Assembly: GCF_900105415.1 (NCBI RefSeq)
Contig: NZ_FNSM01000001.1
Coordinates: 5,853,501 to 5,917,500 of the forward strand
Length of the DNA stretch: 64,000 nucleotides
DNA from: Streptomyces sp. TLI_105
Lineage (GTDB): Bacteria; Actinomycetota; Actinomycetes; Streptomycetales; Streptomycetaceae
Reading direction: 5' to 3'
Of this stretch, positions 1 to 64,000 are shown piece after piece. The notes under the pieces are model-generated. The model saw nothing but the letters and a program-made list of their open reading frames with translations. It was not told the origin of the DNA and searched no databases. The position numbers were made by a program, and so were the translations under genes. Position 1 is the first letter of the stretch. Each line of letters begins with the position of its first letter.

Positions 1-1500
1 TCCATCCTGAACGTCGCGGTGAAGACGATCGCCGCCCCCGCGCCCACCGGCATCGGAGCCACCCAGAGCGAGCTGGAGTGGTCCATCAACTCCTACACGC
101 TCGTCTTCGCCGGACTCCTCTTCACCTCCGGCCTGCTCGGCGACCGCCTCGGCCGCAAGAAGGTGCTGCTCTTCGGCATCACCGTCTTCGGCATCGGCTC
201 CGCCCTCGCGGCCCTCTCCGGCTCCCCGGGCGAACTCATCGCCTACCGGGCCGTCATGGGCCTCGGCGCCGCGTTCGTCATGCCCGCCACGCTCGCCGTC
301 CTCATGAACGTCTTCGAGCGCGACGAGCAGCCCAAGGCCATCGGCATCTGGGCCGGCAGCGTCGGCCTCGCCATCGCCGTCGGCCCCATCACCGGCGGCA
401 TCCTCCTCGAACACTTCTGGTGGGGATCGATCTTCCTCGTCAACGTGCCCGTGGTGCTCCTCGCCCTCGCCCTGATGCTGTGGCTCGTGCCCGACTCCCG
501 GGACCCCCGGCCCGGCCGCATCGACATACCCGGCGTGCTGCTCTCCGTCGTCGGACTCGTCCTCCTCGTGTACGGGATCATCCGCGGCGGCGAGCTGGCG
601 AGCTTCACCGACGTGACCGTCCTCGCCCCCGTCCTCGGCGGCCTCGCGGTCCTCGTCGTCTTCGTCCTCCACGAGCGGCGCAGCGACCACCCGGCCATCG
701 ACATGTCGTACTTCAGGAAGCCCGCGTTCTCGGCGGCCGTCGCCGCGATCGCGCTCGTCTTCTTCGCCCTCATGGGCGTGACCTTCTTCTCCGCCTTCTA
801 CCTGCAGAGCGTGCGCGGCTACACCGCGCTGGAGTCCGGGCTGCTCATCCTGCCGCTCGCCGTCGCGCAGATGGTCTTCGCGCCCCGGGCCCGCCTCGTC
901 GTCGAACGCTTCGGCGCCCGGGCCGTCTGCACCGCCGGCATGCTGCTCGTCGCCGCCGGCCTGGCCGCCTTCGCCTTCTTCGAGGCCGACACCCCCGTCT
1001 GGGTCCTGGAGGTCGTCTTCTTCCTCCAGGGCGCGGGCATGGCGCACATCATGCCGCCGGTCACGGTCTCGATCATGCAGGCGCTGCCCCGCGAGAAGGC
1101 GGGCTCCGGCTCCGCCATCAACAACACCTTCCGGCAGGTCGGCGGCGCGCTGGGCGTGGCCGTCCTCGGCTCGGTGCTCTCCTCCACGTACCGGGGCGAG
1201 ATCGAGGGGCACCTGGGCGGCGTCCCGGCGGCCCTGCGCGACACGGCGGGCGAGTCCGTCGAGGCCACGCTCGCGGTCGCGGCGAAGCTCGGCCCGGCGG
1301 GCAAGGACCTGGTCGGCCCCGCGTACACGGCCTTCCTGGACGCCATGCACGTCACGGCGACCGCCTCGGCCGCGATCGGCCTGGTCGGCGCGGTGGTCGT
1401 GGCGGCCTTCCTCCCGGGGCGGCCGGCGCCTGGAGGTACGGGTACGGGGAGGGGCGCGGCCACCGGCGAGGCCCGAGCGACGACCCCGGCCAGCCGCTAG
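1..1500 (+). CDS. MFS drug/proton antiporter, DHA2 (14-TM) type, 5'-truncated by window edge
   Basis: The reading frame is open from base 1, so the true start and first half-helix lie outside the window. An in-frame GTG at 19 is unlikely to be the start, because the residues before it (SILNVAV) match the DHA2 motif that normally follows LDxTIVNVALP. The inner-membrane protein shows the MFS motif A (GDRLGRKK) near the second visible helix and then about 12 more hydrophobic segments, which fits a 14-helix exporter. The C-terminal tail is short and Gly/Ala-rich. DHA2 proteins export drugs or small molecules using the proton gradient. The TetR gene about 600 bp downstream on the same strand is a natural candidate regulator. 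Family assignment is firm; substrate is unknown. Confidence 0.88.
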
Positions 1501-1501
1501 C

Positions 1502-2060
1502 GCCGACCCGCACGGGCCCCGCGCCCGCGCTGGGCGCGCGCCCCTGCCAGGCGGTCCCCCGCCCGTGCGGGCCCGCGCCCCGCGCCCGTGTGGGCCCGCG
1601 CCCCCGCGCCCGTGTGGGCCCCGTGCCCCGCGCCGTGTGGGCGCGCGCCCGCCGGGGCGGTGCCCACCCGCCGTGTGGGCAGTCGTCCCGCTGGGGCGAG
1701 GGGGTCCCCCCTGCTCGAGCGAAGCCGAGAGCTTGGGGGAGGGTGGGCACACGGGACGGCGCCTTCAGCGGCGCCTCCGCGTTCCGCGCCTGGACCCGCA
1801 CGGACAGCGCGGCGCGCAACGGGGTGCGGGTCAGGGCGCGGGAGCCTGGGCCCGGCAAGGGGCGCCGTTCCGTTGTGCCCACCCGTTCCGCCCCAGCGGA
1901 ACGCATGCCCACAACGGGGGCGCGAGGGGTGGGGGGCGCCGCCCCGGCGGAACCGGCGCCCGCAACGGGGCGGGTGGGCACCGCCCCAGCGGAACGACTG
2001 CCCACAACGGACCGCGGGCCGCGGAACGATCGCCCACAACGGACCGCGGGCCGCGGGAGA
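1502..2060. repeat. Intergenic long inverted-repeat element, copy A
   Basis: A 600-bp gap without a credible gene, filled by a GC-rich repeat structure. Arm GTGGGCAGTCGTCCCGCTGG (about 1675-1694) pairs with CCCCAGCGGAACGCATGCCC (about 1891-1910). Inside it, GGGTGGGCACACGGGACGGC (1741-1760) pairs with its near complement at about 1864-1883. The central loop holds a segment reading GTTCCGCGCCTGGACCCGCA. On the right, units containing GGAACG...GCCCACAACGG recur at about 1898, 1949, 1991 and 2023. The left flank (1505-1670) is a run of GCGCGCCC/CGTGTGGGC variants. The same family occurs near 14.0-14.4 kb and 48.4-49.0 kb. The six-frame ORFs across it are artefacts of GC content. Confidence 0.8.
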
Positions 2061-2105
2061 GAATCGGGGGGCGACAGGCAGTACCCGACGAGAGGCGGAG
2101 CGCAC

Positions 2106-2753
2106 GTGTCCCTGCAGGACAGCGGGAACCCCGAACCCCAGAAGGACGAGCCGACCCCCCCGCCGGAGGCGGCCCGGCGGGGGCGGCCGCGGTCCGAGGC
2201 GGTCGAACAGGCCATCTTCGACGCGGTCGTCGGCCTCCTGGAGGAGGGCGTCCCGCTCACCGAGCTGTCCATCGAGCGGATCGCCCGCACCGCCGGGGTC
2301 GGCAAGGCCACCATCTACCGCCGCTGGCCCGGCAAGGAGGAGCTCTTCGTCGAGCTCCTGCGCTCCGTGGAGCCCCAGGACCCGGTGCTCACCGGCACCT
2401 CCGTCCGGGACGACCTCGTCATGCTCCTGGAGATGCTGCGGCGGCGCGGCCTCGCCAAGCGGTCCTCCGCCCTGCTCCACAACGTCTTCTCGCAGATGCA
2501 GGCCTATCCCAAGCTGTGGGAGGCCTACCAGAACACCGTCATCGAACCGCGCCGCCGCCTCGGCATGGACACGGTGCGGCGCGGCATGGAGCTGGGGGAG
2601 ATCCGCGACGACCTCGACGTCGAGTTCGTGAACGACCTCTTCATAGGGCCCCTGCTCCTGCGCACCGTCATCCGGCCCGGCGCCACCCTGGAGCCGGGGC
2701 TCGCCGAGCGGGTCGTCGACGCCGTCATGGCGGGGCTGCGCCCCCGCCCCTGA
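2106..2753 (+). CDS. TetR/AcrR family transcriptional regulator
   Basis: A 215-aa DNA-binding repressor. The GTG at 2106 is chosen because AGGCGGAG lies just upstream and translation from there gives a normal-length TetR protein; the much longer frame upstream runs through repeat DNA. A charged, Pro-rich N-terminal tail (residues 1-30) leads to GRPR and the helix-turn-helix around residues 53-75 (LSIERIARTAGVGKATIYRR), followed by a helical ligand-binding domain. TetR proteins usually repress an adjacent transporter; here the DHA2 exporter ends about 600 bp upstream on the same strand. Ligand unknown. Confidence 0.87.
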   Translation: MSLQDSGNPEPQKDEPTPPPEAARRGRPRSEAVEQAIFDAVVGLLEEGVPLTELSIERIARTAGVGKATIYRRWPGKEELFVELLRSVEPQDPVLTGTSVRDDLVMLLEMLRRRGLAKRSSALLHNVFSQMQAYPKLWEAYQNTVIEPRRRLGMDTVRRGMELGEIRDDLDVEFVNDLFIGPLLLRTVIRPGATLEPGLAERVVDAVMAGLRPRP

Positions 2754-2947
2754 CAGAACCCCGCACCACCGCCCCGACCCGTACGAATGTGCGCGTTCTG
2801 TCACAGCCTGCCCGCCCACGCCGCCCGCAGGAACCCGCCACGCGCCGATGTCGTCCCTGGGTGAGTACGACGGACCCGTCATCGCCTAGTGTCGATGCCG
2901 GGTCACGGAGCGGGACAGCACGGCAGCAAGGCAGTGAGGACAGTGCG

Positions 2948-3970
2948 ATGGCGCGGGTGGACATGACGGAGACCGACCACGGCGGCGCGGGGAGCGGGCG
3001 CCCCCGGTCCCGGTTCCGGACCGCGCTCGACGGGCTCCGCCGCGATCCCGGGATCTGGCGCCGGGGCATCCTGCTCGCCCTGACCGCCGTGGCGCTCACC
3101 CTGTTCATGGTGTTCCACTCGGACATCCCCAACCGGATCGGCAACCTGGGCAGCCTCACCGAGACCTTCCTGCCCTGGCTCGGCGTCTTCGTGCCGCTCC
3201 TGCTGGTGCTCGCCCTCGTGCGCCGCTCCGCGACCGCGCTGATCGCCCTGCTGCTGCCGGCCGCGGTGTGGCTCAACCTCTTCGGCGGTCTCGTCGCCGA
3301 CAAGTCGGCCCCGGGCGGCGACCTGACCGTCGCCACCCACAACGTGAACGCCGACAACACCGACCCCGAGGGCACGGCCCGCCTCCTTGCCGCCTCCGGC
3401 GTCGACGTGCTCGCCCTGGAGGAGCTGAAGGGCGACATGGTCCCGGTCTACGAGAAGGGCCTCGCCGAGACCTACCCGTACCACTCCGTCCAGGGCACGG
3501 TCGGCCTCTGGAGCAAGCTGCCGCTGCGGGCCGCGCAGCCCGTCGACATCCACATGGGCTGGACCCGCGCCATGCGCGCCTCGATCGTCACGCCGAAGGG
3601 CGAGGTGGCCGTGTACGTCGCCCACCTCCCGTCCGTCCGGGTCAAGCTGAACGCCGGCTTCACCGCCAACCAGCGCGACACCAGCGCCAACGCCCTCGGC
3701 GAGGCCATCGCCGACGACCGGCACGAGCGGATCGTCCTCCTCGGCGACCTCAACGGCACCATGAACGACCGCGCCCTCAACGCCGTCACCTCGCAGCTGC
3801 GCTCCACCCAGGGCGCGGCGGGCGACGGCTTCGGCTTCAGCTGGCCGGCCTCGTTCCCGATGGCCCGGATCGACCAGATCATGGTCAAGGGCGTGGAGCC
3901 GATGTCCTCCTGGGCGCTGCCGGAGACGATGAGCGACCACCTTCCGGTCGCCGCCCGTGTGAAGCTCTGA
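2948..3970 (+). CDS. Endonuclease/exonuclease/phosphatase (EEP) family membrane protein
   Basis: 340 aa. Starts at ATG 2948, a few bases after a GAGGACAG ribosome-binding site. Residues 1-35 are cytoplasmic and Arg-rich; three hydrophobic segments follow (about 40-57, 72-90 and 95-110). The EEP fold then faces outside, beginning with LTVATHNVNADN and containing the catalytic features VLALEELK, LLGDLNGT and the C-terminal SDHLPV. Family members are metal-dependent phosphodiesterases or phosphatases acting on nucleic acids, phospholipids or inositol phosphates. This membrane-anchored architecture is common in Streptomyces; the substrate is unknown. Confidence 0.85.
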   Translation: MARVDMTETDHGGAGSGRPRSRFRTALDGLRRDPGIWRRGILLALTAVALTLFMVFHSDIPNRIGNLGSLTETFLPWLGVFVPLLLVLALVRRSATALIALLLPAAVWLNLFGGLVADKSAPGGDLTVATHNVNADNTDPEGTARLLAASGVDVLALEELKGDMVPVYEKGLAETYPYHSVQGTVGLWSKLPLRAAQPVDIHMGWTRAMRASIVTPKGEVAVYVAHLPSVRVKLNAGFTANQRDTSANALGEAIADDRHERIVLLGDLNGTMNDRALNAVTSQLRSTQGAAGDGFGFSWPASFPMARIDQIMVKGVEPMSSWALPETMSDHLPVAARVKL

Positions 3971-4009
3971 AACCTCCCCTTCACCCTCCGGAAGCCGCCG
4001 GGAAGAAAA

Positions 4010-4032
4010 CGTCTGAGACGATTTGTTTCGTC
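4010..4032. promoter_or_regulatory. Overlapping inverted repeats upstream of MFS gene
   Basis: CGTCTGAGACG (4010-4020) is a perfect 11-bp dyad and overlaps GACGA-N6-TCGTC (4017-4032). The pair sits about 30-50 bp before the MFS start in a stretch that is AT-rich for this genome, where an operator would be expected. No cognate regulator gene is adjacent; the TetR gene at 2.1 kb is the nearest candidate. Confidence 0.4.
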
Positions 4033-4062
4033 GAAGAACTAATTCCCGGAAAGGCTCTCCCC

Positions 4063-5286
4063 ATGCCCCTGGCGCTGCTCGCGCTCGCCGTCTCCGCCTT
4101 CGGCATCGGCACCACCGAATTCGTGATGATGGGCCTGCTCCCGCAGGTCGCCGACGACCTCGGCACCTCCGTCCCCACCGCCGGGTACCTCGTCTCGGCG
4201 TACGCGATCGGAGTGGTCGTCGGCGCCCCGCTCCTCACGGCGCTCGGCTCGCGGATCCCGCGCAAGCGGATGCTCCTGCTGCTCATGGCCCTCTTCACGG
4301 TCGGCAACCTCGCCTCCGCGCTCGCCCCCGGCTTCGGCTGGCTCCTCGCCGGTCGGGTCCTCGCCGGGCTCCCGCACGGCGCGTTCTTCGGCCTCGGAGC
4401 GGTCGTCGCCGCCCGGCTCGTGCACGAGGACCGGCAGGCGCGGGCGGTCGCCACGATGTTCCTCGGCCTCACCGTCGCCAACATCCTCGGCGTGCCGGCC
4501 GCGACCCTGCTCGGCCAGCACCTCGGCTGGCGGGCCACCTTCCTCGTGGTCTCCGCGATCGGCCTGCTCGCCATGGCCGCGCTCGCCCGCCTCGTCCCGC
4601 ACGTCCCCGTGGACGGGCGGCAGGGCCTCGGCCGCGAGGTGCGCGCCCTCGGCAGGCCGCAGGTGCTGCTCGGTCTGCTCACGGCCGTCTTCGGCTTCGC
4701 GGGCGTCTTCGCCGTCTACTCGTACCTCGCCTCGATGACGACCGAGGTGATGGGCTTCGGCGACTCCACCGTCACGATCGTCCTCGCCCTCTTCGGCCTC
4801 GGCATGACCGGCGGGGCGCTCGCCGCCGGACCGCTGACCGACCGGGCGCTGCGCCCCACGCTGTACGGCTCGCTCGCGGCCCTCGTCCTCGCCCTGGTCG
4901 CCTTCCGCTTCACCGTCCACGTGCCCTGGCTGGCGCTCGTCACGGTCGTCGTGCTCGGCGCGGTCGGCTTCATGACGACCACCCCGCTCCAGATGCTGGT
5001 CATGAACAAGGCGAAGGACGCCCCGACGCTCGCCTCCGCCTCCAACCACTCCGCCTTCAACCTCGCCAACGCGGGCGGCGCCTGGGCCGGCGGGGCCGCC
5101 GTCGCCGCCGGCTGGGGCTGGACCTCCCCGACCCTCGTCGGCGCGGGCCTCACCGCCGTCGGCCTCCTGATCGCGGCCGTGGCGGGCCTCCTCGACCGCC
5201 CCGGCACGGGGAAGGGGGCCTCCCGCGTCGTCGCGGGAAGCCTCCCGGCCGCCGACCGGGCCGTTCAGCCGGAACGAGCCGGCTGA
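4063..5286 (+). CDS. MFS transporter, DHA1 family (CmlR/AraJ-like)
   Basis: 407-aa inner-membrane protein starting at ATG 4063 with GGAAAGG (4048-4054) as ribosome-binding site. Twelve hydrophobic helices can be counted. The N-terminus carries FGIGTTEFVMMGLLP, the signature of the DHA1 subgroup that includes actinobacterial chloramphenicol-efflux proteins and the arabinose-polymer exporter AraJ. Motif-A-like GSRIPRKRMLL lies between helices 2 and 3, and LAGLPHGAFFG marks helix 4. The hydrophilic C-terminal tail of about 30 residues is species-specific. Likely a proton-driven exporter; substrate not predictable. The inverted repeats just upstream suggest repressor control. Confidence 0.88.
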   Translation: MPLALLALAVSAFGIGTTEFVMMGLLPQVADDLGTSVPTAGYLVSAYAIGVVVGAPLLTALGSRIPRKRMLLLLMALFTVGNLASALAPGFGWLLAGRVLAGLPHGAFFGLGAVVAARLVHEDRQARAVATMFLGLTVANILGVPAATLLGQHLGWRATFLVVSAIGLLAMAALARLVPHVPVDGRQGLGREVRALGRPQVLLGLLTAVFGFAGVFAVYSYLASMTTEVMGFGDSTVTIVLALFGLGMTGGALAAGPLTDRALRPTLYGSLAALVLALVAFRFTVHVPWLALVTVVVLGAVGFMTTTPLQMLVMNKAKDAPTLASASNHSAFNLANAGGAWAGGAAVAAGWGWTSPTLVGAGLTAVGLLIAAVAGLLDRPGTGKGASRVVAGSLPAADRAVQPERAG

Positions 5287-5296
5287 ACGCGCGGGA

Positions 5297-5590
5297 TCAC
5301 AGGACGTCTTCCTCCTCGCTCTCGTCGTCGGGCGACGGAGGAACCGGCTCCGCCAACGGGCGAGTGTCGATCAAGGTGGCGTCGAGTTGCCGGACGAGCG
5401 CGCGGATCCGGTCCCGGTCCGCCCCTCGGCCCAGCGGACGCTCCCGCAGGTCATGGGGGAACTGCACCGGGCATCGGGGTCGCCCTTCAGCGGCCGGGCG
5501 CGCGTGCCGCCTCGCCGATCTTCGGCGGGAAACGTTCGCCCCGCCGATGGCCTCCGGCGCGCGGGGAGCCCACAGCGCGGGCGCGCGCAC
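5297..5590 (-). CDS. Orphan ORF of unknown function, possibly a remnant
   Basis: A 97-codon frame from GTG 5590, convergent with the MFS gene. Only the 3' half looks coding: from about 5455 downward the codons are strongly G/C in the third position and encode a charged helix (DRDRIRALVRQLDATLIDTR) and an acidic tail ending DDESEEEDVL. The 5' half is Arg/Pro-rich as expected of random GC-rich sequence. A shorter start at an internal GTG before QFPHDLRERP (about 57 codons) is as likely. I do not recognise the family; it may be the end of a decayed gene. Confidence 0.35.
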   Translation of the reverse strand: MRAPALWAPRAPEAIGGANVSRRRSARRHARPAAEGRPRCPVQFPHDLRERPLGRGADRDRIRALVRQLDATLIDTRPLAEPVPPSPDDESEEEDVL

Positions 5591-5615
5591 GGAGGTCGCT
5601 CCACCGTCCGGCCGG

Positions 5616-7376
5616 TCAGCCGGTCGTCCTCTCCCGCCAGCGGTTCGTGATCGGCAGCCGCCGGTCCTTGCCGAAGCCCTTCGCCGAGATCTTGGTGCCC
5701 GGCGGGTACTGGCGCCGCTTGTACTCCGCCCTGTCCACCATCCGCAGCGTCCGCGTCACCAGTTCCTCGTCGAACCCGGCCGCCACGACGGCGTCCCGGC
5801 CCTGGTCCTGGTCCACGTACAGCGAGAGGATCGCGTCCAGGACCTCGTAGTCCGGCAGCGAGTCCGTGTCGACCTGGCCGGGGCGCAGTTCGGCGCTGGG
5901 CGGCTTGGTGATCGAGCTCTCCGGGATCGGCGGGGTCTGGCCCCGGTCCTCGGCCGCCCGGTTCCGCCAGCGGGCGAGGCGGAAGACGGTCGACTTGTAG
6001 ACGTCCTTGATGGGGCCGAACGCACCGACGGAGTCGCCGTACAGCGTCGAGTAGCCCACCGCCAGCTCCGACTTGTTGCCGGGCGCGAGGACGATGTGCC
6101 CCTCCTGGTTGGAGAGCGCCATCAGCATCGTGCCGCGCAGCCGCGACTGGAGGTTCTCCTCGGCGAGACCGGTGAGCCCCAGCGCGCCCATGTACGCGTC
6201 GAACATCGGCTCGATCGACACGGTGCGGAAGTGCAGCCCGGTCCGGCGGGCCAACTCGGCCGCGTCACCGCGCGAGTGGTCGGATGAGTACTTCGAGGGC
6301 ATCGACACGCCGTACACGTTGTCCGCGCCGAGCGCGTCGCAGGCGATCGCCGCGACGAGCGCCGAGTCGATGCCGCCGGAGAGCCCGACGAGCACCGAGC
6401 GGAAACCGTTCTTCGCGACATACGCCCGCAGGCCGATCACCAGCGCCGAGTAGATCTCCTCGTCGTCGTCGAGCCGGTGCGCGTAGCCGCCCAGCAGCTC
6501 CGGCTCGTACGCCGGCAGCGGCTCCTCCGACAGCACCACCCGGTCGATCCGCAGCCCGTCGTCCACCACGCCTTCGGGCGCGTCCGCCTCCGCCGCCGGC
6601 AGCTCCAGGTCGAGGATCACACTGCCCTCCACGAACTGCGGCGCACGCGCGACGACTTCGCCGGCCGCGTCCACGACGATCGAGTCGCCGTCGAAGACCA
6701 GCTCGTCCTGACCGCCCATCATGGCCAGGTACGCGGTGACGCACCCCGCCTCCTGGGCCCGCTTGCGGACCAGTTCGAGCCGGGTGTCGTCCTTGTTCCG
6801 CTCGTACGGCGAGGCGTTGACCGAGAGCAGCAGCCCCGCCCGGGCGCTGCGCGTCGCCGGGACCCGGCCCCCCTCCTGCCAGAGGTCCTCGCAGATCGCC
6901 AGCGCCACGTCGACGCCGTGGACGCGGACGACCGGCAGGGTGTCGCCCTGCACGAAGTAGCGGTACTCGTCGAAGACGCCGTAGTTCGGCAGGTGGTGCT
7001 TGGCGAAGCGCAGCACCACCTCGCCGCCGTACAGCACGGCCGCGGCGTTCTCCGGCGAGCCGGCCGGCCGGCCGAGCCGCGGCTCGGCCCGCTCGGAGCG
7101 GTCGAGGTAGCCGACGACGACCGGCAGCTCCCCGAACCCCTCGTCCGCGAGGCGCCGGGCGAGCCCGCGCAGGGCCGTCCGGGACGCCTCGACGAAGGAG
7201 GAGCGCAGGGCGAGGTCCTCGACGGGATATCCGGTCAGCGCCATCTCGGGGAACGCGACGAGATGCGCGCCCTGCCCGGCGGCGTGCCGGGTCCAGTGCA
7301 CGATCGCCTCGGCGTTCCCGGCGAGGTCTCCGACGGTCGAGTCGATCTGATTCAGGGCGAGGCGTAGTTGAGGCAC
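5616..7376 (-). CDS. nadE: Glutamine-dependent NAD+ synthetase
   Basis: 586 aa, normal for the two-domain bacterial enzyme. It converts nicotinate adenine dinucleotide to NAD+ using ATP and ammonia from glutamine. The N-terminal nitrilase-type glutaminase domain (about 1-270) shows the catalytic triad Glu in AFPEMALTGYP, Lys in RFAKHHLPNYG and Cys in LAICEDLW. The C-terminal synthetase domain begins around residue 310 and has the ATP-pyrophosphatase P-loop LVGLSGGIDSALVAAI. Ammonia is channelled between the domains. No partner gene lies in an operon with it; the membrane protein gene at 7447-8352 is on the same strand 70 bp upstream. Cytoplasmic housekeeping enzyme. Confidence 0.96.
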   Translation of the reverse strand: MPQLRLALNQIDSTVGDLAGNAEAIVHWTRHAAGQGAHLVAFPEMALTGYPVEDLALRSSFVEASRTALRGLARRLADEGFGELPVVVGYLDRSERAEPRLGRPAGSPENAAAVLYGGEVVLRFAKHHLPNYGVFDEYRYFVQGDTLPVVRVHGVDVALAICEDLWQEGGRVPATRSARAGLLLSVNASPYERNKDDTRLELVRKRAQEAGCVTAYLAMMGGQDELVFDGDSIVVDAAGEVVARAPQFVEGSVILDLELPAAEADAPEGVVDDGLRIDRVVLSEEPLPAYEPELLGGYAHRLDDDEEIYSALVIGLRAYVAKNGFRSVLVGLSGGIDSALVAAIACDALGADNVYGVSMPSKYSSDHSRGDAAELARRTGLHFRTVSIEPMFDAYMGALGLTGLAEENLQSRLRGTMLMALSNQEGHIVLAPGNKSELAVGYSTLYGDSVGAFGPIKDVYKSTVFRLARWRNRAAEDRGQTPPIPESSITKPPSAELRPGQVDTDSLPDYEVLDAILSLYVDQDQGRDAVVAAGFDEELVTRTLRMVDRAEYKRRQYPPGTKISAKGFGKDRRLPITNRWRERTTG

Positions 7377-7446
7377 CCGCCCAGTGTAATCGTCAGACCG
7401 ACGCTATGTCCTGGGGACAGGACACGGAACCGCGCCCGGTCCCGCG

Positions 7447-8352
7447 CTACTTCACCGGGCCGGACCAGATCGCCGGCTCGTAGGCGAGCAGCTGCGGCGC
7501 CAGTTCCAGCCGCACCTCGCCGTCCGCGTCCGCCGGCACCGAGAACGCGTAGCCGGCCTCGGCCCGCTTGCCCGGGAGCACCGTGCCCCGGAACACCCCG
7601 GTCGCCCCGCTCCCGTCGAAGATCGCCTCCACCGGTGCGCCGTCCGCGTCGCGCACCTCCGGGAGCGCGGTGCTGACGTCGACGGCCTTCCCGCTGCCGT
7701 TGACGATCGTGATCGTCACGCGCACCGCCGTGTCGCCCCGCTCGTACCCGGCGGCGAACCGGTCGGGCGTGAACGGCCGGGGCTTCGAGACCGTGACCCT
7801 CACCCCGTCCTCGTACGCATGGGTCTCGCCGAACGCCAGCTCCGCGGGCGCGGTCCCCTCCGGTGCGCCCGGCGCCTCCGGCGCGGCGGAGGCCCACTCC
7901 GGCTCGCGGACCGGGTCGCCCACGGCGTCCGACGCGCGCGCGAACAGGACGAGGACGAGCAGCCAGGCCGCCGAGAGGAGGATCGCCAGGGCCCCGAGCG
8001 CGATACCGACGATCGCCGACACCCGGCCGGCCCCCGGGGCCGCCCGGACGAGACCGACGACGCCGAGGACGAGCGCCAGGACGCCCAGGATCCCCCCGAC
8101 CCAGAAGAGGAACGGGGCGATCGCGAGGAACAGACCGACGACGCCGAGGACGAGCGCGGCCACGCCGAGACCGGTGCGGACGGCCGACACGGCGTACGGA
8201 TACGGCCCGGCTGCGCCGGACTCCGGCGGCACTTCGGGCGAGCCCGCTCCCGGTGGCATCCCCGATCCGGCGGGCGGGCCCGGCCGCGGCGGCACACCCT
8301 GCCCCTCGGGAGCCCCCGGGCCGGGGGCGGGCTTCTCCATGGGCGTGGTCAT
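7447..8352 (-). CDS. Membrane protein with DUF4190-like helices and DUF4352-like exported domain
   Basis: 301 aa. Order: a Pro/Gly-rich cytoplasmic N-terminus (1-50, many PG and GAP steps); three hydrophobic helices (about 58-80, 84-103, 110-138) arranged as in DUF4190 proteins; then an exported beta-rich domain from about 165 with ELAFGETHAYEDGVRVTVSK and ITIVNGSGKAVDV, typical of the DUF4352/immunoprotective-extracellular fold. Such proteins are common and uncharacterised in Streptomyces. ATG 8352 starts the ordinary N-terminus; an internal ATG four codons later is possible. Function unknown. Confidence 0.8.
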   Translation of the reverse strand: MTTPMEKPAPGPGAPEGQGVPPRPGPPAGSGMPPGAGSPEVPPESGAAGPYPYAVSAVRTGLGVAALVLGVVGLFLAIAPFLFWVGGILGVLALVLGVVGLVRAAPGAGRVSAIVGIALGALAILLSAAWLLVLVLFARASDAVGDPVREPEWASAAPEAPGAPEGTAPAELAFGETHAYEDGVRVTVSKPRPFTPDRFAAGYERGDTAVRVTITIVNGSGKAVDVSTALPEVRDADGAPVEAIFDGSGATGVFRGTVLPGKRAEAGYAFSVPADADGEVRLELAPQLLAYEPAIWSGPVK

Positions 8353-8557
8353 GCGGGGCCTCCGAGTCGATCCGAAACGCCGACGGTAGACCGGCCCAAG
8401 AGGGTCTGGCCAGGGGTTTCACGGCCGAAGAGGAGGCCCTGGACCGTCTCGCCGGTGGTACGGGGGCCCGGCTGCTCCCCGTCGTCCCCGGGGCCGGGGG
8501 CGACCCCTCCGCGCGGCCCACGAGTGCCGAGCCGGCTCCCGCCCTGACGCCCGAGCG

Positions 8558-8589
8558 CCACCGCCCGGACACGAGGGTCCGGGCGGTGG
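8558..8589 (-). terminator. Stem-loop terminator of CBS-domain gene
   Basis: A perfect 13-bp stem, CCACCGCCCGGAC (8558-8570) with GTCCGGGCGGTGG (8577-8589) and a 6-nt loop, lies 23 bp beyond the CBS gene stop. There is no T-run, as is usual for Streptomyces terminators. Confidence 0.75.
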
Positions 8590-8612
8590 CTCGAAACGGA
8601 TCGGTGAGCGGG

Positions 8613-9032
8613 TCAGGAACCGGCGTAGACGCTCGAGACGAACGCCTTGATCTGCTCGTCCGACAGGTGCTGGGCCAGATCGGCCTCGCTGATCATGCCG
8701 ACGAGCCGCTTGTCCTCGATGACCGGCAGCCGCCGGATCTGGTGGCTCTGCATCTCCTCCAGGACGACGCCCACGTCCGCGTCCGACTCGACCCAGCGCG
8801 GAGTGCCCTTCGCCATCTCACCGCAGGTGATCCTCGACGGGTCGTGGCCCTCGGCCACACAGCCGACCACGATGTCGCGGTCCGTGATGATGCCGCAGAG
8901 CCGTTCGTTCTCGTCGGCGATGGGCAGCGAGCCCACGTTGTGGTCGCGCATCATCTGCGCGGCACGGTCGAGCGTCTCGTGTGCCGGGATCCACTGGGCC
9001 CCGGAATGCATGATGTCCTTCGCCGTGGTCAT
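8613..9032 (-). CDS. CBS-domain pair protein
   Basis: 139 aa from ATG 9032, preferred over the upstream start at 9083 because GAAAGG lies about 10 bases before it and the family begins MTTAKDIM. The protein is two tandem CBS motifs (about 8-65 and 72-130): DHNVGSLPIADENERLCGIIT and QIRRLPVIEDKRLVGMIS show the repeated strand-helix pattern ending in GIITDRD / GMISEAD. Free-standing CBS pairs bind adenosine nucleotides and act as energy or stress sensors; mycobacterial hypoxic response protein 1 has this design. Partner unknown. A stem-loop follows the gene, so it is probably monocistronic. Confidence 0.88.
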   Translation of the reverse strand: MTTAKDIMHSGAQWIPAHETLDRAAQMMRDHNVGSLPIADENERLCGIITDRDIVVGCVAEGHDPSRITCGEMAKGTPRWVESDADVGVVLEEMQSHQIRRLPVIEDKRLVGMISEADLAQHLSDEQIKAFVSSVYAGS

Positions 9033-9102
9033 GGGGTGCGTACCTTTCGTCGAACGTCGTCGTACGAAGTCCCCGAGCCCCATCCATTGTGTGCGGACGG
9101 CG

Positions 9103-9136
9103 CGGCCCCCGCGACCGCAGCGGGTCGCGGGGGCCG
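9103..9136 (-). terminator. Stem-loop terminator after DUF305/DUF3105 operon
   Basis: A perfect 14-bp stem, CGGCCCCCGCGACC (9103-9116) with its complement at 9123-9136 and a 6-nt loop, lies 21 bp after the stop of the DUF305 gene and before the CBS gene start region. Confidence 0.75.
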
Positions 9137-9156
9137 TGTGCCGGGTCCGGCGGGGG

Positions 9157-9786
9157 TCAGGCCCCGCGCTTCTTCAGCATGTCCGCCATCAGCGCCATCT
9201 CGGCCGTCTGCGCGTCGACCATGCCCTGCGCGAGGTTCCGCTCGATCTCCACGCCGCACTTCTGGACACAGCCCTCGGCCATGTGGACCCCGCCCTTGTG
9301 GTGCGCGGTCATGAGCTTCAGGTACAGGACCTCGGCCTCCCGGCCGTCGGCCTTCCGCAACTCGTCCAGCTGCGCGTTGGTCGCCATGCCCGGCATCAGG
9401 GCCCCGTCCAGGTCGCCCGTGTCCCCCGAACCGCCCATGCCCATCCAGGCCATCGGCTCGACACCGGACTCGTTCTTGGGCAGCCCCCACAGGTCGAGCC
9501 AGCCGAGCATCATGCCCCGCTGGTTGGCCTGGGTGTTGGCGATGTCGTACGCGAGCCGCCGGACCTCCTCGTCCTTCGTCCGGTCCCGGACGATGAACGA
9601 CATCTCGACGGCCTGCTGGTGATGGACGGCCATGTCCCGGGCGAAGCCGGCGTCCGCGGACGAGGAGGCCGGGGTGCTCGGCGCCTCGTCACGGTCGGCG
9701 GAGGCGACGGTGACCGCGCCCCCGGCGAACAGCAGCGCGAGGACGACGGCGGCGACCGCCGCCCCCTGCGTACGGTCGAGCCTCAC
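9157..9786 (-). CDS. DUF305 family secreted or membrane-anchored protein
   Basis: 209 aa. An N-terminal hydrophobic segment (about 8-30) acts as signal anchor; a short Ser/Ala linker follows. The exported domain carries two ferritin-like histidine motifs of DUF305: RDMAVHHQQAVEMS near residue 50 and MTAHHKGGVHMAEG near 160, plus several Met and two Cys residues. DUF305 proteins are often found with copper-related genes, and the His/Met richness fits metal binding, but no metal transporter is adjacent. Its start overlaps the stop of the upstream DUF3105 gene by 4 bp (ATGA), so the two are co-translated and probably work together outside the membrane. Confidence 0.86.
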   Translation of the reverse strand: MRLDRTQGAAVAAVVLALLFAGGAVTVASADRDEAPSTPASSSADAGFARDMAVHHQQAVEMSFIVRDRTKDEEVRRLAYDIANTQANQRGMMLGWLDLWGLPKNESGVEPMAWMGMGGSGDTGDLDGALMPGMATNAQLDELRKADGREAEVLYLKLMTAHHKGGVHMAEGCVQKCGVEIERNLAQGMVDAQTAEMALMADMLKKRGA

Positions 9787-10460
9787 TGGCCCATCCCCGT
9801 GCCGCCCTGGCCGTCCGCGCCGATCCCGCCGGTGCAGGCCGCGCCCGGCTCCGGGGTCTGCGGCCCCTGCACGTACTTCGTGAAGAAGGCGTCGACGCGC
9901 GGGTCGTCCGCGCCGTCCACGGTCACCTGCTTGCCCCAGGCGGACAGCATGATCGCGCCGGCCTGGTCGTCCACCGGGCTCATCAGCGAGTACTTGGTCT
10001 TGCCGACCTTGTCGGCCAGCTTCTTCACGTCGGCCTGCGAGGCCGACTTGTTGTACGTCACCCAGACGGCCCCGTGCTCCAGCGAGTGCACGGCGTTCAC
10101 GTCGGCGATCTTCTTCGTGTAGACCACGCCGTCGCAGTTCTGCCAGACCGGGTTGTGGTCGCCGCCGACCGGCGGCTTCATGTCGTACTTGACGGCCGTC
10201 TCGACGTGGTTGCGGCCGAGCTTCTTCGGGTCCCAGGACTTCTCGGCCGCGATGGGGGCCTTCGCGGCGGCGTCCTTGGCGTCCTGCTCGTCGGACTTCT
10301 TCATCAGCACGAAGGTGCCGAAGCCGACGAGACTCAGCACGACGACGGCGGAGACGCCGACGGTGATCAGGCGGTTGCGGCGCTCACGGGCCTGCTCGGC
10401 GCGGCGCATCTCCTCTATTCGGGCGCGGCGGTCGGCGGTGGCGGAGCGATTGGCGGCCAT
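9783..10460 (-). CDS. DUF3105 family membrane-anchored protein
   Basis: 225 aa, first gene of a two-gene unit with the DUF305 protein. Residues 1-30 are charged and coiled-coil-like (RRARIEEMRRAEQARERR), then one transmembrane helix (about 31-52). The exported DUF3105 domain has the family motifs PPVGGDHNPVWQNCD (about 110-125), VHSLEHGAVWVTY (about 140-152) and a C-terminal CTGG. The conserved His and Cys residues suggest a metal or redox role. The pair DUF3105-DUF305 is conserved in actinobacteria; its function is not established. Confidence 0.86.
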   Translation of the reverse strand: MAANRSATADRRARIEEMRRAEQARERRNRLITVGVSAVVVLSLVGFGTFVLMKKSDEQDAKDAAAKAPIAAEKSWDPKKLGRNHVETAVKYDMKPPVGGDHNPVWQNCDGVVYTKKIADVNAVHSLEHGAVWVTYNKSASQADVKKLADKVGKTKYSLMSPVDDQAGAIMLSAWGKQVTVDGADDPRVDAFFTKYVQGPQTPEPGAACTGGIGADGQGGTGMGQ

Positions 10461-10549
10461 GGTGATGTCGTCCTTCTTCAGGAGTGGGGTGGAGTTCGGG
10501 GGTGGACGTGCGGGGACGGGCCCGCCACGGGGCGGGGCGCCCGTCGTCG

Positions 10550-10933
10550 CTACGTCCGGAGAACTTGAAGGACGTGCAGGTCCGGCGCGCGCGGCCGGGC
10601 GTCCGAGCGGCGCGACGGCCCGTCACCGGAGGGCGGCGCGAGACGCGGCGTCCCCTCGTCCGCCTGCGGCGGGGTGTCGAGCGGGGGCGCGCTGAGCACC
10701 GCGGGGGAGAGCGAGGGGAAGAGGGAGCAGCCGCCGCGGTCGTACGGGCAGATGTACTCGCCGGTGGCGGCGACGGCCGTCACCGTCCGCGGAGCCGCCT
10801 CATGAGAGGCGCCGTGCCGCTCCGGCACCGTCCCCTGACAGAGGAAGAGCGCGGCGAGGAGCGTCGCCACGGCACTCGCCAGTGCCATGGGACGCGCGTG
10901 TCGGGACAGGCGTACGAGCCGTGTGGCCCCCAT
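10550..10933 (-). CDS. Small secreted or membrane-anchored protein of unknown function
   Basis: 127 aa if ATG 10933 is used; the frame stays open to 11101 but the extra residues are unlike a protein N-terminus. A basic start (RLVRLSRHARPM) leads into a hydrophobic segment (about 17-33, ALASAVATLLAALFLCQG), then a polar exported tail with CPYDRGGC, two cysteines that could pair, and a Pro/Arg-rich C-terminus ending HVLQVLRT. No ribosome-binding site is obvious. It lies upstream of the DUF3105-DUF305 pair on the same strand (89-bp gap) and may be transcribed with it. I do not recognise a named family. Confidence 0.6.
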   Translation of the reverse strand: MGATRLVRLSRHARPMALASAVATLLAALFLCQGTVPERHGASHEAAPRTVTAVAATGEYICPYDRGGCSLFPSLSPAVLSAPPLDTPPQADEGTPRLAPPSGDGPSRRSDARPRAPDLHVLQVLRT

Positions 10934-11082
10934 GGGCGCAGATCGTAGTGGGCGAAGGGCCTCTGTGGGCCGAACGGGGTACCACTCGGTACCGACGGGC
11001 GGGTGCCGGACGGGTGGGGAAGCACCTCGGTCCGGCCGTTCCCCCGTTACCCGAGTCACATCCGAGCAGGCAGTATGGGTGT

Positions 11083-11098
11083 GCAACGTGCGCGAAAC
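11083..11098 (+). promoter_or_regulatory. Candidate GlnR half-box upstream of glnA2
   Basis: GCAAC-N6-GAAAC at 11083-11098 has the exact spacing and sequence of one half of the GlnR box (gTnAC-N6-GaAAC). It lies 84-99 bp before the glnA2 start. The second half expected 6 bp further on is not recognisable. The 248-bp gap also contains two GGTACC sites separated by 4 bp (10978-10993). Confidence 0.35.
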
Positions 11099-11181
11099 CA
11101 TGTGGTGGGATGCTCAGGTGCCCCCCGATGTACCGGAGGCGGTGGGAGCAGGCGGCCTGACCAGCGAGGATGGGTGTGGAA

Positions 11182-12543
11182 ATGGACAAGCAGCAGGAAT
11201 TCGTGCTCCGTACGCTCGAGGAGCGCGACATCCGCTTCGTACGTCTGTGGTTCACCGACGTGCTCGGCTTCCTCAAGTCGGTGGCCGTGGCGCCCGCCGA
11301 ACTGGAGCAGGCCTTCGACGAGGGCATCGGCTTCGACGGCTCCGCGATCGAGGGCTTCGCCCGCGTCTACGAGTCGGACATGATCGCCAAGCCGGATCCG
11401 GGCACCTTCCAGATCCTGCCGTGGCGCGCCGAGGCCCCGGGCACCGCCCGGATGTTCTGCGACATCCTCATGCCGGACGGCTCGCCCTCCTTCGCCGACC
11501 CGCGCTACGTCCTCAAGCGGGCCCTGGCCAAGACCTCCGACCTCGGCTTCACCTTCTACACCCACCCCGAGATCGAGTTCTTCCTCCTGAAGGACAAGCC
11601 GCTCGACGGCACCCGGCCCACCCCGGCCGACAACTCGGGCTACTTCGACCACACCCCGCAGAACGTCGGCATGGACTTCCGCCGCCAGGCCATCACCATG
11701 CTCGAATCGATGGGCATCTCGGTGGAGTTCTCCCACCACGAGGGCGCGCCCGGCCAGCAGGAGATCGACCTCCGCTACGCCGACGCCCTGTCCACCGCCG
11801 ACAACATCATGACCTTCCGCCTGGTCATGAAGCAGGTGGCCCTGGAGCAGGGCGTGCAGGCCACGTTCATGCCGAAGCCGTTCTCGGACTACCCCGGCTC
11901 GGGCATGCACACCCACCTGTCGCTCTTCGAGGGCGACCGGAACGCCTTCTACGAGTCGGGCGCCGAGTACCAGCTGTCGAAGGTGGGCCGCTCCTTCATC
12001 GCGGGCCTCCTGAAGCACGCGGGCGAGATCTCCGCCGTGACGAACCAGTGGGTCAACTCCTACAAGCGCATCTGGGGCGGCTCCTCCCGCACCGCCGGCT
12101 CGGGCGGCGAGGCCCCCTCGTACATCTGCTGGGGCCACAACAACCGCTCCGCGCTCATCCGCGTCCCCATGTACAAGCCGGGCAAGACGGGCTCCTCCCG
12201 CGTCGAGGTCCGCTCCATCGACTCGGGCGCCAACCCCTACCTGACCTACGCGGTCCTCCTCGCCGCCGGCCTCAAGGGCATCGAGGAGGGCTACGAGCTC
12301 CCGGCCGGCGCCGACGACGACGTCTGGGCCCTCTCCGACTCGGAGCGCCGCGCGATGGGCATCGAGCCGCTCCCGCAGAACCTGGGAGAGGCGATCGCCC
12401 TGATGGAGAAGAGCGAACTGGTCGCCGAGACGCTGGGCGAGCACGTCTTCGACTTCTTCCTGCGCAACAAGAAGCAGGAGTGGGAGGAGTACCGCTCCGA
12501 GGTCACCGCCTTCGAGCTGCGGAAGAACCTGCCGGTGCTGTAG
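11182..12543 (+). CDS. glnA2: Glutamine synthetase-like protein GlnA2 (gamma-glutamylpolyamine synthetase type)
   Basis: 453 aa from ATG 11182; an ATG at 11170 would add four residues, but GAGGA at 11166-11170 fits only the second start. The beta-grasp N-domain contains GFDGSAIEGFARVYESDM, and the catalytic domain has the GS metal and ATP motifs EIEFFLL, MPKPFSDYPGSGMHTHLSLF and NNRSALIRVP. The adenylylation Tyr loop of GlnA ([10 protein letters not shown]) is absent: the equivalent region reads DDVWALSD, so GlnE should not modify it. The S. coelicolor protein of this name has been described as a gamma-glutamylpolyamine synthetase in polyamine use rather than a true GS. That function is inferred here from similarity and the region. 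Confidence 0.9.
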   Translation: MDKQQEFVLRTLEERDIRFVRLWFTDVLGFLKSVAVAPAELEQAFDEGIGFDGSAIEGFARVYESDMIAKPDPGTFQILPWRAEAPGTARMFCDILMPDGSPSFADPRYVLKRALAKTSDLGFTFYTHPEIEFFLLKDKPLDGTRPTPADNSGYFDHTPQNVGMDFRRQAITMLESMGISVEFSHHEGAPGQQEIDLRYADALSTADNIMTFRLVMKQVALEQGVQATFMPKPFSDYPGSGMHTHLSLFEGDRNAFYESGAEYQLSKVGRSFIAGLLKHAGEISAVTNQWVNSYKRIWGGSSRTAGSGGEAPSYICWGHNNRSALIRVPMYKPGKTGSSRVEVRSIDSGANPYLTYAVLLAAGLKGIEEGYELPAGADDDVWALSDSERRAMGIEPLPQNLGEAIALMEKSELVAETLGEHVFDFFLRNKKQEWEEYRSEVTAFELRKNLPVL

Positions 12544-12581
12544 GGGTGGGCGTTCCTCACCGTGCCGGCGGCACGGAACTC

Positions 12582-13028
12582 GTGCCCACGCCCGCCAACC
12601 GGGCGGCCAACGCGGCGCTCGGTCTCGCGCTCGGCCTCGGCTCCCTCGCCTACGGGGCGGAGGCCGGGACCGGCTGGGAGCGGGCGGCGGTGGTGGTCGC
12701 CGTCCTGGGGTGCGGAATCCTCGCCGTGCGGGGGTTTCGCGCCGGGGTCCGGTGCGAGGCGGAGCGGCTCGTGGTCCGCGGTTTCGTGCGGACGCGGGTG
12801 ATACCGCGGGCGGCCGTCACCGGCGTCACGGACTTCCCGTCCGTCCGCTGGACCTCGCCCCGGGGACGGCCCAGGTGGACGCCGGTCACGGTGTTCGCGG
12901 AGGTCTCGGGGGAGACCGGCGGGGCGCGGTCCCGCAAGCGCGGCAACACGGCGAGACTGCGGCGTTGGGCGGCGCGCGGCCAAACCCGTTGCCCGGGGAC
13001 CGGCGGGCGGTCCAGACTGCCCGGGTGA
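12582..13028 (+). CDS. PH-domain (bPH6-like) membrane protein
   Basis: About 148 aa, start uncertain: GTG 12582 is used, while an in-frame GTG at 12546 just past glnA2 would add 12 residues. Two adjacent hydrophobic helices (about 8-24 and 28-45) are followed by a beta-rich domain, CEAERLVVRGFVRTRVIPRA then VTGVTDFPSVRW, which matches the actinobacterial bacterial-PH domain found in small membrane proteins of the Low-molecular-weight antigen 6 type. The C-terminus is Arg-rich. Its stop overlaps the following acetyltransferase start (GTGA), so the two are coupled. Function unknown. Confidence 0.65.
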   Translation: MPTPANRAANAALGLALGLGSLAYGAEAGTGWERAAVVVAVLGCGILAVRGFRAGVRCEAERLVVRGFVRTRVIPRAAVTGVTDFPSVRWTSPRGRPRWTPVTVFAEVSGETGGARSRKRGNTARLRRWAARGQTRCPGTGGRSRLPG

Positions 13029-13513
13029 AGATCGAATCCGTCGCCACCGCGCGGCTCGTGTTGCATCCGTTGAGCGAGGACGGGGCCGAGCGCATCGTCG
13101 CCCGGCAGTCCGGGGACGGGGACCGCTGGGGAGAGGAATACCCCGGCGACGGGGACGTCCGGTCCGCCACCGGCTTCCTGCGCGGACTCGCCGAGCGGGG
13201 GGATCCGGGGGTCTTCCGGCCCTACGAGATACGGCTCGACGGCGTCACCGTCGGCGGCATCGGGTTCCACGGGCCGCCGGACGAGCTCGGCGTCGCGACC
13301 GTCGGGTACGGGCTGACGCCTCGGGTACGGGGGAACGGATACGCCTCCGAGGCTTTGCGGGCGCTCCTCGAAGTCGCCCGGGTGGCCGGCGTCGCCGGGG
13401 TGAAGGGCGACGCCGACCTGGACAACCCGGCCTCGCACCGGGTGATGGAGGCCGCCGGGATGCGGTGCGTGGCGCAGGACGAGCAACTCCGCCACTTCTA
13501 CCTGGGGTTCTGA
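13025..13513 (+). CDS. GNAT family N-acetyltransferase
   Basis: 162 aa from GTG 13025, which overlaps the stop of the PH-domain gene by 4 bp. The fold is of the RimJ/RimL-like GNAT type: TARLVLHPLSEDGAERIVA at the N-terminus, VTVGGIGFHGPPDE in the core strands, then the acetyl-CoA-binding loop around TPRVRGNGYASEALRALLE and the C-terminal NPASHRVMEAAGM. It should transfer an acetyl group from acetyl-CoA to an amine (protein N-terminus or small molecule). The substrate cannot be told. Confidence 0.85.
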   Translation: MKIESVATARLVLHPLSEDGAERIVARQSGDGDRWGEEYPGDGDVRSATGFLRGLAERGDPGVFRPYEIRLDGVTVGGIGFHGPPDELGVATVGYGLTPRVRGNGYASEALRALLEVARVAGVAGVKGDADLDNPASHRVMEAAGMRCVAQDEQLRHFYLGF

Positions 13514-13523
13514 CCGGCCGGGC

Positions 13524-13955
13524 TCAGCGCTCCGACAGCTCCGACGGGGCCTCCTGCACGACCCAGCCGTTGCCGTCCGGGTCCTCGAAGGTCATGAACG
13601 AGTTCCAGGTGCCGCCCTTGCCGTCCTCCCAGCCCGTCTCGCCGACGTGCCGCACCGGCGAGACGTCGACGCCCCGGCCGAGGAGCTCCGCCCGGGCCGC
13701 CTCGATGTCCGTGACGCAGAGCTGGAGGCCGTGCAGGGTGCCCGGGCTCGTCGCCTTCGTCCCCGGCATCGGCGGCATGCCGCTCATCAGAGTGATCGAG
13801 CAGCGCGAGCCGGGCGGGGTCGCCTGGACGAGCCGTGTGCCGGGCGCGAGCTCGGTGTCCAGGTCGATCGTGAAGCCGCACTTCGCGCCGTAGAACTCCT
13901 TGGCCCGGTCCAGGTCGGTGACGGGGACGGGCACGACTTCCAGGGTCCAGTTCAT
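13524..13955 (-). CDS. VOC/glyoxalase-bleomycin resistance family protein
   Basis: 143 aa from ATG 13955. Two beta-alpha-beta-beta-beta modules can be seen: VPVPVTDLDRAKEFYGAK...GFTIDLDTE and LQLCVTDIEAARAELLGRGV, ending with TFEDPDGNGWVVQE, the usual last strand holding a metal-binding Glu. VOC proteins are metal-dependent isomerases, dioxygenases or antibiotic-binding proteins. Monocistronic; convergent with the acetyltransferase 10 bp away; repeat element B begins just upstream. Specific activity unknown. Confidence 0.86.
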   Translation of the reverse strand: MNWTLEVVPVPVTDLDRAKEFYGAKCGFTIDLDTELAPGTRLVQATPPGSRCSITLMSGMPPMPGTKATSPGTLHGLQLCVTDIEAARAELLGRGVDVSPVRHVGETGWEDGKGGTWNSFMTFEDPDGNGWVVQEAPSELSER

Positions 13956-14024
13956 GGGGCCCACGGTCCCGCACGGGACGGCCCCACGCACACCGAACCA
14001 CCGCGGTGTGGCGGCCGCGCCTGG

Positions 14025-14429
14025 GAGGCGGTGCCCCCGCCCGTGCGGGCAATCGTCCCGCTGGGGCGGGACGGGTGGGCACACGGGACGGCGCCCCTTA
14101 GCGGCGCCTCCGCGTTCCGGGCCTGGATCCGCACCACGAGGGCGGCGCACAAAGGGGTGCGGGTCAGGCGCGGGAGCCTCTGGCGCCGGCAAGGGCGCCG
14201 TTCCGTTGTGCCCACCCTCCCCCAAGCTCTCGGCTTCGCTCGAGCAGGGGGGACCCCCTCGCCCCAGCGGAACGACTGCCCACAACGGGGTGGGCGGGGC
14301 ACCGCCCCGGCGGAACGATTGCCCACAACGGGGGCACGAGGGGTGGGCACCGCCCCGGCGGAACGATTGCCCACAACGGGGGTGCGAGGGGTGGGCGTCG
14401 TCCCAGTGGAACGACTGCCCGCAACGAAG
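14025..14429. repeat. Intergenic long inverted-repeat element, copy B
   Basis: Fills the divergent-looking gap between the VOC gene start and the PIG-L gene stop. Left arm GGGCAATCGTCCCGCTGGGG (about 14047-14066), inner arm GGGTGGGCACACGGGACGGC (14074-14093) pairing with its near complement at about 14197-14216, and the same central segment as copy A (GTTCCGGGCCTGGATCCGCA). The right arm contains TCCCCCAAGCTCTCGGCTTC (14218-14237), which in copy A lies, complemented, in the left arm. Four units with GGAACGA..GCCC(A/G)CAACG follow at 14269, 14312, 14360 and 14408, at 43-48-48 bp spacing. The last runs up to the PIG-L stop codon. No gene seen in this gap. Confidence 0.8.
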
Positions 14430-14430
14430 A

Positions 14431-16545
14431 TCAGCGGCCCGCCGGGGTCCAGTGCAGGTGGCCGTCCAGGCCGATCGCCGCCACCCCGTCCGTGCCCGCG
14501 TCCGGCGCGCCGGAGAACAGGAACTTCTCCAGGGTCCACACCGGCCGCGCCCCGGCCCGCCCGTGCGGTGCCGTCGCCAGGAAGCCGGTGCGGGAGCGGA
14601 CCGCGAGCAGGCCGTCGCCGCCGCTGACCGGGCCGAAGCCCGCGACGCCGGTGCCGGGCAGCTCCGTGACCGGGGAGACCGGGCCCGTACCGGAGAAGTC
14701 GGCGCTCCGCAGGTCGCCGGAGGCCGGCTTGCGGAACCAGAGGCGTACGCCGTCGCCGTCCGGCGCCGCGCTCGCGCTCAGCGCGAGGGTCGTCGGCGGC
14801 AGCCCGGTCGGCACGGGCCCCGTCAGCGGCCCGCCGGGGCTCTGCTCGGCCCAGGCGAGGACGGTGCTCGGGGTGCTGGCGAAGACGTGGCCCCGGCCGT
14901 CGGTGTCCGTCGCCGCCGCCGGGTCGCCGTACACCTCCGTGCCGCCCAGGGACCGCCACGGGCCCCAGCCGCCGTCGGGCCGCTGCTCACGGGCCGTCAG
15001 CCGGTGGCGGCTGTCGCGCAGGACCAGGGTGGCCCGGCCGTCGGGGGCGACGGTCACGGCGGGCGCGCTGATGTCCGAGGTGCCCTCGGCGTCGTTCCGC
15101 TCGGGCGTGCCGAGCGAGAGCCAGGGGCCGAAGCCGGCGCCCGGCGCGGTCTGGACGGTGGTGACCGCCTCGCGCCGGTAGTCGGCCGCGGTGTCGCCGA
15201 GCGTGGTGCGGATGCCGAAGACGGCTATGCGGCCGTCGGGCAGGGTCACGGAGGTGATCCCGCTGTCGAGGCCGGCGCCGGGCAGCAGTTCCGGGCCCTG
15301 CCAGGCCACGGCGTCCGCCGGCTTCCGCCAGGCGGCGAGGTGGCCGTCGAGGACGGAGAAGGCGTGCAGCCCGCCGCGCGGGTCGCGCTGGACCCAGGAG
15401 GTGGAGGTGCCCCGGGCGTACCGGACGGTCTGGGTCCAGCCCCGCCCGGCGGGCCGCGCGGCCACCTTCAGGTCGCCGCAGCCGGCGTCGGGGCCGCAGT
15501 CGTGGACCCCGTCCAGCCAGGCGTACGTCTTCAGGGTCCTCAGCTTCGCGTCGGCGGTCTCGGGGTCGAGGGTGTGCGGCAGGACGCTGGTCGGGTAACC
15601 GAGGTAGTTCTGCACGCCGACGTGGGGGTGGCCGGGCAGCCGCGCGTACCGGGCGAGCGCGGTCTGCACGAACCGGGCCCCGTACAGGTGGTCCTGGTGG
15701 TCCCGGAGCTTCCCGCTCTTCGGGTACGTGCCGGGGCTCGGGTCCTGCATCCGGACGAAGGTCGGCCGGAACCGCTCCAGGAGCCCGGTCACCGTGGCCA
15801 CGACCTGCTCCTTCGTGTAGGCGAAGTCGGCGGTGACGGGGGTGCCGGCGGAGCGCTGTGATCCGAGGGCGGTGATCCGGCCGTCCCAGAGGCCGTGGAG
15901 GCTGTGCGGCCGGTCGCCGTCGATGGCTCCGGCCTCGCGTATCTGCAGCCACACCAGCTTGATCCGCGGCCGGGCGCGCAGGGTGTCCAGCTCGGCCCAC
16001 CCGCCGCCGGCCGTGGGTATCGCGGTCCGGTCCCAGGGGCTGGTCCGGCTGCCCGTCGCCATCTCGGCGTAGGCGGCGCGTATGCCGTTCTGCCGGGCCT
16101 CGGCGTAGCCGGCCTTGTCGGGCGCGGCGACCTCGGCGTCGTGGGGACGGGCGTTGACCCCGTCGGACTCGCCGGCGGTGAGGTAGACGGCGGCGAGGGG
16201 GCTGCCGGAGTGGAGGGACTGGGAGACGTCCGGGTTCATGAAGAACAGGTCGTCGTCGGGGTGGGCCACGATCTGCATCACGGAGACGGGGGAACCGGCG
16301 CCCCGGAGGGGCGGCTCCACGGGCCCGGGCTTGTCACTCTTCCCCGGCTTCCCGCTCTTCCCCTGCGCCTTCGCCGACAGGACCTTCGTGGGCACGTGCG
16401 ACGGATCCTCCGCCGCCTGCGGCGTCCCCGTCACCGTGAGGATCCCGACGAAGGCGCCGCCCACCAGGGCGGCCGTCACTGCCGTCGCGGCGGTCCTGCG
16501 GCGGGACGGGAGGGGGATCGAGCGGCGGAGGCGGCGGACGGGCAT
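14431..16545 (-). CDS. Secreted PIG-L family deacetylase with beta-propeller-like C-terminus
   Basis: 704 aa from ATG 16545 (MPVRRLRR); the frame is open 24 codons further. Arg-rich start and hydrophobic core (about 20-40) give a secretion signal. A Lys/Gly/Pro linker precedes the PIG-L/LmbE domain (about 95-340), whose zinc-binding motif AHPDDDLFF and later HQDHLYGARF are intact. Family members remove the acetyl group from GlcNAc-type sugars. The C-terminal 300 residues contain repeated W-rich strands (GPWLSLGT, GPWRSLGG, VLAWAEQSPGG) like the tectonin/fucolectin-type propeller fused to many Streptomyces extracellular enzymes, likely a carbohydrate-binding module. Repeat copy B ends right at its stop codon. 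Confidence 0.88.
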   Translation of the reverse strand: MPVRRLRRSIPLPSRRRTAATAVTAALVGGAFVGILTVTGTPQAAEDPSHVPTKVLSAKAQGKSGKPGKSDKPGPVEPPLRGAGSPVSVMQIVAHPDDDLFFMNPDVSQSLHSGSPLAAVYLTAGESDGVNARPHDAEVAAPDKAGYAEARQNGIRAAYAEMATGSRTSPWDRTAIPTAGGGWAELDTLRARPRIKLVWLQIREAGAIDGDRPHSLHGLWDGRITALGSQRSAGTPVTADFAYTKEQVVATVTGLLERFRPTFVRMQDPSPGTYPKSGKLRDHQDHLYGARFVQTALARYARLPGHPHVGVQNYLGYPTSVLPHTLDPETADAKLRTLKTYAWLDGVHDCGPDAGCGDLKVAARPAGRGWTQTVRYARGTSTSWVQRDPRGGLHAFSVLDGHLAAWRKPADAVAWQGPELLPGAGLDSGITSVTLPDGRIAVFGIRTTLGDTAADYRREAVTTVQTAPGAGFGPWLSLGTPERNDAEGTSDISAPAVTVAPDGRATLVLRDSRHRLTAREQRPDGGWGPWRSLGGTEVYGDPAAATDTDGRGHVFASTPSTVLAWAEQSPGGPLTGPVPTGLPPTTLALSASAAPDGDGVRLWFRKPASGDLRSADFSGTGPVSPVTELPGTGVAGFGPVSGGDGLLAVRSRTGFLATAPHGRAGARPVWTLEKFLFSGAPDAGTDGVAAIGLDGHLHWTPAGR

Positions 16546-16764
16546 GTCTCGGTGGCGTGCTTTCCCATGAGGTCGGACGAGCGGGGCGGTCCCGCGGAAG
16601 GCAAGACGAACTTTCAAGGAATACGGTTCATCGGGCCCGAAAAGCCACCGATGTGCGAGACATCACGTGTGATCCGCTGCGAACCGCAGGCCTGGACGCC
16701 GGGGCCCCGCACTGCGGATACGCTCGGTTCCCTGGGTTCGGACCTGCTCGGAGGGAGCGGCGGA

Positions 16765-19752
16765 ATGACGGTGCCGGGACGCAGGAGCAGTACGTTCTCA
16801 CGTCTGCTGCGGCACGGGTTCACCGATCCCTCGGGGGCCGAACGGCTCCTCGACGTGCCCGAGCTGTCCGCGCTGCGCGGCGATCCCGTCCTCCTCGACG
16901 CCCTCGGCGCCACCGCCGATCCCGACCTCGCCCTGCGCGGTCTGGTGCGCCTGGTCGAGGCGCAGGCCGAGACGGAGCGGCAGACGCTCACCACCACGCT
17001 GCTCTCCGCGAAGCCGTTCCGGGACCGGCTCCTCGGGGTGCTCGGCGCCTCCGAGGCGCTCGCCGACCACCTGGCCCGGCACCCCCGCGACTGGGAGTCC
17101 CTCGTCACGTACGAGGCGGCCGACCTGCACCCGGGGGTCGCCGAGTTCGAGCAGGGGCTCGCCGAGGCCACCGACCCGGTGTCGCTGCGGGTCGCCTACC
17201 GCCGCTGCCTCCTCGCCATAGCGGCCCGTGACGTGTGCGGCACCACCGACGTCGCCCAGGCGGCCGCCGAGCTCGCGGACCTGGCGACGGCGACCCTGCG
17301 TGCCGCGCTCGCCATCGCCCGTACGGCCGCACCCGCCGACGCCGCCATGTGCCGGCTCGCGGTGATCGCGATGGGCAAGTGCGGCGGCCACGAGCTGAAC
17401 TACGTCTCCGACGTGGACGTGATCTTCGTCGGGGAGCCGGCCGAGGGCGCAGACGAGGGCAAGGCGATCCAGGCCGCGACCCGGCTCGCCTCCCATCTGA
17501 TGCGGATCTGCTCGGAGACCACCGTCGAGGGCACCATCTGGCCGGTCGACGCCAATCTGCGCCCCGAGGGCCGCAACGGCCCCCTCGTGCGCACCCTCTC
17601 CTCCCACCTCGCCTACTACCAGCGGTGGGCGAAGACCTGGGAGTTCCAGGCGCTGCTCAAGGCGCGCGCGGTGGCGGGCGACCCCGAGCTGGGCGCCCAG
17701 TACATCGACGCGGTATCCCCGCTCGTCTGGCAGGCGGCCGAGCGCGAGAACTTCGTCCCCGACGTGCAGCAGATGCGCCGCCGCGTCGTCGCCGGCATCC
17801 CGGTCGCCCAGGTCGAGCGCGAGCTCAAGCTCGGCCCCGGCGGCCTCAGGGACGTCGAGTTCGCCGTCCAGCTCCTCCAGCTGGTGCACGGCCGCAGCGA
17901 CGCCACCCTGCACAGCGGCACCACCCTCGACGCGCTCGCCGCGCTGGCCGCCGGCGGCTACGTGGGCCGCGCCGACGCCTCCCAGCTCGACGAGGCGTAC
18001 CGGTTCCTGCGGGCCATGGAGCACCGCATCCAGCTGTACCGGCTGCGCCGCACCCACCTCGTCCCCGAGGACGAGGCCGACCTGCGCCGCCTCGGCCGCT
18101 CCCTCGGGCTGCGCACCGACCCGGTCGCCGAGCTCAACAAGGAGTGGAAGCGGCACGCCGCCGTCGTCCGGCGGCTGCACGAGAAGCTCTTCTACCGGCC
18201 GCTGCTCGACGCGGTCGCGCAGCTCGCCCCCGGCGAGATCCGGCTCAGCCCGAAGGCGGCCGGGCAGCGGCTCGAAGCGCTCGGGTACGCGGACCCCGCC
18301 GCCGCCCTGCGCCACCTGGAGGCGCTGGCCTCCGGGGTGAGCCGGAAGGCCGCGATCCAGCGGACGCTGCTGCCGGTGCTGCTCGGCTGGTTCGCCGACT
18401 CCGCCGACCCGGACGCCGGGCTCCTCGGCTTCCGCAAGGTCTCCGACGCCCTCGGCAAGACCCCTTGGTACCTGCGGCTGCTCCGCGACGAGGGCGCCGC
18501 CGCCGAGAACCTCGCCCGGGTCCTGTCCGCCGGGCGCCTCGCCCCCGACCTGCTGCTCCGCGCCCCCGAGGCCGTCGCGATCCTCGGCGATCCGGAGGGC
18601 CTGAAGCCGCGCGGCCGGGACCACCTGGAGCAGGAGGTCCTGGCGGCGGTGGGCCGCGCGGACGACGCCGAGCAGGCGGTCGCGGCGGCCCGCGGGGTGC
18701 GCCGCAGGGAGCTGTTCCGCACCGCCGCGGCCGATCTCATCGGCTCGTACGGCACCGAGGACAGCCCCCGTGAGCCCGATCCGGGCGCGCTCGTGGACCG
18801 GGTGGGGGAGGCCGTCACCGACCTCAACGCGGTGACGATCGCCGGCGCCCTGCGGGCCGCCGTGCGCGCCGAGTGGGGCGAGGAGCTGCCGACCCGGTTC
18901 GCGGTGATCGGCATGGGCCGCTTCGGCGGCCACGAGCTCGGGTACGGCTCCGACGCCGACGTGCTGTTCGTGCACGAGCCGCGCGAGGGCGTCGACGAGC
19001 AGGAGGCGGCCCGGGCCGCGAACCGGGTGGTCGCCGAGATGCGGCGGCTGCTCCAACTGCCCACGGCCGACCCCCCGTTGCTGATCGACGCCGATCTGCG
19101 CCCGGAGGGCAAGAGCGGCCCCCTGGCGCGGAGCCTGAAGTCGTACGAGGCCTACTACCGCCGCTGGTCGCTCGTCTGGGAGAGCCAGGCGCTGCTGCGC
19201 GCCGCACCGATGGCGGGCGACCAGGAGTTGGCGGACCGCTTCATCGAACTGGTCGACCCGCTGCGCTATCCGGCGGAGGGCCTCGGCGAGGACGCGGTCC
19301 GCGAGATCCGCCGCCTCAAGGCCCGGATGGAGTCCGAGCGGCTGCCGCGCGGCGCCGACCCGACGCTCCACGCGAAGCTCGGGCGCGGCGGCCTCAGCGA
19401 CGTCGAGTGGACGGTCCAGCTGCTCCAGATGCGGCACGGCTGGGCCGAACCGGGCCTGCGGACGACCCGTACCCGCGAGGCCCTGGCCGCCGCCCACGCG
19501 GCGGGGCTGATCCCGACGGAGGAGGCGCAGACCCTCGACGAGGCCTGGGTCCTCGCCACCCGCGTGCGCAACGCGGTGATGCTGGTCCGCGGCCGCCCCG
19601 GTGACACCTTCCCGTCGCAGCCGCGCGAACTCGCCGCGGTGGGGCGGTATTTGGGGTACGAGTCGGGTCACGTCGGCGAGATGGTCGACGACTACCGCCG
19701 GATCACCCGCCGGGCCAGGGCCGTCGTCGAGGAGCTGTTCTACGGGGCGTAG
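16765..19752 (+). CDS. glnE: Bifunctional glutamine synthetase adenylyltransferase/adenylyl-removing enzyme
   Basis: 995 aa, the full two-catalytic-domain length, from ATG 16765 behind GAGGGAG. The enzyme adds AMP to, or removes it from, a Tyr of dodecameric GlnA to tune its activity to nitrogen status. The N-terminal nucleotidyltransferase half (de-adenylylation) carries AMGKCGGHELNYVSDVDVIF around residue 205. The C-terminal half (adenylylation) carries GMGRFGGHELGYGSDADVLF around residue 715. Both keep the G-G...D-x-D metal motif, and each is followed by a helical domain with LGPGGLRDVEF and LGRGGLSDVEW. Its substrate glnA is at 60-61.4 kb in this window. Confidence 0.96.
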   Translation: MTVPGRRSSTFSRLLRHGFTDPSGAERLLDVPELSALRGDPVLLDALGATADPDLALRGLVRLVEAQAETERQTLTTTLLSAKPFRDRLLGVLGASEALADHLARHPRDWESLVTYEAADLHPGVAEFEQGLAEATDPVSLRVAYRRCLLAIAARDVCGTTDVAQAAAELADLATATLRAALAIARTAAPADAAMCRLAVIAMGKCGGHELNYVSDVDVIFVGEPAEGADEGKAIQAATRLASHLMRICSETTVEGTIWPVDANLRPEGRNGPLVRTLSSHLAYYQRWAKTWEFQALLKARAVAGDPELGAQYIDAVSPLVWQAAERENFVPDVQQMRRRVVAGIPVAQVERELKLGPGGLRDVEFAVQLLQLVHGRSDATLHSGTTLDALAALAAGGYVGRADASQLDEAYRFLRAMEHRIQLYRLRRTHLVPEDEADLRRLGRSLGLRTDPVAELNKEWKRHAAVVRRLHEKLFYRPLLDAVAQLAPGEIRLSPKAAGQRLEALGYADPAAALRHLEALASGVSRKAAIQRTLLPVLLGWFADSADPDAGLLGFRKVSDALGKTPWYLRLLRDEGAAAENLARVLSAGRLAPDLLLRAPEAVAILGDPEGLKPRGRDHLEQEVLAAVGRADDAEQAVAAARGVRRRELFRTAAADLIGSYGTEDSPREPDPGALVDRVGEAVTDLNAVTIAGALRAAVRAEWGEELPTRFAVIGMGRFGGHELGYGSDADVLFVHEPREGVDEQEAARAANRVVAEMRRLLQLPTADPPLLIDADLRPEGKSGPLARSLKSYEAYYRRWSLVWESQALLRAAPMAGDQELADRFIELVDPLRYPAEGLGEDAVREIRRLKARMESERLPRGADPTLHAKLGRGGLSDVEWTVQLLQMRHGWAEPGLRTTRTREALAAAHAAGLIPTEEAQTLDEAWVLATRVRNAVMLVRGRPGDTFPSQPRELAAVGRYLGYESGHVGEMVDDYRRITRRARAVVEELFYGA

Positions 19753-19767
19753 GCGGCACTCCGGCGA

Positions 19768-20211
19768 TCAGTCGAGCCCCTGGTGCACCCGGAGCAACAG
19801 GCCCTGGAGCAGGGCCCGTTCCTCCGGGGCCAGTGGTGCGAGCAGTTCGTCCTGGACGGAGCGGGCCTCGGCGTCGAGCTCCGCGAGGAGGTCCCGGCCG
19901 GCCGGGGCGAGGGTGACGGAGACCCGCCTGCGGTCCTCGGGGTCGCGCGCCCGCTCGACGTACCCGCCGGTGGTCAGCTGGTCCACGACCTTGGCGATGT
20001 CGCTGGGGTCGACGCCGAGGCGGACGACGAGGTCGCGCTGGGCGTGCGGGCCGAAGTCGGAGAGGGCGGCGAGGACCGCCATGTCCCAGAGGCGCAGGCC
20101 GCGTCCGGCCAGCCGGTCGGCCAGTCTGCCCCGGGCGGTCTTGCCGATCCGGGAGAGCAGATAGGTGCTGAGGCCGAGCAGGGCGGGCGGGGTGGATCGC
20201 GCGGAAGGCAT
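19768..20211 (-). CDS. MarR family transcriptional regulator
   Basis: 147 aa from ATG 20211; a TTG two codons earlier is also possible. The winged helix-turn-helix of MarR proteins is clear: LWDMAVLAALSDFGPHAQRDLVVRLGVDPSDIAKVVDQLTTGGYVERARDPEDRRRVSVTLAPAGR is spread over residues 42-108, with the wing DPEDRRR in its usual place. It is divergent from a VOC-family gene across a 63-bp gap that holds an inverted repeat, the classic arrangement of a MarR repressor controlling its neighbour. It ends 15 bp from glnE, convergently. Confidence 0.9.
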   Translation of the reverse strand: MPSARSTPPALLGLSTYLLSRIGKTARGRLADRLAGRGLRLWDMAVLAALSDFGPHAQRDLVVRLGVDPSDIAKVVDQLTTGGYVERARDPEDRRRVSVTLAPAGRDLLAELDAEARSVQDELLAPLAPEERALLQGLLLRVHQGLD

Positions 20212-20223
20212 GACCAAAGTCTA

Positions 20224-20252
20224 AGGTCCGCTCCTATAGTGGGTGTGGACCT
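20224..20252. promoter_or_regulatory. Inverted repeat between divergent MarR and VOC genes
   Basis: AGGTCC (20224-20229) and GGACCT (20247-20252) form a perfect 6-bp dyad with 17 bp between, inside the 63-bp MarR-VOC gap. A -10-like TATAGT lies between the arms, so occupation of the site would cover both promoters. Confidence 0.45.
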
Positions 20253-20274
20253 ACTATTTTTCGAGGAGCCCGCC

Positions 20275-20685
20275 GTGCACGTCCCGTACCCCCGACTGCT
20301 CGTCACCCGCTTCGCCGACTGCTTCCGCTTCTACGCGGCCGTCCTGCCCCTGCTGACCGGCGCGGACCTCGACAAGGGCGGGCCGGACGGGCCGTACGCC
20401 AACTGGGAGGTGGACGGCCGGGGCGTCCTGGTGCTGTTCGACCGCGCCGCGATGGCCTCCGTCCTCGGCACCGGGGACCTGCCGGCCCGTCCGGGGCCGG
20501 CCCAGGACACCGCGATGCTCGTGCTGCGGGTGGACGACGTCGACGAGGCCCTCGCCCTCTGCCTGGGGTCCGGCGGCGATCCCGTGCTCGGCGCCGCCGA
20601 CCGCCCGGAATGGGGTCCCGGCCTGCGCACCGCCCACCTCCGTGACCCCGAGGGGCGGTTGATCGAGCTCCAGTCCTACAGCTGA
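20275..20685 (+). CDS. VOC family protein
   Basis: 136 aa from GTG 20275 with GAGGAG (20263-20268) upstream. It is a two-module glyoxalase-fold protein: YPRLLVTRFADCFRFYAAVL opens the first module, AMLVLRVDDVDEALALCLGSG the second, and LRDPEGRLIELQSY closes it with the usual metal-binding Glu. It may be an antibiotic- or metabolite-binding protein or a small lyase. The divergent MarR gene is the likely regulator. Its last 10 bp overlap the convergent end of the next TetR gene. Confidence 0.86.
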   Translation: MHVPYPRLLVTRFADCFRFYAAVLPLLTGADLDKGGPDGPYANWEVDGRGVLVLFDRAAMASVLGTGDLPARPGPAQDTAMLVLRVDDVDEALALCLGSGGDPVLGAADRPEWGPGLRTAHLRDPEGRLIELQSYS

Positions 20686-21290
20686 TCCGTGTCGAGCAGC
20701 GTCCGGACGTGGGTCAGATAGCCGGTGAGGGCCATGTCGAAGGCCCGGTCGGCGCGGCCCTCGGAGACCGCGCCGAGGGCGCGGGCCAGCTGGGGGGTGG
20801 CCGTTTCGTCGGCCAGCTCCCACATCATCTCGGGCGCCGCCATGTCGAGGGCCGAGCCGAGCACCAGGTTCTCCAGGCCGATGATCACCGGCATCACGGC
20901 CGCCGTCGGGAAGCCCGCCTCCAGGAGGCGGGTGACGGCCTTCTCGTACTGCTGGAGCACCTTGGGCGCGCGCACCGGTGAGGCGGTGAGCAGCGGGATC
21001 GTGCGCGGATGGGCGGCGAAGGCGGCGCGGTACGAGCGGGCCCAGGCGGCCATGGCCGCGTCCCAGGGCGTCACCTCGAAGGCGGCGTCGTCGATGGCGT
21101 CGCAGACCCGCTCGCGCAGCAGCTCCACGATGCCGTCCCGGCCGTCCACATGGTGGTACACCGACGCCGTCTGCGCCCCGAGCCGGCGGGCGATCTGAGG
21201 GACGCTGAACTCGCCCTGTTCGTCGACGAGTTCGAGCGCGGTGGTGGTGATGCGCTCCCGGTCGAGGAGGGGTGTGCGCGGCCGGCCCAT
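20676..21290 (-). CDS. TetR family transcriptional regulator
   Basis: 204 aa from ATG 21290. The N-terminus MGRPRTPLLDRERITTTALE leads to the HTH FSVPQIARRLGAQTASVYHH (about residues 28-47); the wide C-terminal ligand domain has the WARSYRAAFAAHPRTIPLL stretch seen in the TetR_C_33-like group. It is divergent from the APC transporter and amidohydrolase genes. A 19-bp dyad in the gap (21350-21368) is a convincing operator, so this protein probably represses both itself and that transport-hydrolysis operon. The inducer may be the imported compound. Confidence 0.9.
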   Translation of the reverse strand: MGRPRTPLLDRERITTTALELVDEQGEFSVPQIARRLGAQTASVYHHVDGRDGIVELLRERVCDAIDDAAFEVTPWDAAMAAWARSYRAAFAAHPRTIPLLTASPVRAPKVLQQYEKAVTRLLEAGFPTAAVMPVIIGLENLVLGSALDMAAPEMMWELADETATPQLARALGAVSEGRADRAFDMALTGYLTHVRTLLDTDQL

Positions 21291-21349
21291 GAAGGTCTTC
21301 CCCCAGTTCAGGTCTTCCCGAATCGTTGGGCATGAGGCTACATTGCGCC

Positions 21350-21368
21350 AACCGAAAGGCTTTAGGTT
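21350..21368. promoter_or_regulatory. 19-bp TetR-type operator
   Basis: AACCGAAAG-G-CTTTAGGTT is a dyad with one mismatched pair, located between the divergent TetR gene and the APC transporter, 35 bp before the transporter start. Size, symmetry and place are typical of a TetR operator. Confidence 0.65.
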
Positions 21369-21402
21369 TCCTGCTCCCGCCGCAGAAGGGCCTCCCCACC
21401 CC

Positions 21403-22944
21403 ATGTCGTCCAGCACGTCCGACGAGCCGCCCGGGCTCCGCACCGGCACGCTCACCACCGCGGACATCTCCTTCTTCGTCGTGTCCGCCGCCGCCCCGCT
21501 CACCGTCATGGCCGGCGTCGCCCCCATCGCCCTCGTCCTCGGCGGCATCGGCGCCCCGGCCGGATACCTCCTGGCCGGCCTCACCCTCGCCGTCTTCGCC
21601 GTCGGCTTCACCGCGATGAGCCGCCACGTCCGCAGCGCCGGCGCCTTCTACGCGTACATCGCCCAGGGCCTCGGCACACCCCTCGGCATCGCCGCCGCCC
21701 TCGTCGCCATGGTCGGCTACAACGGCATGGAGATCGGCGTCTACGGACTCCTCGGCTCCGCCACCGCCGACACCGCCCACGCCCTGTGGGGCGTCGACCT
21801 GCCCTGGCTGCCCATCGCCCTCGCCGGACTGCTGCTCATCTGGTACGGCGGCTACCGCTCCATCGACTTCGGCGCCAAGGTCCTCGGCGTGCTGCTCGTC
21901 GCCGAGACCGGCATCCTCGTGCTTCTAGCCGCCGGCGTGCTCCTCAAGGGTGGCGCCCACGGGATCTCCCTCGCATCCTTCGCCCCCGGTAACGTCTTCG
22001 TCCCCGGCACCGCCGCCGTGCTCGCCTTCGCCTTCTCCGCCTTCACCGGCTTCGAGTCGACCGTCATCTACCGCCGCGAGGCCCGCGACCCGGCCCGCAC
22101 CATCCCCCGCGCCACCTACATCGCGGTCGGCTTCCTCGGGCTCTTCTACGCCTTCGTCGTCTGGACCGTCATCCAGGCCTTCGGCGACGACAAGGTCGTC
22201 GAGGCCGCCGCGGGCGACACCGGCGGACTCTTCTTCGCCGCCATCACCACCTACGTCGGCGGCTGGGCCGCCGACCTGATGCACCTCTTCATCGTGACCA
22301 GCATCCTCGCCTCGCTCCTCGCCTTCCACAACGCGATCAACCGCTACGGCCTCGCGCTCGCCGAGGAAGGCGTGCTGCCCGCCGCGCTCGGCCGCGTCCA
22401 CCCGCGCCACCGCTCCCCGTACCTCGCCGGCGTCGCCCAGACCGTGCTCGGCGCCGTCATCGTGCTCGGCTTCGCCGTCGCCGGCGCCGACCCGTACACC
22501 CAGCTGCTGCTCTGGGTGAACACCCCCGGCATGCTCGGCCTCATGGCGCTGATGCTGCTCGCCGCCCTCGCCGTCGTCCGCTACTTCCGGCGCGTCCCGC
22601 ACCAGGAGGGCGCCCTGCGCACCCTCGTCGCCCCGGCCACCGCCGCCGTGCTGTTGGCCGTCGCCCTCTGGCTCGTCGCCTCCAAGGTCGCCCTGTTCAC
22701 CGGTGCCTCCACCACCGTCAACACCGTCCTCGTCGCCGTCGTCCCCGCCGTCCTCGTCATCGGGCTCCTCCTCGCGCACCGGCTGCGCCGCAGCCGCCCC
22801 GAGGTCTACGCCCGCTTCGCCGCAGAGCCGCCCACCGAAGGAGCCGACCCCCAGTGCCCGCACCCGACCTCCTCCTCGTCAACGCCCGCGTCCGCACCCC
22901 AGATCTCTCCCGGCACACCGCTGTCGCCGTCCACGACGGACTGA
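21403..22944 (+). CDS. APC superfamily amino acid/amine permease
   Basis: 513-aa inner-membrane protein from ATG 21403 with AGAAGGG upstream. Twelve or more hydrophobic helices; the N-terminal LTTADISFFVVSAAAPLTVMAG and AFAFSAFTGFESTVIYRREA in helix 6 mark the APC (amino acid-polyamine-organocation) family. It should import an amino acid, amine or related compound with protons. The last 91 bp overlap the start of the amidohydrolase gene, so translation is coupled and the imported substrate may be the amidohydrolase substrate. The C-terminal tail beyond about 480 is Ser/Pro-rich and arises from this overlap. Confidence 0.88.
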   Translation: MSSSTSDEPPGLRTGTLTTADISFFVVSAAAPLTVMAGVAPIALVLGGIGAPAGYLLAGLTLAVFAVGFTAMSRHVRSAGAFYAYIAQGLGTPLGIAAALVAMVGYNGMEIGVYGLLGSATADTAHALWGVDLPWLPIALAGLLLIWYGGYRSIDFGAKVLGVLLVAETGILVLLAAGVLLKGGAHGISLASFAPGNVFVPGTAAVLAFAFSAFTGFESTVIYRREARDPARTIPRATYIAVGFLGLFYAFVVWTVIQAFGDDKVVEAAAGDTGGLFFAAITTYVGGWAADLMHLFIVTSILASLLAFHNAINRYGLALAEEGVLPAALGRVHPRHRSPYLAGVAQTVLGAVIVLGFAVAGADPYTQLLLWVNTPGMLGLMALMLLAALAVVRYFRRVPHQEGALRTLVAPATAAVLLAVALWLVASKVALFTGASTTVNTVLVAVVPAVLVIGLLLAHRLRRSRPEVYARFAAEPPTEGADPQCPHPTSSSSTPASAPQISPGTPLSPSTTD

Positions 22945-24434
22945 TCACCGCCCTCGGCACCGACGCCGAGGCCCGCACCTGGGCCGGACCCGGCACCGAG
23001 ACGGTCGACCTCGCCGGCGCCACCCTCACCCCCGGCCTCACCGACGCCCACAGCCACCCCGTCTGGGGCCTGGAGATGTTCACCGGCACCGACCTCTCGG
23101 CCGTCACCGACCTCGAAGGACTGCGCGCCGCCCTCCGCCGCGCCGAGCGCCGTGACGGCTGGGTCCTCGGCTTCGGCCTCGACCACAACGTCTTCGGCGG
23201 CCGCCCCGTCCACCGCGACCTCGTCGAGGACGCCCTCGACGGCGCCCCCGCCCACCTGCGCCTCTACGACGGACACTCCGTCCTCGTCAGCACGGCCGCC
23301 CTCAAGGCGGCCGGCATCGAAGGCCCCCGCGCCTTCGCCCAGCACTCCGAGATCGTCTGCGACGCCGACGGCCACCCCACCGGACACCTCGTCGAGCACG
23401 CCGCCATGGACCTGATGACCCCGGTCCTCCCCACCCAGCCGTACGCCGAGCGCCGCGACCGGCTCGTCGAGCTGCTCGGCGCCATGGCCGCCACCGGCCT
23501 CACCGCCGCCCACGTCATGGACCTGGGCGGACACGACGTCCCCGGACTCCTCGCCGGCATCGAGGAGGGCGGCGACCTGCCGGTCCGCCTCCGCCTCGCC
23601 CCCTGGTGCATGCCCGGCGCCGGCCCCGAGGAGCTCGACGGATTCGTACGGCTCCAGGAGCGGGCCGGACGACTGTGGGCGATCGGCGGCGTGAAGTTCT
23701 TCATGGACGGCACCGTCGAGGGCGGCACCGCCTGGCTGGAGCACGCCGACTGCCACGGCCAGGGCACCGACGCCTTCTGGCCCGACCCGGCCGCCTACTC
23801 CGCCGCCGTGCGCCACCTCCACCGGGCCGGTGTCGGCACCGCCACCCACGCCATCGGCGACGCCGCCGTCCGGCACGTCCTCGACACCGTGGAAGGCCTC
23901 GGCACGGGCGGACCCCGCCACCGGATCGAGCACATCGAGACCGTCCCCGACGACCAGCTCGGCCGCTTCGCCGCACTCGGCGTCGTCGCCTCGATGCAGC
24001 CCCCGCACACCGCGTACACCCGCGCCGACCACACCGACGAGTGGTCGAAGCGGCTCGGCGAGGAGCGGGCCGCCCGCGCCTGGCGCTGCCGCGACCTGAG
24101 GGACGCCGGAGCCCACCTCGCGCTCGGCTCGGACTGGCCCATCGCCCACTACGACGCCCGCCAGGTCCTCGCCACCGCCCGCGCCCCGCGCGGCGCGGCT
24201 TCCGCCCGGCGCGGGCTCACGGGTCTGATGGCCCTGGAGGGGATGACCACGCACGCGGCGCTCGCGGCGGGGGAGGAGACGGTCGCGGGCCGGATCGCCC
24301 CGGGCCACCGGGCCGACCTCACCGCCTTCGCCCTGGACCCGGTGGAGGCCCCGGCGGACGAGACCGCCGAGGCCCCGGTCCGGCTGACGGTCGCCGGGGG
24401 AAGGATCACCTACCTGGCGGGGGCGAAAGTCTAA
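22854..24434 (+). CDS. Amidohydrolase family protein (YtcJ-like)
   Basis: 526 aa from GTG 22854, with GAAGGAG at 22837-22843; it begins inside the transporter gene. It is a metal-dependent amidohydrolase of the YtcJ/AtzF-related group: N-terminal beta-sandwich, LTPGLTDAHSHPVWG with the HxH metal ligands (about 60-74), VKFFMDGTVEGGTAWLE near residue 283, GTATHAIGDAAV near 330, and ALGSDWPIA near 425. This family opens amide or ester bonds in cyclic or acylated compounds. Co-expression with the APC permease suggests uptake followed by hydrolysis of a nitrogenous compound. Confidence 0.9.
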   Translation: MPAPDLLLVNARVRTPDLSRHTAVAVHDGLITALGTDAEARTWAGPGTETVDLAGATLTPGLTDAHSHPVWGLEMFTGTDLSAVTDLEGLRAALRRAERRDGWVLGFGLDHNVFGGRPVHRDLVEDALDGAPAHLRLYDGHSVLVSTAALKAAGIEGPRAFAQHSEIVCDADGHPTGHLVEHAAMDLMTPVLPTQPYAERRDRLVELLGAMAATGLTAAHVMDLGGHDVPGLLAGIEEGGDLPVRLRLAPWCMPGAGPEELDGFVRLQERAGRLWAIGGVKFFMDGTVEGGTAWLEHADCHGQGTDAFWPDPAAYSAAVRHLHRAGVGTATHAIGDAAVRHVLDTVEGLGTGGPRHRIEHIETVPDDQLGRFAALGVVASMQPPHTAYTRADHTDEWSKRLGEERAARAWRCRDLRDAGAHLALGSDWPIAHYDARQVLATARAPRGAASARRGLTGLMALEGMTTHAALAAGEETVAGRIAPGHRADLTAFALDPVEAPADETAEAPVRLTVAGGRITYLAGAKV

Positions 24435-24706
24435 GGGTCGCCATATAATTTTCTTGCCGTCGTATCCGAACATTTGCTGTCGGAGTTTCTGTGGGTTGTG
24501 GCATGGTGACACGACCCACCTGAACCGGAATGCTGGCGATGATTTCCTGGTCGGCTTTGCGAAATACCTCTTCGCGGCAGGGTGCCTGAGGCGTCCCTTT
24601 CGGGGACAGCGGGAATCAGGTTCCGGATTCCGTTGCGGCCGGCCTCGCGTAGGGACGATCGCAACGGATCCTGGCATTGGGAATAGAAGGGAACTGCGCT
24701 AGAGGC
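24435..24706. other. Lower-GC noncoding stretch downstream of small secreted protein gene
   Basis: 272 bp clearly less GC-rich than the flanks (for example CCATATAATTTTCTTG at about 24440). It includes a long imperfect inverted repeat, CCGTTGCG (24630-24637) with CGCAACGG (24660-24667), that could end transcription of the secreted protein gene, and a small hairpin GTCCC-N5-GGGAC near 24593-24607. Short ORFs exist on both strands but none has a ribosome-binding site or recognisable protein. Confidence 0.5.
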
Positions 24707-25177
24707 TCAGCCGCAGTGGCTGGCGTAGCTGTGGTGATGGGCATTGTCCCCGCTCGGGGACGAAATGCTCCCACCCCAGGCGATGCACCGCCCGGCGGCG
24801 CTCACCGACACCGGCCCTGCGTAGTAGGTGTACTTCGTCGAGGAGCTGGGCGGGTCCTGCACATAAGCGTCCCCGGACTCACACGTCTGACCCTGAGTAA
24901 CTCCGGCCCTACACTTGACCAGCCACACCATCTTCAGGGTGGGCGTACCGTACCCTCCCGCCGAGGTCGCCACGGCAGCCGCGCAGTTCTTTCCCGTCGA
25001 CGAGTCGTAGTACAGGTAGACGGTTCCGTTCGTCACCCCACTGCTGGTCTTTAGGGCGTACGAATCGATCTGGGTGCCTGTACAACCGTAACTCGCGGCG
25101 CTCGCGGGCGGAGCCGCGACAAACAGGCTGCCTGCTGCAAGCACAAGCCCACCGACTATCGACGAAATTCTTCTCAT
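24707..25177 (-). CDS. Small secreted protein of unknown function
   Basis: 156 aa from ATG 25177, which follows AAGGAG by six bases. A textbook signal peptide (RRISSIVGGLVLAAGSLFVA, cleavage near PASA-A about residue 28) is followed by a mature domain of about 125 residues rich in Ser, Thr, Tyr and Gly with five Cys (YGCTG, KNCAA, VKCRAG, TCESG, RCIAW and a final HCG). Motifs NGTVYLYYDSSTGKNCAA and TLKMVWLVKC suggest a beta-sandwich. Codon use and base composition are less GC-rich than neighbours, and the gene stands alone, consistent with an accessory insert. It is probably released into the medium. Function unknown. Confidence 0.8.
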   Translation of the reverse strand: MRRISSIVGGLVLAAGSLFVAAPPASAASYGCTGTQIDSYALKTSSGVTNGTVYLYYDSSTGKNCAAAVATSAGGYGTPTLKMVWLVKCRAGVTQGQTCESGDAYVQDPPSSSTKYTYYAGPVSVSAAGRCIAWGGSISSPSGDNAHHHSYASHCG

Positions 25178-25322
25178 TCCTACTCCTTGTGTAGAGTTCC
25201 GATGCAGGGGAAATCTAACACTCTGTGATCTTCGACAGCAAGGATGTTTTGCGGGCCTGATCTCACTGCCCGGCAGGTTTGAGGGGGCTGTGCATGGAAT
25301 GCGGTGTTTTATGTTGGGTCGA

Positions 25323-26279
25323 TCAACTACCGGAGCTGATCCGTTCCTGTTCCTGGGCATCTCGCGAGCTCTCCGGGCCCGCCTTCCCAGCGCCCGTCCG
25401 CTCTAGAGGCGGACCGCCCTGCGTGGCACCCTGTCCGATGTCCTGCGGGGTCGACGCCGCTGGCTCCACCAGCTTCGGCAGGCGGTGGGGGCGCGAGCCG
25501 TACCAGAAGTAGGACACGGTGAAGCCGAAGGACAGGCAGAGCATGCCGCCGACCGCGTCCATCCAGAAGTGGTTGGCGGTGGCGACGATGACGACGAGGG
25601 TCGCCGTCGGGTAGAGCAGGCCGAGGATCCTCGCCCAGGGCGCCCGGGCGAGCAGGAAGATGGTCAGTCCGCACCAGAGCGACCAGCCGATGTGCATCGA
25701 CGGCATCGCCGCGTACTGGTTCGACACGTGCTTGAGGTTGCCCGAGGCCATCGAGCCCCAGGTGTGGTGGACGAGCACCGTGTCGACGAAGTTCTGCCCG
25801 TTCATGAGCCGGGGCGGCGCGAGCGGGTACAGGTAGTAGCCGACCAGGGCCACACCGGTGGTCGCGAACAGGACCGTGCGGAACGCTCCGTAACGGCCCG
25901 GATGCCATCGGTACAGCCACACCAGCACACCGATGGTCACGACGAAGTGCAGCGTGGCGTAGTAGTAGTTCATCGAGACGATCAGCCATGTCACCGAGTT
26001 CACGGCATGGTTGACGGCGTGCTCGAAGGCGAGCCCGAGGGACTCCTCGGTCTTCCAGATCCAGTCGGCGTTCCGGAGCGCCTCGGCCTTCTGCTCCGGC
26101 ACCGCGTTGCGGATGAGCGAGTACGTCCAGTAGCTCACCGCGATGAGCAGGATCTCGAACCAGATGGTGGGGCGGCGGGGCGAGCGGGCGCGCAGCCGCG
26201 CGAACCTTCCCTCGTCGGCCACGATGGGTGACGACGGGGTCGTCCGGCTGTCCAAGCTCTTCACGGTCGTTTCACCCAT
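25323..26279 (-). CDS. PAP2 superfamily membrane phosphatase/transferase
   Basis: 318 aa from ATG 26279. Six hydrophobic helices. The sequence has the acid-phosphatase motifs of the inositolphosphotransferase-like PAP2 group: YPLAPPRLM (about 150), the C2 motif AAMPSMHIGWSLW (about 190) and the C3 motif ATANHFWMDAVGG (about 230). The first two thirds are similar to AUR1/IpcS-like proteins in actinobacteria that act on lipid phosphates or inositol lipids. The C-terminal 45 residues are polar and probably cytoplasmic. Divergent from nothing; the neighbour malR is on the same strand 74 bp upstream. Substrate unknown. Confidence 0.87.
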   Translation of the reverse strand: MGETTVKSLDSRTTPSSPIVADEGRFARLRARSPRRPTIWFEILLIAVSYWTYSLIRNAVPEQKAEALRNADWIWKTEESLGLAFEHAVNHAVNSVTWLIVSMNYYYATLHFVVTIGVLVWLYRWHPGRYGAFRTVLFATTGVALVGYYLYPLAPPRLMNGQNFVDTVLVHHTWGSMASGNLKHVSNQYAAMPSMHIGWSLWCGLTIFLLARAPWARILGLLYPTATLVVIVATANHFWMDAVGGMLCLSFGFTVSYFWYGSRPHRLPKLVEPAASTPQDIGQGATQGGPPLERTGAGKAGPESSRDAQEQERISSGS

Positions 26280-26353
26280 AGCGAGAGAGTCTGCCAGATC
26301 CCGCCCCCCGACCGATCATCCCTCGGTCGGGTTCCGGGTGCACCCGCTCCACC

Positions 26354-27388
26354 TCAGGAAGGAGTGCGCGCGGCCGCCGGAGCCGACGCGGTCGAACCGC
26401 GAACCACGAGCTCAGGCATGAAGACGAACTCGGAGTGCGGGGCCGGAGTGCCCCCCACCTCCTCCAGGAGCGCGCGGACCGCGGCCTGCCCCATCGCCTG
26501 CACCGGCTGCCGGATCGTGGTGAGCGGCGGGTCGGTGAACGCTATGAGCGGAGAGTCGTCGAAGCCGACGACCGAGACGTCCCGGGGGACGTCCAGGCCC
26601 TGCTGCCGGGCCGCCCGGATCGCGCCGAGCGCCATCATGTCGCTCGCGCAGACGATCGCCGTGCAGCCGCGGGAGATCAGCGCCCCGGCCGCGGCCTGCC
26701 CGCCCTCCAGGGTGTAGAGGGAGTGCTGGATCAGCTCCTCGGACTCCTCGGGGGAGAGGCCGAACCGCTCCGCCATGCCCTGCTGGAAGCCCTCTATCTT
26801 GCGCAGCACCGGCACGAACCGCTTCGGCCCGACGGCGAGACCGATCCGCGTGTGGCCGAGGGCGGCCAGGTGCGTCACGGCCAGCCGCATCGCCGCCCGG
26901 TCGTCGGGGGAGACGAAGGGCGCCTGGACCTTGGGGGAGAAGCCGTTGAGGAGGACGTACGGGACGCCCTTGCCGCGCAGCTGGTCGTAGCGCGTCATGT
27001 CGGCCGTGGTGTCGGCGTGCAGGCCGGAGACGAAGATGATGCCGGCGACGCCGCGCTCCACCAGCATGTCGGTGAGCTCGTCCTCGGTGGACCCGCCGGG
27101 GGTCTGGGTGGCGAGGACCGGGGTGTACCCCTGACGGGTCAGGGCCTGCCCGATGACCTGGGCGAGGGCGGGGAAGATCGGGTTGTCCAGCTCGGGGGTG
27201 ATGAGACCGACGAGTCCCGCGCTGCGCCGGCGCAGACGCACGGGCCGCTCGTAGCCGAGCACGTCGAGCGCGGCAAGGACGGACTCGCGGGTGGCGGTGG
27301 CCACTCCCGCCTTGCCGTTGAGCACGCGGCTGACTGTGGCCTCACTGACCCCCGCCTGGGCTGCGATGTCGGAGAGCCGCGCGGTCAT
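26354..27388 (-). CDS. malR: Maltose/maltodextrin repressor, LacI family
   Basis: 344 aa, matching the MalR/Reg1 repressor of Streptomyces. N-terminal LacI HTH and hinge: MTARLSDIAAQAGVSEATVS then RVLNGKAGVATATRESV, residues 1-55. The periplasmic-binding-like effector domain follows with GLVGLITPELDNPIFPAL and VVGFDDSPLIAFTDPPL. It is divergent from malEFG across 336 bp containing two inverted repeats. Known role: represses maltose uptake and extracellular amylase genes, relieved by maltose/maltodextrin. A close paralogue lies at 32620-33690. Confidence 0.93.
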   Translation of the reverse strand: MTARLSDIAAQAGVSEATVSRVLNGKAGVATATRESVLAALDVLGYERPVRLRRRSAGLVGLITPELDNPIFPALAQVIGQALTRQGYTPVLATQTPGGSTEDELTDMLVERGVAGIIFVSGLHADTTADMTRYDQLRGKGVPYVLLNGFSPKVQAPFVSPDDRAAMRLAVTHLAALGHTRIGLAVGPKRFVPVLRKIEGFQQGMAERFGLSPEESEELIQHSLYTLEGGQAAAGALISRGCTAIVCASDMMALGAIRAARQQGLDVPRDVSVVGFDDSPLIAFTDPPLTTIRQPVQAMGQAAVRALLEEVGGTPAPHSEFVFMPELVVRGSTASAPAAARTPS

Positions 27389-27459
27389 GAGGATGGACTG
27401 TACCGGTCACGGCGCGTATTGCCCACCGCTACCGCCAGGTCTCCTCCGACACCGTCCCG

Positions 27460-27475
27460 CTGCAAGGTCTTGCAG
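27460..27475. promoter_or_regulatory. Perfect 16-bp dyad in malR-malE gap (operator O1)
   Basis: CTGCAAG-GT-CTTGCAG, a perfect inverted repeat 72 bp from the malR start and 250 bp from malE. The CTTGCAG half-site is the sequence long associated with MalR/Reg1 sites at Streptomyces amylase and mal promoters, so this probably serves malR autoregulation. Confidence 0.65.
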
Positions 27476-27582
27476 TCCTTGCCGGCGCTTTGCCGGGGCA
27501 TTCGGGCGGGAAAAGGGCTCGATCTCCCCTGTCAAGCGATCCTTCGGCAACCTTCGGGACACGCGGATGTAACGATCGCCGG

Positions 27583-27607
27583 ACCTTGCAGAAAGTTCTC
27601 GCAAGGT
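27583..27607. promoter_or_regulatory. Inverted repeat upstream of malE (operator O2)
   Basis: ACCTTGC-N11-GCAAGGT, perfect 7-bp arms, 118 bp before the malE start and containing another CTTGCAG. It shares the TTGC-N11-GCAA form with the site before the alpha-amylase gene at 33759-33781. The rest of the 336-bp gap shows no gene. Confidence 0.65.
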
Positions 27608-27724
27608 CTTTCGGCGCGTTTTCATCCCTGTTACGTTCCTGGCAACCCGGAGCGCCGCGAGGGAGCGGTCGCATGAGGAAGGTTCCAGCCCCTCGTCACC
27701 CCCGGGATCATCGAAGGAGTTCAC

Positions 27725-29002
27725 ATGCGGCGTGGCATAGCGGCTACCGCGCTGGTCGCGGCCCTGGGCGTGACCCTGGCGGCGTGCGGCGGCAGCGACA
27801 GCGGTTCCAACGGCGGCTCGAAGAGCTCGGGCGAGCTCTCCGGCACCGTGACCTGGTGGGACACCTCCACGGTCGGCTCCGAGGACAAGGTCTTCAAGAA
27901 GGTCGCCGAGGACTTCACCAAGGCGCACCCCAAGGTCACCGTCAAGTACGTGAACGTGCCCTTCGGCGAGGCGCAGAACAAGTTCAAGAACGCCGCGCAG
28001 TCCGGCTCCGGCGCGCCCGACGTCATCCGCTCCGAGGTCGCCTGGACCCCCGAGTTCGCCGACCTCGGCTACCTCGCCCCGCTGGACGGCACCCCCGCCC
28101 TCAAGAACCAGGACGACTTCCTCAAGCAGGCCGCGGCCTCCACCAAGTACAAGGGCAAGACCTACGCCGTCCCGCAGGTCATCGACTCCATGGGCATCTT
28201 CTACAACAAGAAGATCTTCAAGGAAGCCGGTGTCACGGTCCCCAAGACCATCGACGAGCTCAAGGCCGTCTCCGCCAAGATCAAGCAGAAGACCGGCAAG
28301 ACCGGCCTGTACCTGCGCGGCGACGACGCCTACTGGTTCCTCTCCTTCCTGTACGGCGAGGGCGGCGACCTGGTCGACGCCGAGAACAAGAAGATCACCG
28401 TCGACAACCCGGCCGGCGTGAAGGCCTTCAAGGTCGTCAAGGACCTGGTGGACTCCGGCGCGGCCAAGACGGACGCGACCGACGGCTGGAACAACATGCA
28501 GACCGCCTTCAAGGAAGGCAAGGTCGCCATGATGATCAACGGCCCCTGGGCCGTCTCCGACACCTACGCCGGCAAGGAGTTCGCCGACAAGGCCAACCTG
28601 GGCATCGCCCCGGTCCCGGCCGGCTCGGGCGGCCAGGGCGCCCCGCAGGGCGGCCACAACCTCGCCGTCTACGCGGGCTCCAAGAACCTCGACGCCTCCT
28701 ACGCCTTCGCCGAGTACATGACCTCGGCCGAGACCCAGGCGAAGGTCTCGAAGGAGCTCAGCCTCCTCCCCACCCGCGAGTCGGTCTACATCAAGCCGGA
28801 CGTCGCGACCAACGAGATGATCTCGTTCTTCAAGCCGGTCGTCGACAAGGCCGTCGAGCGCCCCTGGATCCCGGAGACCGGCAGCCTCTTCGCGCCGCTC
28901 GTCACCGAGTACACCAAGGTCCTGACCGGCCAGACCACCCCGGAGACGGGAGCCAAGACGGTGGGCGACGGCTACCGCAAGCTCCTGAAGGACTGGAAGT
29001 AA
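27725..29002 (+). CDS. malE: Maltose/maltodextrin ABC transporter substrate-binding lipoprotein
   Basis: 425 aa from ATG 27725. A lipoprotein signal with lipobox LAAC around residue 20 is followed by a Gly/Ser linker and an extracytoplasmic solute-binding fold of family 1: GTVTWWDTSTVGSEDKVFKK, then PFGEAQNKFKNAAQSGSGAPDVIRSEVAW split over residues 80-110, and NGPWAVSDTYAGKEFADKA near 275. It binds maltodextrins at the cell surface and hands them to MalFG. First gene of malE-malF-malG-aglA, divergent from malR, with operator-like repeats upstream. The ATPase (MsiK in Streptomyces, serving several sugar importers) is not in this window. Confidence 0.94.
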   Translation: MRRGIAATALVAALGVTLAACGGSDSGSNGGSKSSGELSGTVTWWDTSTVGSEDKVFKKVAEDFTKAHPKVTVKYVNVPFGEAQNKFKNAAQSGSGAPDVIRSEVAWTPEFADLGYLAPLDGTPALKNQDDFLKQAAASTKYKGKTYAVPQVIDSMGIFYNKKIFKEAGVTVPKTIDELKAVSAKIKQKTGKTGLYLRGDDAYWFLSFLYGEGGDLVDAENKKITVDNPAGVKAFKVVKDLVDSGAAKTDATDGWNNMQTAFKEGKVAMMINGPWAVSDTYAGKEFADKANLGIAPVPAGSGGQGAPQGGHNLAVYAGSKNLDASYAFAEYMTSAETQAKVSKELSLLPTRESVYIKPDVATNEMISFFKPVVDKAVERPWIPETGSLFAPLVTEYTKVLTGQTTPETGAKTVGDGYRKLLKDWK

Positions 29003-29021
29003 CAGGAAGGCAGGCCGGCTG

Positions 29022-30035
29022 ATGGCTGTGGACACCACCGGCCAGTCGGTGGCGAAGGCCGCGGGCGACGACGTCGCCCGCGGCCGGAGCCGCGGAACTG
29101 GCAGTCACCGGGGCGTGCCGAAGCGCTCCCTCTCCACCCACTGGTACGCCTGGGCGATGGTCGCCCCGGTGACGATCGTGATCGCCGTGATCATCGGCTA
29201 CCCGCTGGTCCGCGGCATCTACCTGTCGCTGACCGACGCCAACGAGCGGAACGTCGCGCGGTCGATCGGTGTCAACCAGATCCCGGCCAGCTACGAGTTC
29301 GTCGGTCTGGACAACTACACCGACGCGATCACCGGAAGCCAGTTCCTCGGGACGCTCGGCTGGACGATCGTCTGGACCGTGTCCTGCGTGGCGCTGACCT
29401 TCGCCCTCGGCCTCGGCCTCGCCAACATCCTGAACCGCAGGATCGCCGGCCGCTCCGCCTACCGGCTGATGCTGATCCTGCCCTGGGCCGTGCCCGGCTT
29501 CGTCTCCGTCTTCGCCTGGCGCTTCCTCTACAACCAGGACAACGGCCTGCTCAACAAGGTCCTCGCGGGCGGCGGCATCGACGCCGTCCCGTGGCTCAAC
29601 GACCCGACCTGGGCCAAGCTCTCGGTCATCGCGACCAACGTCTGGCTCGGCGTCCCGTTCATGATGGTCGCCCTCCTCGGCGGACTCCAGTCCATCCCCG
29701 GCGAGCTGTACGAGGCCGCCGAGATGGACGGCGCGAGCGCCTGGCAGCGCTTCCGGCACATCACCATGCCGGGGCTCCGGTCCGTCAGCACCACCGTGAT
29801 CCTGCTGAGCACCATCTGGACCTTCAACATGTTCCCGGTGATCTTCCTGCTCACCCGGGGCGGGCCCGGCGAGGCCACCCAGATCCTCGTCACCCAGGCC
29901 TACAAGTTCTCCTTCGAGGTCAGCCCGCGCGACTTCGCCCAGTCGTCCACGTGGGGCGTGCTCATCCTGGTCCTCCTGATGGTCTTCGCCGCGTTCTACC
30001 AGCGCGTCCTCCGCAAGCAGGGAGAAGTCTGGTGA
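29022..30035 (+). CDS. malF: Maltose/maltodextrin ABC transporter permease MalF
   Basis: 337 aa from ATG 29022, 19 bp after malE. A 35-residue charged N-terminal tail precedes six to seven membrane helices. The conserved EAA loop that meets the ATPase is ELYEAAEMDGASAWQRFRHI near residue 228. The C-terminal MVFAAFYQRVLRKQGEVW is typical of actinobacterial sugar permeases. Forms the import pore with MalG. Its stop overlaps the malG start by 4 bp (GTGA). Confidence 0.94.
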   Translation: MAVDTTGQSVAKAAGDDVARGRSRGTGSHRGVPKRSLSTHWYAWAMVAPVTIVIAVIIGYPLVRGIYLSLTDANERNVARSIGVNQIPASYEFVGLDNYTDAITGSQFLGTLGWTIVWTVSCVALTFALGLGLANILNRRIAGRSAYRLMLILPWAVPGFVSVFAWRFLYNQDNGLLNKVLAGGGIDAVPWLNDPTWAKLSVIATNVWLGVPFMMVALLGGLQSIPGELYEAAEMDGASAWQRFRHITMPGLRSVSTTVILLSTIWTFNMFPVIFLLTRGGPGEATQILVTQAYKFSFEVSPRDFAQSSTWGVLILVLLMVFAAFYQRVLRKQGEVW

Positions 30036-30901
30036 CCACCACGACCCCCACCCCCCAGCCCCTGAACGCCCCGATCCGGGGACGCCGCTCCCCGCTCGCC
30101 TCGGTGGGCCTGCACGTCACGCTGATCGTCGCCTCCGTGATCGCCGTCTTCCCGGTGCTGTGGGTCCTGCTGACCTCGCTGAAGCCGGCGAAGTTCGCGA
30201 CCACCACGGACTTCTTCAAAGAGACGACGTTCGAGAACTACACGAACCTGCTGAACGACACCCCGTTCCTCACCTGGTTCGGCAACTCGCTGCTCGTCGC
30301 CGGCCTCACCACCGTCCTCGGCGTCTTCGTCTCCGCCACCACGGGCTACGCCGTCAGCCGCTTCCGGTTCCCCGGCAAGCGCGGCCTGATGTGGACGCTG
30401 CTCATCACCCAGATGTTCCCGGTCGCCGTCCTGATCGTGCCGATCTACAACATCATGGCGACGATGGGCCTGCTCAACCAGCCGGTCGGCCTGGTCATCA
30501 CGTACCTGACCATCGCCGTCCCGTTCTGCGCGTGGATGATGAAGGGCTTCTTCGACACCATCCCGCGCGAGATCGACGAGTCCGGCTACGTCGACGGCCT
30601 CACCCCGTTCGGCACCTTCTGGCGGCTCATCCTGCCGCTCGCCAAGCCGGGCATCGCGGTCACCGCCTTCTACTCCTTCATCACCGCCTGGGGCGAGGTC
30701 GCCTACGCCTCCGCCTTCATGGTCGGCGACGAGAACCTCACGCTCGCCGGCGGACTGCAGAAGTTCGTCAACCAGTACGGCGCCCAGTGGGGCCCGATGT
30801 CCGCGGCCTCCGTGCTCATCGCCCTCCCCGCCGCCCTGGTGTTCCTCTTCGCCCAGCGGCACCTGGTCACCGGCATGTCCGCCGGCGCCGTCAAGGGCTG
30901 A
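30032..30901 (+). CDS. malG: Maltose/maltodextrin ABC transporter permease MalG
   Basis: 289 aa from GTG 30032, overlapping malF. Six membrane helices and the EAA motif PREIDESGYVDGLTPFGTFW (about 185-204). Motifs VLWVLLTSLKPA near residue 45 and AVTAFYSFITAWGEVAYA near 210 are characteristic of carbohydrate-uptake-1 permeases. With MalF it forms the translocation pathway for maltodextrins gathered by MalE. The gene ends 48 bp before aglA, and no terminator is visible between them. Confidence 0.94.
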   Translation: MTTTTPTPQPLNAPIRGRRSPLASVGLHVTLIVASVIAVFPVLWVLLTSLKPAKFATTTDFFKETTFENYTNLLNDTPFLTWFGNSLLVAGLTTVLGVFVSATTGYAVSRFRFPGKRGLMWTLLITQMFPVAVLIVPIYNIMATMGLLNQPVGLVITYLTIAVPFCAWMMKGFFDTIPREIDESGYVDGLTPFGTFWRLILPLAKPGIAVTAFYSFITAWGEVAYASAFMVGDENLTLAGGLQKFVNQYGAQWGPMSAASVLIALPAALVFLFAQRHLVTGMSAGAVKG

Positions 30902-30949
30902 CGGTTGAACGCCCCACCTGTACGCCCCTCCTTACCTTCCAGGGAAGAC

Positions 30950-32623
30950 ATGACCCAGCATCTCGCCACCCCGGCCGACGTCCCCACCACCGGCACGCAC
31001 ACGGGCTGGTGGAGAGACGCCGTGATCTACCAGGTCTACCCGCGCAGCTTCGCCGACGGAAACGGCGACGGCATGGGCGACCTGGAGGGCGTCCGCAGCC
31101 GGCTGCCGTACCTCAAGGAGCTCGGCGTCGACGCCGTCTGGCTCTCCCCGTTCTACGCCTCGCCGCAGGCCGACGCCGGTTACGACGTCGCCGACTACCG
31201 GGCCATCGACCCCATGTTCGGCTCGCTCCTCGACGCCGACGCGCTGATCCGCGAGGCCCACGAACTGGGCCTGCGCATCATCGTCGACCTGGTCCCCAAC
31301 CACTCCTCCGACCAGCACGAGTGGTTCCAGCGCGCCCTGCGCGAGGGCCCCGGCTCGGTGCTCCGTGAGCGCTACCACTTCCGCCCCGGCAAGGGCAAGG
31401 ACGGCGAACTCCCGCCCAACGACTGGGAGTCCATCTTCGGCGGCCCCGCCTGGACCCGTACGGAGAACCCGGACGGCACCCCCGGCGACTGGTACCTCCA
31501 CCTCTTCGCCCCGGAGCAGCCCGACTTCAACTGGGAACACCCCGCCGTCCGCGACGAGTTCCGCTCCATCCTGCGCTTCTGGCTCGACATGGGCGTCGAC
31601 GGCTTCCGCGTCGACGTCGCCCACGGCCTGGTCAAGGCCGCCGGACTGCCCGACATCGGCGCCCACGACCAGCTGAAGCTGCTCGGCAACGACGTCATGC
31701 CCTTCTTCGACCAGGACGGCGTCCACCAGATCTACCGCTCCTGGCGGCAGATCCTCGCCGAGTACGACGGAGAGCGCATCCTCGTCGCCGAGGCCTGGAC
31801 CCCGACCGTCGACCGCACCGCGAACTACGTGCGCCCCGACGAGATGCACCAGGCCTTCAACTTCCAGTACCTGGGCACCCACTGGGACGCCGCCGAGCTC
31901 CGCACGGTCATCGACGCCTCGCTCGACGCGATGCGCCCGGTCGGCGCCCCCACCACCTGGGTGCTGTCCAACCACGACGTCACCCGGCACGCCACCCGCT
32001 TCGCCAACCCGGCGGGCCTCGGCACCCAGCTCCGCGAGGCCGGCGACCGCGAGCTCGGCCTGCGCCGCGCCCGCGCCGCGACCCTGCTCATGCTGGCCCT
32101 GCCCGGCTCCGCCTACGTCTACCAGGGCGAGGAGCTCGGCCTGCCGGACGTCACCGACCTGCCCGACGAGGTCCGGCAGGACCCGTCGTTCTGGCGGGCC
32201 AGCGGCCAGGACGGCTTCCGCGACGGCTGCCGGGTGCCGATCCCGTGGACCGTCGAGGGCTCCTCGTACGGCTTCGGCGACGGCGGCTCCTGGCTGCCGC
32301 AGCCCGCGACCTGGAGCGCCCTGAGCGTCGAGGCGCAGACCGGCGACCCCGGCTCCACCCTGGAGCTGTACCGCAGCGCGCTCGCCGTCCGGCGCGAGCG
32401 CCCCGAACTCGGTGCGGGCGATTCCGTCGAGTGGCTGGAGGCACCCGAGGGTGTGCTCTCCTTCCGCCGCGACGGATTCGTCTGCACCGCCAACACCACC
32501 GGCCGGGCCATCACCGTCCCGCTGCCCGGCCGGTATCTCCTCTCCAGCGGGGAGGTGGGCGGCTCCGCCGTGGAGGGGACGGTGGAGCTGCCCGCCGACA
32601 CCACCGTCTGGTGGGCGGCGTGA
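30950..32623 (+). CDS. aglA: Alpha-glucosidase, GH13 (oligo-1,4/1,6-glucosidase type)
   Basis: 557 aa from ATG 30950 with AGGGA upstream (a TTG at 30905 would add 15 residues). No signal peptide, so it is cytoplasmic and hydrolyses imported maltodextrins to glucose. GH13 regions are all present: WWRDAVIYQVYPRSFADGNG at residue 19, DLVPNHSSD (region I), VDGFRVDVAHG with the nucleophile Asp (about 220), VAEAW with the acid/base Glu (about 281) and LSNHDVTRH with the third Asp (about 343). Fourth gene of the mal operon; its stop overlaps the start of the second LacI gene by 4 bp. Confidence 0.93.
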   Translation: MTQHLATPADVPTTGTHTGWWRDAVIYQVYPRSFADGNGDGMGDLEGVRSRLPYLKELGVDAVWLSPFYASPQADAGYDVADYRAIDPMFGSLLDADALIREAHELGLRIIVDLVPNHSSDQHEWFQRALREGPGSVLRERYHFRPGKGKDGELPPNDWESIFGGPAWTRTENPDGTPGDWYLHLFAPEQPDFNWEHPAVRDEFRSILRFWLDMGVDGFRVDVAHGLVKAAGLPDIGAHDQLKLLGNDVMPFFDQDGVHQIYRSWRQILAEYDGERILVAEAWTPTVDRTANYVRPDEMHQAFNFQYLGTHWDAAELRTVIDASLDAMRPVGAPTTWVLSNHDVTRHATRFANPAGLGTQLREAGDRELGLRRARAATLLMLALPGSAYVYQGEELGLPDVTDLPDEVRQDPSFWRASGQDGFRDGCRVPIPWTVEGSSYGFGDGGSWLPQPATWSALSVEAQTGDPGSTLELYRSALAVRRERPELGAGDSVEWLEAPEGVLSFRRDGFVCTANTTGRAITVPLPGRYLLSSGEVGGSAVEGTVELPADTTVWWAA

Positions 32624-33690
32624 CGATCCCCCTGCCGCGGGGCGCCGGGAACGGCGCCCCGCGGCTCGCGGACATCGCCGCCCAGTCCGGGGTCAGCGAG
32701 GCCACCGTCAGCCGTGTCCTCAACGGCAAGGCGGGGGTGGCCGGCGCGACCCGGCACAAGGTCCTCGCGGCGCTCGACGTGCTCGGCTACGAGCGTCCCG
32801 TACGGCTCAAACGCCGCAGCGCGGGCCTCGTCGGGCTCGTCGTGCCCGAGCTGACCAACCCGATCTTCCCGGCCTTCGCGCAGGTCGTCGAGCAGGTCCT
32901 CGCCGGGCACGGCTACACCCCGGTCCTCTGCACCCAGATGCCCGGCGGCGCCACCGAGGACGAGCTCGTCGACCAGCTCGTGGAGCGCGGGGTGGCCGGC
33001 ATCGTCTTCCTCTCCGGGCTGCACGCGGACGCCACCGCCGACCCGGCGCGCTACGCCCGGCTGACCGAGCGCGGCGTCCCGTACGTCCTCATCAACGGCT
33101 ACAACGAGCACATCGACGCCAACTTCGTCTCCCCGGACGACCGGGCCGCGGCCAGGATGGCCGTCCGGCACCTGGTCGAGCTGGGCCACGAGCGGATCGG
33201 CCTCGCCATCGGCCCCACCCGGTACGTGCCCTCGCGCCGCAAGGCCGAGGGCTTCACCGCCGAGCTGTACGAACTCCTCGGCGTCGACCGGGCCGAGGCC
33301 GAACGGTTCATCAGGCCCACGCTCTTCGGCGTCGAGGGCGGGCACGCGGCCGCCGACATCCTGCTCCGCGAGGGCTGCACGGGCATCGTCTGCGGCTCCG
33401 ACCTGATGGCGCTCGGCGTGATCCGCGCCGTGCGCGCCCGTGGCCTCGACGTGCCCGGAGACGTCTCCGTCGTCGGCTTCGACGACTCGCCGCTCATCGC
33501 CTTCACCAGCCCCCCGCTCTCCACCGTGCGCCAGCCCGTGCAGGCCATGGCGACGGCGGCCGTCGGCGCGCTCCTGGAGGAGATCGAGGGGAATCCGGTG
33601 CAGCGCACGGAGTTCGTCTTCCAGCCGGAGCTGGTGGTGCGCGGTTCCACGGCGCAGCCGCCCGGCCGGCTTCCGCACGTCCTTTCGTAA
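32620..33690 (+). CDS. LacI family regulator, MalR paralogue
   Basis: 356 aa from GTG 32620, overlapping the aglA stop (GTGA), so it is translated as the last gene of the mal operon. A short N-terminal extension precedes an HTH nearly identical to MalR: PRLADIAAQSGVSEATVSRV then LNGKAGVAGATRHKV. The effector domain also follows MalR almost motif by motif (PELTNPIFPAFAQVV; DVSVVGFDDSPLIAFTSPP). Such identity in the recognition helix implies it binds the same operators. It stands just before the secreted amylase gene. It probably tunes the same regulon with another effector or affinity; experimental role unknown. Confidence 0.9.
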   Translation: MTIPLPRGAGNGAPRLADIAAQSGVSEATVSRVLNGKAGVAGATRHKVLAALDVLGYERPVRLKRRSAGLVGLVVPELTNPIFPAFAQVVEQVLAGHGYTPVLCTQMPGGATEDELVDQLVERGVAGIVFLSGLHADATADPARYARLTERGVPYVLINGYNEHIDANFVSPDDRAAARMAVRHLVELGHERIGLAIGPTRYVPSRRKAEGFTAELYELLGVDRAEAERFIRPTLFGVEGGHAAADILLREGCTGIVCGSDLMALGVIRAVRARGLDVPGDVSVVGFDDSPLIAFTSPPLSTVRQPVQAMATAAVGALLEEIEGNPVQRTEFVFQPELVVRGSTAQPPGRLPHVLS

Positions 33691-33758
33691 CAAGTTACGT
33701 CGAGGTGTCCGGAGGGTTGACCGGGCGCCGGGGCGCTCATACGGTCACGGCTGAAAAC

Positions 33759-33781
33759 AGTTGCTGACATTTTCGGCAACT
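33759..33781 (+). promoter_or_regulatory. Candidate MalR-type operator before alpha-amylase gene
   Basis: AGTTGC-N11-GCAACT, a perfect 6-bp dyad 32 bp before the amylase start, followed by TTCTTGCGACAG. It has the same TTGC-N11-GCAA layout as the malE site at 27583-27607. Together with CGTAAC-AA-GTTACG at 33689-33702 it marks the regulated promoter region. Confidence 0.6.
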
Positions 33782-33812
33782 TCTTGCGACAGTGAAGTCA
33801 GCAGGAGGAGAC

Positions 33813-35498
33813 ATGGCCAGAAAGACCGTGGCAGCTGCACTCGCCCTCGTGGCGGGAGCCGCTGCGGCCGTCACGGGCAACGCCCCGGCGCAGGCCGCCC
33901 CACCCGGCGAGAAGGACGTCACCGCGGTGATGTTCGAATGGAACTTCGCCTCGGTCGCCCGCGAGTGCACCGAGCGCCTCGGCCCCGCCGGATACGGATA
34001 CGTCCAGGTGTCCCCGCCCCAGGAGCACCTCCAGGGCGGCCAGTGGTGGACCTCGTACCAGCCGGTCAGCTACAAGATCGCCGGACGACTCGGCGACCGC
34101 ACCGCCTTCAAGAACATGGTCGACACCTGCCACGCGGCGGGCGTGAAGGTCGTCGCCGACTCCGTCATCAACCACATGGCGAACGGATCGGGCACGGGAA
34201 CGGGCGGGACCCCGTTCTCCAAGTACGACTACCCCGGCCTCTACTCGGGCGCCGACATGGACGACTGCCGGTCCGCCATCTCCAACTACCAGGACCGGGC
34301 GAACGTCCAGAACTGCGAACTGGTCCAGCTCCCCGACCTCGACACGGGCGAGGACTACGTCCGGGGGAAGATAGCCGGCTACCTCAACGACCTGCTGTCG
34401 CTCGGCGTCGACGGCTTCCGCGTCGACGCCGCCAAGCACATGCCGGCCGCCGACCTCGCGAACATCAAGTCGCGGCTGACGAATCCTTCCGTCTACTGGA
34501 AGCAGGAGGCCATCTACGGCGCCGGCGAGGCCGTCTCCCCGAGCGAGTACCTCGGCAACGGCGACGTCCAGGAGTTCCGCTACGCCCGCGACCTCAAGCG
34601 GGTCCTGCAGAACGAGAAGCTCGCCTACCTCAAGAACTTCGGCGAGGCCTGGGGCTACATGCCCTCCGGCCAGTCCGGCGTCTTCGTCGACAACCACGAC
34701 ACCGAGCGCGGCGGCGACACCCTCAACTACAAGGACGGCGCGAACTACACCCTCGCCTCCGTCTTCATGCTCGCCTGGCCCTACGGCTCCCCGGACGTCC
34801 ACTCCGGCTACGAGTGGACCGACAAGGACGCGGGCCCGCCGAACAACGGCCAGGTGAACGCCTGCTACAGCGACGGCTGGAAGTGCCAGCACGCCTGGCG
34901 CGAGATCTCCTCCATGGTGGCCTTCCGCAACACCGCCCGCGGGCAGGCCGTCACGAACTGGTGGGACAACGGCGGCAACGCGATCGCGTTCGGCCGCGGC
35001 TCCAAGGCGTACGTGGCGATCAACCACGAGTCCTCCGCCCTGACCAGGACCTTCCAGACCTCCCTGCCCGCCGGCGCCTACTGCGACGTGCAGTCCAACA
35101 CCGCCGTCACGGTGAACTCCTCCGGCCAGTTCACGGCCACCCTCGCCGCGAACACCGCCCTCGCCCTGCACACCGGGGCCATGGCCTGCGGCACCCAGCC
35201 GGCCACCACCGGCGCCTCCTTCAACGTGAACGCCACCACGGTCACCGGCCAGAACGTCTACGTCACCGGCAACCGCGCCGAGCTCGGCAACTGGGCCCCC
35301 GCCTCCGCCCTCAAGCTCGACCCGGCCGCGTACCCCGTCTGGAAGCTGACGGTGTCCCTGCCCGCCGGAACGGCCTTCGAGTACAAGTACCTCCGCAAGG
35401 ACGCGGCCGGGAACGTCACCTGGGAGTCCGGCGCCAACCGCACCGCGACCGTCCCCGCCTCGGGCCAGATCGTCCTGAACGACACCTTCCGAAACTGA
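33813..35498 (+). CDS. Secreted alpha-amylase, GH13 with C-terminal CBM20
   Basis: 561 aa from ATG 33813 behind AGGAGGAG. Signal peptide ends at AQA-AP (about residue 28). The catalytic domain is of the actinobacterial GH13_32 type: [20 protein letters not shown] at the start, nucleophile Asp in [10 protein letters not shown] (about 202), acid/base Glu in YGAGEAV (about 242) and Asp in [10 protein letters not shown] (about 293). Residues about 467-561 form a CBM20 starch-binding domain ([20 protein letters not shown]). The enzyme cuts alpha-1,4 bonds of starch outside the cell to feed MalEFG. A MalR-type operator lies upstream, and a stem-loop follows, then the pullulanase gene. Confidence 0.95.
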
Positions 35499-35513
35499 GC
35501 CTCCCCCTCGCAA

Positions 35514-35536
35514 GGGCCGTCCCGCCGGGGCGGCCC
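35514..35536 (+). terminator. Stem-loop between amylase and pullulanase genes
   Basis: GGGCCGTCCC (35514-35523) pairs with GGGGCGGCCC (35527-35536) with one mismatch and a 3-nt loop. It lies 15 bp after the amylase stop and may end or partly attenuate transcription into the pullulanase gene, which has no separate obvious promoter in the 68-bp gap. Confidence 0.5.
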
Positions 35537-35566
35537 TCTCTTCCCGTACCTCCAGGGAGCACCCCC

Positions 35567-40841
<5,275 letters not shown>

Positions 40842-40855
<14 letters not shown>

Positions 40856-41360
40856 GCGGCCGCTCCAGCAGGGTGACCCCGTACCGGGTCCCGTCGGCGC
40901 CGAGCTTCCCCGGCTCCTCGCCGACGACCCGGTAGCCCGCGGCTTCGTAGTACGTACGGAGCCGCGGGTTGCTCGACACGCAGTCGAGCCGTGCGACCGC
41001 CCGCCCGCGGGCCGCGATCCGCCCCTCGGCGTGCGCGAGCAGCGCCCGTCCCGTACCGGCGGGCGCTGCCTCCCGGTCGGACATGAGCCGGTGGACGTAC
41101 CCGGCGACCGGGGGCTGCGGGCCCCAGGCCTGCTCATCCTCCCACCACAGCTCGTACGCGCCCACCGCGCGCCCCTCGTGGGACGCGAGCCACACCTCGC
41201 CCCCGGCGATCCGCTCCCGGAAGTGCTCGGCGCTCTTCCCGCCCGGCTTCCACTGGTCGATTCCGTTCCGCACCATCCAGTGGGCGGCCCCGTCGAACAA
41301 CTCCACCAGAAGGTCGAGATCGCGTTCGTCCGCCTGCCGGAAGGTCACTTGTGCGTTCAT
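40842..41360 (-). CDS. GNAT family N-acetyltransferase
   Basis: 172 aa from ATG 41360; a GTG at 41369 would add three residues. GNAT fold: VTFRQADERDLDLLVELFDG at the start, AVGAYELWWEDEQAWGP, then the acetyl-CoA-binding region GTGRALLAHAEGRIAARGR and C-terminal SSNPRLRTYYEAAGYRVVGE, where AAGY is the usual final motif. Substrate not predictable. Its 3' end overlaps the convergent pullulanase gene by 14 bp. Confidence 0.87.
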
Positions 41361-41425
41361 GGCACTCACCGTAAAGGTATGGCCAGACGCCCGACATCCC
41401 CCTCTTTCCGGCCAGGAGCGCCCCC

Positions 41426-41758
41426 ATGCCGCAGATCACCGTCGACTACTCCGCCCCCCTCGACCGGCGCGGCTTCGCGCTCGCCCTGCACCCGCTCGTC
41501 GTGAAGACGGTCGACGCGACGCTCGACGCCTGCAAGACCCGGTTCCGGGAGGTCGAGGAGGTGGTCGTCGGCGGCGGAGGGACCGACGACGTCATCGTCC
41601 ACGTCGAGATCGCCCTGCTGTCCGGCCGCACGGACGAGGCCAAGGCGCGGCTCTCGGAGGCCGTCCTCCACCTGCTGCCCGCGTACCTCAAGGCCGGCGA
41701 GGGAGTCAGACTGTCCGTCGAGGTCCGCGACCTCGAAGCGTCCTACCGCAAGGTCTGA
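41426..41758 (+). CDS. 5-carboxymethyl-2-hydroxymuconate isomerase-like protein (tautomerase superfamily)
   Basis: 110 aa from ATG 41426. The sequence MPQITVDYSA begins with the Met-Pro of tautomerase-fold enzymes, in which the processed N-terminal Pro is the catalytic base. VEIALLSGRTDEAKARLSE and AVLHLLPAYLK match the CHMI (HpaF-like) family rather than 4-oxalocrotonate tautomerase. CHMI works in homoprotocatechuate breakdown, but no other gene of that pathway is nearby, so the substrate may differ. The stop overlaps a convergent TetR gene by 16 bp. Confidence 0.75.
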   Translation: MPQITVDYSAPLDRRGFALALHPLVVKTVDATLDACKTRFREVEEVVVGGGGTDDVIVHVEIALLSGRTDEAKARLSEAVLHLLPAYLKAGEGVRLSVEVRDLEASYRKV

Positions 41759-42468
41759 TCGGGCACGACGGACGGGGCCTGCGGCACCAGCGCGGCGAGG
41801 CGGGCCACCAGATCCCCGAAGGGCCCGTCGGCCGGCTCGTCCGCCAGGATCCGGATGAGGATCTCCGCCATCTCGGCGTCGTACGCGGCGCTCACCGCCG
41901 CCAGCGCGGCGAAGTCGTGCACCAGCTGGAGCTCCAGCTCCGCGCGCGGGACCCGGCGGCCGTCCAGCCACAGCAGCGCCGTCGACTCGGCGAGCGACAC
42001 CCAGGAGCGGACGACCAGTTCGAGCCGGGCGGAGGGCTTCTCGACCGCCAGATGGGCCAGGATCTGCTCGTACGCGGCCTGCCGTACCTCGTCGATCATG
42101 GCGTTCGTCGTGGACGAGCCGACGGCGGGCCCGCCGCGCATCAGCGCCGCGAAGCCCGGCCCGTGCTCGTCCACGAAGTCGAAGAACCGGCCCATCACCC
42201 GCAGCAGCCGCGCCCCGAGCGGCCCGCGCGGCGGCTCCACGAAGCGGGCCGCCAGCTCGTCCGCAGCCCGCCGCAGCGCCGCCTCGTAGAGGCTCTGCTT
42301 GCCGGGGAAGTAGTGGTAGACCAGCGGCCGCGAGATGCCCGCGGCCGCGGCGATCTCGTCGATGGAGACCTCGTCGGGAGAGCGGTGGCCGAAGAGTTCG
42401 AGGGCCACCCCGATCAGCTGCTGCTTGCGCTCCTCGACGCCCATCCTGCGGCGCACCCCGGTCGTCAT
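41743..42468 (-). CDS. TetR family transcriptional regulator
   Basis: 241 aa from ATG 42468. HTH at about residues 33-53: VSIDEIAAAAGISRPLVYHY followed by FPGKQSLYEAALRR. The larger C-terminal domain (ADELAARFVEPPRGPLGARL onward) resembles the group that controls lipid or redox enzymes. The 3' end overlaps the CHMI gene. The ferredoxin reductase and metal-dependent hydrolase genes lie 0.5 kb beyond the intervening gene and have a dyad over their first start codon; this protein is a candidate for that site. Ligand unknown. Confidence 0.88.
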   Translation of the reverse strand: MTTGVRRRMGVEERKQQLIGVALELFGHRSPDEVSIDEIAAAAGISRPLVYHYFPGKQSLYEAALRRAADELAARFVEPPRGPLGARLLRVMGRFFDFVDEHGPGFAALMRGGPAVGSSTTNAMIDEVRQAAYEQILAHLAVEKPSARLELVVRSWVSLAESTALLWLDGRRVPRAELELQLVHDFAALAAVSAAYDAEMAEILIRILADEPADGPFGDLVARLAALVPQAPSVVPDQTLR

Positions 42469-42505
42469 ACGAACAGCCTAACCGCGTCCGTTACGCTCCT
42501 GCCCC

Positions 42506-43006
42506 ATGAGCGCTTCCGACCAGGACACCCCGACTGCCGAGGCCCCGGAGGCCGACGAGCCCAGGAAGGCCGAAGAGGCCCAGGAGGACCCGGAGTCCCC
42601 CGAAGTCCGCGAGAAGTCCGGGGAGTCGGACGAGCCCGGGGAATCGGACGAGCCCGAGGAATCGGACGAGCCCGAGGAGTCGGACGAGCCCGAGGAGTCG
42701 GACGGGTCGGACGGGTCTTCGGAGGGCGCCGAAGGAGCCGCGCAGGGCGAGGGGCTCACCCCGAAGCAGGCGCGGCGGCTGCGCGTCGCCGCCGCGTCCG
42801 TGCTCCTGGTCGCCCTGGCCGTGGTGCTCGTCATCCGGCTCGCGAGCCGCACGTCCGTCCTGGTCGTCGGCGTGTACGGCCTCGCCATGATCCTCTGCGG
42901 GATCGTGATCGAGCTCTCCCGCAACGGTCGCACCCGCCTCGGCACCTGGCTCCTGGCGGGCGGCCTCCTGACCGCGCTGGCCCTGGACTGGCTGGTCCTT
43001 CCGTAG
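42506..43006 (+). CDS. Small membrane protein with acidic tandem-repeat N-terminus
   Basis: 166 aa from ATG 42506. The first 85 residues are extremely acidic and built of repeats of ESDEP(E/G) (five to six copies at about 37-64), coded by near-identical 15-bp DNA repeats that could expand or contract. A basic junction (PKQARRLRVA) leads to two hydrophobic helices (about 95-112 and 117-136), with a third (about 145-165) at the C-terminus ending ALDWLVLP. The membrane half recalls DUF3099/small Streptomyces integral membrane proteins. Function unknown. Convergent with the reductase gene, 3 bp apart. Confidence 0.75.
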   Translation: MSASDQDTPTAEAPEADEPRKAEEAQEDPESPEVREKSGESDEPGESDEPEESDEPEESDEPEESDGSDGSSEGAEGAAQGEGLTPKQARRLRVAAASVLLVALAVVLVIRLASRTSVLVVGVYGLAMILCGIVIELSRNGRTRLGTWLLAGGLLTALALDWLVLP

Positions 43007-43009
43007 GCG

Positions 43010-44062
43010 TCACAGGTCCAGGACGAGCCGCTTCCCCGCGCAGCGCGAGACGCAGATCAGCATCGAGTCGTCCCGCTCGTCGTCGGTGAGCAGCTCGTCG
43101 CGGTGGTCGATCTCGCCCTCCAGGACCCGCTGTCGGCAGGTGCCGCAGAAGCCCTGCCGGCAGGAGTACGCGATGCCGGGCAGCTCCTCGCGGACCGCCG
43201 ACAGGAGCGACTGGTCGGCCGCCACCGTCAACGTGCGCCCGGAGCGGCGCAGTTCGACCTCGAAGGCGGTGCCGCCGGTCGTCGCGGCGGCCGTGAAGCG
43301 CTCCAGGCGCGGCGTCCGGCCCTCCGGCATCGCCGCGCCCACCGCGTCCGCCAGACCGTCGGGCCCGCAGCAGTAGACGGCCGTCCCGTCGGGCAGGTGG
43401 GCGAGGAACTCCAGCCCGGGAAAGCCGGATTCGTCCTCGGCGACGACGGTCACGCGCTCGCCCCCCAGCGCCTCGATCTCCGTCAGGTACGGCATGGTGG
43501 CCCGGCTCCGCCCGCAGTACACGAGCCGCCAGTCCGCCCCGGCCGCCTCGGCGGCCCGGAGCATCGGCAGGACGGGGGTGATGCCGATGCCGCCGGCGAC
43601 GAAGACGTACGCGGGGGAGTCGACCAGCGGGAAGCGGTTGCGGGGCCCCCGGATCTCGATCTCCACGCCCTCGTGGAGCTGCTCGTGGACCTCGCGCGAG
43701 CCGCCCCGGCCGTCCTCGATGAGGCGGGTGGCCACCGTGTACGCCGACGGGTCGCCCGGGTCGCCGCAGAGCGAGTACTGCCGGACGAGCCCGGAGGGCA
43801 GGACGAGGTCGATGTGGGCGCCCGGCTGCCAGGCGGGCAGCCCGGCACCCTCCAGGCGGAGTTCGACGACTCCTTCGGCGGGCGTGGTGCGTCCGGTGAC
43901 GAGGACCTTGCGCGGGACGGTGCTGCCCCGGCCGTAGCCGGAGACGGGCACGTCGAGGGCGGGCATCGGCCAGAGCGGGGCGGTGCTCATCCGGCTGCGG
44001 ACGGCGCGGCGGACGAGCAGCGCGGCCCCGGCGACGAGGGCGACGGTGGTGAAGCGGGGCAT
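43010..44062 (-). CDS. Ferredoxin-NADPH reductase-like oxidoreductase with C-terminal [2Fe-2S] domain
   Basis: 350 aa from ATG 44062. An N-terminal hydrophobic segment (about 5-20) may anchor it. Domains: FAD/FMN-binding barrel with RQYSLCGDP (about 120), NAD(P)-binding domain with FVAGGIGITPVLPML (about 180) and VYCCGPDGLADAV (about 250), and plant-type ferredoxin domain at the C-terminus with the cluster ligands in SCRQGFCGTCRQRV and CVSRC. This order is that of phthalate-dioxygenase-reductase/VanB-type electron-transfer proteins. Start overlaps the stop of the hydrolase gene by one base, so the two proteins are probably partners: reductase delivering electrons to a metal enzyme. Confidence 0.9.
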   Translation of the reverse strand: MPRFTTVALVAGAALLVRRAVRSRMSTAPLWPMPALDVPVSGYGRGSTVPRKVLVTGRTTPAEGVVELRLEGAGLPAWQPGAHIDLVLPSGLVRQYSLCGDPGDPSAYTVATRLIEDGRGGSREVHEQLHEGVEIEIRGPRNRFPLVDSPAYVFVAGGIGITPVLPMLRAAEAAGADWRLVYCGRSRATMPYLTEIEALGGERVTVVAEDESGFPGLEFLAHLPDGTAVYCCGPDGLADAVGAAMPEGRTPRLERFTAAATTGGTAFEVELRRSGRTLTVAADQSLLSAVREELPGIAYSCRQGFCGTCRQRVLEGEIDHRDELLTDDERDDSMLICVSRCAGKRLVLDL

Positions 44063-44955
44063 CAGCGGCCTCCGTTGGCGCCGGGGGAGGAGGCCAGGTA
44101 GGCCATGGCCTGCGCGGTGTCGCCCTCCTGGGAGGGGTGGTAGGCGCGGCTGAGGTAGCGGGGTATGGAGCGCAGCATGGCCGGGGTGGAGGGCAGCACG
44201 CCCTGCCGGCCCTTGCGGACGAAGTCCGCGAAGGAGGCCTTGGAGGCCTTCGGGTCGAGCGGGCTGGGGTCGTTCTCCATGAAGAAGCGGATGCCCCGCT
44301 GCCAGAGGAAGACGAGTGCGGAGAAGGCGAGCGCCCAGGTGCGGGCGCGGCGCCGGTAGCCGCCGTCGAGGTGCATGAAGAGCTCGAAGGCGACCGCGCG
44401 GTGCTCGACCTCCTCCGCCCCGTGCCAGCGCAGCAGGTCCAGCATCGTCGGGTCGGCCCCGACCCGGTCGAGCGCGTCGGCGTTGAGGACCCAGTCGCCG
44501 AGGAAGGCGGTGTAGTGCTCGATGGCGGCGATCAGCGCGACCCGTTCCATCAGCCACCAGCGGCGCGGCCGGCCGGGCGGCAGGGTGCGGTCGCCGAGGA
44601 GCTTCTCGAAGAACCAGTCGACCTGCGCGGTGTACGGGGTGGGGTCGAGGCCCAGCTTCCGCAGGTGGGGGAGGACGTCGTCGTGGGCCTGGGAGTGGAT
44701 GGCCTCCTGGCCGATGAAGCCGATGACGTCCTCGCGCAGCCGGTCGTCGGTGATGTACGGCAGCGCCTGCTTGTAGACGTGGACGAACCAGCGCTCGCCG
44801 GCCGGCAGCAGCAGGTGCAGCACGTTGATCGTGTGCGTGGTGAAGGGGTCGCCCGGTACCCAGTGGAGCGGTGTCTCTTCCCAGTCGAAGGAGACCTTGC
44901 GGGCCTTGAGCTCGACGTGCTCCGACGCCACCGGTGCAGGCTGCGTATTAGACAT
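44062..44955 (-). CDS. Metal-dependent hydrolase / diiron-like protein (PF10118 type)
   Basis: 297 aa from ATG 44955 (MSNTQP); upstream residues in the open frame are not protein-like. The helical fold has carboxylate and His residues arranged like ferritin-type diiron proteins: EAIHSQAHDDVLPHL (about 95-110), AIEHYTAFLG (about 155) and WHGAEEVEHRAVAFELF (about 188-205). The family is annotated as predicted metal-dependent hydrolase, though coupling to a ferredoxin reductase suggests an oxygenase or desaturase-like reaction. A perfect GACATGATGTC dyad covers the start codon. Confidence 0.82.
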   Translation of the reverse strand: MSNTQPAPVASEHVELKARKVSFDWEETPLHWVPGDPFTTHTINVLHLLLPAGERWFVHVYKQALPYITDDRLREDVIGFIGQEAIHSQAHDDVLPHLRKLGLDPTPYTAQVDWFFEKLLGDRTLPPGRPRRWWLMERVALIAAIEHYTAFLGDWVLNADALDRVGADPTMLDLLRWHGAEEVEHRAVAFELFMHLDGGYRRRARTWALAFSALVFLWQRGIRFFMENDPSPLDPKASKASFADFVRKGRQGVLPSTPAMLRSIPRYLSRAYHPSQEGDTAQAMAYLASSPGANGGR

Positions 44956-44961
44956 GATGTC
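44951..44961 (-). promoter_or_regulatory. Dyad over start codon of hydrolase-reductase operon
   Basis: GACAT-G-ATGTC, perfect 11-bp dyad, containing the ATG at 44953-44955. A repressor here would block the start of the operon; a leaderless transcript is possible since no ribosome-binding site is seen upstream. Confidence 0.45.
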
Positions 44962-45025
44962 AATGTACTGAGGGGTAGGGCGTGGCAACAGGTCCGTGCG
45001 CCGTCTTTTCGCTCCCGTTACCTCC

Positions 45026-45103
45026 GGTCACCGCAGGGCGGCCGTCGCTTCCGTCACCGCAAGGCACCTGCTGCCCCGGTCACCGCAGGGCCGTCCTCCG
45101 GGT
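45026..45103. repeat. Three tandem 26-bp repeats at gene 3' end
   Basis: GGTCACCGCAGGGC starts at 45026 and 45078, and CGTCACCGCAAGGC at 45052, giving exactly 26-bp periodicity. The third copy overlaps the stop codon region of the 789-aa protein gene at 45080. The units are conserved only in their first 14 bp. Confidence 0.7.
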
Positions 45104-47449
45104 GCCGTCCCCCAGGGCGCCGTTCAGGTCCGCCCGCGCGCCCGCCGACGCCCGTACCGCCAGGAGCGGCCCGGCGGAGCGGCCCTTCACCCCGCCCGAG
45201 ACCTCCAGGGACGTGAAGTCCGGGCTGCCCGCCGCCAGGACGAACCAGCCGCCGGCCGGCGCCTGCCACAGCACGCCCGCCAGGACCCGGGGATCCCGCA
45301 CCCCGCAGGCCGGCGAACCCTCGGAGCGGGCCGCGAGCGCCGCCGGGACCTCGGGCGACGGGACCAGGAACTGGGCGAGGACCCGGCTGCCCGTGCCCCG
45401 CCAGGTCTCCGCGCGCGTGCACACCCAGGTGCCGTGCCCGGCACCCTCGGGCAATGGCTGCCGCGCGAACCGCCAGGCGTTCACCGACCGCACCCCGCGC
45501 GCCCGCACCTCCGCCAACTGGCACGCCGTCCGCGCCCACGCCTCCCGCGCCTCCGTCCCCGTCGCGTCCACGGGCGCGGCGGGCGGCCCCCACAGCAACC
45601 GGGCCGGGGCCAACTCGCCCAGGTCGGCGAGGAGCCGCGTCCCCGGACCCTCCCGCACCTGGAGGGTGTTCCACCGGGTGCAGGCGCCGCCCCGTGCGGG
45701 GCTCGGCACGGGGTCGGTCACCCCGTCGGCGTCCCGCACCAGCGGCCGCGGCGCCTTCGCGGGCGCGAGGAGGTCCCGTACGGCCGTCTCCCGCACCCAC
45801 GGGGCCGTCAGATAGCGGACGTTGCCCGCCGCGCGGGAGACGACCAGCGCCGCCGAACCGACCGAGTCGGCCGCGTCCGTCCGCGCGAAGTCCAGCGCGG
45901 CCCCCGCCGTCCCCTCGACCGGCTCCGCGTACCGCACGGCCCGCAGCCCGTCGTGGAAGAGCACCACCCGCATGGCGTCGACCCGCCCCGCGAACAGCAG
46001 CTGCGGCGGCCCCATCGGCGGCCCGACGGGCGTCCCCGGTGTCGCGGAGGACCGTACGGAGCCGCCGGGCCGGGCCCACACGGCGAGCGCCCGCCGCAGC
46101 AGCGCGCTGTCGCCGGTCAGACCGCCGCGCGCGGGCCACACCGAGAAGTCCTGCCGCGTCGACCCCGGCCAGACCGCCGGGTCCACCCGCCTGACCGCAC
46201 CGGGGTCGAGGGCGGCCTCGGCGGCGGGGTTACGGGCGTACGAGGGCGCCGCAGCACCGTTTCTGCCCCAGCCGTCCCCGGGCAGCCCGAGCAGCGTCCC
46301 GCACACCACGAGCGCCACGACGGCGACGAACGCGGCCCGGGCGTGCTGCCGCCGCCGCATCAGATCGGTCGGCCGCGCCTGCAGGGCACACGGATCGAAC
46401 TCGTCGGACTCGAGCAGAGCGGCCCCACTGAGCCGCCGGGGGAGGTCGGGAGCGCCGCCGGTACGGGACGGCCCGGAGGCCCTCCCGGGCGCGGCGCCGG
46501 CACCTGCCGGGACCGGGGGCCTTCCGGACGTGGCACCGGCGCCCGGCGGCACCGAGGGCCCCCCGACTCCGACCTGCTCGTCGCCCCCGGCCCGGCCGGC
46601 TCCTTCGGGGCCGTCGCCCCGGGCCGCGCCTTCCTCCCGTTCCGCCCCGCCGGAACGGCCACCGGCCCTGCCCGGACCGGCCTGCTCGCCCACCCGGTCG
46701 GAGCGGCCGCCCCGGGCGCCGGCGCCGGATGCGGCACGGCCACCGGAGGCGCCGGCTCCGGCCGGGGCGCCCGTCCGGCCGGGCGCGCCTGTGGCGCCGT
46801 CCGGGGACCCGGACCTCCGGGGGTCGCCCTGCTCGCCGACGCGGAACGCCTCGGGGGCGGGGCCCTCCGACGCGTCCGGAGCGTCCGCGTCCAGCGCGTC
46901 CGCCTCCGCCAGGGCCGCCGCCGGGTCCTCGACGCCCGCCGCCGCCAGGACGCGCAGGACCTCCGGGTCGCCCTGGCGCTCCAGCCCGCGGAGCACGTAC
47001 GCCGCGCGGCCGGGGCCGGAGAGCCGGGACAGCCGCTGGTCCAGGGCGAGCTCGTCGGCGCCGCCCACCCGGGGGAAGAGCCGGAGCCCCCACACGTGCG
47101 GCAGCAGCGGCGGGAACTGGGCCCGGCGCGGCAGCGCGAGGCGCCGGAGCGGCAGCCCGGCGATCAGCGCCTGCCGCAGCACCTCGCCCCGTACGTACGC
47201 GTAGCCCGGATCCACCGCGTCCTCGTCCCGCCGCGGACCGGGCACTGCAGGGCCCGGGACCCGTCGGCGGGGCAGCGACCGCTGGACGAGGGCGTGCGCG
47301 GTCAGCACCCGGCGGTTGCGGCCGAGCGCCGGCGGCAGGACGAGATAGGCGATGCGGACGAGCCGCGGATACCGCTCGACGAGCGCGGCCTCGGCCTGTT
47401 CGACATCGACGGGACCCACGGGCGAGGGAACGAGATCCTGGGTGCTCAC
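45080..47449 (-). CDS. Large single-pass membrane protein, sigma-like N-terminus, unknown function
   Basis: 789 aa from ATG 47449. Residues 10-120 (AEAALVERYPRLVRIAYLVL and the helices after it) resemble region 2 of SigE-type ECF sigma factors, but the polymerase- and -10-contact motifs are not recognisable. Residues about 185-350 are a low-complexity Gly/Ala/Arg/Pro linker. One membrane helix follows (about 370-390, AAFVAVVALVVCGTLLG). The remaining 400 residues lie outside and are moderately conserved in character, with several Cys (TRWNTLQVREG, WVCTRAETWRG, ACGVRDPRV). Similar large proteins occur in Streptomyces without known function. It stands alone, 55 bp from the phosphatase gene. Confidence 0.75.
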   Translation of the reverse strand: MSTQDLVPSPVGPVDVEQAEAALVERYPRLVRIAYLVLPPALGRNRRVLTAHALVQRSLPRRRVPGPAVPGPRRDEDAVDPGYAYVRGEVLRQALIAGLPLRRLALPRRAQFPPLLPHVWGLRLFPRVGGADELALDQRLSRLSGPGRAAYVLRGLERQGDPEVLRVLAAAGVEDPAAALAEADALDADAPDASEGPAPEAFRVGEQGDPRRSGSPDGATGAPGRTGAPAGAGASGGRAASGAGARGGRSDRVGEQAGPGRAGGRSGGAEREEGAARGDGPEGAGRAGGDEQVGVGGPSVPPGAGATSGRPPVPAGAGAAPGRASGPSRTGGAPDLPRRLSGAALLESDEFDPCALQARPTDLMRRRQHARAAFVAVVALVVCGTLLGLPGDGWGRNGAAAPSYARNPAAEAALDPGAVRRVDPAVWPGSTRQDFSVWPARGGLTGDSALLRRALAVWARPGGSVRSSATPGTPVGPPMGPPQLLFAGRVDAMRVVLFHDGLRAVRYAEPVEGTAGAALDFARTDAADSVGSAALVVSRAAGNVRYLTAPWVRETAVRDLLAPAKAPRPLVRDADGVTDPVPSPARGGACTRWNTLQVREGPGTRLLADLGELAPARLLWGPPAAPVDATGTEAREAWARTACQLAEVRARGVRSVNAWRFARQPLPEGAGHGTWVCTRAETWRGTGSRVLAQFLVPSPEVPAALAARSEGSPACGVRDPRVLAGVLWQAPAGGWFVLAAGSPDFTSLEVSGGVKGRSAGPLLAVRASAGARADLNGALGDGTRRTALR

Positions 47450-47504
47450 GTTCAGCAGAACGAGCGATTCTTCCGATGGTCACCCCGGCCCGTACGGGGG
47501 AGGT

Positions 47505-48305
47505 TCAGGCCGCCGGGACCGTCAGGCGCTCGCGGATCAGCTCCGTCACCTCGTCCGGGACGCCGAGGCCCTCCCGTACGTACTTCTCCATCGTCCCGTG
47601 CCGGACCGCCACTTCGTCGAGCGCCGCGTCCAGGTACTCCGGCAGGACCCCGATCAGTTCGAGCGCGAGCTCGGGGTCGCCGCCCTGGGCCGTGAAGCCC
47701 TCGATCATGGGCGCGAACGCCAGCCGCACCGCCGGGTTGACCGCCAGGTACTCGGCCCGCACGGTCTCCTCGTCCGCGCCGAGCAGGGACAGGACGACCG
47801 TCGCCGCCCAGCCCGTACGGTCCTTGCCCGCCGAGCAGTGGAAGAGCAGCGGCCCCGCGTCCGGCGTGCCCAGCTCGTCGAGCAGGGCGCGGTAGGAGGC
47901 ACGGGCGGAGTCGCTGGAGACGAAGGTCCGGTAGGTCCGGGCGAAGGCCGCCCGGACCCGGCCGCCGCCGAGGTGCTCCTCGGCGAGCGCCGGATCGGCG
48001 AGCAGGGACTTCAGGCGCGCGGCGGGCGGCAGTCCGCTGCCGGACAGGTAGTCGGCGAGGACGTCCGCGACGAGCAGCCGGGCGCCGGTCGGCAGCCGGT
48101 CCGGCCGGTCGCCGCGCTCGGTCGCCGTCCGGAAGTCGACGACGGTACGGATGCCGAGCCCGGCGACGGCGGGCTCGGCGGGGTCGAGCCGGTCGAGAAG
48201 GGCGGAGCGGAGGACGAGACCGGGCCGGACGGAACGCCCGTCACCCAGCGGCAGGCCGCCGAGATCGCGGAGGTTGGCGACGGAGGTGGCGGGGATGGCG
48301 GGCAT
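47505..48305 (-). CDS. Tyrosine-protein phosphatase (MptpB/Y_phosphatase3 family)
   Basis: 266 aa from ATG 48305 with GGAGGAG upstream. The P-loop FHCSAGKDRTGWAA (about 155-168) is the CX5R signature of cysteine phosphatases with the KDR variant seen in mycobacterial MptpB and Listeria LipA. The N-terminal NLRDLGGLPLGDGRSVRPGL is the family hallmark. Such enzymes act on phosphotyrosine and phosphoinositides; in Streptomyces the target is unknown. No signal peptide is evident, so it is probably cytoplasmic. Confidence 0.92.
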   Translation of the reverse strand: MPAIPATSVANLRDLGGLPLGDGRSVRPGLVLRSALLDRLDPAEPAVAGLGIRTVVDFRTATERGDRPDRLPTGARLLVADVLADYLSGSGLPPAARLKSLLADPALAEEHLGGGRVRAAFARTYRTFVSSDSARASYRALLDELGTPDAGPLLFHCSAGKDRTGWAATVVLSLLGADEETVRAEYLAVNPAVRLAFAPMIEGFTAQGGDPELALELIGVLPEYLDAALDEVAVRHGTMEKYVREGLGVPDEVTELIRERLTVPAA

Positions 48306-48384
48306 GGCGTCGACTCCTCCGATTCGTGCACGTTCCTGTCGAACGGTAATGGATCGCCCTGCTCCGAGCAGGTCCGCCCGAAAC

Positions 48385-48984
48385 GCACCACGCTTCCGTT
48401 GCGGGCGCGCACCTGCCGGGGCGGCGCCCACCCGCCCCCGTTGTGGGCAATGGCCCCGATGGACCGGTGCCCGCCCGCCCCCGCCCGCCCCGTTGTGGTC
48501 GCGCCGACTGGGGCGGTGCCCACCCCCGCCCACCCCGCTGTGGGCACCCGTTCCGCCGGGACGGCGCCCACCCATCCCCGCGCCCCCCGTTGTGGGCAGT
48601 CGTTCCGCTGGGGCGAGGGGGGTCCCCCTGCTCGAGCGAAGCCGAGAGCTTGGGGGAGGGTGGGCACAACGGAACGGCGCCCCTTGCCGGCGCCCGAGGC
48701 TCCCGTGCCCTGACCCGCACCGGCCTGTGCGCCGCCCTCGTGGTGCGGGTCCAGGCGCGGAACGCGGAGGCGCCGCTGAGGGCGCCGTCCCGTGTGCCCA
48801 CCCGTCCCGCCCCAGCGGGACGATTGCCCACACGGCGGGGGCCGGGGGGCACCGCCCCGCAAGGCGCGCGCCCGCACGGGCGGGTGGGAGCCGCCCCGGC
48901 AGGTGCGCGCCCACATGGAGGTGGCGGAAGGGGCACCGCCCGGCAGGTGCGCGCCCGCACGGGCGGGTGGGCGCCCCCACCCCC
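48385..48984. repeat. Intergenic long inverted-repeat element, copy C (reversed orientation)
   Basis: The 680-bp gap between the phosphatase and epimerase genes has no credible gene and is filled by the same repeat family as near 1.5-2.1 and 14.0-14.4 kb. Here the arms read CGTTGTGGGCAGTCGTTCCG (about 48588-48607), GGGTGGGCACAACGGAACGG (48658-48677) and, on the right, GCCCCAGCGGGACGATTGCC (about 48810-48829). The central segment runs GTGCGGGTCCAGGCGCGGAA, the complement of copies A and B, so the element is inverted. The AAGCTCTCGGCTTCG block occurs at about 48627-48653. Left units GTTGTGGGC recur at about 48440, 48490 and 48540; the right flank has GTGCGCGCCC variants up to the epimerase stop. 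Confidence 0.8.
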
Positions 48985-49983
48985 TCACCCCTTCGCCAGC
49001 GCCGCCAAGACCTCCGCCTCCCGTTCCGGGGAGAGCCCGGCCCCCTGCCGGTCCGGTCGTTGCGGTGCGACGCCGTCGAGGGACTCCAGCCACGCCCAGG
49101 TGTCCGCGACCGTCTCCTCCACCGGCCGGCAGCGCAGCCCGCTCGCGAGCGCCCGGGAGACGTCGGCGGTGTGCATCGCGTCGTACGTCTCGCCCGGCGG
49201 CAGCCACACCGGCAGCTCCGTCCAGGGCGCCGCCCCGGCCGCGAGGAGCGCCTCCGGCTCCGTCCAGCGCAGCTCGGCGTCGGAGCCGGTCGTCCGCACG
49301 CAGGCGTCGAGCAGCCCGCCCATGGTGGTGTGCCCGGGCGGCGAGACGAGGTTGTACGGCCCCGACAGCCCGGCGGCCACCGCGTCCAGCGTCCATGCGG
49401 CGAGGTCGCGGACGTCGATGTACTGGATCGGCGTCGTCCGCGGCCCGGGGGCGAGGACGGAGCCGCCGCGGGCGATCCGGCCCAGCCACCAGGGGAGCCG
49501 GCCCACGTTCTCGTACGGGCCGAGGATCAGGCCCGCCCGGACGAGCAGTGCCCGGTCGGGCCCGAAGGCGGCGGTGGCGGCGAGCTCGCCGCCCCGCTTG
49601 GACTCCGCGTAGGGCACGTCCCCGTCGTCCGGGGAGCCCTCCACCAGCGGCCCGTCCTCCGCGAGTCCGGCGGCGGGCGGCCAGGCGTACACGGAGCGGC
49701 TCGACACGTACGCGTACCGCCCCGCCCGGTCCGCGAGCAGCCGGGCCGCGTCCCGGACCGCCGAGGGTGCGGCCGACCAGGTGTCCACGACGGCGTCCCA
49801 GGAACCGGTGGCGAGCGCGGCGAGGCCGTCGGGGGCCGTGCGGTCCCCGATCAGCGACGCGGCCCCCGCCGGAGCCGCGTGCCGGCCCCGGTGGAAGACC
49901 GTCACCTCCCAGCCCCGTTCGAGCGCGTCCTCGACGATCGCGCGGCCGACGAACTCCGTACCTCCGAGCATCAGCAGTCTCAT
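48985..49983 (-). CDS. NAD-dependent epimerase/reductase-like protein
   Basis: 332 aa from ATG 49983. Rossmann-fold extended short-chain dehydrogenase: MRLLMLGGTEFVGRAIVEDA binds NAD(P); YVSSRSVYAWP carries the Ser and VPYAESKRGGE the YxxxK catalytic pair; TTPIQYIDVRDLAAWTLDAV is the typical substrate-side segment. The first strand GGTEFVG is of the chloroplast-stem-loop-binding/isoflavone-reductase-like group common in Streptomyces. The substrate is unknown. Monocistronic; repeat copy C lies directly after its stop. Confidence 0.88.
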   Translation of the reverse strand: MRLLMLGGTEFVGRAIVEDALERGWEVTVFHRGRHAAPAGAASLIGDRTAPDGLAALATGSWDAVVDTWSAAPSAVRDAARLLADRAGRYAYVSSRSVYAWPPAAGLAEDGPLVEGSPDDGDVPYAESKRGGELAATAAFGPDRALLVRAGLILGPYENVGRLPWWLGRIARGGSVLAPGPRTTPIQYIDVRDLAAWTLDAVAAGLSGPYNLVSPPGHTTMGGLLDACVRTTGSDAELRWTEPEALLAAGAAPWTELPVWLPPGETYDAMHTADVSRALASGLRCRPVEETVADTWAWLESLDGVAPQRPDRQGAGLSPEREAEVLAALAKG

Positions 49984-50110
49984 GGTCCGAGCCTGCCCGG
50001 CGGGCACGGCCGGGGCCAGGGAGTTCCGCTCCCGGAGGATTCCGCCAGGGGAGGAACGCGAGGCCCCCGACGGTCCGGGTCCGCGACGGTCCGGGTCCCC
50101 GACGGCCCGG

Positions 50111-50668
50111 TCAGGGGGTGTACTTGTAGCCGACCCGCCGCACGGTCTGGATCGTGTGGCGGTGCTCGGCGCCCAGCTTGCGGCGCAGCCGGGCCACGTG
50201 CACGTCGACCGTCCGGCCGTCGCCCACGTGTCCGTACCCCCACACCGTCGTGACCAACTGGTCGCGCGTGTGCACCCGGTGAGGGTGTGCCACCAAGTGG
50301 GCGAGCAGCTCGAATTCGAGGTACGTCAGGTCGAGCGCCTGCCCGTCGACGAGGGCGATCCGCTGCACGCCGTCGATCGTCACCGGCCCCTGCTCCTCCG
50401 CCGCGACGGGAGCCGGAGCGGAGGCGGGAGCGGGGCCCGTGGGCAGGTGCGGCTGCTGGTCGGCCGGGACGAGGACGAGGTACCCGACCATCGGCGGGCG
50501 CCCCGGCAGCGTCGGCAGCGTGTGCTGGGGCGCGGGCAGCAGGGTGGCGCCGGGCGGCAGGAAGTCCGCCACCTGGGAGAAGTCCACGACCTCGTTGGGG
50601 TCGACGGCGCGCAGTCGGTGCCGGCCGGGACGGACGGCGGTGAGGGAGGCGGTCTGGGTGTGGGCCAT
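50111..50668 (-). CDS. glnRII: OmpR-type winged-helix regulator, GlnRII-like
   Basis: 185 aa from ATG 50668. The C-terminal half is a clear OmpR/PhoB DNA-binding domain: LDLTYLEFELLAHLVAHPHR, DQLVTTVWGY and the recognition helix VDVHVARLRRKLG, ending VRRVGYKYTP. The N-terminal half lacks a receiver domain and its phosphorylation Asp. It lies two genes from glnII; in S. coelicolor a regulator of this kind and place, GlnRII, binds promoters of glnA, glnII and amtB. I infer the same identity here. A 40-codon ORF and two hairpins lie in its probable 5' leader. Confidence 0.75.
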   Translation of the reverse strand: MAHTQTASLTAVRPGRHRLRAVDPNEVVDFSQVADFLPPGATLLPAPQHTLPTLPGRPPMVGYLVLVPADQQPHLPTGPAPASAPAPVAAEEQGPVTIDGVQRIALVDGQALDLTYLEFELLAHLVAHPHRVHTRDQLVTTVWGYGHVGDGRTVDVHVARLRRKLGAEHRHTIQTVRRVGYKYTP

Positions 50669-50727
50669 GGCAGGTCAGCTCTTTCGCGCGGGGAACGGAC
50701 GGAGAGGTCTCGTACGTCGTGCGCGTG

Positions 50728-50758
50728 GGCCGAAGGCCGGGATCGGACCGTACCGATC
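50728..50758 (-). promoter_or_regulatory. Hairpins in leader of glnRII-like gene
   Basis: GATCGG (50741-50746) pairs perfectly with CCGATC (50753-50758), and GGCC-GAAG-GCC forms a second small hairpin at 50728-50738. Both lie between the 40-codon ORF and the glnRII start. Their role (attenuator or none) is open. Confidence 0.35.
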
Positions 50759-50764
50759 GGGGCT

Positions 50765-50887
50765 TTAGAGGGCCGACGCGTTCCTCACGCGTCGACAGCA
50801 CCGGTCGAAGTCGTGGTGCTGACGGGAAGGCCAGAACGGCTCGAGGTCGTGGCGACCCGTCGCGGTGTCGTTCTGCATGATGGCCAT
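50765..50887 (-). CDS. Possible 40-aa leader peptide (Cys-Cys) upstream of glnRII
   Basis: A 40-codon ORF from ATG 50887 (or 37 codons from ATG 50878) to TAA, ending 96 bp before glnRII. The peptide begins MQNDTATGRHDLEPFWPSRQ (from the second ATG) and ends HHDFDRCCRRVRNASAL. Third codon positions are G/C-rich despite an AT-rich start region (TTTAATAGGGATATG) in which TAATAG could be a -10 box for a leaderless transcript. Consecutive Cys codons flanked by Arg recall cysteine-responsive upstream ORFs of actinobacteria. It may be a regulatory uORF or a small protein. Confidence 0.45.
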   Translation of the reverse strand: MAIMQNDTATGRHDLEPFWPSRQHHDFDRCCRRVRNASAL

Positions 50888-50985
50888 ATCCCTATTAAAC
50901 CAGGAGGGAAACGAGCTGAGCACCCCCTGTCGCGTCACACCCCTCGACCGGCCGGAAAACGACGGCTCGTCCACCGCCCGCGCCC

Positions 50986-51903
50986 TCAACCCGTCAGCCG
51001 TCTCCGCCAGTCGAGACCCGTGACCAGGATCGCCTGCCCCGGATCCCCGTCCCACCGCACGCTCAGCCCCTGCCGGCGCAGCGCCCGGGTCACCTCCTCG
51101 CCGACCGCCGCCGCCGCCGTCTCCGCCGAGTCGTCGAACCGGCCGTACAGCAGGTGCAGCGGCCCGCCGTTCGCCGCGCCCTCGGTGCACTGGGTGTGGA
51201 AGAACACGAACCCGCGCGCCCGGTCCGCCCCCTCCTCGGCGCCGATCTCCGCCGTGCCGCAGGACCGGCAGCACGTGAAGTGCTCGCGGGCGACGATCCC
51301 GGCCGCGTCCAGCTCGGCGAAGGCGGCGGTGATGCGCTCCGGGTCGGTCGTGCCCTCCCAGCCGGCCATCTCCCCGACCCGTTCCAGCCACAGCCGGTCC
51401 ACCAGCGCCTCGGCCTGCTCCCGGGACACCGGGTGCTCGTCGGGGGAGAACACCTCCTCCCGGGCGATCCGGGTCAGCCGCACCCGGTCGTCGTAGCCGC
51501 AGACGAGCAGCGAGCGCACCCGGCCCTCGATCTCCTCCCGTATCTCCCCGGGGAGTTCGGGGACGGCCGGCGCGGCCGGGAAGCCCATGTTCTGCCAGGT
51601 CGGCCCGGCGTCCCAGTCGGCGTCGCCGCGTGCCCAGGCCGTCAGGACCTCCGCGACCCGCTCCGGGGTGTCGAATCGCGTCTCGAAGTGCCGTTCGGGC
51701 GCGCCGGCCCGGTGCTCCAGGTGGAAGGGCCCGTCGGCGGCGTGCCACACCTGCGCGAAGACGGCCGGCAGGTCCGGTATCCGCTGCAGGATCAGGAAGC
51801 GGTCCCCCTCGGCGCCGATGCGCCGTACGAGTCCGGTCAGGTCCTCCTCGGACGGCCGGACGTGCTTCTCCCGGTTCTCGGTCTCCACCGCGATGTCGAG
51901 CAT
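50986..51903 (-). CDS. DUF6891-like protein of unknown function
   Basis: 305 aa from ATG 51903. A soluble protein with an N-terminal alpha/beta part (DRFLILQRIPDLPAVFAQVW near 35-55, HLEHRAGAPERHFETRF near 65) resembling immunity-type proteins. The C-terminal half carries the motifs FTCCRSCGTAEIGAE (about 215-229), GFVFFHTQCTEGA and LHLLYGRFDD, which I associate with DUF6891. The clustered Cys residues could bind metal. It lies between glnII and the glnRII region, but no functional link is known. Confidence 0.75.
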   Translation of the reverse strand: MLDIAVETENREKHVRPSEEDLTGLVRRIGAEGDRFLILQRIPDLPAVFAQVWHAADGPFHLEHRAGAPERHFETRFDTPERVAEVLTAWARGDADWDAGPTWQNMGFPAAPAVPELPGEIREEIEGRVRSLLVCGYDDRVRLTRIAREEVFSPDEHPVSREQAEALVDRLWLERVGEMAGWEGTTDPERITAAFAELDAAGIVAREHFTCCRSCGTAEIGAEEGADRARGFVFFHTQCTEGAANGGPLHLLYGRFDDSAETAAAAVGEEVTRALRRQGLSVRWDGDPGQAILVTGLDWRRRLTG

Positions 51904-51937
51904 GAGCCCACTGTCCCAGGCGGCACCGACAACGCCG

Positions 51938-51974
51938 CAGGGGCGCCCACCGTGTGAAACGGCGGGCGCCCCTG
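51938..51974 (-). terminator. glnII terminator stem-loop
   Basis: A 16-bp stem with one mismatch, CAGGGGCGCCCACCGT (51938-51953) against 51959-51974, with a 5-nt loop (GTGAA), 18 bp beyond the glnII stop. Confidence 0.8.
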
Positions 51975-51991
51975 TCCGGGTGTGCGCGGGA

Positions 51992-53023
51992 TCAGACCTG
52001 GCCGGCCTTCTCCAGGGCCTCGCAGCAGGTGTCCACGATGAGGCGGGTCACCACGTACGGGTCCACGTTCGCGTTCGGGCGGCGGTCCTCGATGTAGCCC
52101 TTCTGGTCCTGCTCGACCTGCCACGGGATGCGGACCGAGGCGCCGCGGTCCGAGACGCCGTAGGAGTACTCGTCCCACGGGGCGGTCTCGTGCAGGCCCG
52201 TCAGGCGCTCGTCGATGCCGGCGCCGTAGTTCTTGACGTGGTCGAGCGGCTTCGAGCCCTCGCCGAGCGCCTCGCACGCGGTGATGATCGCGTCGTAGCC
52301 CTCGCGCATCGCCTTGGTGGAGAAGTTGGTGTGCGCGCCCGCGCCGTTCCAGTCGCCCTTCACCGGCTTCGGGTCGAGCGTCGCGGCGACGTTGAAGTCC
52401 TCGGCCGTGCGGTAGAGCAGCCAGCGGGCGACCCACAGCTGGTCCGAGACCTCCAGCGGGGCCAGCGGGCCGACCTGGAACTCCCACTGACCGGGCATGA
52501 CCTCGGCGTTGATGCCGGAGATGCCGAGACCGGCCTTGAGGCAGTTCTCCAGGTGCGCCTCGACGATCGGGCGGCCGTGGATCTCGTCCACGCCGACGCC
52601 GCAGTAGTAACCGCCCTGCGGGGCCGGGAAGCCGTTCACCGGGAAGCCGAGCGGACGGGTGCCGTCGAAGAAGGTGTACTCCTGCTCGATGCCGAAGATC
52701 GACTCCTGCGCGGCGTAGCGCCCGGCGACCTCGGCCAGCGCGGCGCGGGTGTTGGAGGAGTGCGGCGTCATGTCCGTGTTGAGGACCTCGCACAGCACCA
52801 GGATGTCGTTGCCGCCGCGGATCGGGTCCGGGCAGGAGAAGACCGGCTTGAGGACGCGGTCCGAGGCGTGGCCCTCGGCCTGGTTCGTGCTGGAGCCGTC
52901 GAAGCCCCAGATCGGCAGCTCCTCCAGGGCGAGGCCCTCGCCCGCGATGATCTTCGTCTTGGAGCGAAGCTTCGCGGTCGGCTCGGTGCCGTCGATCCAG
53001 ATGTACTCAGCCTTGAAGGTCAC
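51992..53023 (-). CDS. glnII: Glutamine synthetase type II
   Basis: 343 aa from GTG 53023. An in-frame ATG at 53032 exists, but AAAGGA stands at the right distance for the GTG and the family begins MTFKAEYIWIDGTEPTAKLR. This is the eukaryote-like, octameric, heat-labile GS: LPIWGFDGSSTNQAEG (about 40), GIEQEYTFFDGTRPLGFP, GLGISGINAEVMPGQWEFQV, GAGAHTNFSTKAMR and SDRGASVRIPWQVE. It makes glutamine from glutamate, ammonia and ATP and is not adenylylated by GlnE. A GlnR box with exact spacing lies 119-156 bp upstream. Confidence 0.97.
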   Translation of the reverse strand: MTFKAEYIWIDGTEPTAKLRSKTKIIAGEGLALEELPIWGFDGSSTNQAEGHASDRVLKPVFSCPDPIRGGNDILVLCEVLNTDMTPHSSNTRAALAEVAGRYAAQESIFGIEQEYTFFDGTRPLGFPVNGFPAPQGGYYCGVGVDEIHGRPIVEAHLENCLKAGLGISGINAEVMPGQWEFQVGPLAPLEVSDQLWVARWLLYRTAEDFNVAATLDPKPVKGDWNGAGAHTNFSTKAMREGYDAIITACEALGEGSKPLDHVKNYGAGIDERLTGLHETAPWDEYSYGVSDRGASVRIPWQVEQDQKGYIEDRRPNANVDPYVVTRLIVDTCCEALEKAGQV

Positions 53024-53141
53024 GGGTCTCATCCTTTGGCGTGCTGCTGCGGAGGTCCGCTGCGGCTCGCGGCACTGCGAGAAGCTGCGGTCGCCGCGCT
53101 GACTGCGCGGTGTGTGTTCGACCGCAGCTTCGCAACACGGG

Positions 53142-53179
53142 ATTTCCCGTCGGTTGCCCGAATGTGAACCCCGTGTTAC
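53142..53179 (-). promoter_or_regulatory. GlnR box upstream of glnII
   Basis: On the minus strand four elements with exact 6-bp spacings: GTAAC, TTCAC, GCAAC and GAAAT (plus-strand positions 53175-53179, 53164-53168, 53153-53157, 53142-53146). This fits gTnAC-N6-GaAAC-N6-gTnAC-N6-GaAAC, with the second element weakest. The box touches the stop codon of the ARPP-like gene at 53180. Confidence 0.8.
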
Positions 53180-54346
53180 TCAGCTTTCCTGATCTTCGCG
53201 CAGTCGCCGTGCGACCACGTGGGCGTCTAGGAGCCCGCCGAGGCCCGCCCCCCGCACCCGCCGGACCAGCTCGGCGTACGAGGTCCCGAGCGCCTCCGCG
53301 GTCCGGCCGAGGTGCCAGTCGCAGTCCGCGAGCCGGTTCAGGAGGTATCCCTTCCGGATCTGGTTCTCGGAGAGCCGGAAGGTCTTCAGATAGGCCGCCC
53401 GCCCCTTCCGGTCGGTGATCACCTCGCCGATGTGCTGCTCCCGCCCGCCCCGCTCGAACGGCGGAAGGAACCGGTACAGGCCGAACCGGTCCATCCGGTG
53501 GACCCGCTCGAAGGAGTACGAGGTCTCCAGCAGGTCGCGCGCCATCAGCCCGTCGTGCGCCGCCGCCCAGGACCGCTCCTGCTCCCGCGCCGCCGCCCGC
53601 AGGTCGGCGAGGCCGCGGATGCCGCCGGCGCCGTCCCGGATCCGCGCCGTGAACTCGGGCACCGGGGCGCCGTAGTGCGCGTACTGGTGGACCAGCTCCC
53701 CGTACAGGTCCTCGACCAGCGTCGGGTGCAGCAGCCGGTAGTCGTCCGGGTGCGGCACCACGAACGCCGCGGCCAGCGCGTCCGCCACGTACAGGAGCAG
53801 CCCGCACTGGCCCGGGTGCAGCTCGAAGATCCGCAGCGCCTCCGCGAGCCCCGGCACCGCCCACCCCGCGTACGCCGCCTCCGCGCGCGGCGAGAGACCG
53901 CGCCGCAGTGCCTCCCGGGACCAGTCGTCCCAGACCACGGACGGCCCCCCGAAGTGCAGCGCGAGGTACCCCTCCAGGGCGAGGTGCAGCGGCAGGAACC
54001 GCAACCGCCGCTCGGCGCGCCCGTCCTTGCCGCGCCGGCGCTTGGCCATTCGGTGGAGCCGCCGCACGGGCACGCACCCCGGCACCGCCTCGCCGCCGAG
54101 CCGCGACCCGTACACGGCGGACTCCGTCCCCGTCCCCGTCCAGTCGGCGACGAAGCCGTGCGGGACGTACGAGGTGTACGAGGTGCGGTCGCCGAGCTCG
54201 ACGGAGGCCCCGCCCCACCCCTCGTACACCTCCCGGCGCAGCCGCAGCCCCGGCACCGGCTCGTCCCGCACGAGCGGCACGAGCCGCACCCCGCCCCACA
54301 CCTGCGCGGGCCGCACGTCGAGCCCGGTCAGATCGATCCGGGTCAC
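53180..54346 (-). CDS. ARPP-like domain protein with C-terminal FIS-type HTH
   Basis: 388 aa from GTG 54346, overlapping the stop of the vWA gene by 4 bp. The N-terminus (LTGLDVRPAQVWGGVRLVPL) and the beta-rich region after it look like the ARPP domain that occurs in predicted RNA-repair operons; this is from memory of the family. The middle is helical and aromatic-rich. The C-terminal 60 residues form a FIS-type HTH: YLLNRLADCDWHLGRTAEAL then GTSYAELVRRVRGAGL. It is therefore probably a DNA-binding regulator or sensor working with its vWA partner. Function unknown; similar gene pairs occur in Streptomyces. Confidence 0.7.
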   Translation of the reverse strand: MTRIDLTGLDVRPAQVWGGVRLVPLVRDEPVPGLRLRREVYEGWGGASVELGDRTSYTSYVPHGFVADWTGTGTESAVYGSRLGGEAVPGCVPVRRLHRMAKRRRGKDGRAERRLRFLPLHLALEGYLALHFGGPSVVWDDWSREALRRGLSPRAEAAYAGWAVPGLAEALRIFELHPGQCGLLLYVADALAAAFVVPHPDDYRLLHPTLVEDLYGELVHQYAHYGAPVPEFTARIRDGAGGIRGLADLRAAAREQERSWAAAHDGLMARDLLETSYSFERVHRMDRFGLYRFLPPFERGGREQHIGEVITDRKGRAAYLKTFRLSENQIRKGYLLNRLADCDWHLGRTAEALGTSYAELVRRVRGAGLGGLLDAHVVARRLREDQES

Positions 54347-55725
54347 CGCTGCGCTCCCTTCAGGAACAGCTCCACCCTCCGGTCCAGATAGGCCCGCAGT
54401 TCCGCGAAGCCCGTCCGCCCCTCCGCGAACTGCGCGATCTCCACCAGGGCCGCCAGATCCTCCGCGTCCCGGATCCCGGCCGTCGGCACGCTCGGGGCGA
54501 GCCGGCGCACGTCGAAGCCCTCGGCGTCGTATACGGGGTTGAGGTGCACCACGCTCGTCCGCCGCTCCGGATCCAGTCGCGTGCGCCACACCCGCAGCAC
54601 CTCGCCCGCGAGGCCCGGCGGGGCGTTGTCCCAGCCGTCCGAGACGATCACCAGACGCTCGTGACCGGTCTCCAGGGCGTCCAGGACCCGCAGACCGAGC
54701 GGGGTCGGCCCGTAGGGGTGCACGAGCAGGGGATCGTCCCGGCCCGACGTCCACAGCGGGGCGTACGCCCCCGGCGACGCCAGGGCCTCCAGGAGGAAGT
54801 GACAGCCGAGGGCCACGGCCAGCGGCCGGCGCCGCTTCACCGCCGAACCGGAGGAGGAGAAACTGTCGTCGAGGACGGCCGCCACCCGCCCCCAGCTCCC
54901 GGCGTACGGCCCCGCCGCGCGCCGGGCGGCCGCGCGCAGCGCACCCGTCAGCTCGGCCCGGCGCGCCACCCGCTCGCCGAACGGCAGGGCGAGGACGTAC
55001 AGGGCGAGCCGGGTGAGCGGCATGACCGACAGATCGGCCGCCCGGTCCGTGCGCAGCCGTTCCAGGCGGGTCATCCGGGGCGCGATCCGCTCCAGGAACA
55101 CCGCGCGGGGCACGCCGTGCTTCCCGGCGAACCCCTCGGCGACCGTGAACGGCAGCTCGTACAGCGCGTTCTGCTCGTAGTGCGCCCGGCGGTGCGCGTC
55201 GAGCGTGGCGTTCTCGTACCGGGTACGGCGGCCCGGCGCGAAGAGGAAGTCACCCGTCTCGGCGTCGGCCGGCCGCCCGTGGACGTGCCGGAGGGCGGCC
55301 TTCAGACCGGTCCGGTACTTCACCGCGTCCAGCGCCGGATCGGGACGGGCCGCGAGCCACGCGCGCACGATCGCGCGCGTGCGGCGGTTGTTGACCCCGG
55401 CGGCGCGGAGCGCGCCGAACAGGCGGTAGACCCGCTGCGGCGGCAGCAGCGCGAGCCGCGCGGCGATCAGCCGGCCCTCGCCCTCCTCCGCCTCCTTCGG
55501 CGTGCGGAGCAGGTGCTCGACGACGAGCGCGGCGTTGTGGTCGTTGATGTCGAGTGCGAGGGCTGCGGCGTACACGGGCCGGTAGTTCACGCGTACGTAC
55601 TCGTGGAGGAACGCGAGCGAGAAGCGCTGCTCGGCGGCGGAGGACCGGAACTCGCGCTGTCCGGTGGCGGTCACGGCGGCGTTGACGAAGAGGAGCACGT
55701 CCTCGGCGGCGACGAGCTCGGACAC
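54343..55725 (-). CDS. TROVE-like protein with vWA/MIDAS domain
   Basis: 460 aa from GTG 55725, preceded by AAGGAGA. Residues 1-270 are helical repeats with long runs of conserved-looking Arg and aromatic positions (AFLHEYVRVNYRPVYAAALA, LPPQRVYRLFGALRAAGVNN), as in the HEAT-like ring of TROVE/Ro60 proteins. A vWA domain follows with a complete MIDAS: DDSFS at about 286-290 (DxSxS), Thr in HPYGPTPLGL and Asp in VIVSDGWDN. TROVE proteins bind misfolded small RNAs. The co-translated ARPP-like/HTH partner follows. RNA binding is an inference. Confidence 0.75.
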   Translation of the reverse strand: MSELVAAEDVLLFVNAAVTATGQREFRSSAAEQRFSLAFLHEYVRVNYRPVYAAALALDINDHNAALVVEHLLRTPKEAEEGEGRLIAARLALLPPQRVYRLFGALRAAGVNNRRTRAIVRAWLAARPDPALDAVKYRTGLKAALRHVHGRPADAETGDFLFAPGRRTRYENATLDAHRRAHYEQNALYELPFTVAEGFAGKHGVPRAVFLERIAPRMTRLERLRTDRAADLSVMPLTRLALYVLALPFGERVARRAELTGALRAAARRAAGPYAGSWGRVAAVLDDSFSSSGSAVKRRRPLAVALGCHFLLEALASPGAYAPLWTSGRDDPLLVHPYGPTPLGLRVLDALETGHERLVIVSDGWDNAPPGLAGEVLRVWRTRLDPERRTSVVHLNPVYDAEGFDVRRLAPSVPTAGIRDAEDLAALVEIAQFAEGRTGFAELRAYLDRRVELFLKGAQR

Positions 55726-55897
55726 GGTGCTCTCCTTCCAGCGCACGGGTGCCGGCCGGGGAATGAGGGCACGAACAGCGAAGACGTTGCTTCAGAGGCA
55801 GGTTCCGGAAGTCGCACCGGAGTCCCGCGGCCGGCGCGGGAACGCTAACACCGGGCAGGGGGAGGTCCGCCAGCGGATTACCGGTGGGGGCGGGCCC

Positions 55898-55935
55898 GCG
55901 GTCGGGCGGTGGGGCCGCGGTCGGGCGGTGGGGCC
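55898..55935. repeat. Tandem duplication of a 19-bp unit
   Basis: GCGGTCGGGCGGTGGGGCC occurs twice in direct tandem (55898-55916 and 55917-55935) in the 253-bp gap between the vWA gene and the Gfo/Idh/MocA gene. No other feature recognised in that gap. Confidence 0.7.
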
Positions 55936-55978
55936 GCCCGCCGGGGCCGCTGTCGGTGCCGCCCGGCAGACTGGGGGC

Positions 55979-56884
55979 ATGGCGAAGCACTCGGGCGTGA
56001 AGCCCCGTATCGGACTGCTCGGCACCGGCCCGTGGGCCGCGCGCACGCACGCGCCCGCGCTCGTCGGGCATCCGGGCGTCGAGTTCAGCGGGGTGTGGGG
56101 CAGACGCCCCGAGGCGGCCGCCGCGCTCGCCGCCGCGTCCGGCACCCGGGCGTACGAGGACGTGGACGCCCTCCTCGCCGCGAGCGACGCCGTCGCCCTC
56201 GCCCTCCCGCCCGACGTCCAGGCGCCCCTCGCGGTGCGGGCGGCGGAGGCCGGCTGCCACGTCCTGCTCGACAAGCCGGTCGCGACGACGGTGGCGCTCG
56301 CCCGCGAGGTGACCGAGGCCGTGGAGGCGGCCGGGGTCGCCTCGGTGGTCTTCTGCACCCTGCGGTTCGCGGAGCCGACGGCCCGCTGGATCGACGAGCA
56401 GGCGGCGGCGGGCGGCTGGTTCCTGGGCGAGGCCCACTGGCTGGGCTCGCTCTACGGCCCCGGCTCCGTCAGCGCGTACGCGGCCTCGCCGTGGCGGCGG
56501 GAGAAGGGCGGCCTCTGGGACGTCGGCCCGCACGTCCTCTCCGTCTACCTGCCAGTCCTCGGCGACGTCACCGACATCACCGCCGTCCCGGGTCCCGACG
56601 GCACCCACCACCTGGTGCTGCGGCACGGCTCGGGAGCGAGCAGCACGGCCACGCTCACCCTGGGCGCGCCCCCGGAGGCGGCGGGGGCGGCCCTCACCCT
56701 GCACGGCAGCCGGGGCCGGGCCGACATGCCCCGCTGGGACGGCGCGGTGGGGGCCTTCGCCGCGGCCGTGGACGCCCTCGTCACCGCGGCCCGCACCGGC
56801 GAGCCCCACCCCTGCGACGCCCGCTTCGGCCTGCGCGTCACGAAGATCCTGGCGGAGGCGGAGCACCGGGCCACCCGCGGCTGA
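55979..56884 (+). CDS. Gfo/Idh/MocA family oxidoreductase
   Basis: 301 aa from ATG 55979. N-terminal Rossmann fold with RIGLLGTGPWAARTHAPALV and the family catalytic motif CHVLLDKPVATT (about 95-106), where the Lys of EKP/DKP is catalytic. The C-terminal alpha/beta domain contains EAHWLGSLYGPGS and GGLWDVGPHVLSVYL, the latter with Asp and His expected in the active site. These NAD(P)-dependent enzymes oxidise or reduce sugars and related compounds. Convergent with an ArsC-family gene. Substrate unknown. Confidence 0.9.
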   Translation: MAKHSGVKPRIGLLGTGPWAARTHAPALVGHPGVEFSGVWGRRPEAAAALAAASGTRAYEDVDALLAASDAVALALPPDVQAPLAVRAAEAGCHVLLDKPVATTVALAREVTEAVEAAGVASVVFCTLRFAEPTARWIDEQAAAGGWFLGEAHWLGSLYGPGSVSAYAASPWRREKGGLWDVGPHVLSVYLPVLGDVTDITAVPGPDGTHHLVLRHGSGASSTATLTLGAPPEAAGAALTLHGSRGRADMPRWDGAVGAFAAAVDALVTAARTGEPHPCDARFGLRVTKILAEAEHRATRG

Positions 56885-56967
56885 CGGCGGACGGCCGTCG
56901 GCGCCGAGGCCCGGACGCGGGGCGCTCTCGGACGTCCCGGATGCCCCGGATGCCCCGGGCTTCTCGG

Positions 56968-57327
56968 TCAGCGGGAGAGCGCGTTCCGCACGGCCTCCTC
57001 GGTGCGGCCGACGACGGCCGTGCCGTCCTCCGCCGTGATGATGGGCCGCTGGATCAGCTTGGGGTGGGCGGAGAGCGCCTCGATCCACCGCTCCCGGGCG
57101 GCCTCGTCCCGGGGCCACTCCTTCACGCCGAGCTCCTTGGCGACGTCCTCGCCGGTCCGCGTGATGTCCCAGGGCTCGAGCCCGAGCCGGTCGAGCACGC
57201 GCCGGATCTCCTCGGGCGAGGGGACGTCCTCCAGGTAGCGGCGCACGGTGTAGTCGGCGCCTTCCGCGTCGAGGAGGGTGAGGGCGCTGCGGCACTTGGA
57301 ACAGGCGGGATTGATCCAGATCTCCAT
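56968..57327 (-). CDS. ArsC/Spx-family arsenate reductase-like protein
   Basis: 119 aa from ATG 57327. Thioredoxin-like fold with MEIWINPACSKCRSALTLLD at the N-terminus; the CxxC-type Cys is that of glutaredoxin-coupled arsenate reductases, though here the pattern is CSKC. Further motifs: RRYLEDVPSPEEIRRVLDRL, LIQRPIITAEDGTAVVGRTE, where RP (with a following loop) is the arsenate-binding site in ArsC. No ars operon is nearby, so it may have a general redox role. Divergent from the 91-aa orphan gene with a DNA-damage promoter motif. Confidence 0.87.
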   Translation of the reverse strand: MEIWINPACSKCRSALTLLDAEGADYTVRRYLEDVPSPEEIRRVLDRLGLEPWDITRTGEDVAKELGVKEWPRDEAARERWIEALSAHPKLIQRPIITAEDGTAVVGRTEEAVRNALSR

Positions 57328-57391
57328 GGGCCGTACGGTACCCCCCACGCCTCCCTGGAACACCCCCCAAACCCCACTTGGCCAGCAGCGA

Positions 57392-57414
57392 TTGTCAGTG
57401 GGGGTCTCTAAAAT
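57392..57414 (+). promoter_or_regulatory. RecA-independent DNA-damage promoter motif (RecA-NDp/PafBC type)
   Basis: TTGTCAGTG (57392-57400), then 8 bp, then TAAAAT (57409-57414). It matches the published actinobacterial consensus tTGTCRgtg-N8-TAnnnT. It lies 62-84 bp before the ATG of the 91-aa gene and on the same strand. Confidence 0.7.
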
Positions 57415-57475
57415 AGGGGGTGAAGGTGAGGGTCCCGAGGAGGGCCCGCGCCCACCGTTCGCCAGGAGGTAGCCC

Positions 57476-57751
57476 ATGGCTCTCGCCGTGATCCGGACGC
57501 CGTCCATCGAACCCTGGAAGCCGCTCGAGAAGAAGCCGCTCCCCGCGGGTCGCCCCCGCGAGTGGTACGTGTCCCACAACCGCCGTCTGAAGGCCATGCG
57601 CCTCGCGATCGCGCTGCTCGACGCCGGCGTCTACGTCCCGTCGAAGGCGACGAACGCGGCGATAAGCGCCACGGCCGCCGACATCGGCATCCACCCGCCC
57701 TCCGACACCACGTGCCGCATGGTCCGCACCCTGATCCGCTACGGCCGCTGA
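57476..57751 (+). CDS. Conserved small basic protein of unknown function
   Basis: 91 aa from ATG 57476 behind AGGAGG. It is basic and soluble: LAVIRTPSIEPWKPLEKKPL, then a helical core with RLKAMRLAIALLDAGVYVPS, and a C-terminus with HPPSDTTCRMVRTLIRYGR. No transmembrane segment or known domain. The promoter carries the RecA-independent DNA-damage motif, so the gene is likely induced by DNA damage. A bidirectional terminator separates it from the P450 gene. I do not recognise a function. Confidence 0.8.
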   Translation: MALAVIRTPSIEPWKPLEKKPLPAGRPREWYVSHNRRLKAMRLAIALLDAGVYVPSKATNAAISATAADIGIHPPSDTTCRMVRTLIRYGR

Positions 57752-57794
57752 CACCGAGGACACCGACACCGACACCGAAGAGGCTGACACCGAA

Positions 57795-57830
57795 GACGGT
57801 GCCGCCCGGACCGACCCGGGGGGCACCGTC
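57795..57830. terminator. Bidirectional stem-loop between 91-aa gene and P450 gene
   Basis: GACGGTGCC (57795-57803) pairs perfectly with GGCACCGTC (57822-57830). It lies between the convergent ends. Just before it the ACACCG hexamer is repeated several times (57752-57790). Confidence 0.75.
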
Positions 57831-57845
57831 TCCGGATCCCGCCCG

Positions 57846-59039
57846 TTACCAGGCCACCGGCAGCCTTTCGGGGAGCCGCTTCATGAAGTTGGTGCGCCAC
57901 ACCAGCTGCTCGACCGGCACCGCGAGCCGCAGCCCCGGCAGCCGGTCGAGGAGCGTCTCCAGGGCGATCTCGGCGTGCCGCTTGCCGAGCGCCGTCGCCG
58001 GGCAGTAGTGCCGCCCGCCACCGAAGGAGAGGTGCTCGGCGGCGTTCTCCCGGTCCGGCCGGAAGGCCAGCGGGTCTGGGAAGCGCTCCGGGTCGTGGTT
58101 CGCGGCCTCCACGAGCACCAGGACGAGTTCCCCGGCCCGCACGTCGACGTCGCCGAGGCGCACGTCCTCCAGGGCGACCCGCGGCAGCCCGTCGCCGATC
58201 GACAGGTTCACCCGCAGCAGTTCGTCCATGGCCCCGGCGACACCTCGCGTGCCGTCGGCGGTCAGCGCCTCCCGCACGTCCGGCCGGGTCAGCACCGACA
58301 CCAGCGCCATCGTCAGGAACCCGGCGGTGGAGATCACTCCGGCGCCGAACAGCGTCACGCCCACCGTCGCCAGCATCTCGTCCGTCAGATGCGCGTAGTC
58401 GGGATCCTCGCGCAGCGCCGCGAGCTCCGCCATCAGCCCACCCGTCGCCGGATCGTCCAGGCGCTCGGTCATGTAGGCGATGTCCCGGTCCCAGTTGAGC
58501 CGGGCCGCCTCGATCTCGCGCGGTGCGTTCATGAAGGCCACGTCCAGACTGCGCAGCAGCAGCGGCCCGTCCTCCTCCGGGATGCCCAGCATCCGGCAGT
58601 GCAGCCCCGCCGAGTACGGATCGGCGTAGCCGCCCCGCAGCTCTCCGGGCGCCCCCTCGGCGACCAGCGCGTCCACCAGGGCCCCGGCCCGCGCCCGCAG
58701 CCACTCCTCCAGGCCGGGTGCCTTCGGGTTGATCGCCTTCATGACGGCCTTGCGCAGTCCGGCCCCGGTGATGTTGCCCATGTTGTTCACCACGTGCGGC
58801 GGGATCGTCAGCGCGTACTGCCTCGGCGCCCCCGGAGCCGAGGTGTCCTTCAGGCTGAACCCGGGGTCCTCCAGGACGTGTCTGCACAGCTCGTACGAGG
58901 AGACCAGCCAGGCCTCGGCCCCGGCGATCGTGCGGACCTTCCGGACCGGCTCGGCACGCAGCGCGTCGATCTCGGCGGGCAGCCGGGTCCCGTCCCAGTC
59001 GAAGGGGAAGGCCGGCAGGGTCTCGGCGGCGACGCTCAT
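57846..59039 (-). CDS. Cytochrome P450, CYP121-like, partner of cyclodipeptide synthase
   Basis: 397 aa from ATG 59039. Heme-binding loop LSFGGGRHYCPATALGKR with the axial Cys at about 346. The residue after Cys is Pro, as in CYP121. The I-helix reads VTLFGAGVISTAGFLTMALV, where the usual acid-alcohol pair is replaced by VIST, another CYP121 feature. CYP121 couples the two tyrosines of cyclo(Tyr-Tyr); relatives paired with cyclodipeptide synthases hydroxylate, dimerise or add nucleobases to diketopiperazines. The start overlaps the CDPS stop by 4 bp. Cytoplasmic; the redox partners are not in the operon (a ferredoxin reductase-like gene at 43-44 kb is too far to assume). Confidence 0.93.
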   Translation of the reverse strand: MSVAAETLPAFPFDWDGTRLPAEIDALRAEPVRKVRTIAGAEAWLVSSYELCRHVLEDPGFSLKDTSAPGAPRQYALTIPPHVVNNMGNITGAGLRKAVMKAINPKAPGLEEWLRARAGALVDALVAEGAPGELRGGYADPYSAGLHCRMLGIPEEDGPLLLRSLDVAFMNAPREIEAARLNWDRDIAYMTERLDDPATGGLMAELAALREDPDYAHLTDEMLATVGVTLFGAGVISTAGFLTMALVSVLTRPDVREALTADGTRGVAGAMDELLRVNLSIGDGLPRVALEDVRLGDVDVRAGELVLVLVEAANHDPERFPDPLAFRPDRENAAEHLSFGGGRHYCPATALGKRHAEIALETLLDRLPGLRLAVPVEQLVWRTNFMKRLPERLPVAW

Positions 59040-59776
59040 CGCGCGACTCCTTCGACGGTGGTTCCGATGGGTGTGAGGATGCCGTGGCCCTGGTTGCGCG
59101 AGGCCCGGAGCCCGGACCCCCGCCCGTACAGCAGATCGGCCAGGGGCAGTGCCTGGTGGTAGCAGTTGAGCGAGGACGGCACCCCGAGGATCGCGGGCGT
59201 GTCCAGGAAGAGCGGCACCTCGGCGCAGATGTACGCCCGGCACACCTCCCGCTGCCGCTCGTCGGTCACCTGCCCCGGCGCCAGCTTCCCGGCCAGGAAG
59301 ATGCCGGTCAGCGCATCGCAGGTCTCCCGTACCACCGGGTCGGCCGCCACCGCGTCGAGCACCGTGCGGTGCAGCTCGCGGTAGGCCGGGACGTCCCCGA
59401 ACTCCGACATCCCGCGGGCCCGTACCCGTACCCCCGTGGGATCGGCCTCGGCCACGGCCGCCCCGACTTTCGCCCGCACCCCCCGCAGGTTCTTGACGGC
59501 CTTCCGCCGTGCCTCGTCGGCCCCGTACCCCAGCGCCTCGTACATGTCGGCGACATGCAGATCGGTGTAGACGAGATCGACCTGATCGAAGTGGTCCAAG
59601 CCCCAGCGCGTCAGCTCGCGCAGTCGCTGGGCGGTGAAATAACTGTTTCCCGGGGAGACGCCGATGACCACGTGCGCGCCCTCGTCGGCGATGACGCGGC
59701 AGTGATCGGTGTACGGCTGGAGTCGGAGCGTCTCTGCAGGGGCGAAAGCCGCCTGAGTCACGTAGGCAGTCCTCAT
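59036..59776 (-). CDS. Cyclodipeptide synthase, NYH subfamily
   Basis: 246 aa from ATG 59776 (the frame is open to 59836). It uses two aminoacyl-tRNAs to make a diketopiperazine. All signatures of the family are seen: the nucleophile Ser41 and Asn44 in GAHVVIGVSPGNSYFT, Tyr182 and Glu186 in AYICAEVPLFLD, and Tyr206-His207 in SSLNCYHQAL. These lie exactly four residues on from S37, N40, Y178, E182, Y202 and H203 of AlbC, which defines the NYH subgroup. No tailoring gene other than the P450 is present. Amino acids used cannot be told from reading alone. Confidence 0.93.
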   Translation of the reverse strand: MRTAYVTQAAFAPAETLRLQPYTDHCRVIADEGAHVVIGVSPGNSYFTAQRLRELTRWGLDHFDQVDLVYTDLHVADMYEALGYGADEARRKAVKNLRGVRAKVGAAVAEADPTGVRVRARGMSEFGDVPAYRELHRTVLDAVAADPVVRETCDALTGIFLAGKLAPGQVTDERQREVCRAYICAEVPLFLDTPAILGVPSSLNCYHQALPLADLLYGRGSGLRASRNQGHGILTPIGTTVEGVAR

Positions 59777-59869
59777 CGCGCCAGCTAGTCCCAGCGGAGC
59801 CCAGTGCTCCGGGTGTGGCGGCCGCGACGACGACACGCTATCGATCAGTCGCGGAGAGTGAACCCCCTA

Positions 59870-59887
59870 CTCGTAGGTACATACGAG
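59870..59887. promoter_or_regulatory. Inverted repeat upstream of CDPS operon
   Basis: CTCGTA-N6-TACGAG, a perfect 6-bp dyad 94-111 bp before the CDPS start. It lies in a short AT-richer stretch (59826-59910) that probably holds the promoter. No regulator gene is linked. Confidence 0.5.
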
Positions 59888-59943
59888 AGTTCGTCAGCTG
59901 TTCACATCTCCGTGATCTTGGTTGGGATCTTGGCCGGAAACGG

Positions 59944-59979
59944 CGAGGCCCGCCATCCCCTGGGGGACGACGGGCCTCG
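59944..59979 (-). terminator. glnA terminator stem-loop
   Basis: CGAGGCCCG (59944-59952) pairs perfectly with CGGGCCTCG (59971-59979), with an inner CCCC/GGGG extension; 19 bp after the glnA stop. Confidence 0.8.
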
Positions 59980-59997
59980 TCGGACAGCGGCTTCGGC

Positions 59998-61422
<1,425 letters not shown>

Positions 61423-61521
61423 CCAACTCCTCCTACTCCCGGCCCGGGGAGGGGCGGGGTTGCAGCTCGGTCGTGCGGCCAGTGCGGTGGCACACGCTGG
61501 ACCCGACCATAGGCAGACGGG

Positions 61522-61559
61522 ATTTCTCAAGCATGACCCATTTGTTTCGTCGAAGTTAA
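61522..61559 (-). promoter_or_regulatory. GlnR box upstream of glnA
   Basis: On the minus strand TTAAC, GAAAC, GTCAT and GAAAT stand at exact 6-bp spacings (plus positions 61555-61559, 61544-61548, 61533-61537, 61522-61526), fitting the two-half GlnR box. It lies in the 222-bp divergent gap between glnA and the RDD gene and could serve both. Confidence 0.85.
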
Positions 61560-61644
61560 CCGGGCCGGGTGCCGCCCCGCCACGCCGGCGCCGTACGCCC
61601 ACCCGGGCCGAAGTGATCAAAAACGGGCGCAGTACCGTGGTCGG

Positions 61645-62112
61645 GTGGACAACAGGCAAGCACTCGGATCTTGGCTCTCCGGCCCCCGCGCGGCGGCCGA
61701 GGACGCAGGCGTCGACTTCGGCTACCGCGGCGAGCAGCTCGGGCTGCCCGAGGAGGGTCCCGGCTCGATCGCCCGCCCCGGGCGGCGCCTGGGCGCCCTC
61801 GCCGTCGACTGGGCCCTCTGCATGCTGATCGCATACGGCCTGATCACCGACGGCTACAACCAGGCGACGGGCAACTGGGCCCTGCTCCTCCTGTTCGTCC
61901 TGGGCGTCCTGACGGTCGGCACCGTCGGCTCGACGCCCGGCAAGCGCCTCTTCAGCCTGCGCGTCGTCTCCGTGAACGGCGGCCGCCTCGGCCTGTTCCG
62001 GGTCGCGATCCGCTCCCTGCTCGTCTGCCTCGCGATCCCGGCCCTCATCTGGGACCGTGACGGCCGCGGCCTCCACGACCGCCTCTCCGGCGCCGTCCAG
62101 GTGCGCGGCTGA
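61645..62112 (+). CDS. RDD family membrane protein
   Basis: 155 aa from GTG 61645. An Arg/Gly-rich N-terminal 50 residues lead to the RDD domain: [20 protein letters not shown] (first Arg-Asp pair), a second helix, the conserved [18 protein letters not shown] and a final [13 protein letters not shown] proteins are two- or three-helix membrane proteins of uncertain role, some linked to ion transport. Divergent from glnA, near the GlnR box. It ends at a perfect bidirectional terminator. Confidence 0.9.
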
Positions 62113-62124
62113 GGGCCGGAGACA

Positions 62125-62164
62125 CGAGAAAGGCCCCGGACCGCGCGGTCCGGGGCCTTTCTCG
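62125..62164. terminator. Perfect 40-bp bidirectional terminator
   Basis: A perfect dyad of 20-bp arms centred at 62144/62145 (left arm CGAGAAAGGCCCCGGACCGC), ending with AAAGG/CCTTT steps that give short T-runs in both directions. It lies between the convergent RDD and DUF4191 genes. Confidence 0.9.
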
Positions 62165-62176
62165 TCAGGTCGGGTG

Positions 62177-62881
62177 TCAGCGCATCTTTCCGCCGCGCGG
62201 CATCCGCATGCCCTTCGGCATCGGACCCTTCGGCAGCGGCATGTTGCTCATCAGGTCGCCCATCGCCCGCAGCCGGTCGTTGGCCGCGGTCACCTGCGGG
62301 CCGGTGAGCACGCGAGGCAGCTTGAGCATGGTCGTACGGATCTTCTTCAGGGGCACCTGGCCGTCGCCGTCGCCGACGACGATGTCGTGCACCGGCACGT
62401 CCACCACGACGCGGTTCATCCGCTTCTTCTCGGCCGCGAGCAGGGTCTTGACCCGGTTCGGGTTGCCCTCGGCCACCAGCACGATGCCGGCCCGGCCGAC
62501 CGCGCGGTGCACGACGTCCTGGCTGCGGTTCATCGCGACCGCGGGGGTCGTCGTCCAGCCGCGCCCGACGTTCTGCAGCACCGCCGCCGCCGCGCCCGGC
62601 TGGCCCTCCATCTGTCCGAAGGCCGCGCGCTCGGCGCGCCGCCCGAAGACGACGGCCGCGGCCAGGAGCGCCAGGACGAAGCCCAGGATGCCCAGGTAGA
62701 CCGGATGACCGATGAGGAAGCCGATCGCGAGGAGGACACCGAGTACGCCGATGCCCACGCCCGCGACGACCAGGCCGACCTTAGGGTCGGCCTTCCGGGT
62801 CATCTGGTACGTGAGGGCGATCTGCTTCAGTCGCCCGGGGTTCGCAGCGTCAGCGCTGCCCGTGTTTGCCTTCCTCGCCAT
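62177..62881 (-). CDS. DUF4191 family membrane protein
   Basis: 234 aa from ATG 62881. N-terminal basic segment ([20 protein letters not shown]), two adjacent hydrophobic helices (about 38-58 and 61-80), then a cytoplasmic domain with [40 protein letters not shown] and a basic, Met/Pro/Gly-rich end. The family is conserved in actinobacteria next to lipA and glnA; its function is not known. Confidence 0.9.
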
Positions 62882-62891
62882 GTCCAGAAGT

Positions 62892-63107
62892 TTACGTGGC
62901 CCGGGAAGCCCGTCCCGACGCGGCCTCCATCACGTGCTGGGCCTCCACCCGGTCCTTGGCGCGGCGCCGGTCCTCCAGGACGGAGTTCCAGGCGTTCCGC
63001 CGCGCGGTGCGCTGGCCGGCGCCCAGGAGCAGCGCCTCCACGGCCTTCAGGGCGTCGGTGACGGACGGGATCGCGGTGACGCGGACGTGCGTCGATGCGG
63101 CCGGCAT
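62892..63107 (-). CDS. Conserved small protein of unknown function
   Basis: 71 aa from ATG 63107 behind GGGAGGAC. Predicted soluble and mostly helical: THVRVTAIPSVTDALKAVEA, then an Arg-rich segment GQRTARRNAWNSVLEDRRRA. It lies 10 bp before the DUF4191 start on the same strand and probably shares its transcript. A protein of similar length occurs at this place between lipA and glnA in Streptomyces genomes. Function unknown. Confidence 0.75.
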   Translation of the reverse strand: MPAASTHVRVTAIPSVTDALKAVEALLLGAGQRTARRNAWNSVLEDRRRAKDRVEAQHVMEAASGRASRAT

Positions 63108-63270
63108 GTCGGGGTCCTCCCTCGATTGCGGGTGAGACGAGGTGGGGGTGTGAGCGGGTGGTGGCGGTGAGTGAAACCAGGCTCACAGATCGGTGTTACC
63201 AGGGCGTGACCCGGTGGTCAAACACTGGTGAAGCGTGGATGCGGCCATGTGGAGGACCGGACGGACGCCG

Positions 63271-63317
63271 ACGCGGCCCGTACGGCCCCCTGAGCTGCGG
63301 GGGCGTACGGGCCGCGT
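63271..63317. terminator. Long stem-loop in lipA downstream gap
   Basis: ACGCGGCCCGTACG (63271-63284) pairs perfectly with 63304-63317, and CCCCC/GGGGG extends the stem towards a small loop. A strong terminator or processing site between lipA and the small protein gene. Confidence 0.75.
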
Positions 63318-63462
63318 CCGATCCGGCCAGTACTGGCAGGTAACTACTTGTGCGGCGATTCACACAGGCTCGGGGCGGGCTCGGGCGGCCTGGGTGGCGT
63401 TGTCGACCGCGCCGCGCTCCGCCGGTCTTCCGGTCGCGCTCCGCCTCGCCACCGCTCCGGCC

Positions 63463-63495
63463 GCGGGCCCGCCCTCGTTCCTCGGGCGGACCCGC
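63463..63495 (-). terminator. Stem-loop just after lipA stop
   Basis: GCGGGCCCGCCC (63463-63474) pairs with 63484-63495 with one mismatch, 9-nt loop, starting 2 bp after the stop codon. Confidence 0.6.
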
Positions 63496-63497
63496 AC

Positions 63498-64000
63498 CTA
63501 CGCTCCGGCTCGGCTGCGCTGCTCCATCGCCTGCTGGTACAGCCGGCCCGCGCGGTACGAGGAGCGGACCAGCGGGCCCGACATCACGCCGGAGAAGCCG
63601 ATCTCGTCGGCCTCCTCCTTCAGCTCCACGAACTCCTGCGGCTTGACCCAGCGCTCCACGGGGTGGTGCCGGACCGAGGGGCGCAGGTACTGCGTGATCG
63701 TGATGAGCTCGCAGCCCGCGTCGTGCAGCTGCCGGAGTGCCTCGCTGATCTCCTCGCGGGTCTCGCCCATGCCGAGGATCAGGTTCGACTTCGTGACCAG
63801 ACCGTAGTCGCGGGCCTGGGTGATGACGTCCAGGGAGCGCTCGTAACGGAAGCCCGGGCGGATCCGCTTGAAGATCCGCGGGACGGTCTCGACGTTGTGC
63901 GCGAAGACCTCGGGGCGCGAGTCGAAGACCTCCTTGAGGAGCTCCGGCACCGCGTTGAAGTCGGGGGCGAGCAGCTCGACCTTGGTGCGGCCCTCGGTGC
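63498..64000 (-). CDS. lipA: Lipoyl synthase, C-terminal part (cut by window edge)
   Basis: The last 167 or so codons of the gene; the start and the radical-SAM and auxiliary cluster cysteines lie beyond 64000. Seen: [20 protein letters not shown], then [41 protein letters not shown] and the family C-terminal [13 protein letters not shown], where RSSY carries the Ser ligand of the auxiliary [4Fe-4S] cluster. It inserts two sulfur atoms into octanoyl groups on lipoyl domains of 2-oxoacid dehydrogenases. Confidence 0.96.

Follow-up and report, generated by a model that had tools for sequence, protein, structure and literature searches.

A short structured leader RNA, about 50 nt long with two covarying stems and ending at the Shine-Dalgarno site, precedes a two-gene operon encoding a cyclodipeptide synthase (CDPS) and a cytochrome P450; within Rfam 15 and a search of the open-access literature, it appears to constitute a family of cis-regulatory RNA not described before. 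The operon lies in a window of 64,000 nucleotides (G000:C1:5853501–5917500) of an 8.88-Mb Streptomyces genome, for which I computed the genes, pocket motifs, active-site set and synteny, the promoter spacing, the covarying leader and the link between leader and operon. Taken as a whole, this is likely to be a gym-type operon with its own promoter, in which cyclo-Tyr-Tyr (cYY) is oxidised by the P450, and translation of the CDPS is under the control of the leader. The initial annotation had recognised the gene pair correctly, but overlooked both the promoter and the structured RNA.

A two-gene operon and its predicted products

Both genes are on the minus strand, with the CDPS at 59036–59761 and the P450 (397 amino acids) at 57846–59039, and the CDPS stop codon overlaps the P450 start by four base pairs (ATGA). 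The pair had been annotated as a CDPS and a CYP121-like P450 with such an overlap, and both genes indeed match well above chance. Comparison with 19 relatives indicates purifying selection on both, with dN/dS values of 0.045–0.332 for the CDPS and 0.123–0.289 for the P450. No further tailoring gene adjoins them, as had also been noted, and the two-gene operon is of a known kind. At the threshold used, the search finds a single CDPS of this kind in the genome of the window, and the loci found with the window CDPS comprise 18 named ones, all from Streptomyces.

The CDPS matches the curated cyclodityrosine synthase family NF052540 of NCBIfam with 398.2 bits (cut-off 300), and Pfam PF16715 at 6e-90. 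In the search against characterised proteins that the initial annotation had proposed, its best PDB match is Rv2275 (5e-88), and that of the P450 is GymB1 (8q6z; 617 bits, 8e-185). The NYH-type catalytic set S41, N44, Y182, E186, Y206 and H207 is complete, and the alignment confirms the offset of four residues from AlbC that had been read previously. The pocket comparison, likewise proposed, gives VGVTMLFN for P1 and LIFGQLP for P2, both of which fit the published motifs of the cYY group. In the accessible part of that publication, four newly characterised cYY synthases have VG[VI]TMLFN in P1 and L-x-[FY]-x-QLP in P2, asparagine at P1 position 8 is described as essential for tyrosyl, and two of the four cYY rows of Table 2 are identical to the window P1 (PMC5816076). 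From the pockets and the NF052540 match, the product of the CDPS is very probably cyclo-Tyr-Tyr.

The P450 contains the I-helix motif GAGVIST and the heme loop FGGGRHYCP highlighted by the initial annotation, and belongs to the GymB/CYP121 group, with 71.8% identity to GymB1, 66.8% to 8q6x and 59.3% to CYP121 (514 bits). I compared 27 positions, including Gln385 and Arg386, that I take to be active-site positions of CYP121. The equivalents of N85, W182, F168, T229, A233 and S237 are retained, and L, Y, I, I, M and K are found at M62, N74, V78, F280, Q385 and R386. GymB1, 8q6x and all 45 locus P450s agree with the window protein at the first four of the latter positions, and GymB1, 8q6x and 44 of the 45 at the last two, the remaining one having a gap; this set includes some strains twice, and leaves out L001 (the window itself) and the broken copies L003 and L062. 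Met and Lys therefore stand where CYP121 proper is marked by Gln385 and Arg386.

These comparisons place the operon near two known systems. It resembles Rv2275/CYP121, which makes mycocyclosin, as a homologous two-gene pair with a synthase of the cYY group, but differs in the P450, which departs from CYP121 at six or more of the active-site positions compared, including Q385M and R386K. The likeness to the Streptomyces gym loci is closer, with the same cdps-p450 layout, cYY pockets, 72% identity to GymB1, and agreement with GymB1 at six diagnostic CYP121 positions. However, the window P450 falls in a separate subclade (identity to GymB1 is 71.8% for this protein and reaches 88.8% for other P450s compared), and the pair has settled in a slot between glnA and orf91. 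According to a review, six gym two-gene loci expressed in S. albus yielded mycocyclosin, guatyromycine A and guatyromycine B, and the gym P450s are reported to be bifunctional (PMC10092475).

By analogy, the CDPS would use two Tyr-tRNA(Tyr) to form cyclo-L-Tyr-L-Tyr, and the P450 would form a phenoxyl-type radical, leading either to closure of a C–C bond (mycocyclosin) or to attachment of guanine or hypoxanthine to the ring (guatyromycines). Mycocyclosin and/or guatyromycine-type adducts are thus the expected end products. That the P450 is instead a plain CYP121-type mycocyclosin synthase, making no nucleobase adduct, would agree with its membership of the CYP121 group and with the six retained residues, but seems unlikely given the M/K pair at 385/386, found also in GymB1 and 8q6x, the lower identity to CYP121 than to GymB1, and the bifunctionality reported for the gym P450s.

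The initial annotation had also listed dimeric Trp-diketopiperazines among the possible products. Related CDPSs with the same leader do have a W-type P1, LGVALFF[SA], and a related P450; however, a Trp-containing product, be it a dimer or a guanitrypmycin, is extremely improbable for the window pair, since its P1 carries the Tyr-specifying Asn at position 8, the CDPS scores above the NF052540 cut-off, and the P450 scores only about 159 bits against the Trp-diketopiperazine dimerases NascB and NzeB, compared to 617 for GymB1. Trp-diketopiperazines were consequently rejected on the pocket motifs and the distance of the P450 from NascB/NzeB, and the proposed range is reduced to the mycocyclosin and guanine-adduct types. 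The gut and ptm loci, which make guanitrypmycins from cWW and a nucleobase, also combine a CDPS with a CYP121-like P450, but have Trp pockets where the window CDPS has Tyr pockets. W-type-P1 CDPSs with CYP121-like P450s share the leader RNA, in a comparison of strains other than the named gut and ptm ones. In its enzymes, which are ordinary in kind, the operon is a further instance of an already characterised pathway type.

The glnA–orf91 slot

The upstream border of the slot is glnA (60001–61407, minus strand), which matches TIGR00653 with 670 bits (cut-off 429). The downstream border is a conserved 91-amino-acid gene, orf91 (57476–57751, plus strand), found in 34 of 61 genomes, all of these being among the 37 Streptomyces in the sample; it has no match in Pfam or NCBIfam. 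A GC-rich inverted repeat past glnA (59944–59979, minus strand), identified by eye, is a possible glnA terminator, although the terminator scan does not call it.

The initial annotation considered this an unexpected site for a biosynthetic cluster, but the comparison does not support this view. In 10 other Streptomyces with both borders found, out of 12 fetched, the distance between glnA and orf91 ranges from 109 bp to 8.8 kb, and the slot is therefore variable in size across the genus, with the pair settled there in one clade. At E 1e-20, 123 of 392 sampled Streptomyces genomes have a CDPS match. This match is at least 83% identical in 14 genomes (own included), and in every one of these the pair is flanked by glnA and orf91, with glnA at most 1.5 kb away in 11 and at 3.2, 12.2 and 7.0 kb in the others. 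Among the 18 named loci (partly the same strains), the 15 with at least 88% CDPS identity have orf91 behind the pair, and glnA adjoins the CDPS in 14; the exception is L064, whose glnA lies at the distance of 12.2 kb given above. In a divergent species (L074, CDPS 69%), glnA is 1.3 kb upstream of the pair, and orf91 is not on the fetched stretch.

Over 13 genomes, the nucleotide divergence of the CDPS (0.081) and the P450 (0.067) is like that of six neighbouring genes (0.034–0.114), and their distances correlate with those of the core flanks, with a Mantel r of 0.43 for the CDPS and 0.69 for the P450 (0.83 for orf91, 0.80 for arsC). These values fit a long residence in the slot, with some recombination.

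Several local irregularities were seen in this region. Between L071 and the window, dS is 0.262 for the CDPS versus 0.119 for the P450, a hint of recombination inside the operon. Two genomes from the glnA-slot clade have a disrupted P450 gene beside an open CDPS frame, possibly through sequencing error: L062 (10738–11849, the same strain as L003) has an internal deletion with a frame change, and L093 (4947–6126) a late frame change. Elsewhere in the window (53183–55746), an ARPP-2 family gene (PF22549) lies beside a gene for a 467-amino-acid protein without a Pfam match. The latter gene is missing from the stretches fetched for L063, L065 and L071, and its patchy presence suggests that the glnA–glnII region varies in more than one place.

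Promoter, leader structure and start codon

Aligning the upstream DNA of the CDPS loci revealed a block that is conserved between divergent CDPSs. In the window it corresponds to a covariance-model match at 59773–59825 (minus strand), comprising an outer stem, P1, with two possible registers, and a hairpin, P2, in which GGAGC (59810–59806) pairs with GCUCC (59800–59796). Its conserved stretches are CACACC and GGGACUAG, and unpaired stretches are among the best-conserved columns. A fuzzy pattern finds the leader in 106 of 109 loci (some strains twice; 70 distinct cores), and of the three that it misses (L153, L154 and L155) the first was later matched by the covariance model.

I then generated a MAFFT alignment of 70 leader sequences (A1), and drew P1 and P2 on it by hand. 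In this register, 90.1% of 770 cells are paired, compared to 39–49% when the strands are slid, and the covariation score of 0.240 exceeds the shuffled mean (0.147) and is reached by none of 500 shuffles. RNAalifold returns the same P2, adds two C–G pairs and places the 5′ strand of the outer stem three columns upstream; here 96.6% of cells are paired versus 28–54% when slid, with a score of 0.295, although the slide control favours both structures, as they were derived from the same sequences. The numbers of doubly changed pairs are only modestly above shuffles, with six of 11 in the hand-drawn register (reached in 12 of 500 shuffles) and five in that of RNAalifold (22 of 500). For the outer stem, the paired cells amount to 94.6% in the RNAalifold register and 83.8% in the hand-drawn one. 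When 88 sequences were fitted to the hand-drawn register, seven of 13 pairs change on both sides, and the model structure contains 42 G-U cells, 16 A-C cells and 81 other mismatches, 72 of them in P1.

On this comparative evidence the outer stem is real on either count, with each of the two registers supported. They compete for the same 3′ strand (A1 columns 2–8 with 42–47, about 59776–59825 in the window), each with compensatory changes, which could mean either that a GCC repeat makes the alignment ambiguous or that the RNA truly switches. Single-sequence folding energies give the window leader no support, since it folds no better than shuffles (z of −0.73 and −0.10), and the case for an RNA therefore rests on comparison; for other leaders z is −2.49 (L020), −1.95 (L195), −1.72 (L016) and −0.19 (L176). 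In the window, the predicted pairing of the leader 5′ end extends into the Shine-Dalgarno region.

No Rfam 15 family reaches its gathering cut-off over the window leader (best 16.2 bits, cut-off 35), and searches with sets of nine and of eight loci gave no match either. In the open-access literature on cyclodipeptide synthases or diketopiperazines together with riboswitches or structured RNA, no description of the leader was found; the riboswitch remarks in the accessible parts of PMC11610984 and PMC4052509 are general comments and references, and mention no such leader.

The consensus promoter and terminator scan reported nothing. However, a −10 element, TAGCGT (59835–59840, minus strand), is kept in position across loci: TANNNT occurs 14–18 nt ahead of the leader in 94 of 95 distinct loci (the exception is L118), compared to 1 and 0 in control windows. 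A −35-like TTCACT (59857–59862, minus strand), aligned by eye, lies 16 nt further upstream and is not reported by the sigma-70 scan. Since the spacing between TANNNT and the leader is nearly fixed, the transcript is expected to begin just ahead of the leader, which would lie near its 5′ end and extend as far as the Shine-Dalgarno site. The conserved −10 element makes it unlikely that the genes depend solely on read-through from glnA.

The Shine-Dalgarno sequence GAGGA (59770–59774, minus strand) directly follows the leader, 8 nt ahead of GTG 59761. This GTG is probably the CDPS start, rather than the alternative ATG at 59776, because several relatives do not keep the latter: L003, L006 and L066 have CTG or TTG in its place, and in L009, L065 and L072 its counterpart is out of frame and lies behind a TGA that is in frame. 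The first start with a purine-rich site, usually GTG or TTG, is 57–63 nt past the leader start in 77 of 95 distinct loci and 45–46 nt past it in 17, with none in one locus; eight of eight inspected loci of the 45–46-nt kind have a second start at 60–61 nt.

Distribution and possible role of the leader

Two covariance models, R1 and R2, were built on the hand-drawn register, with 70 leaders from these CDPS loci as the R1 seed. In the window's own genome, R1 finds a single place even at E 10, at the window CDPS (150 of 14152 first-look candidates scored). Across the 392 Streptomyces genomes (E 0.01, stricter filters) it finds 119 places in 105 genomes, 101 of them on the strand of a CDPS match and upstream of it. 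The leader is present at 14 of 14 CDPS matches with 83–100% identity, 64 of 64 with 58–82%, 23 of 25 with 41–57%, and none of 45 below 41%, hence ahead of 101 of the 103 matches of at least 41% identity and none of the others (148 rows, two second-piece rows dropped), most of these leader–CDPS matches being in-sample for R1. The leader-less CDPSs at 41–57% are G081 and the fragment G275. Sixteen CDPS loci with a leader are out of seed, comprising 14 (13 not fetched before, and G089) together with G589 and G677, found with R2. In a class-level sample, nine of 296 genomes have a leader match, one of them (G589) outside Streptomyces.

Eight loci outside the close clade of the window, for which longer flanks were obtained, all have a downstream CYP121-like P450 (55–66% identity); seven have a W-type P1, and L196 has a Tyr-type P1 with LIFSALP as P2. 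The leader-bearing CDPSs examined, from loci outside L096–L141, are thus predicted cYY or cW-X synthases accompanied by a CYP121-like P450. At L202 (1077–2962), the leader precedes a W-type CDPS in which the catalytic His is replaced by Asn and a P1 Gly by Glu, and the P450 is matched only from residue 131; this is possibly a decaying cluster.

The other 18 matches lie away from a CDPS, and were characterised from at most six open frames of at least 90 codons per locus. Eight of these loci have no CDPS match; a P450 match stays in L167, L168, L169, L171 and L181, and none is seen in L170, L174 and L183. L168 retains the leader and an uninterrupted P450 frame (404 amino acids), with no CDPS match seen. 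The remaining ten are directly ahead of small proteins, of a kind shown to be LuxR-type (GerE) by three Pfam-checked fragments. At these loci (L172, L173, L175–L180, L182 and L184), a variant leader is found about 10 nt ahead of the start of a protein of about 115–125 amino acids. Relatives of the small LuxR-type protein number 11, in eight of 150 genomes searched, and seven have an R2 match just upstream, three above 49 bits (in the training set) and four new ones at 27–31 bits; L219 has a partial R2 match, and L215, L216 and L218 have none just upstream.

This distribution bears on whether the leader has a regulatory role at all. Conservation merely by common descent of the operon could account for its persistence in eight loci without an intact CDPS, but is quite improbable, as 23 of 25 CDPSs at 41–57% identity keep it, its stems covary, and LuxR-type genes carry it as well. 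Another very doubtful reading is that the element acts not as an RNA but as a DNA operator bound by a protein: inverted repeats can serve as operators too, the element also lies ahead of LuxR-type regulators, and the register of its outer stem is ambiguous, but it sits downstream of the −10 at near-fixed spacing, within the expected transcript and against the Shine-Dalgarno site, the excess of G-U over A-C cells is that expected for RNA pairing, and unpaired stretches are among its best-conserved columns.

As a leader RNA, the element combines a conserved fold showing compensatory changes with a position between the predicted promoter and the start codon, as cis-regulatory RNAs do, and a translation-controlling RNA sensor is the leading interpretation. 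It would control CDPS translation through P1, which abuts the Shine-Dalgarno site; stabilising, opening or shifting this stem would alter ribosome access, and this is the simplest mechanism to propose. SAM-II and preQ1 are small translational riboswitches in which a short structured leader ends at the Shine-Dalgarno site. The window leader is alike by this description only, and unlike them has no Rfam match.

The leader would most likely sense a diffusible signal, and not the CDPS protein itself. At a CDPS search threshold of E 1e-20, nine of the ten genomes with a LuxR-type leader locus have no leader-type CDPS (the exception is G304), and one of these, G080, also has a leader locus without a CDPS; the protein is therefore disfavoured, since eight of the ten have neither a leader-type CDPS nor a decayed leader locus. 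Inspection by eye of the gene neighbourhoods of four LuxR-type loci, on an ad hoc gene call, suggested no ligand. I tentatively propose, as one possibility, that the leader represents a small translational riboswitch, or an RNA sensor, of a new class, common to Streptomyces CDPS-P450 operons (cYY and predicted cW-X) and small LuxR-type regulators, in which the competing registers may be the switch and the ligand is a diffusible signal tied to the chemistry, such as guanine, hypoxanthine, another purine or a diketopiperazine. The choice of a purine is a guess by analogy with the P450 chemistry.

For the biology of these operons the leader matters more than the enzymes, which add an instance of a characterised pathway. 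The guanitrypmycins, Trp cousins of the predicted products, have no known biological role according to a 2021 review (PMC7954767), and under standard laboratory conditions a related gut cluster appeared to be silent (PMC13122648). A leader common to operons with predicted cYY and cW-X synthases gives a direct means of asking which signal turns them on, its presence ahead of LuxR-type regulators provides a second handle on the ligand, and its use as a sensor would give a way to ask what the compounds are for. More generally, this small conserved fold, absent from Rfam, may represent a new type of genetic switch.
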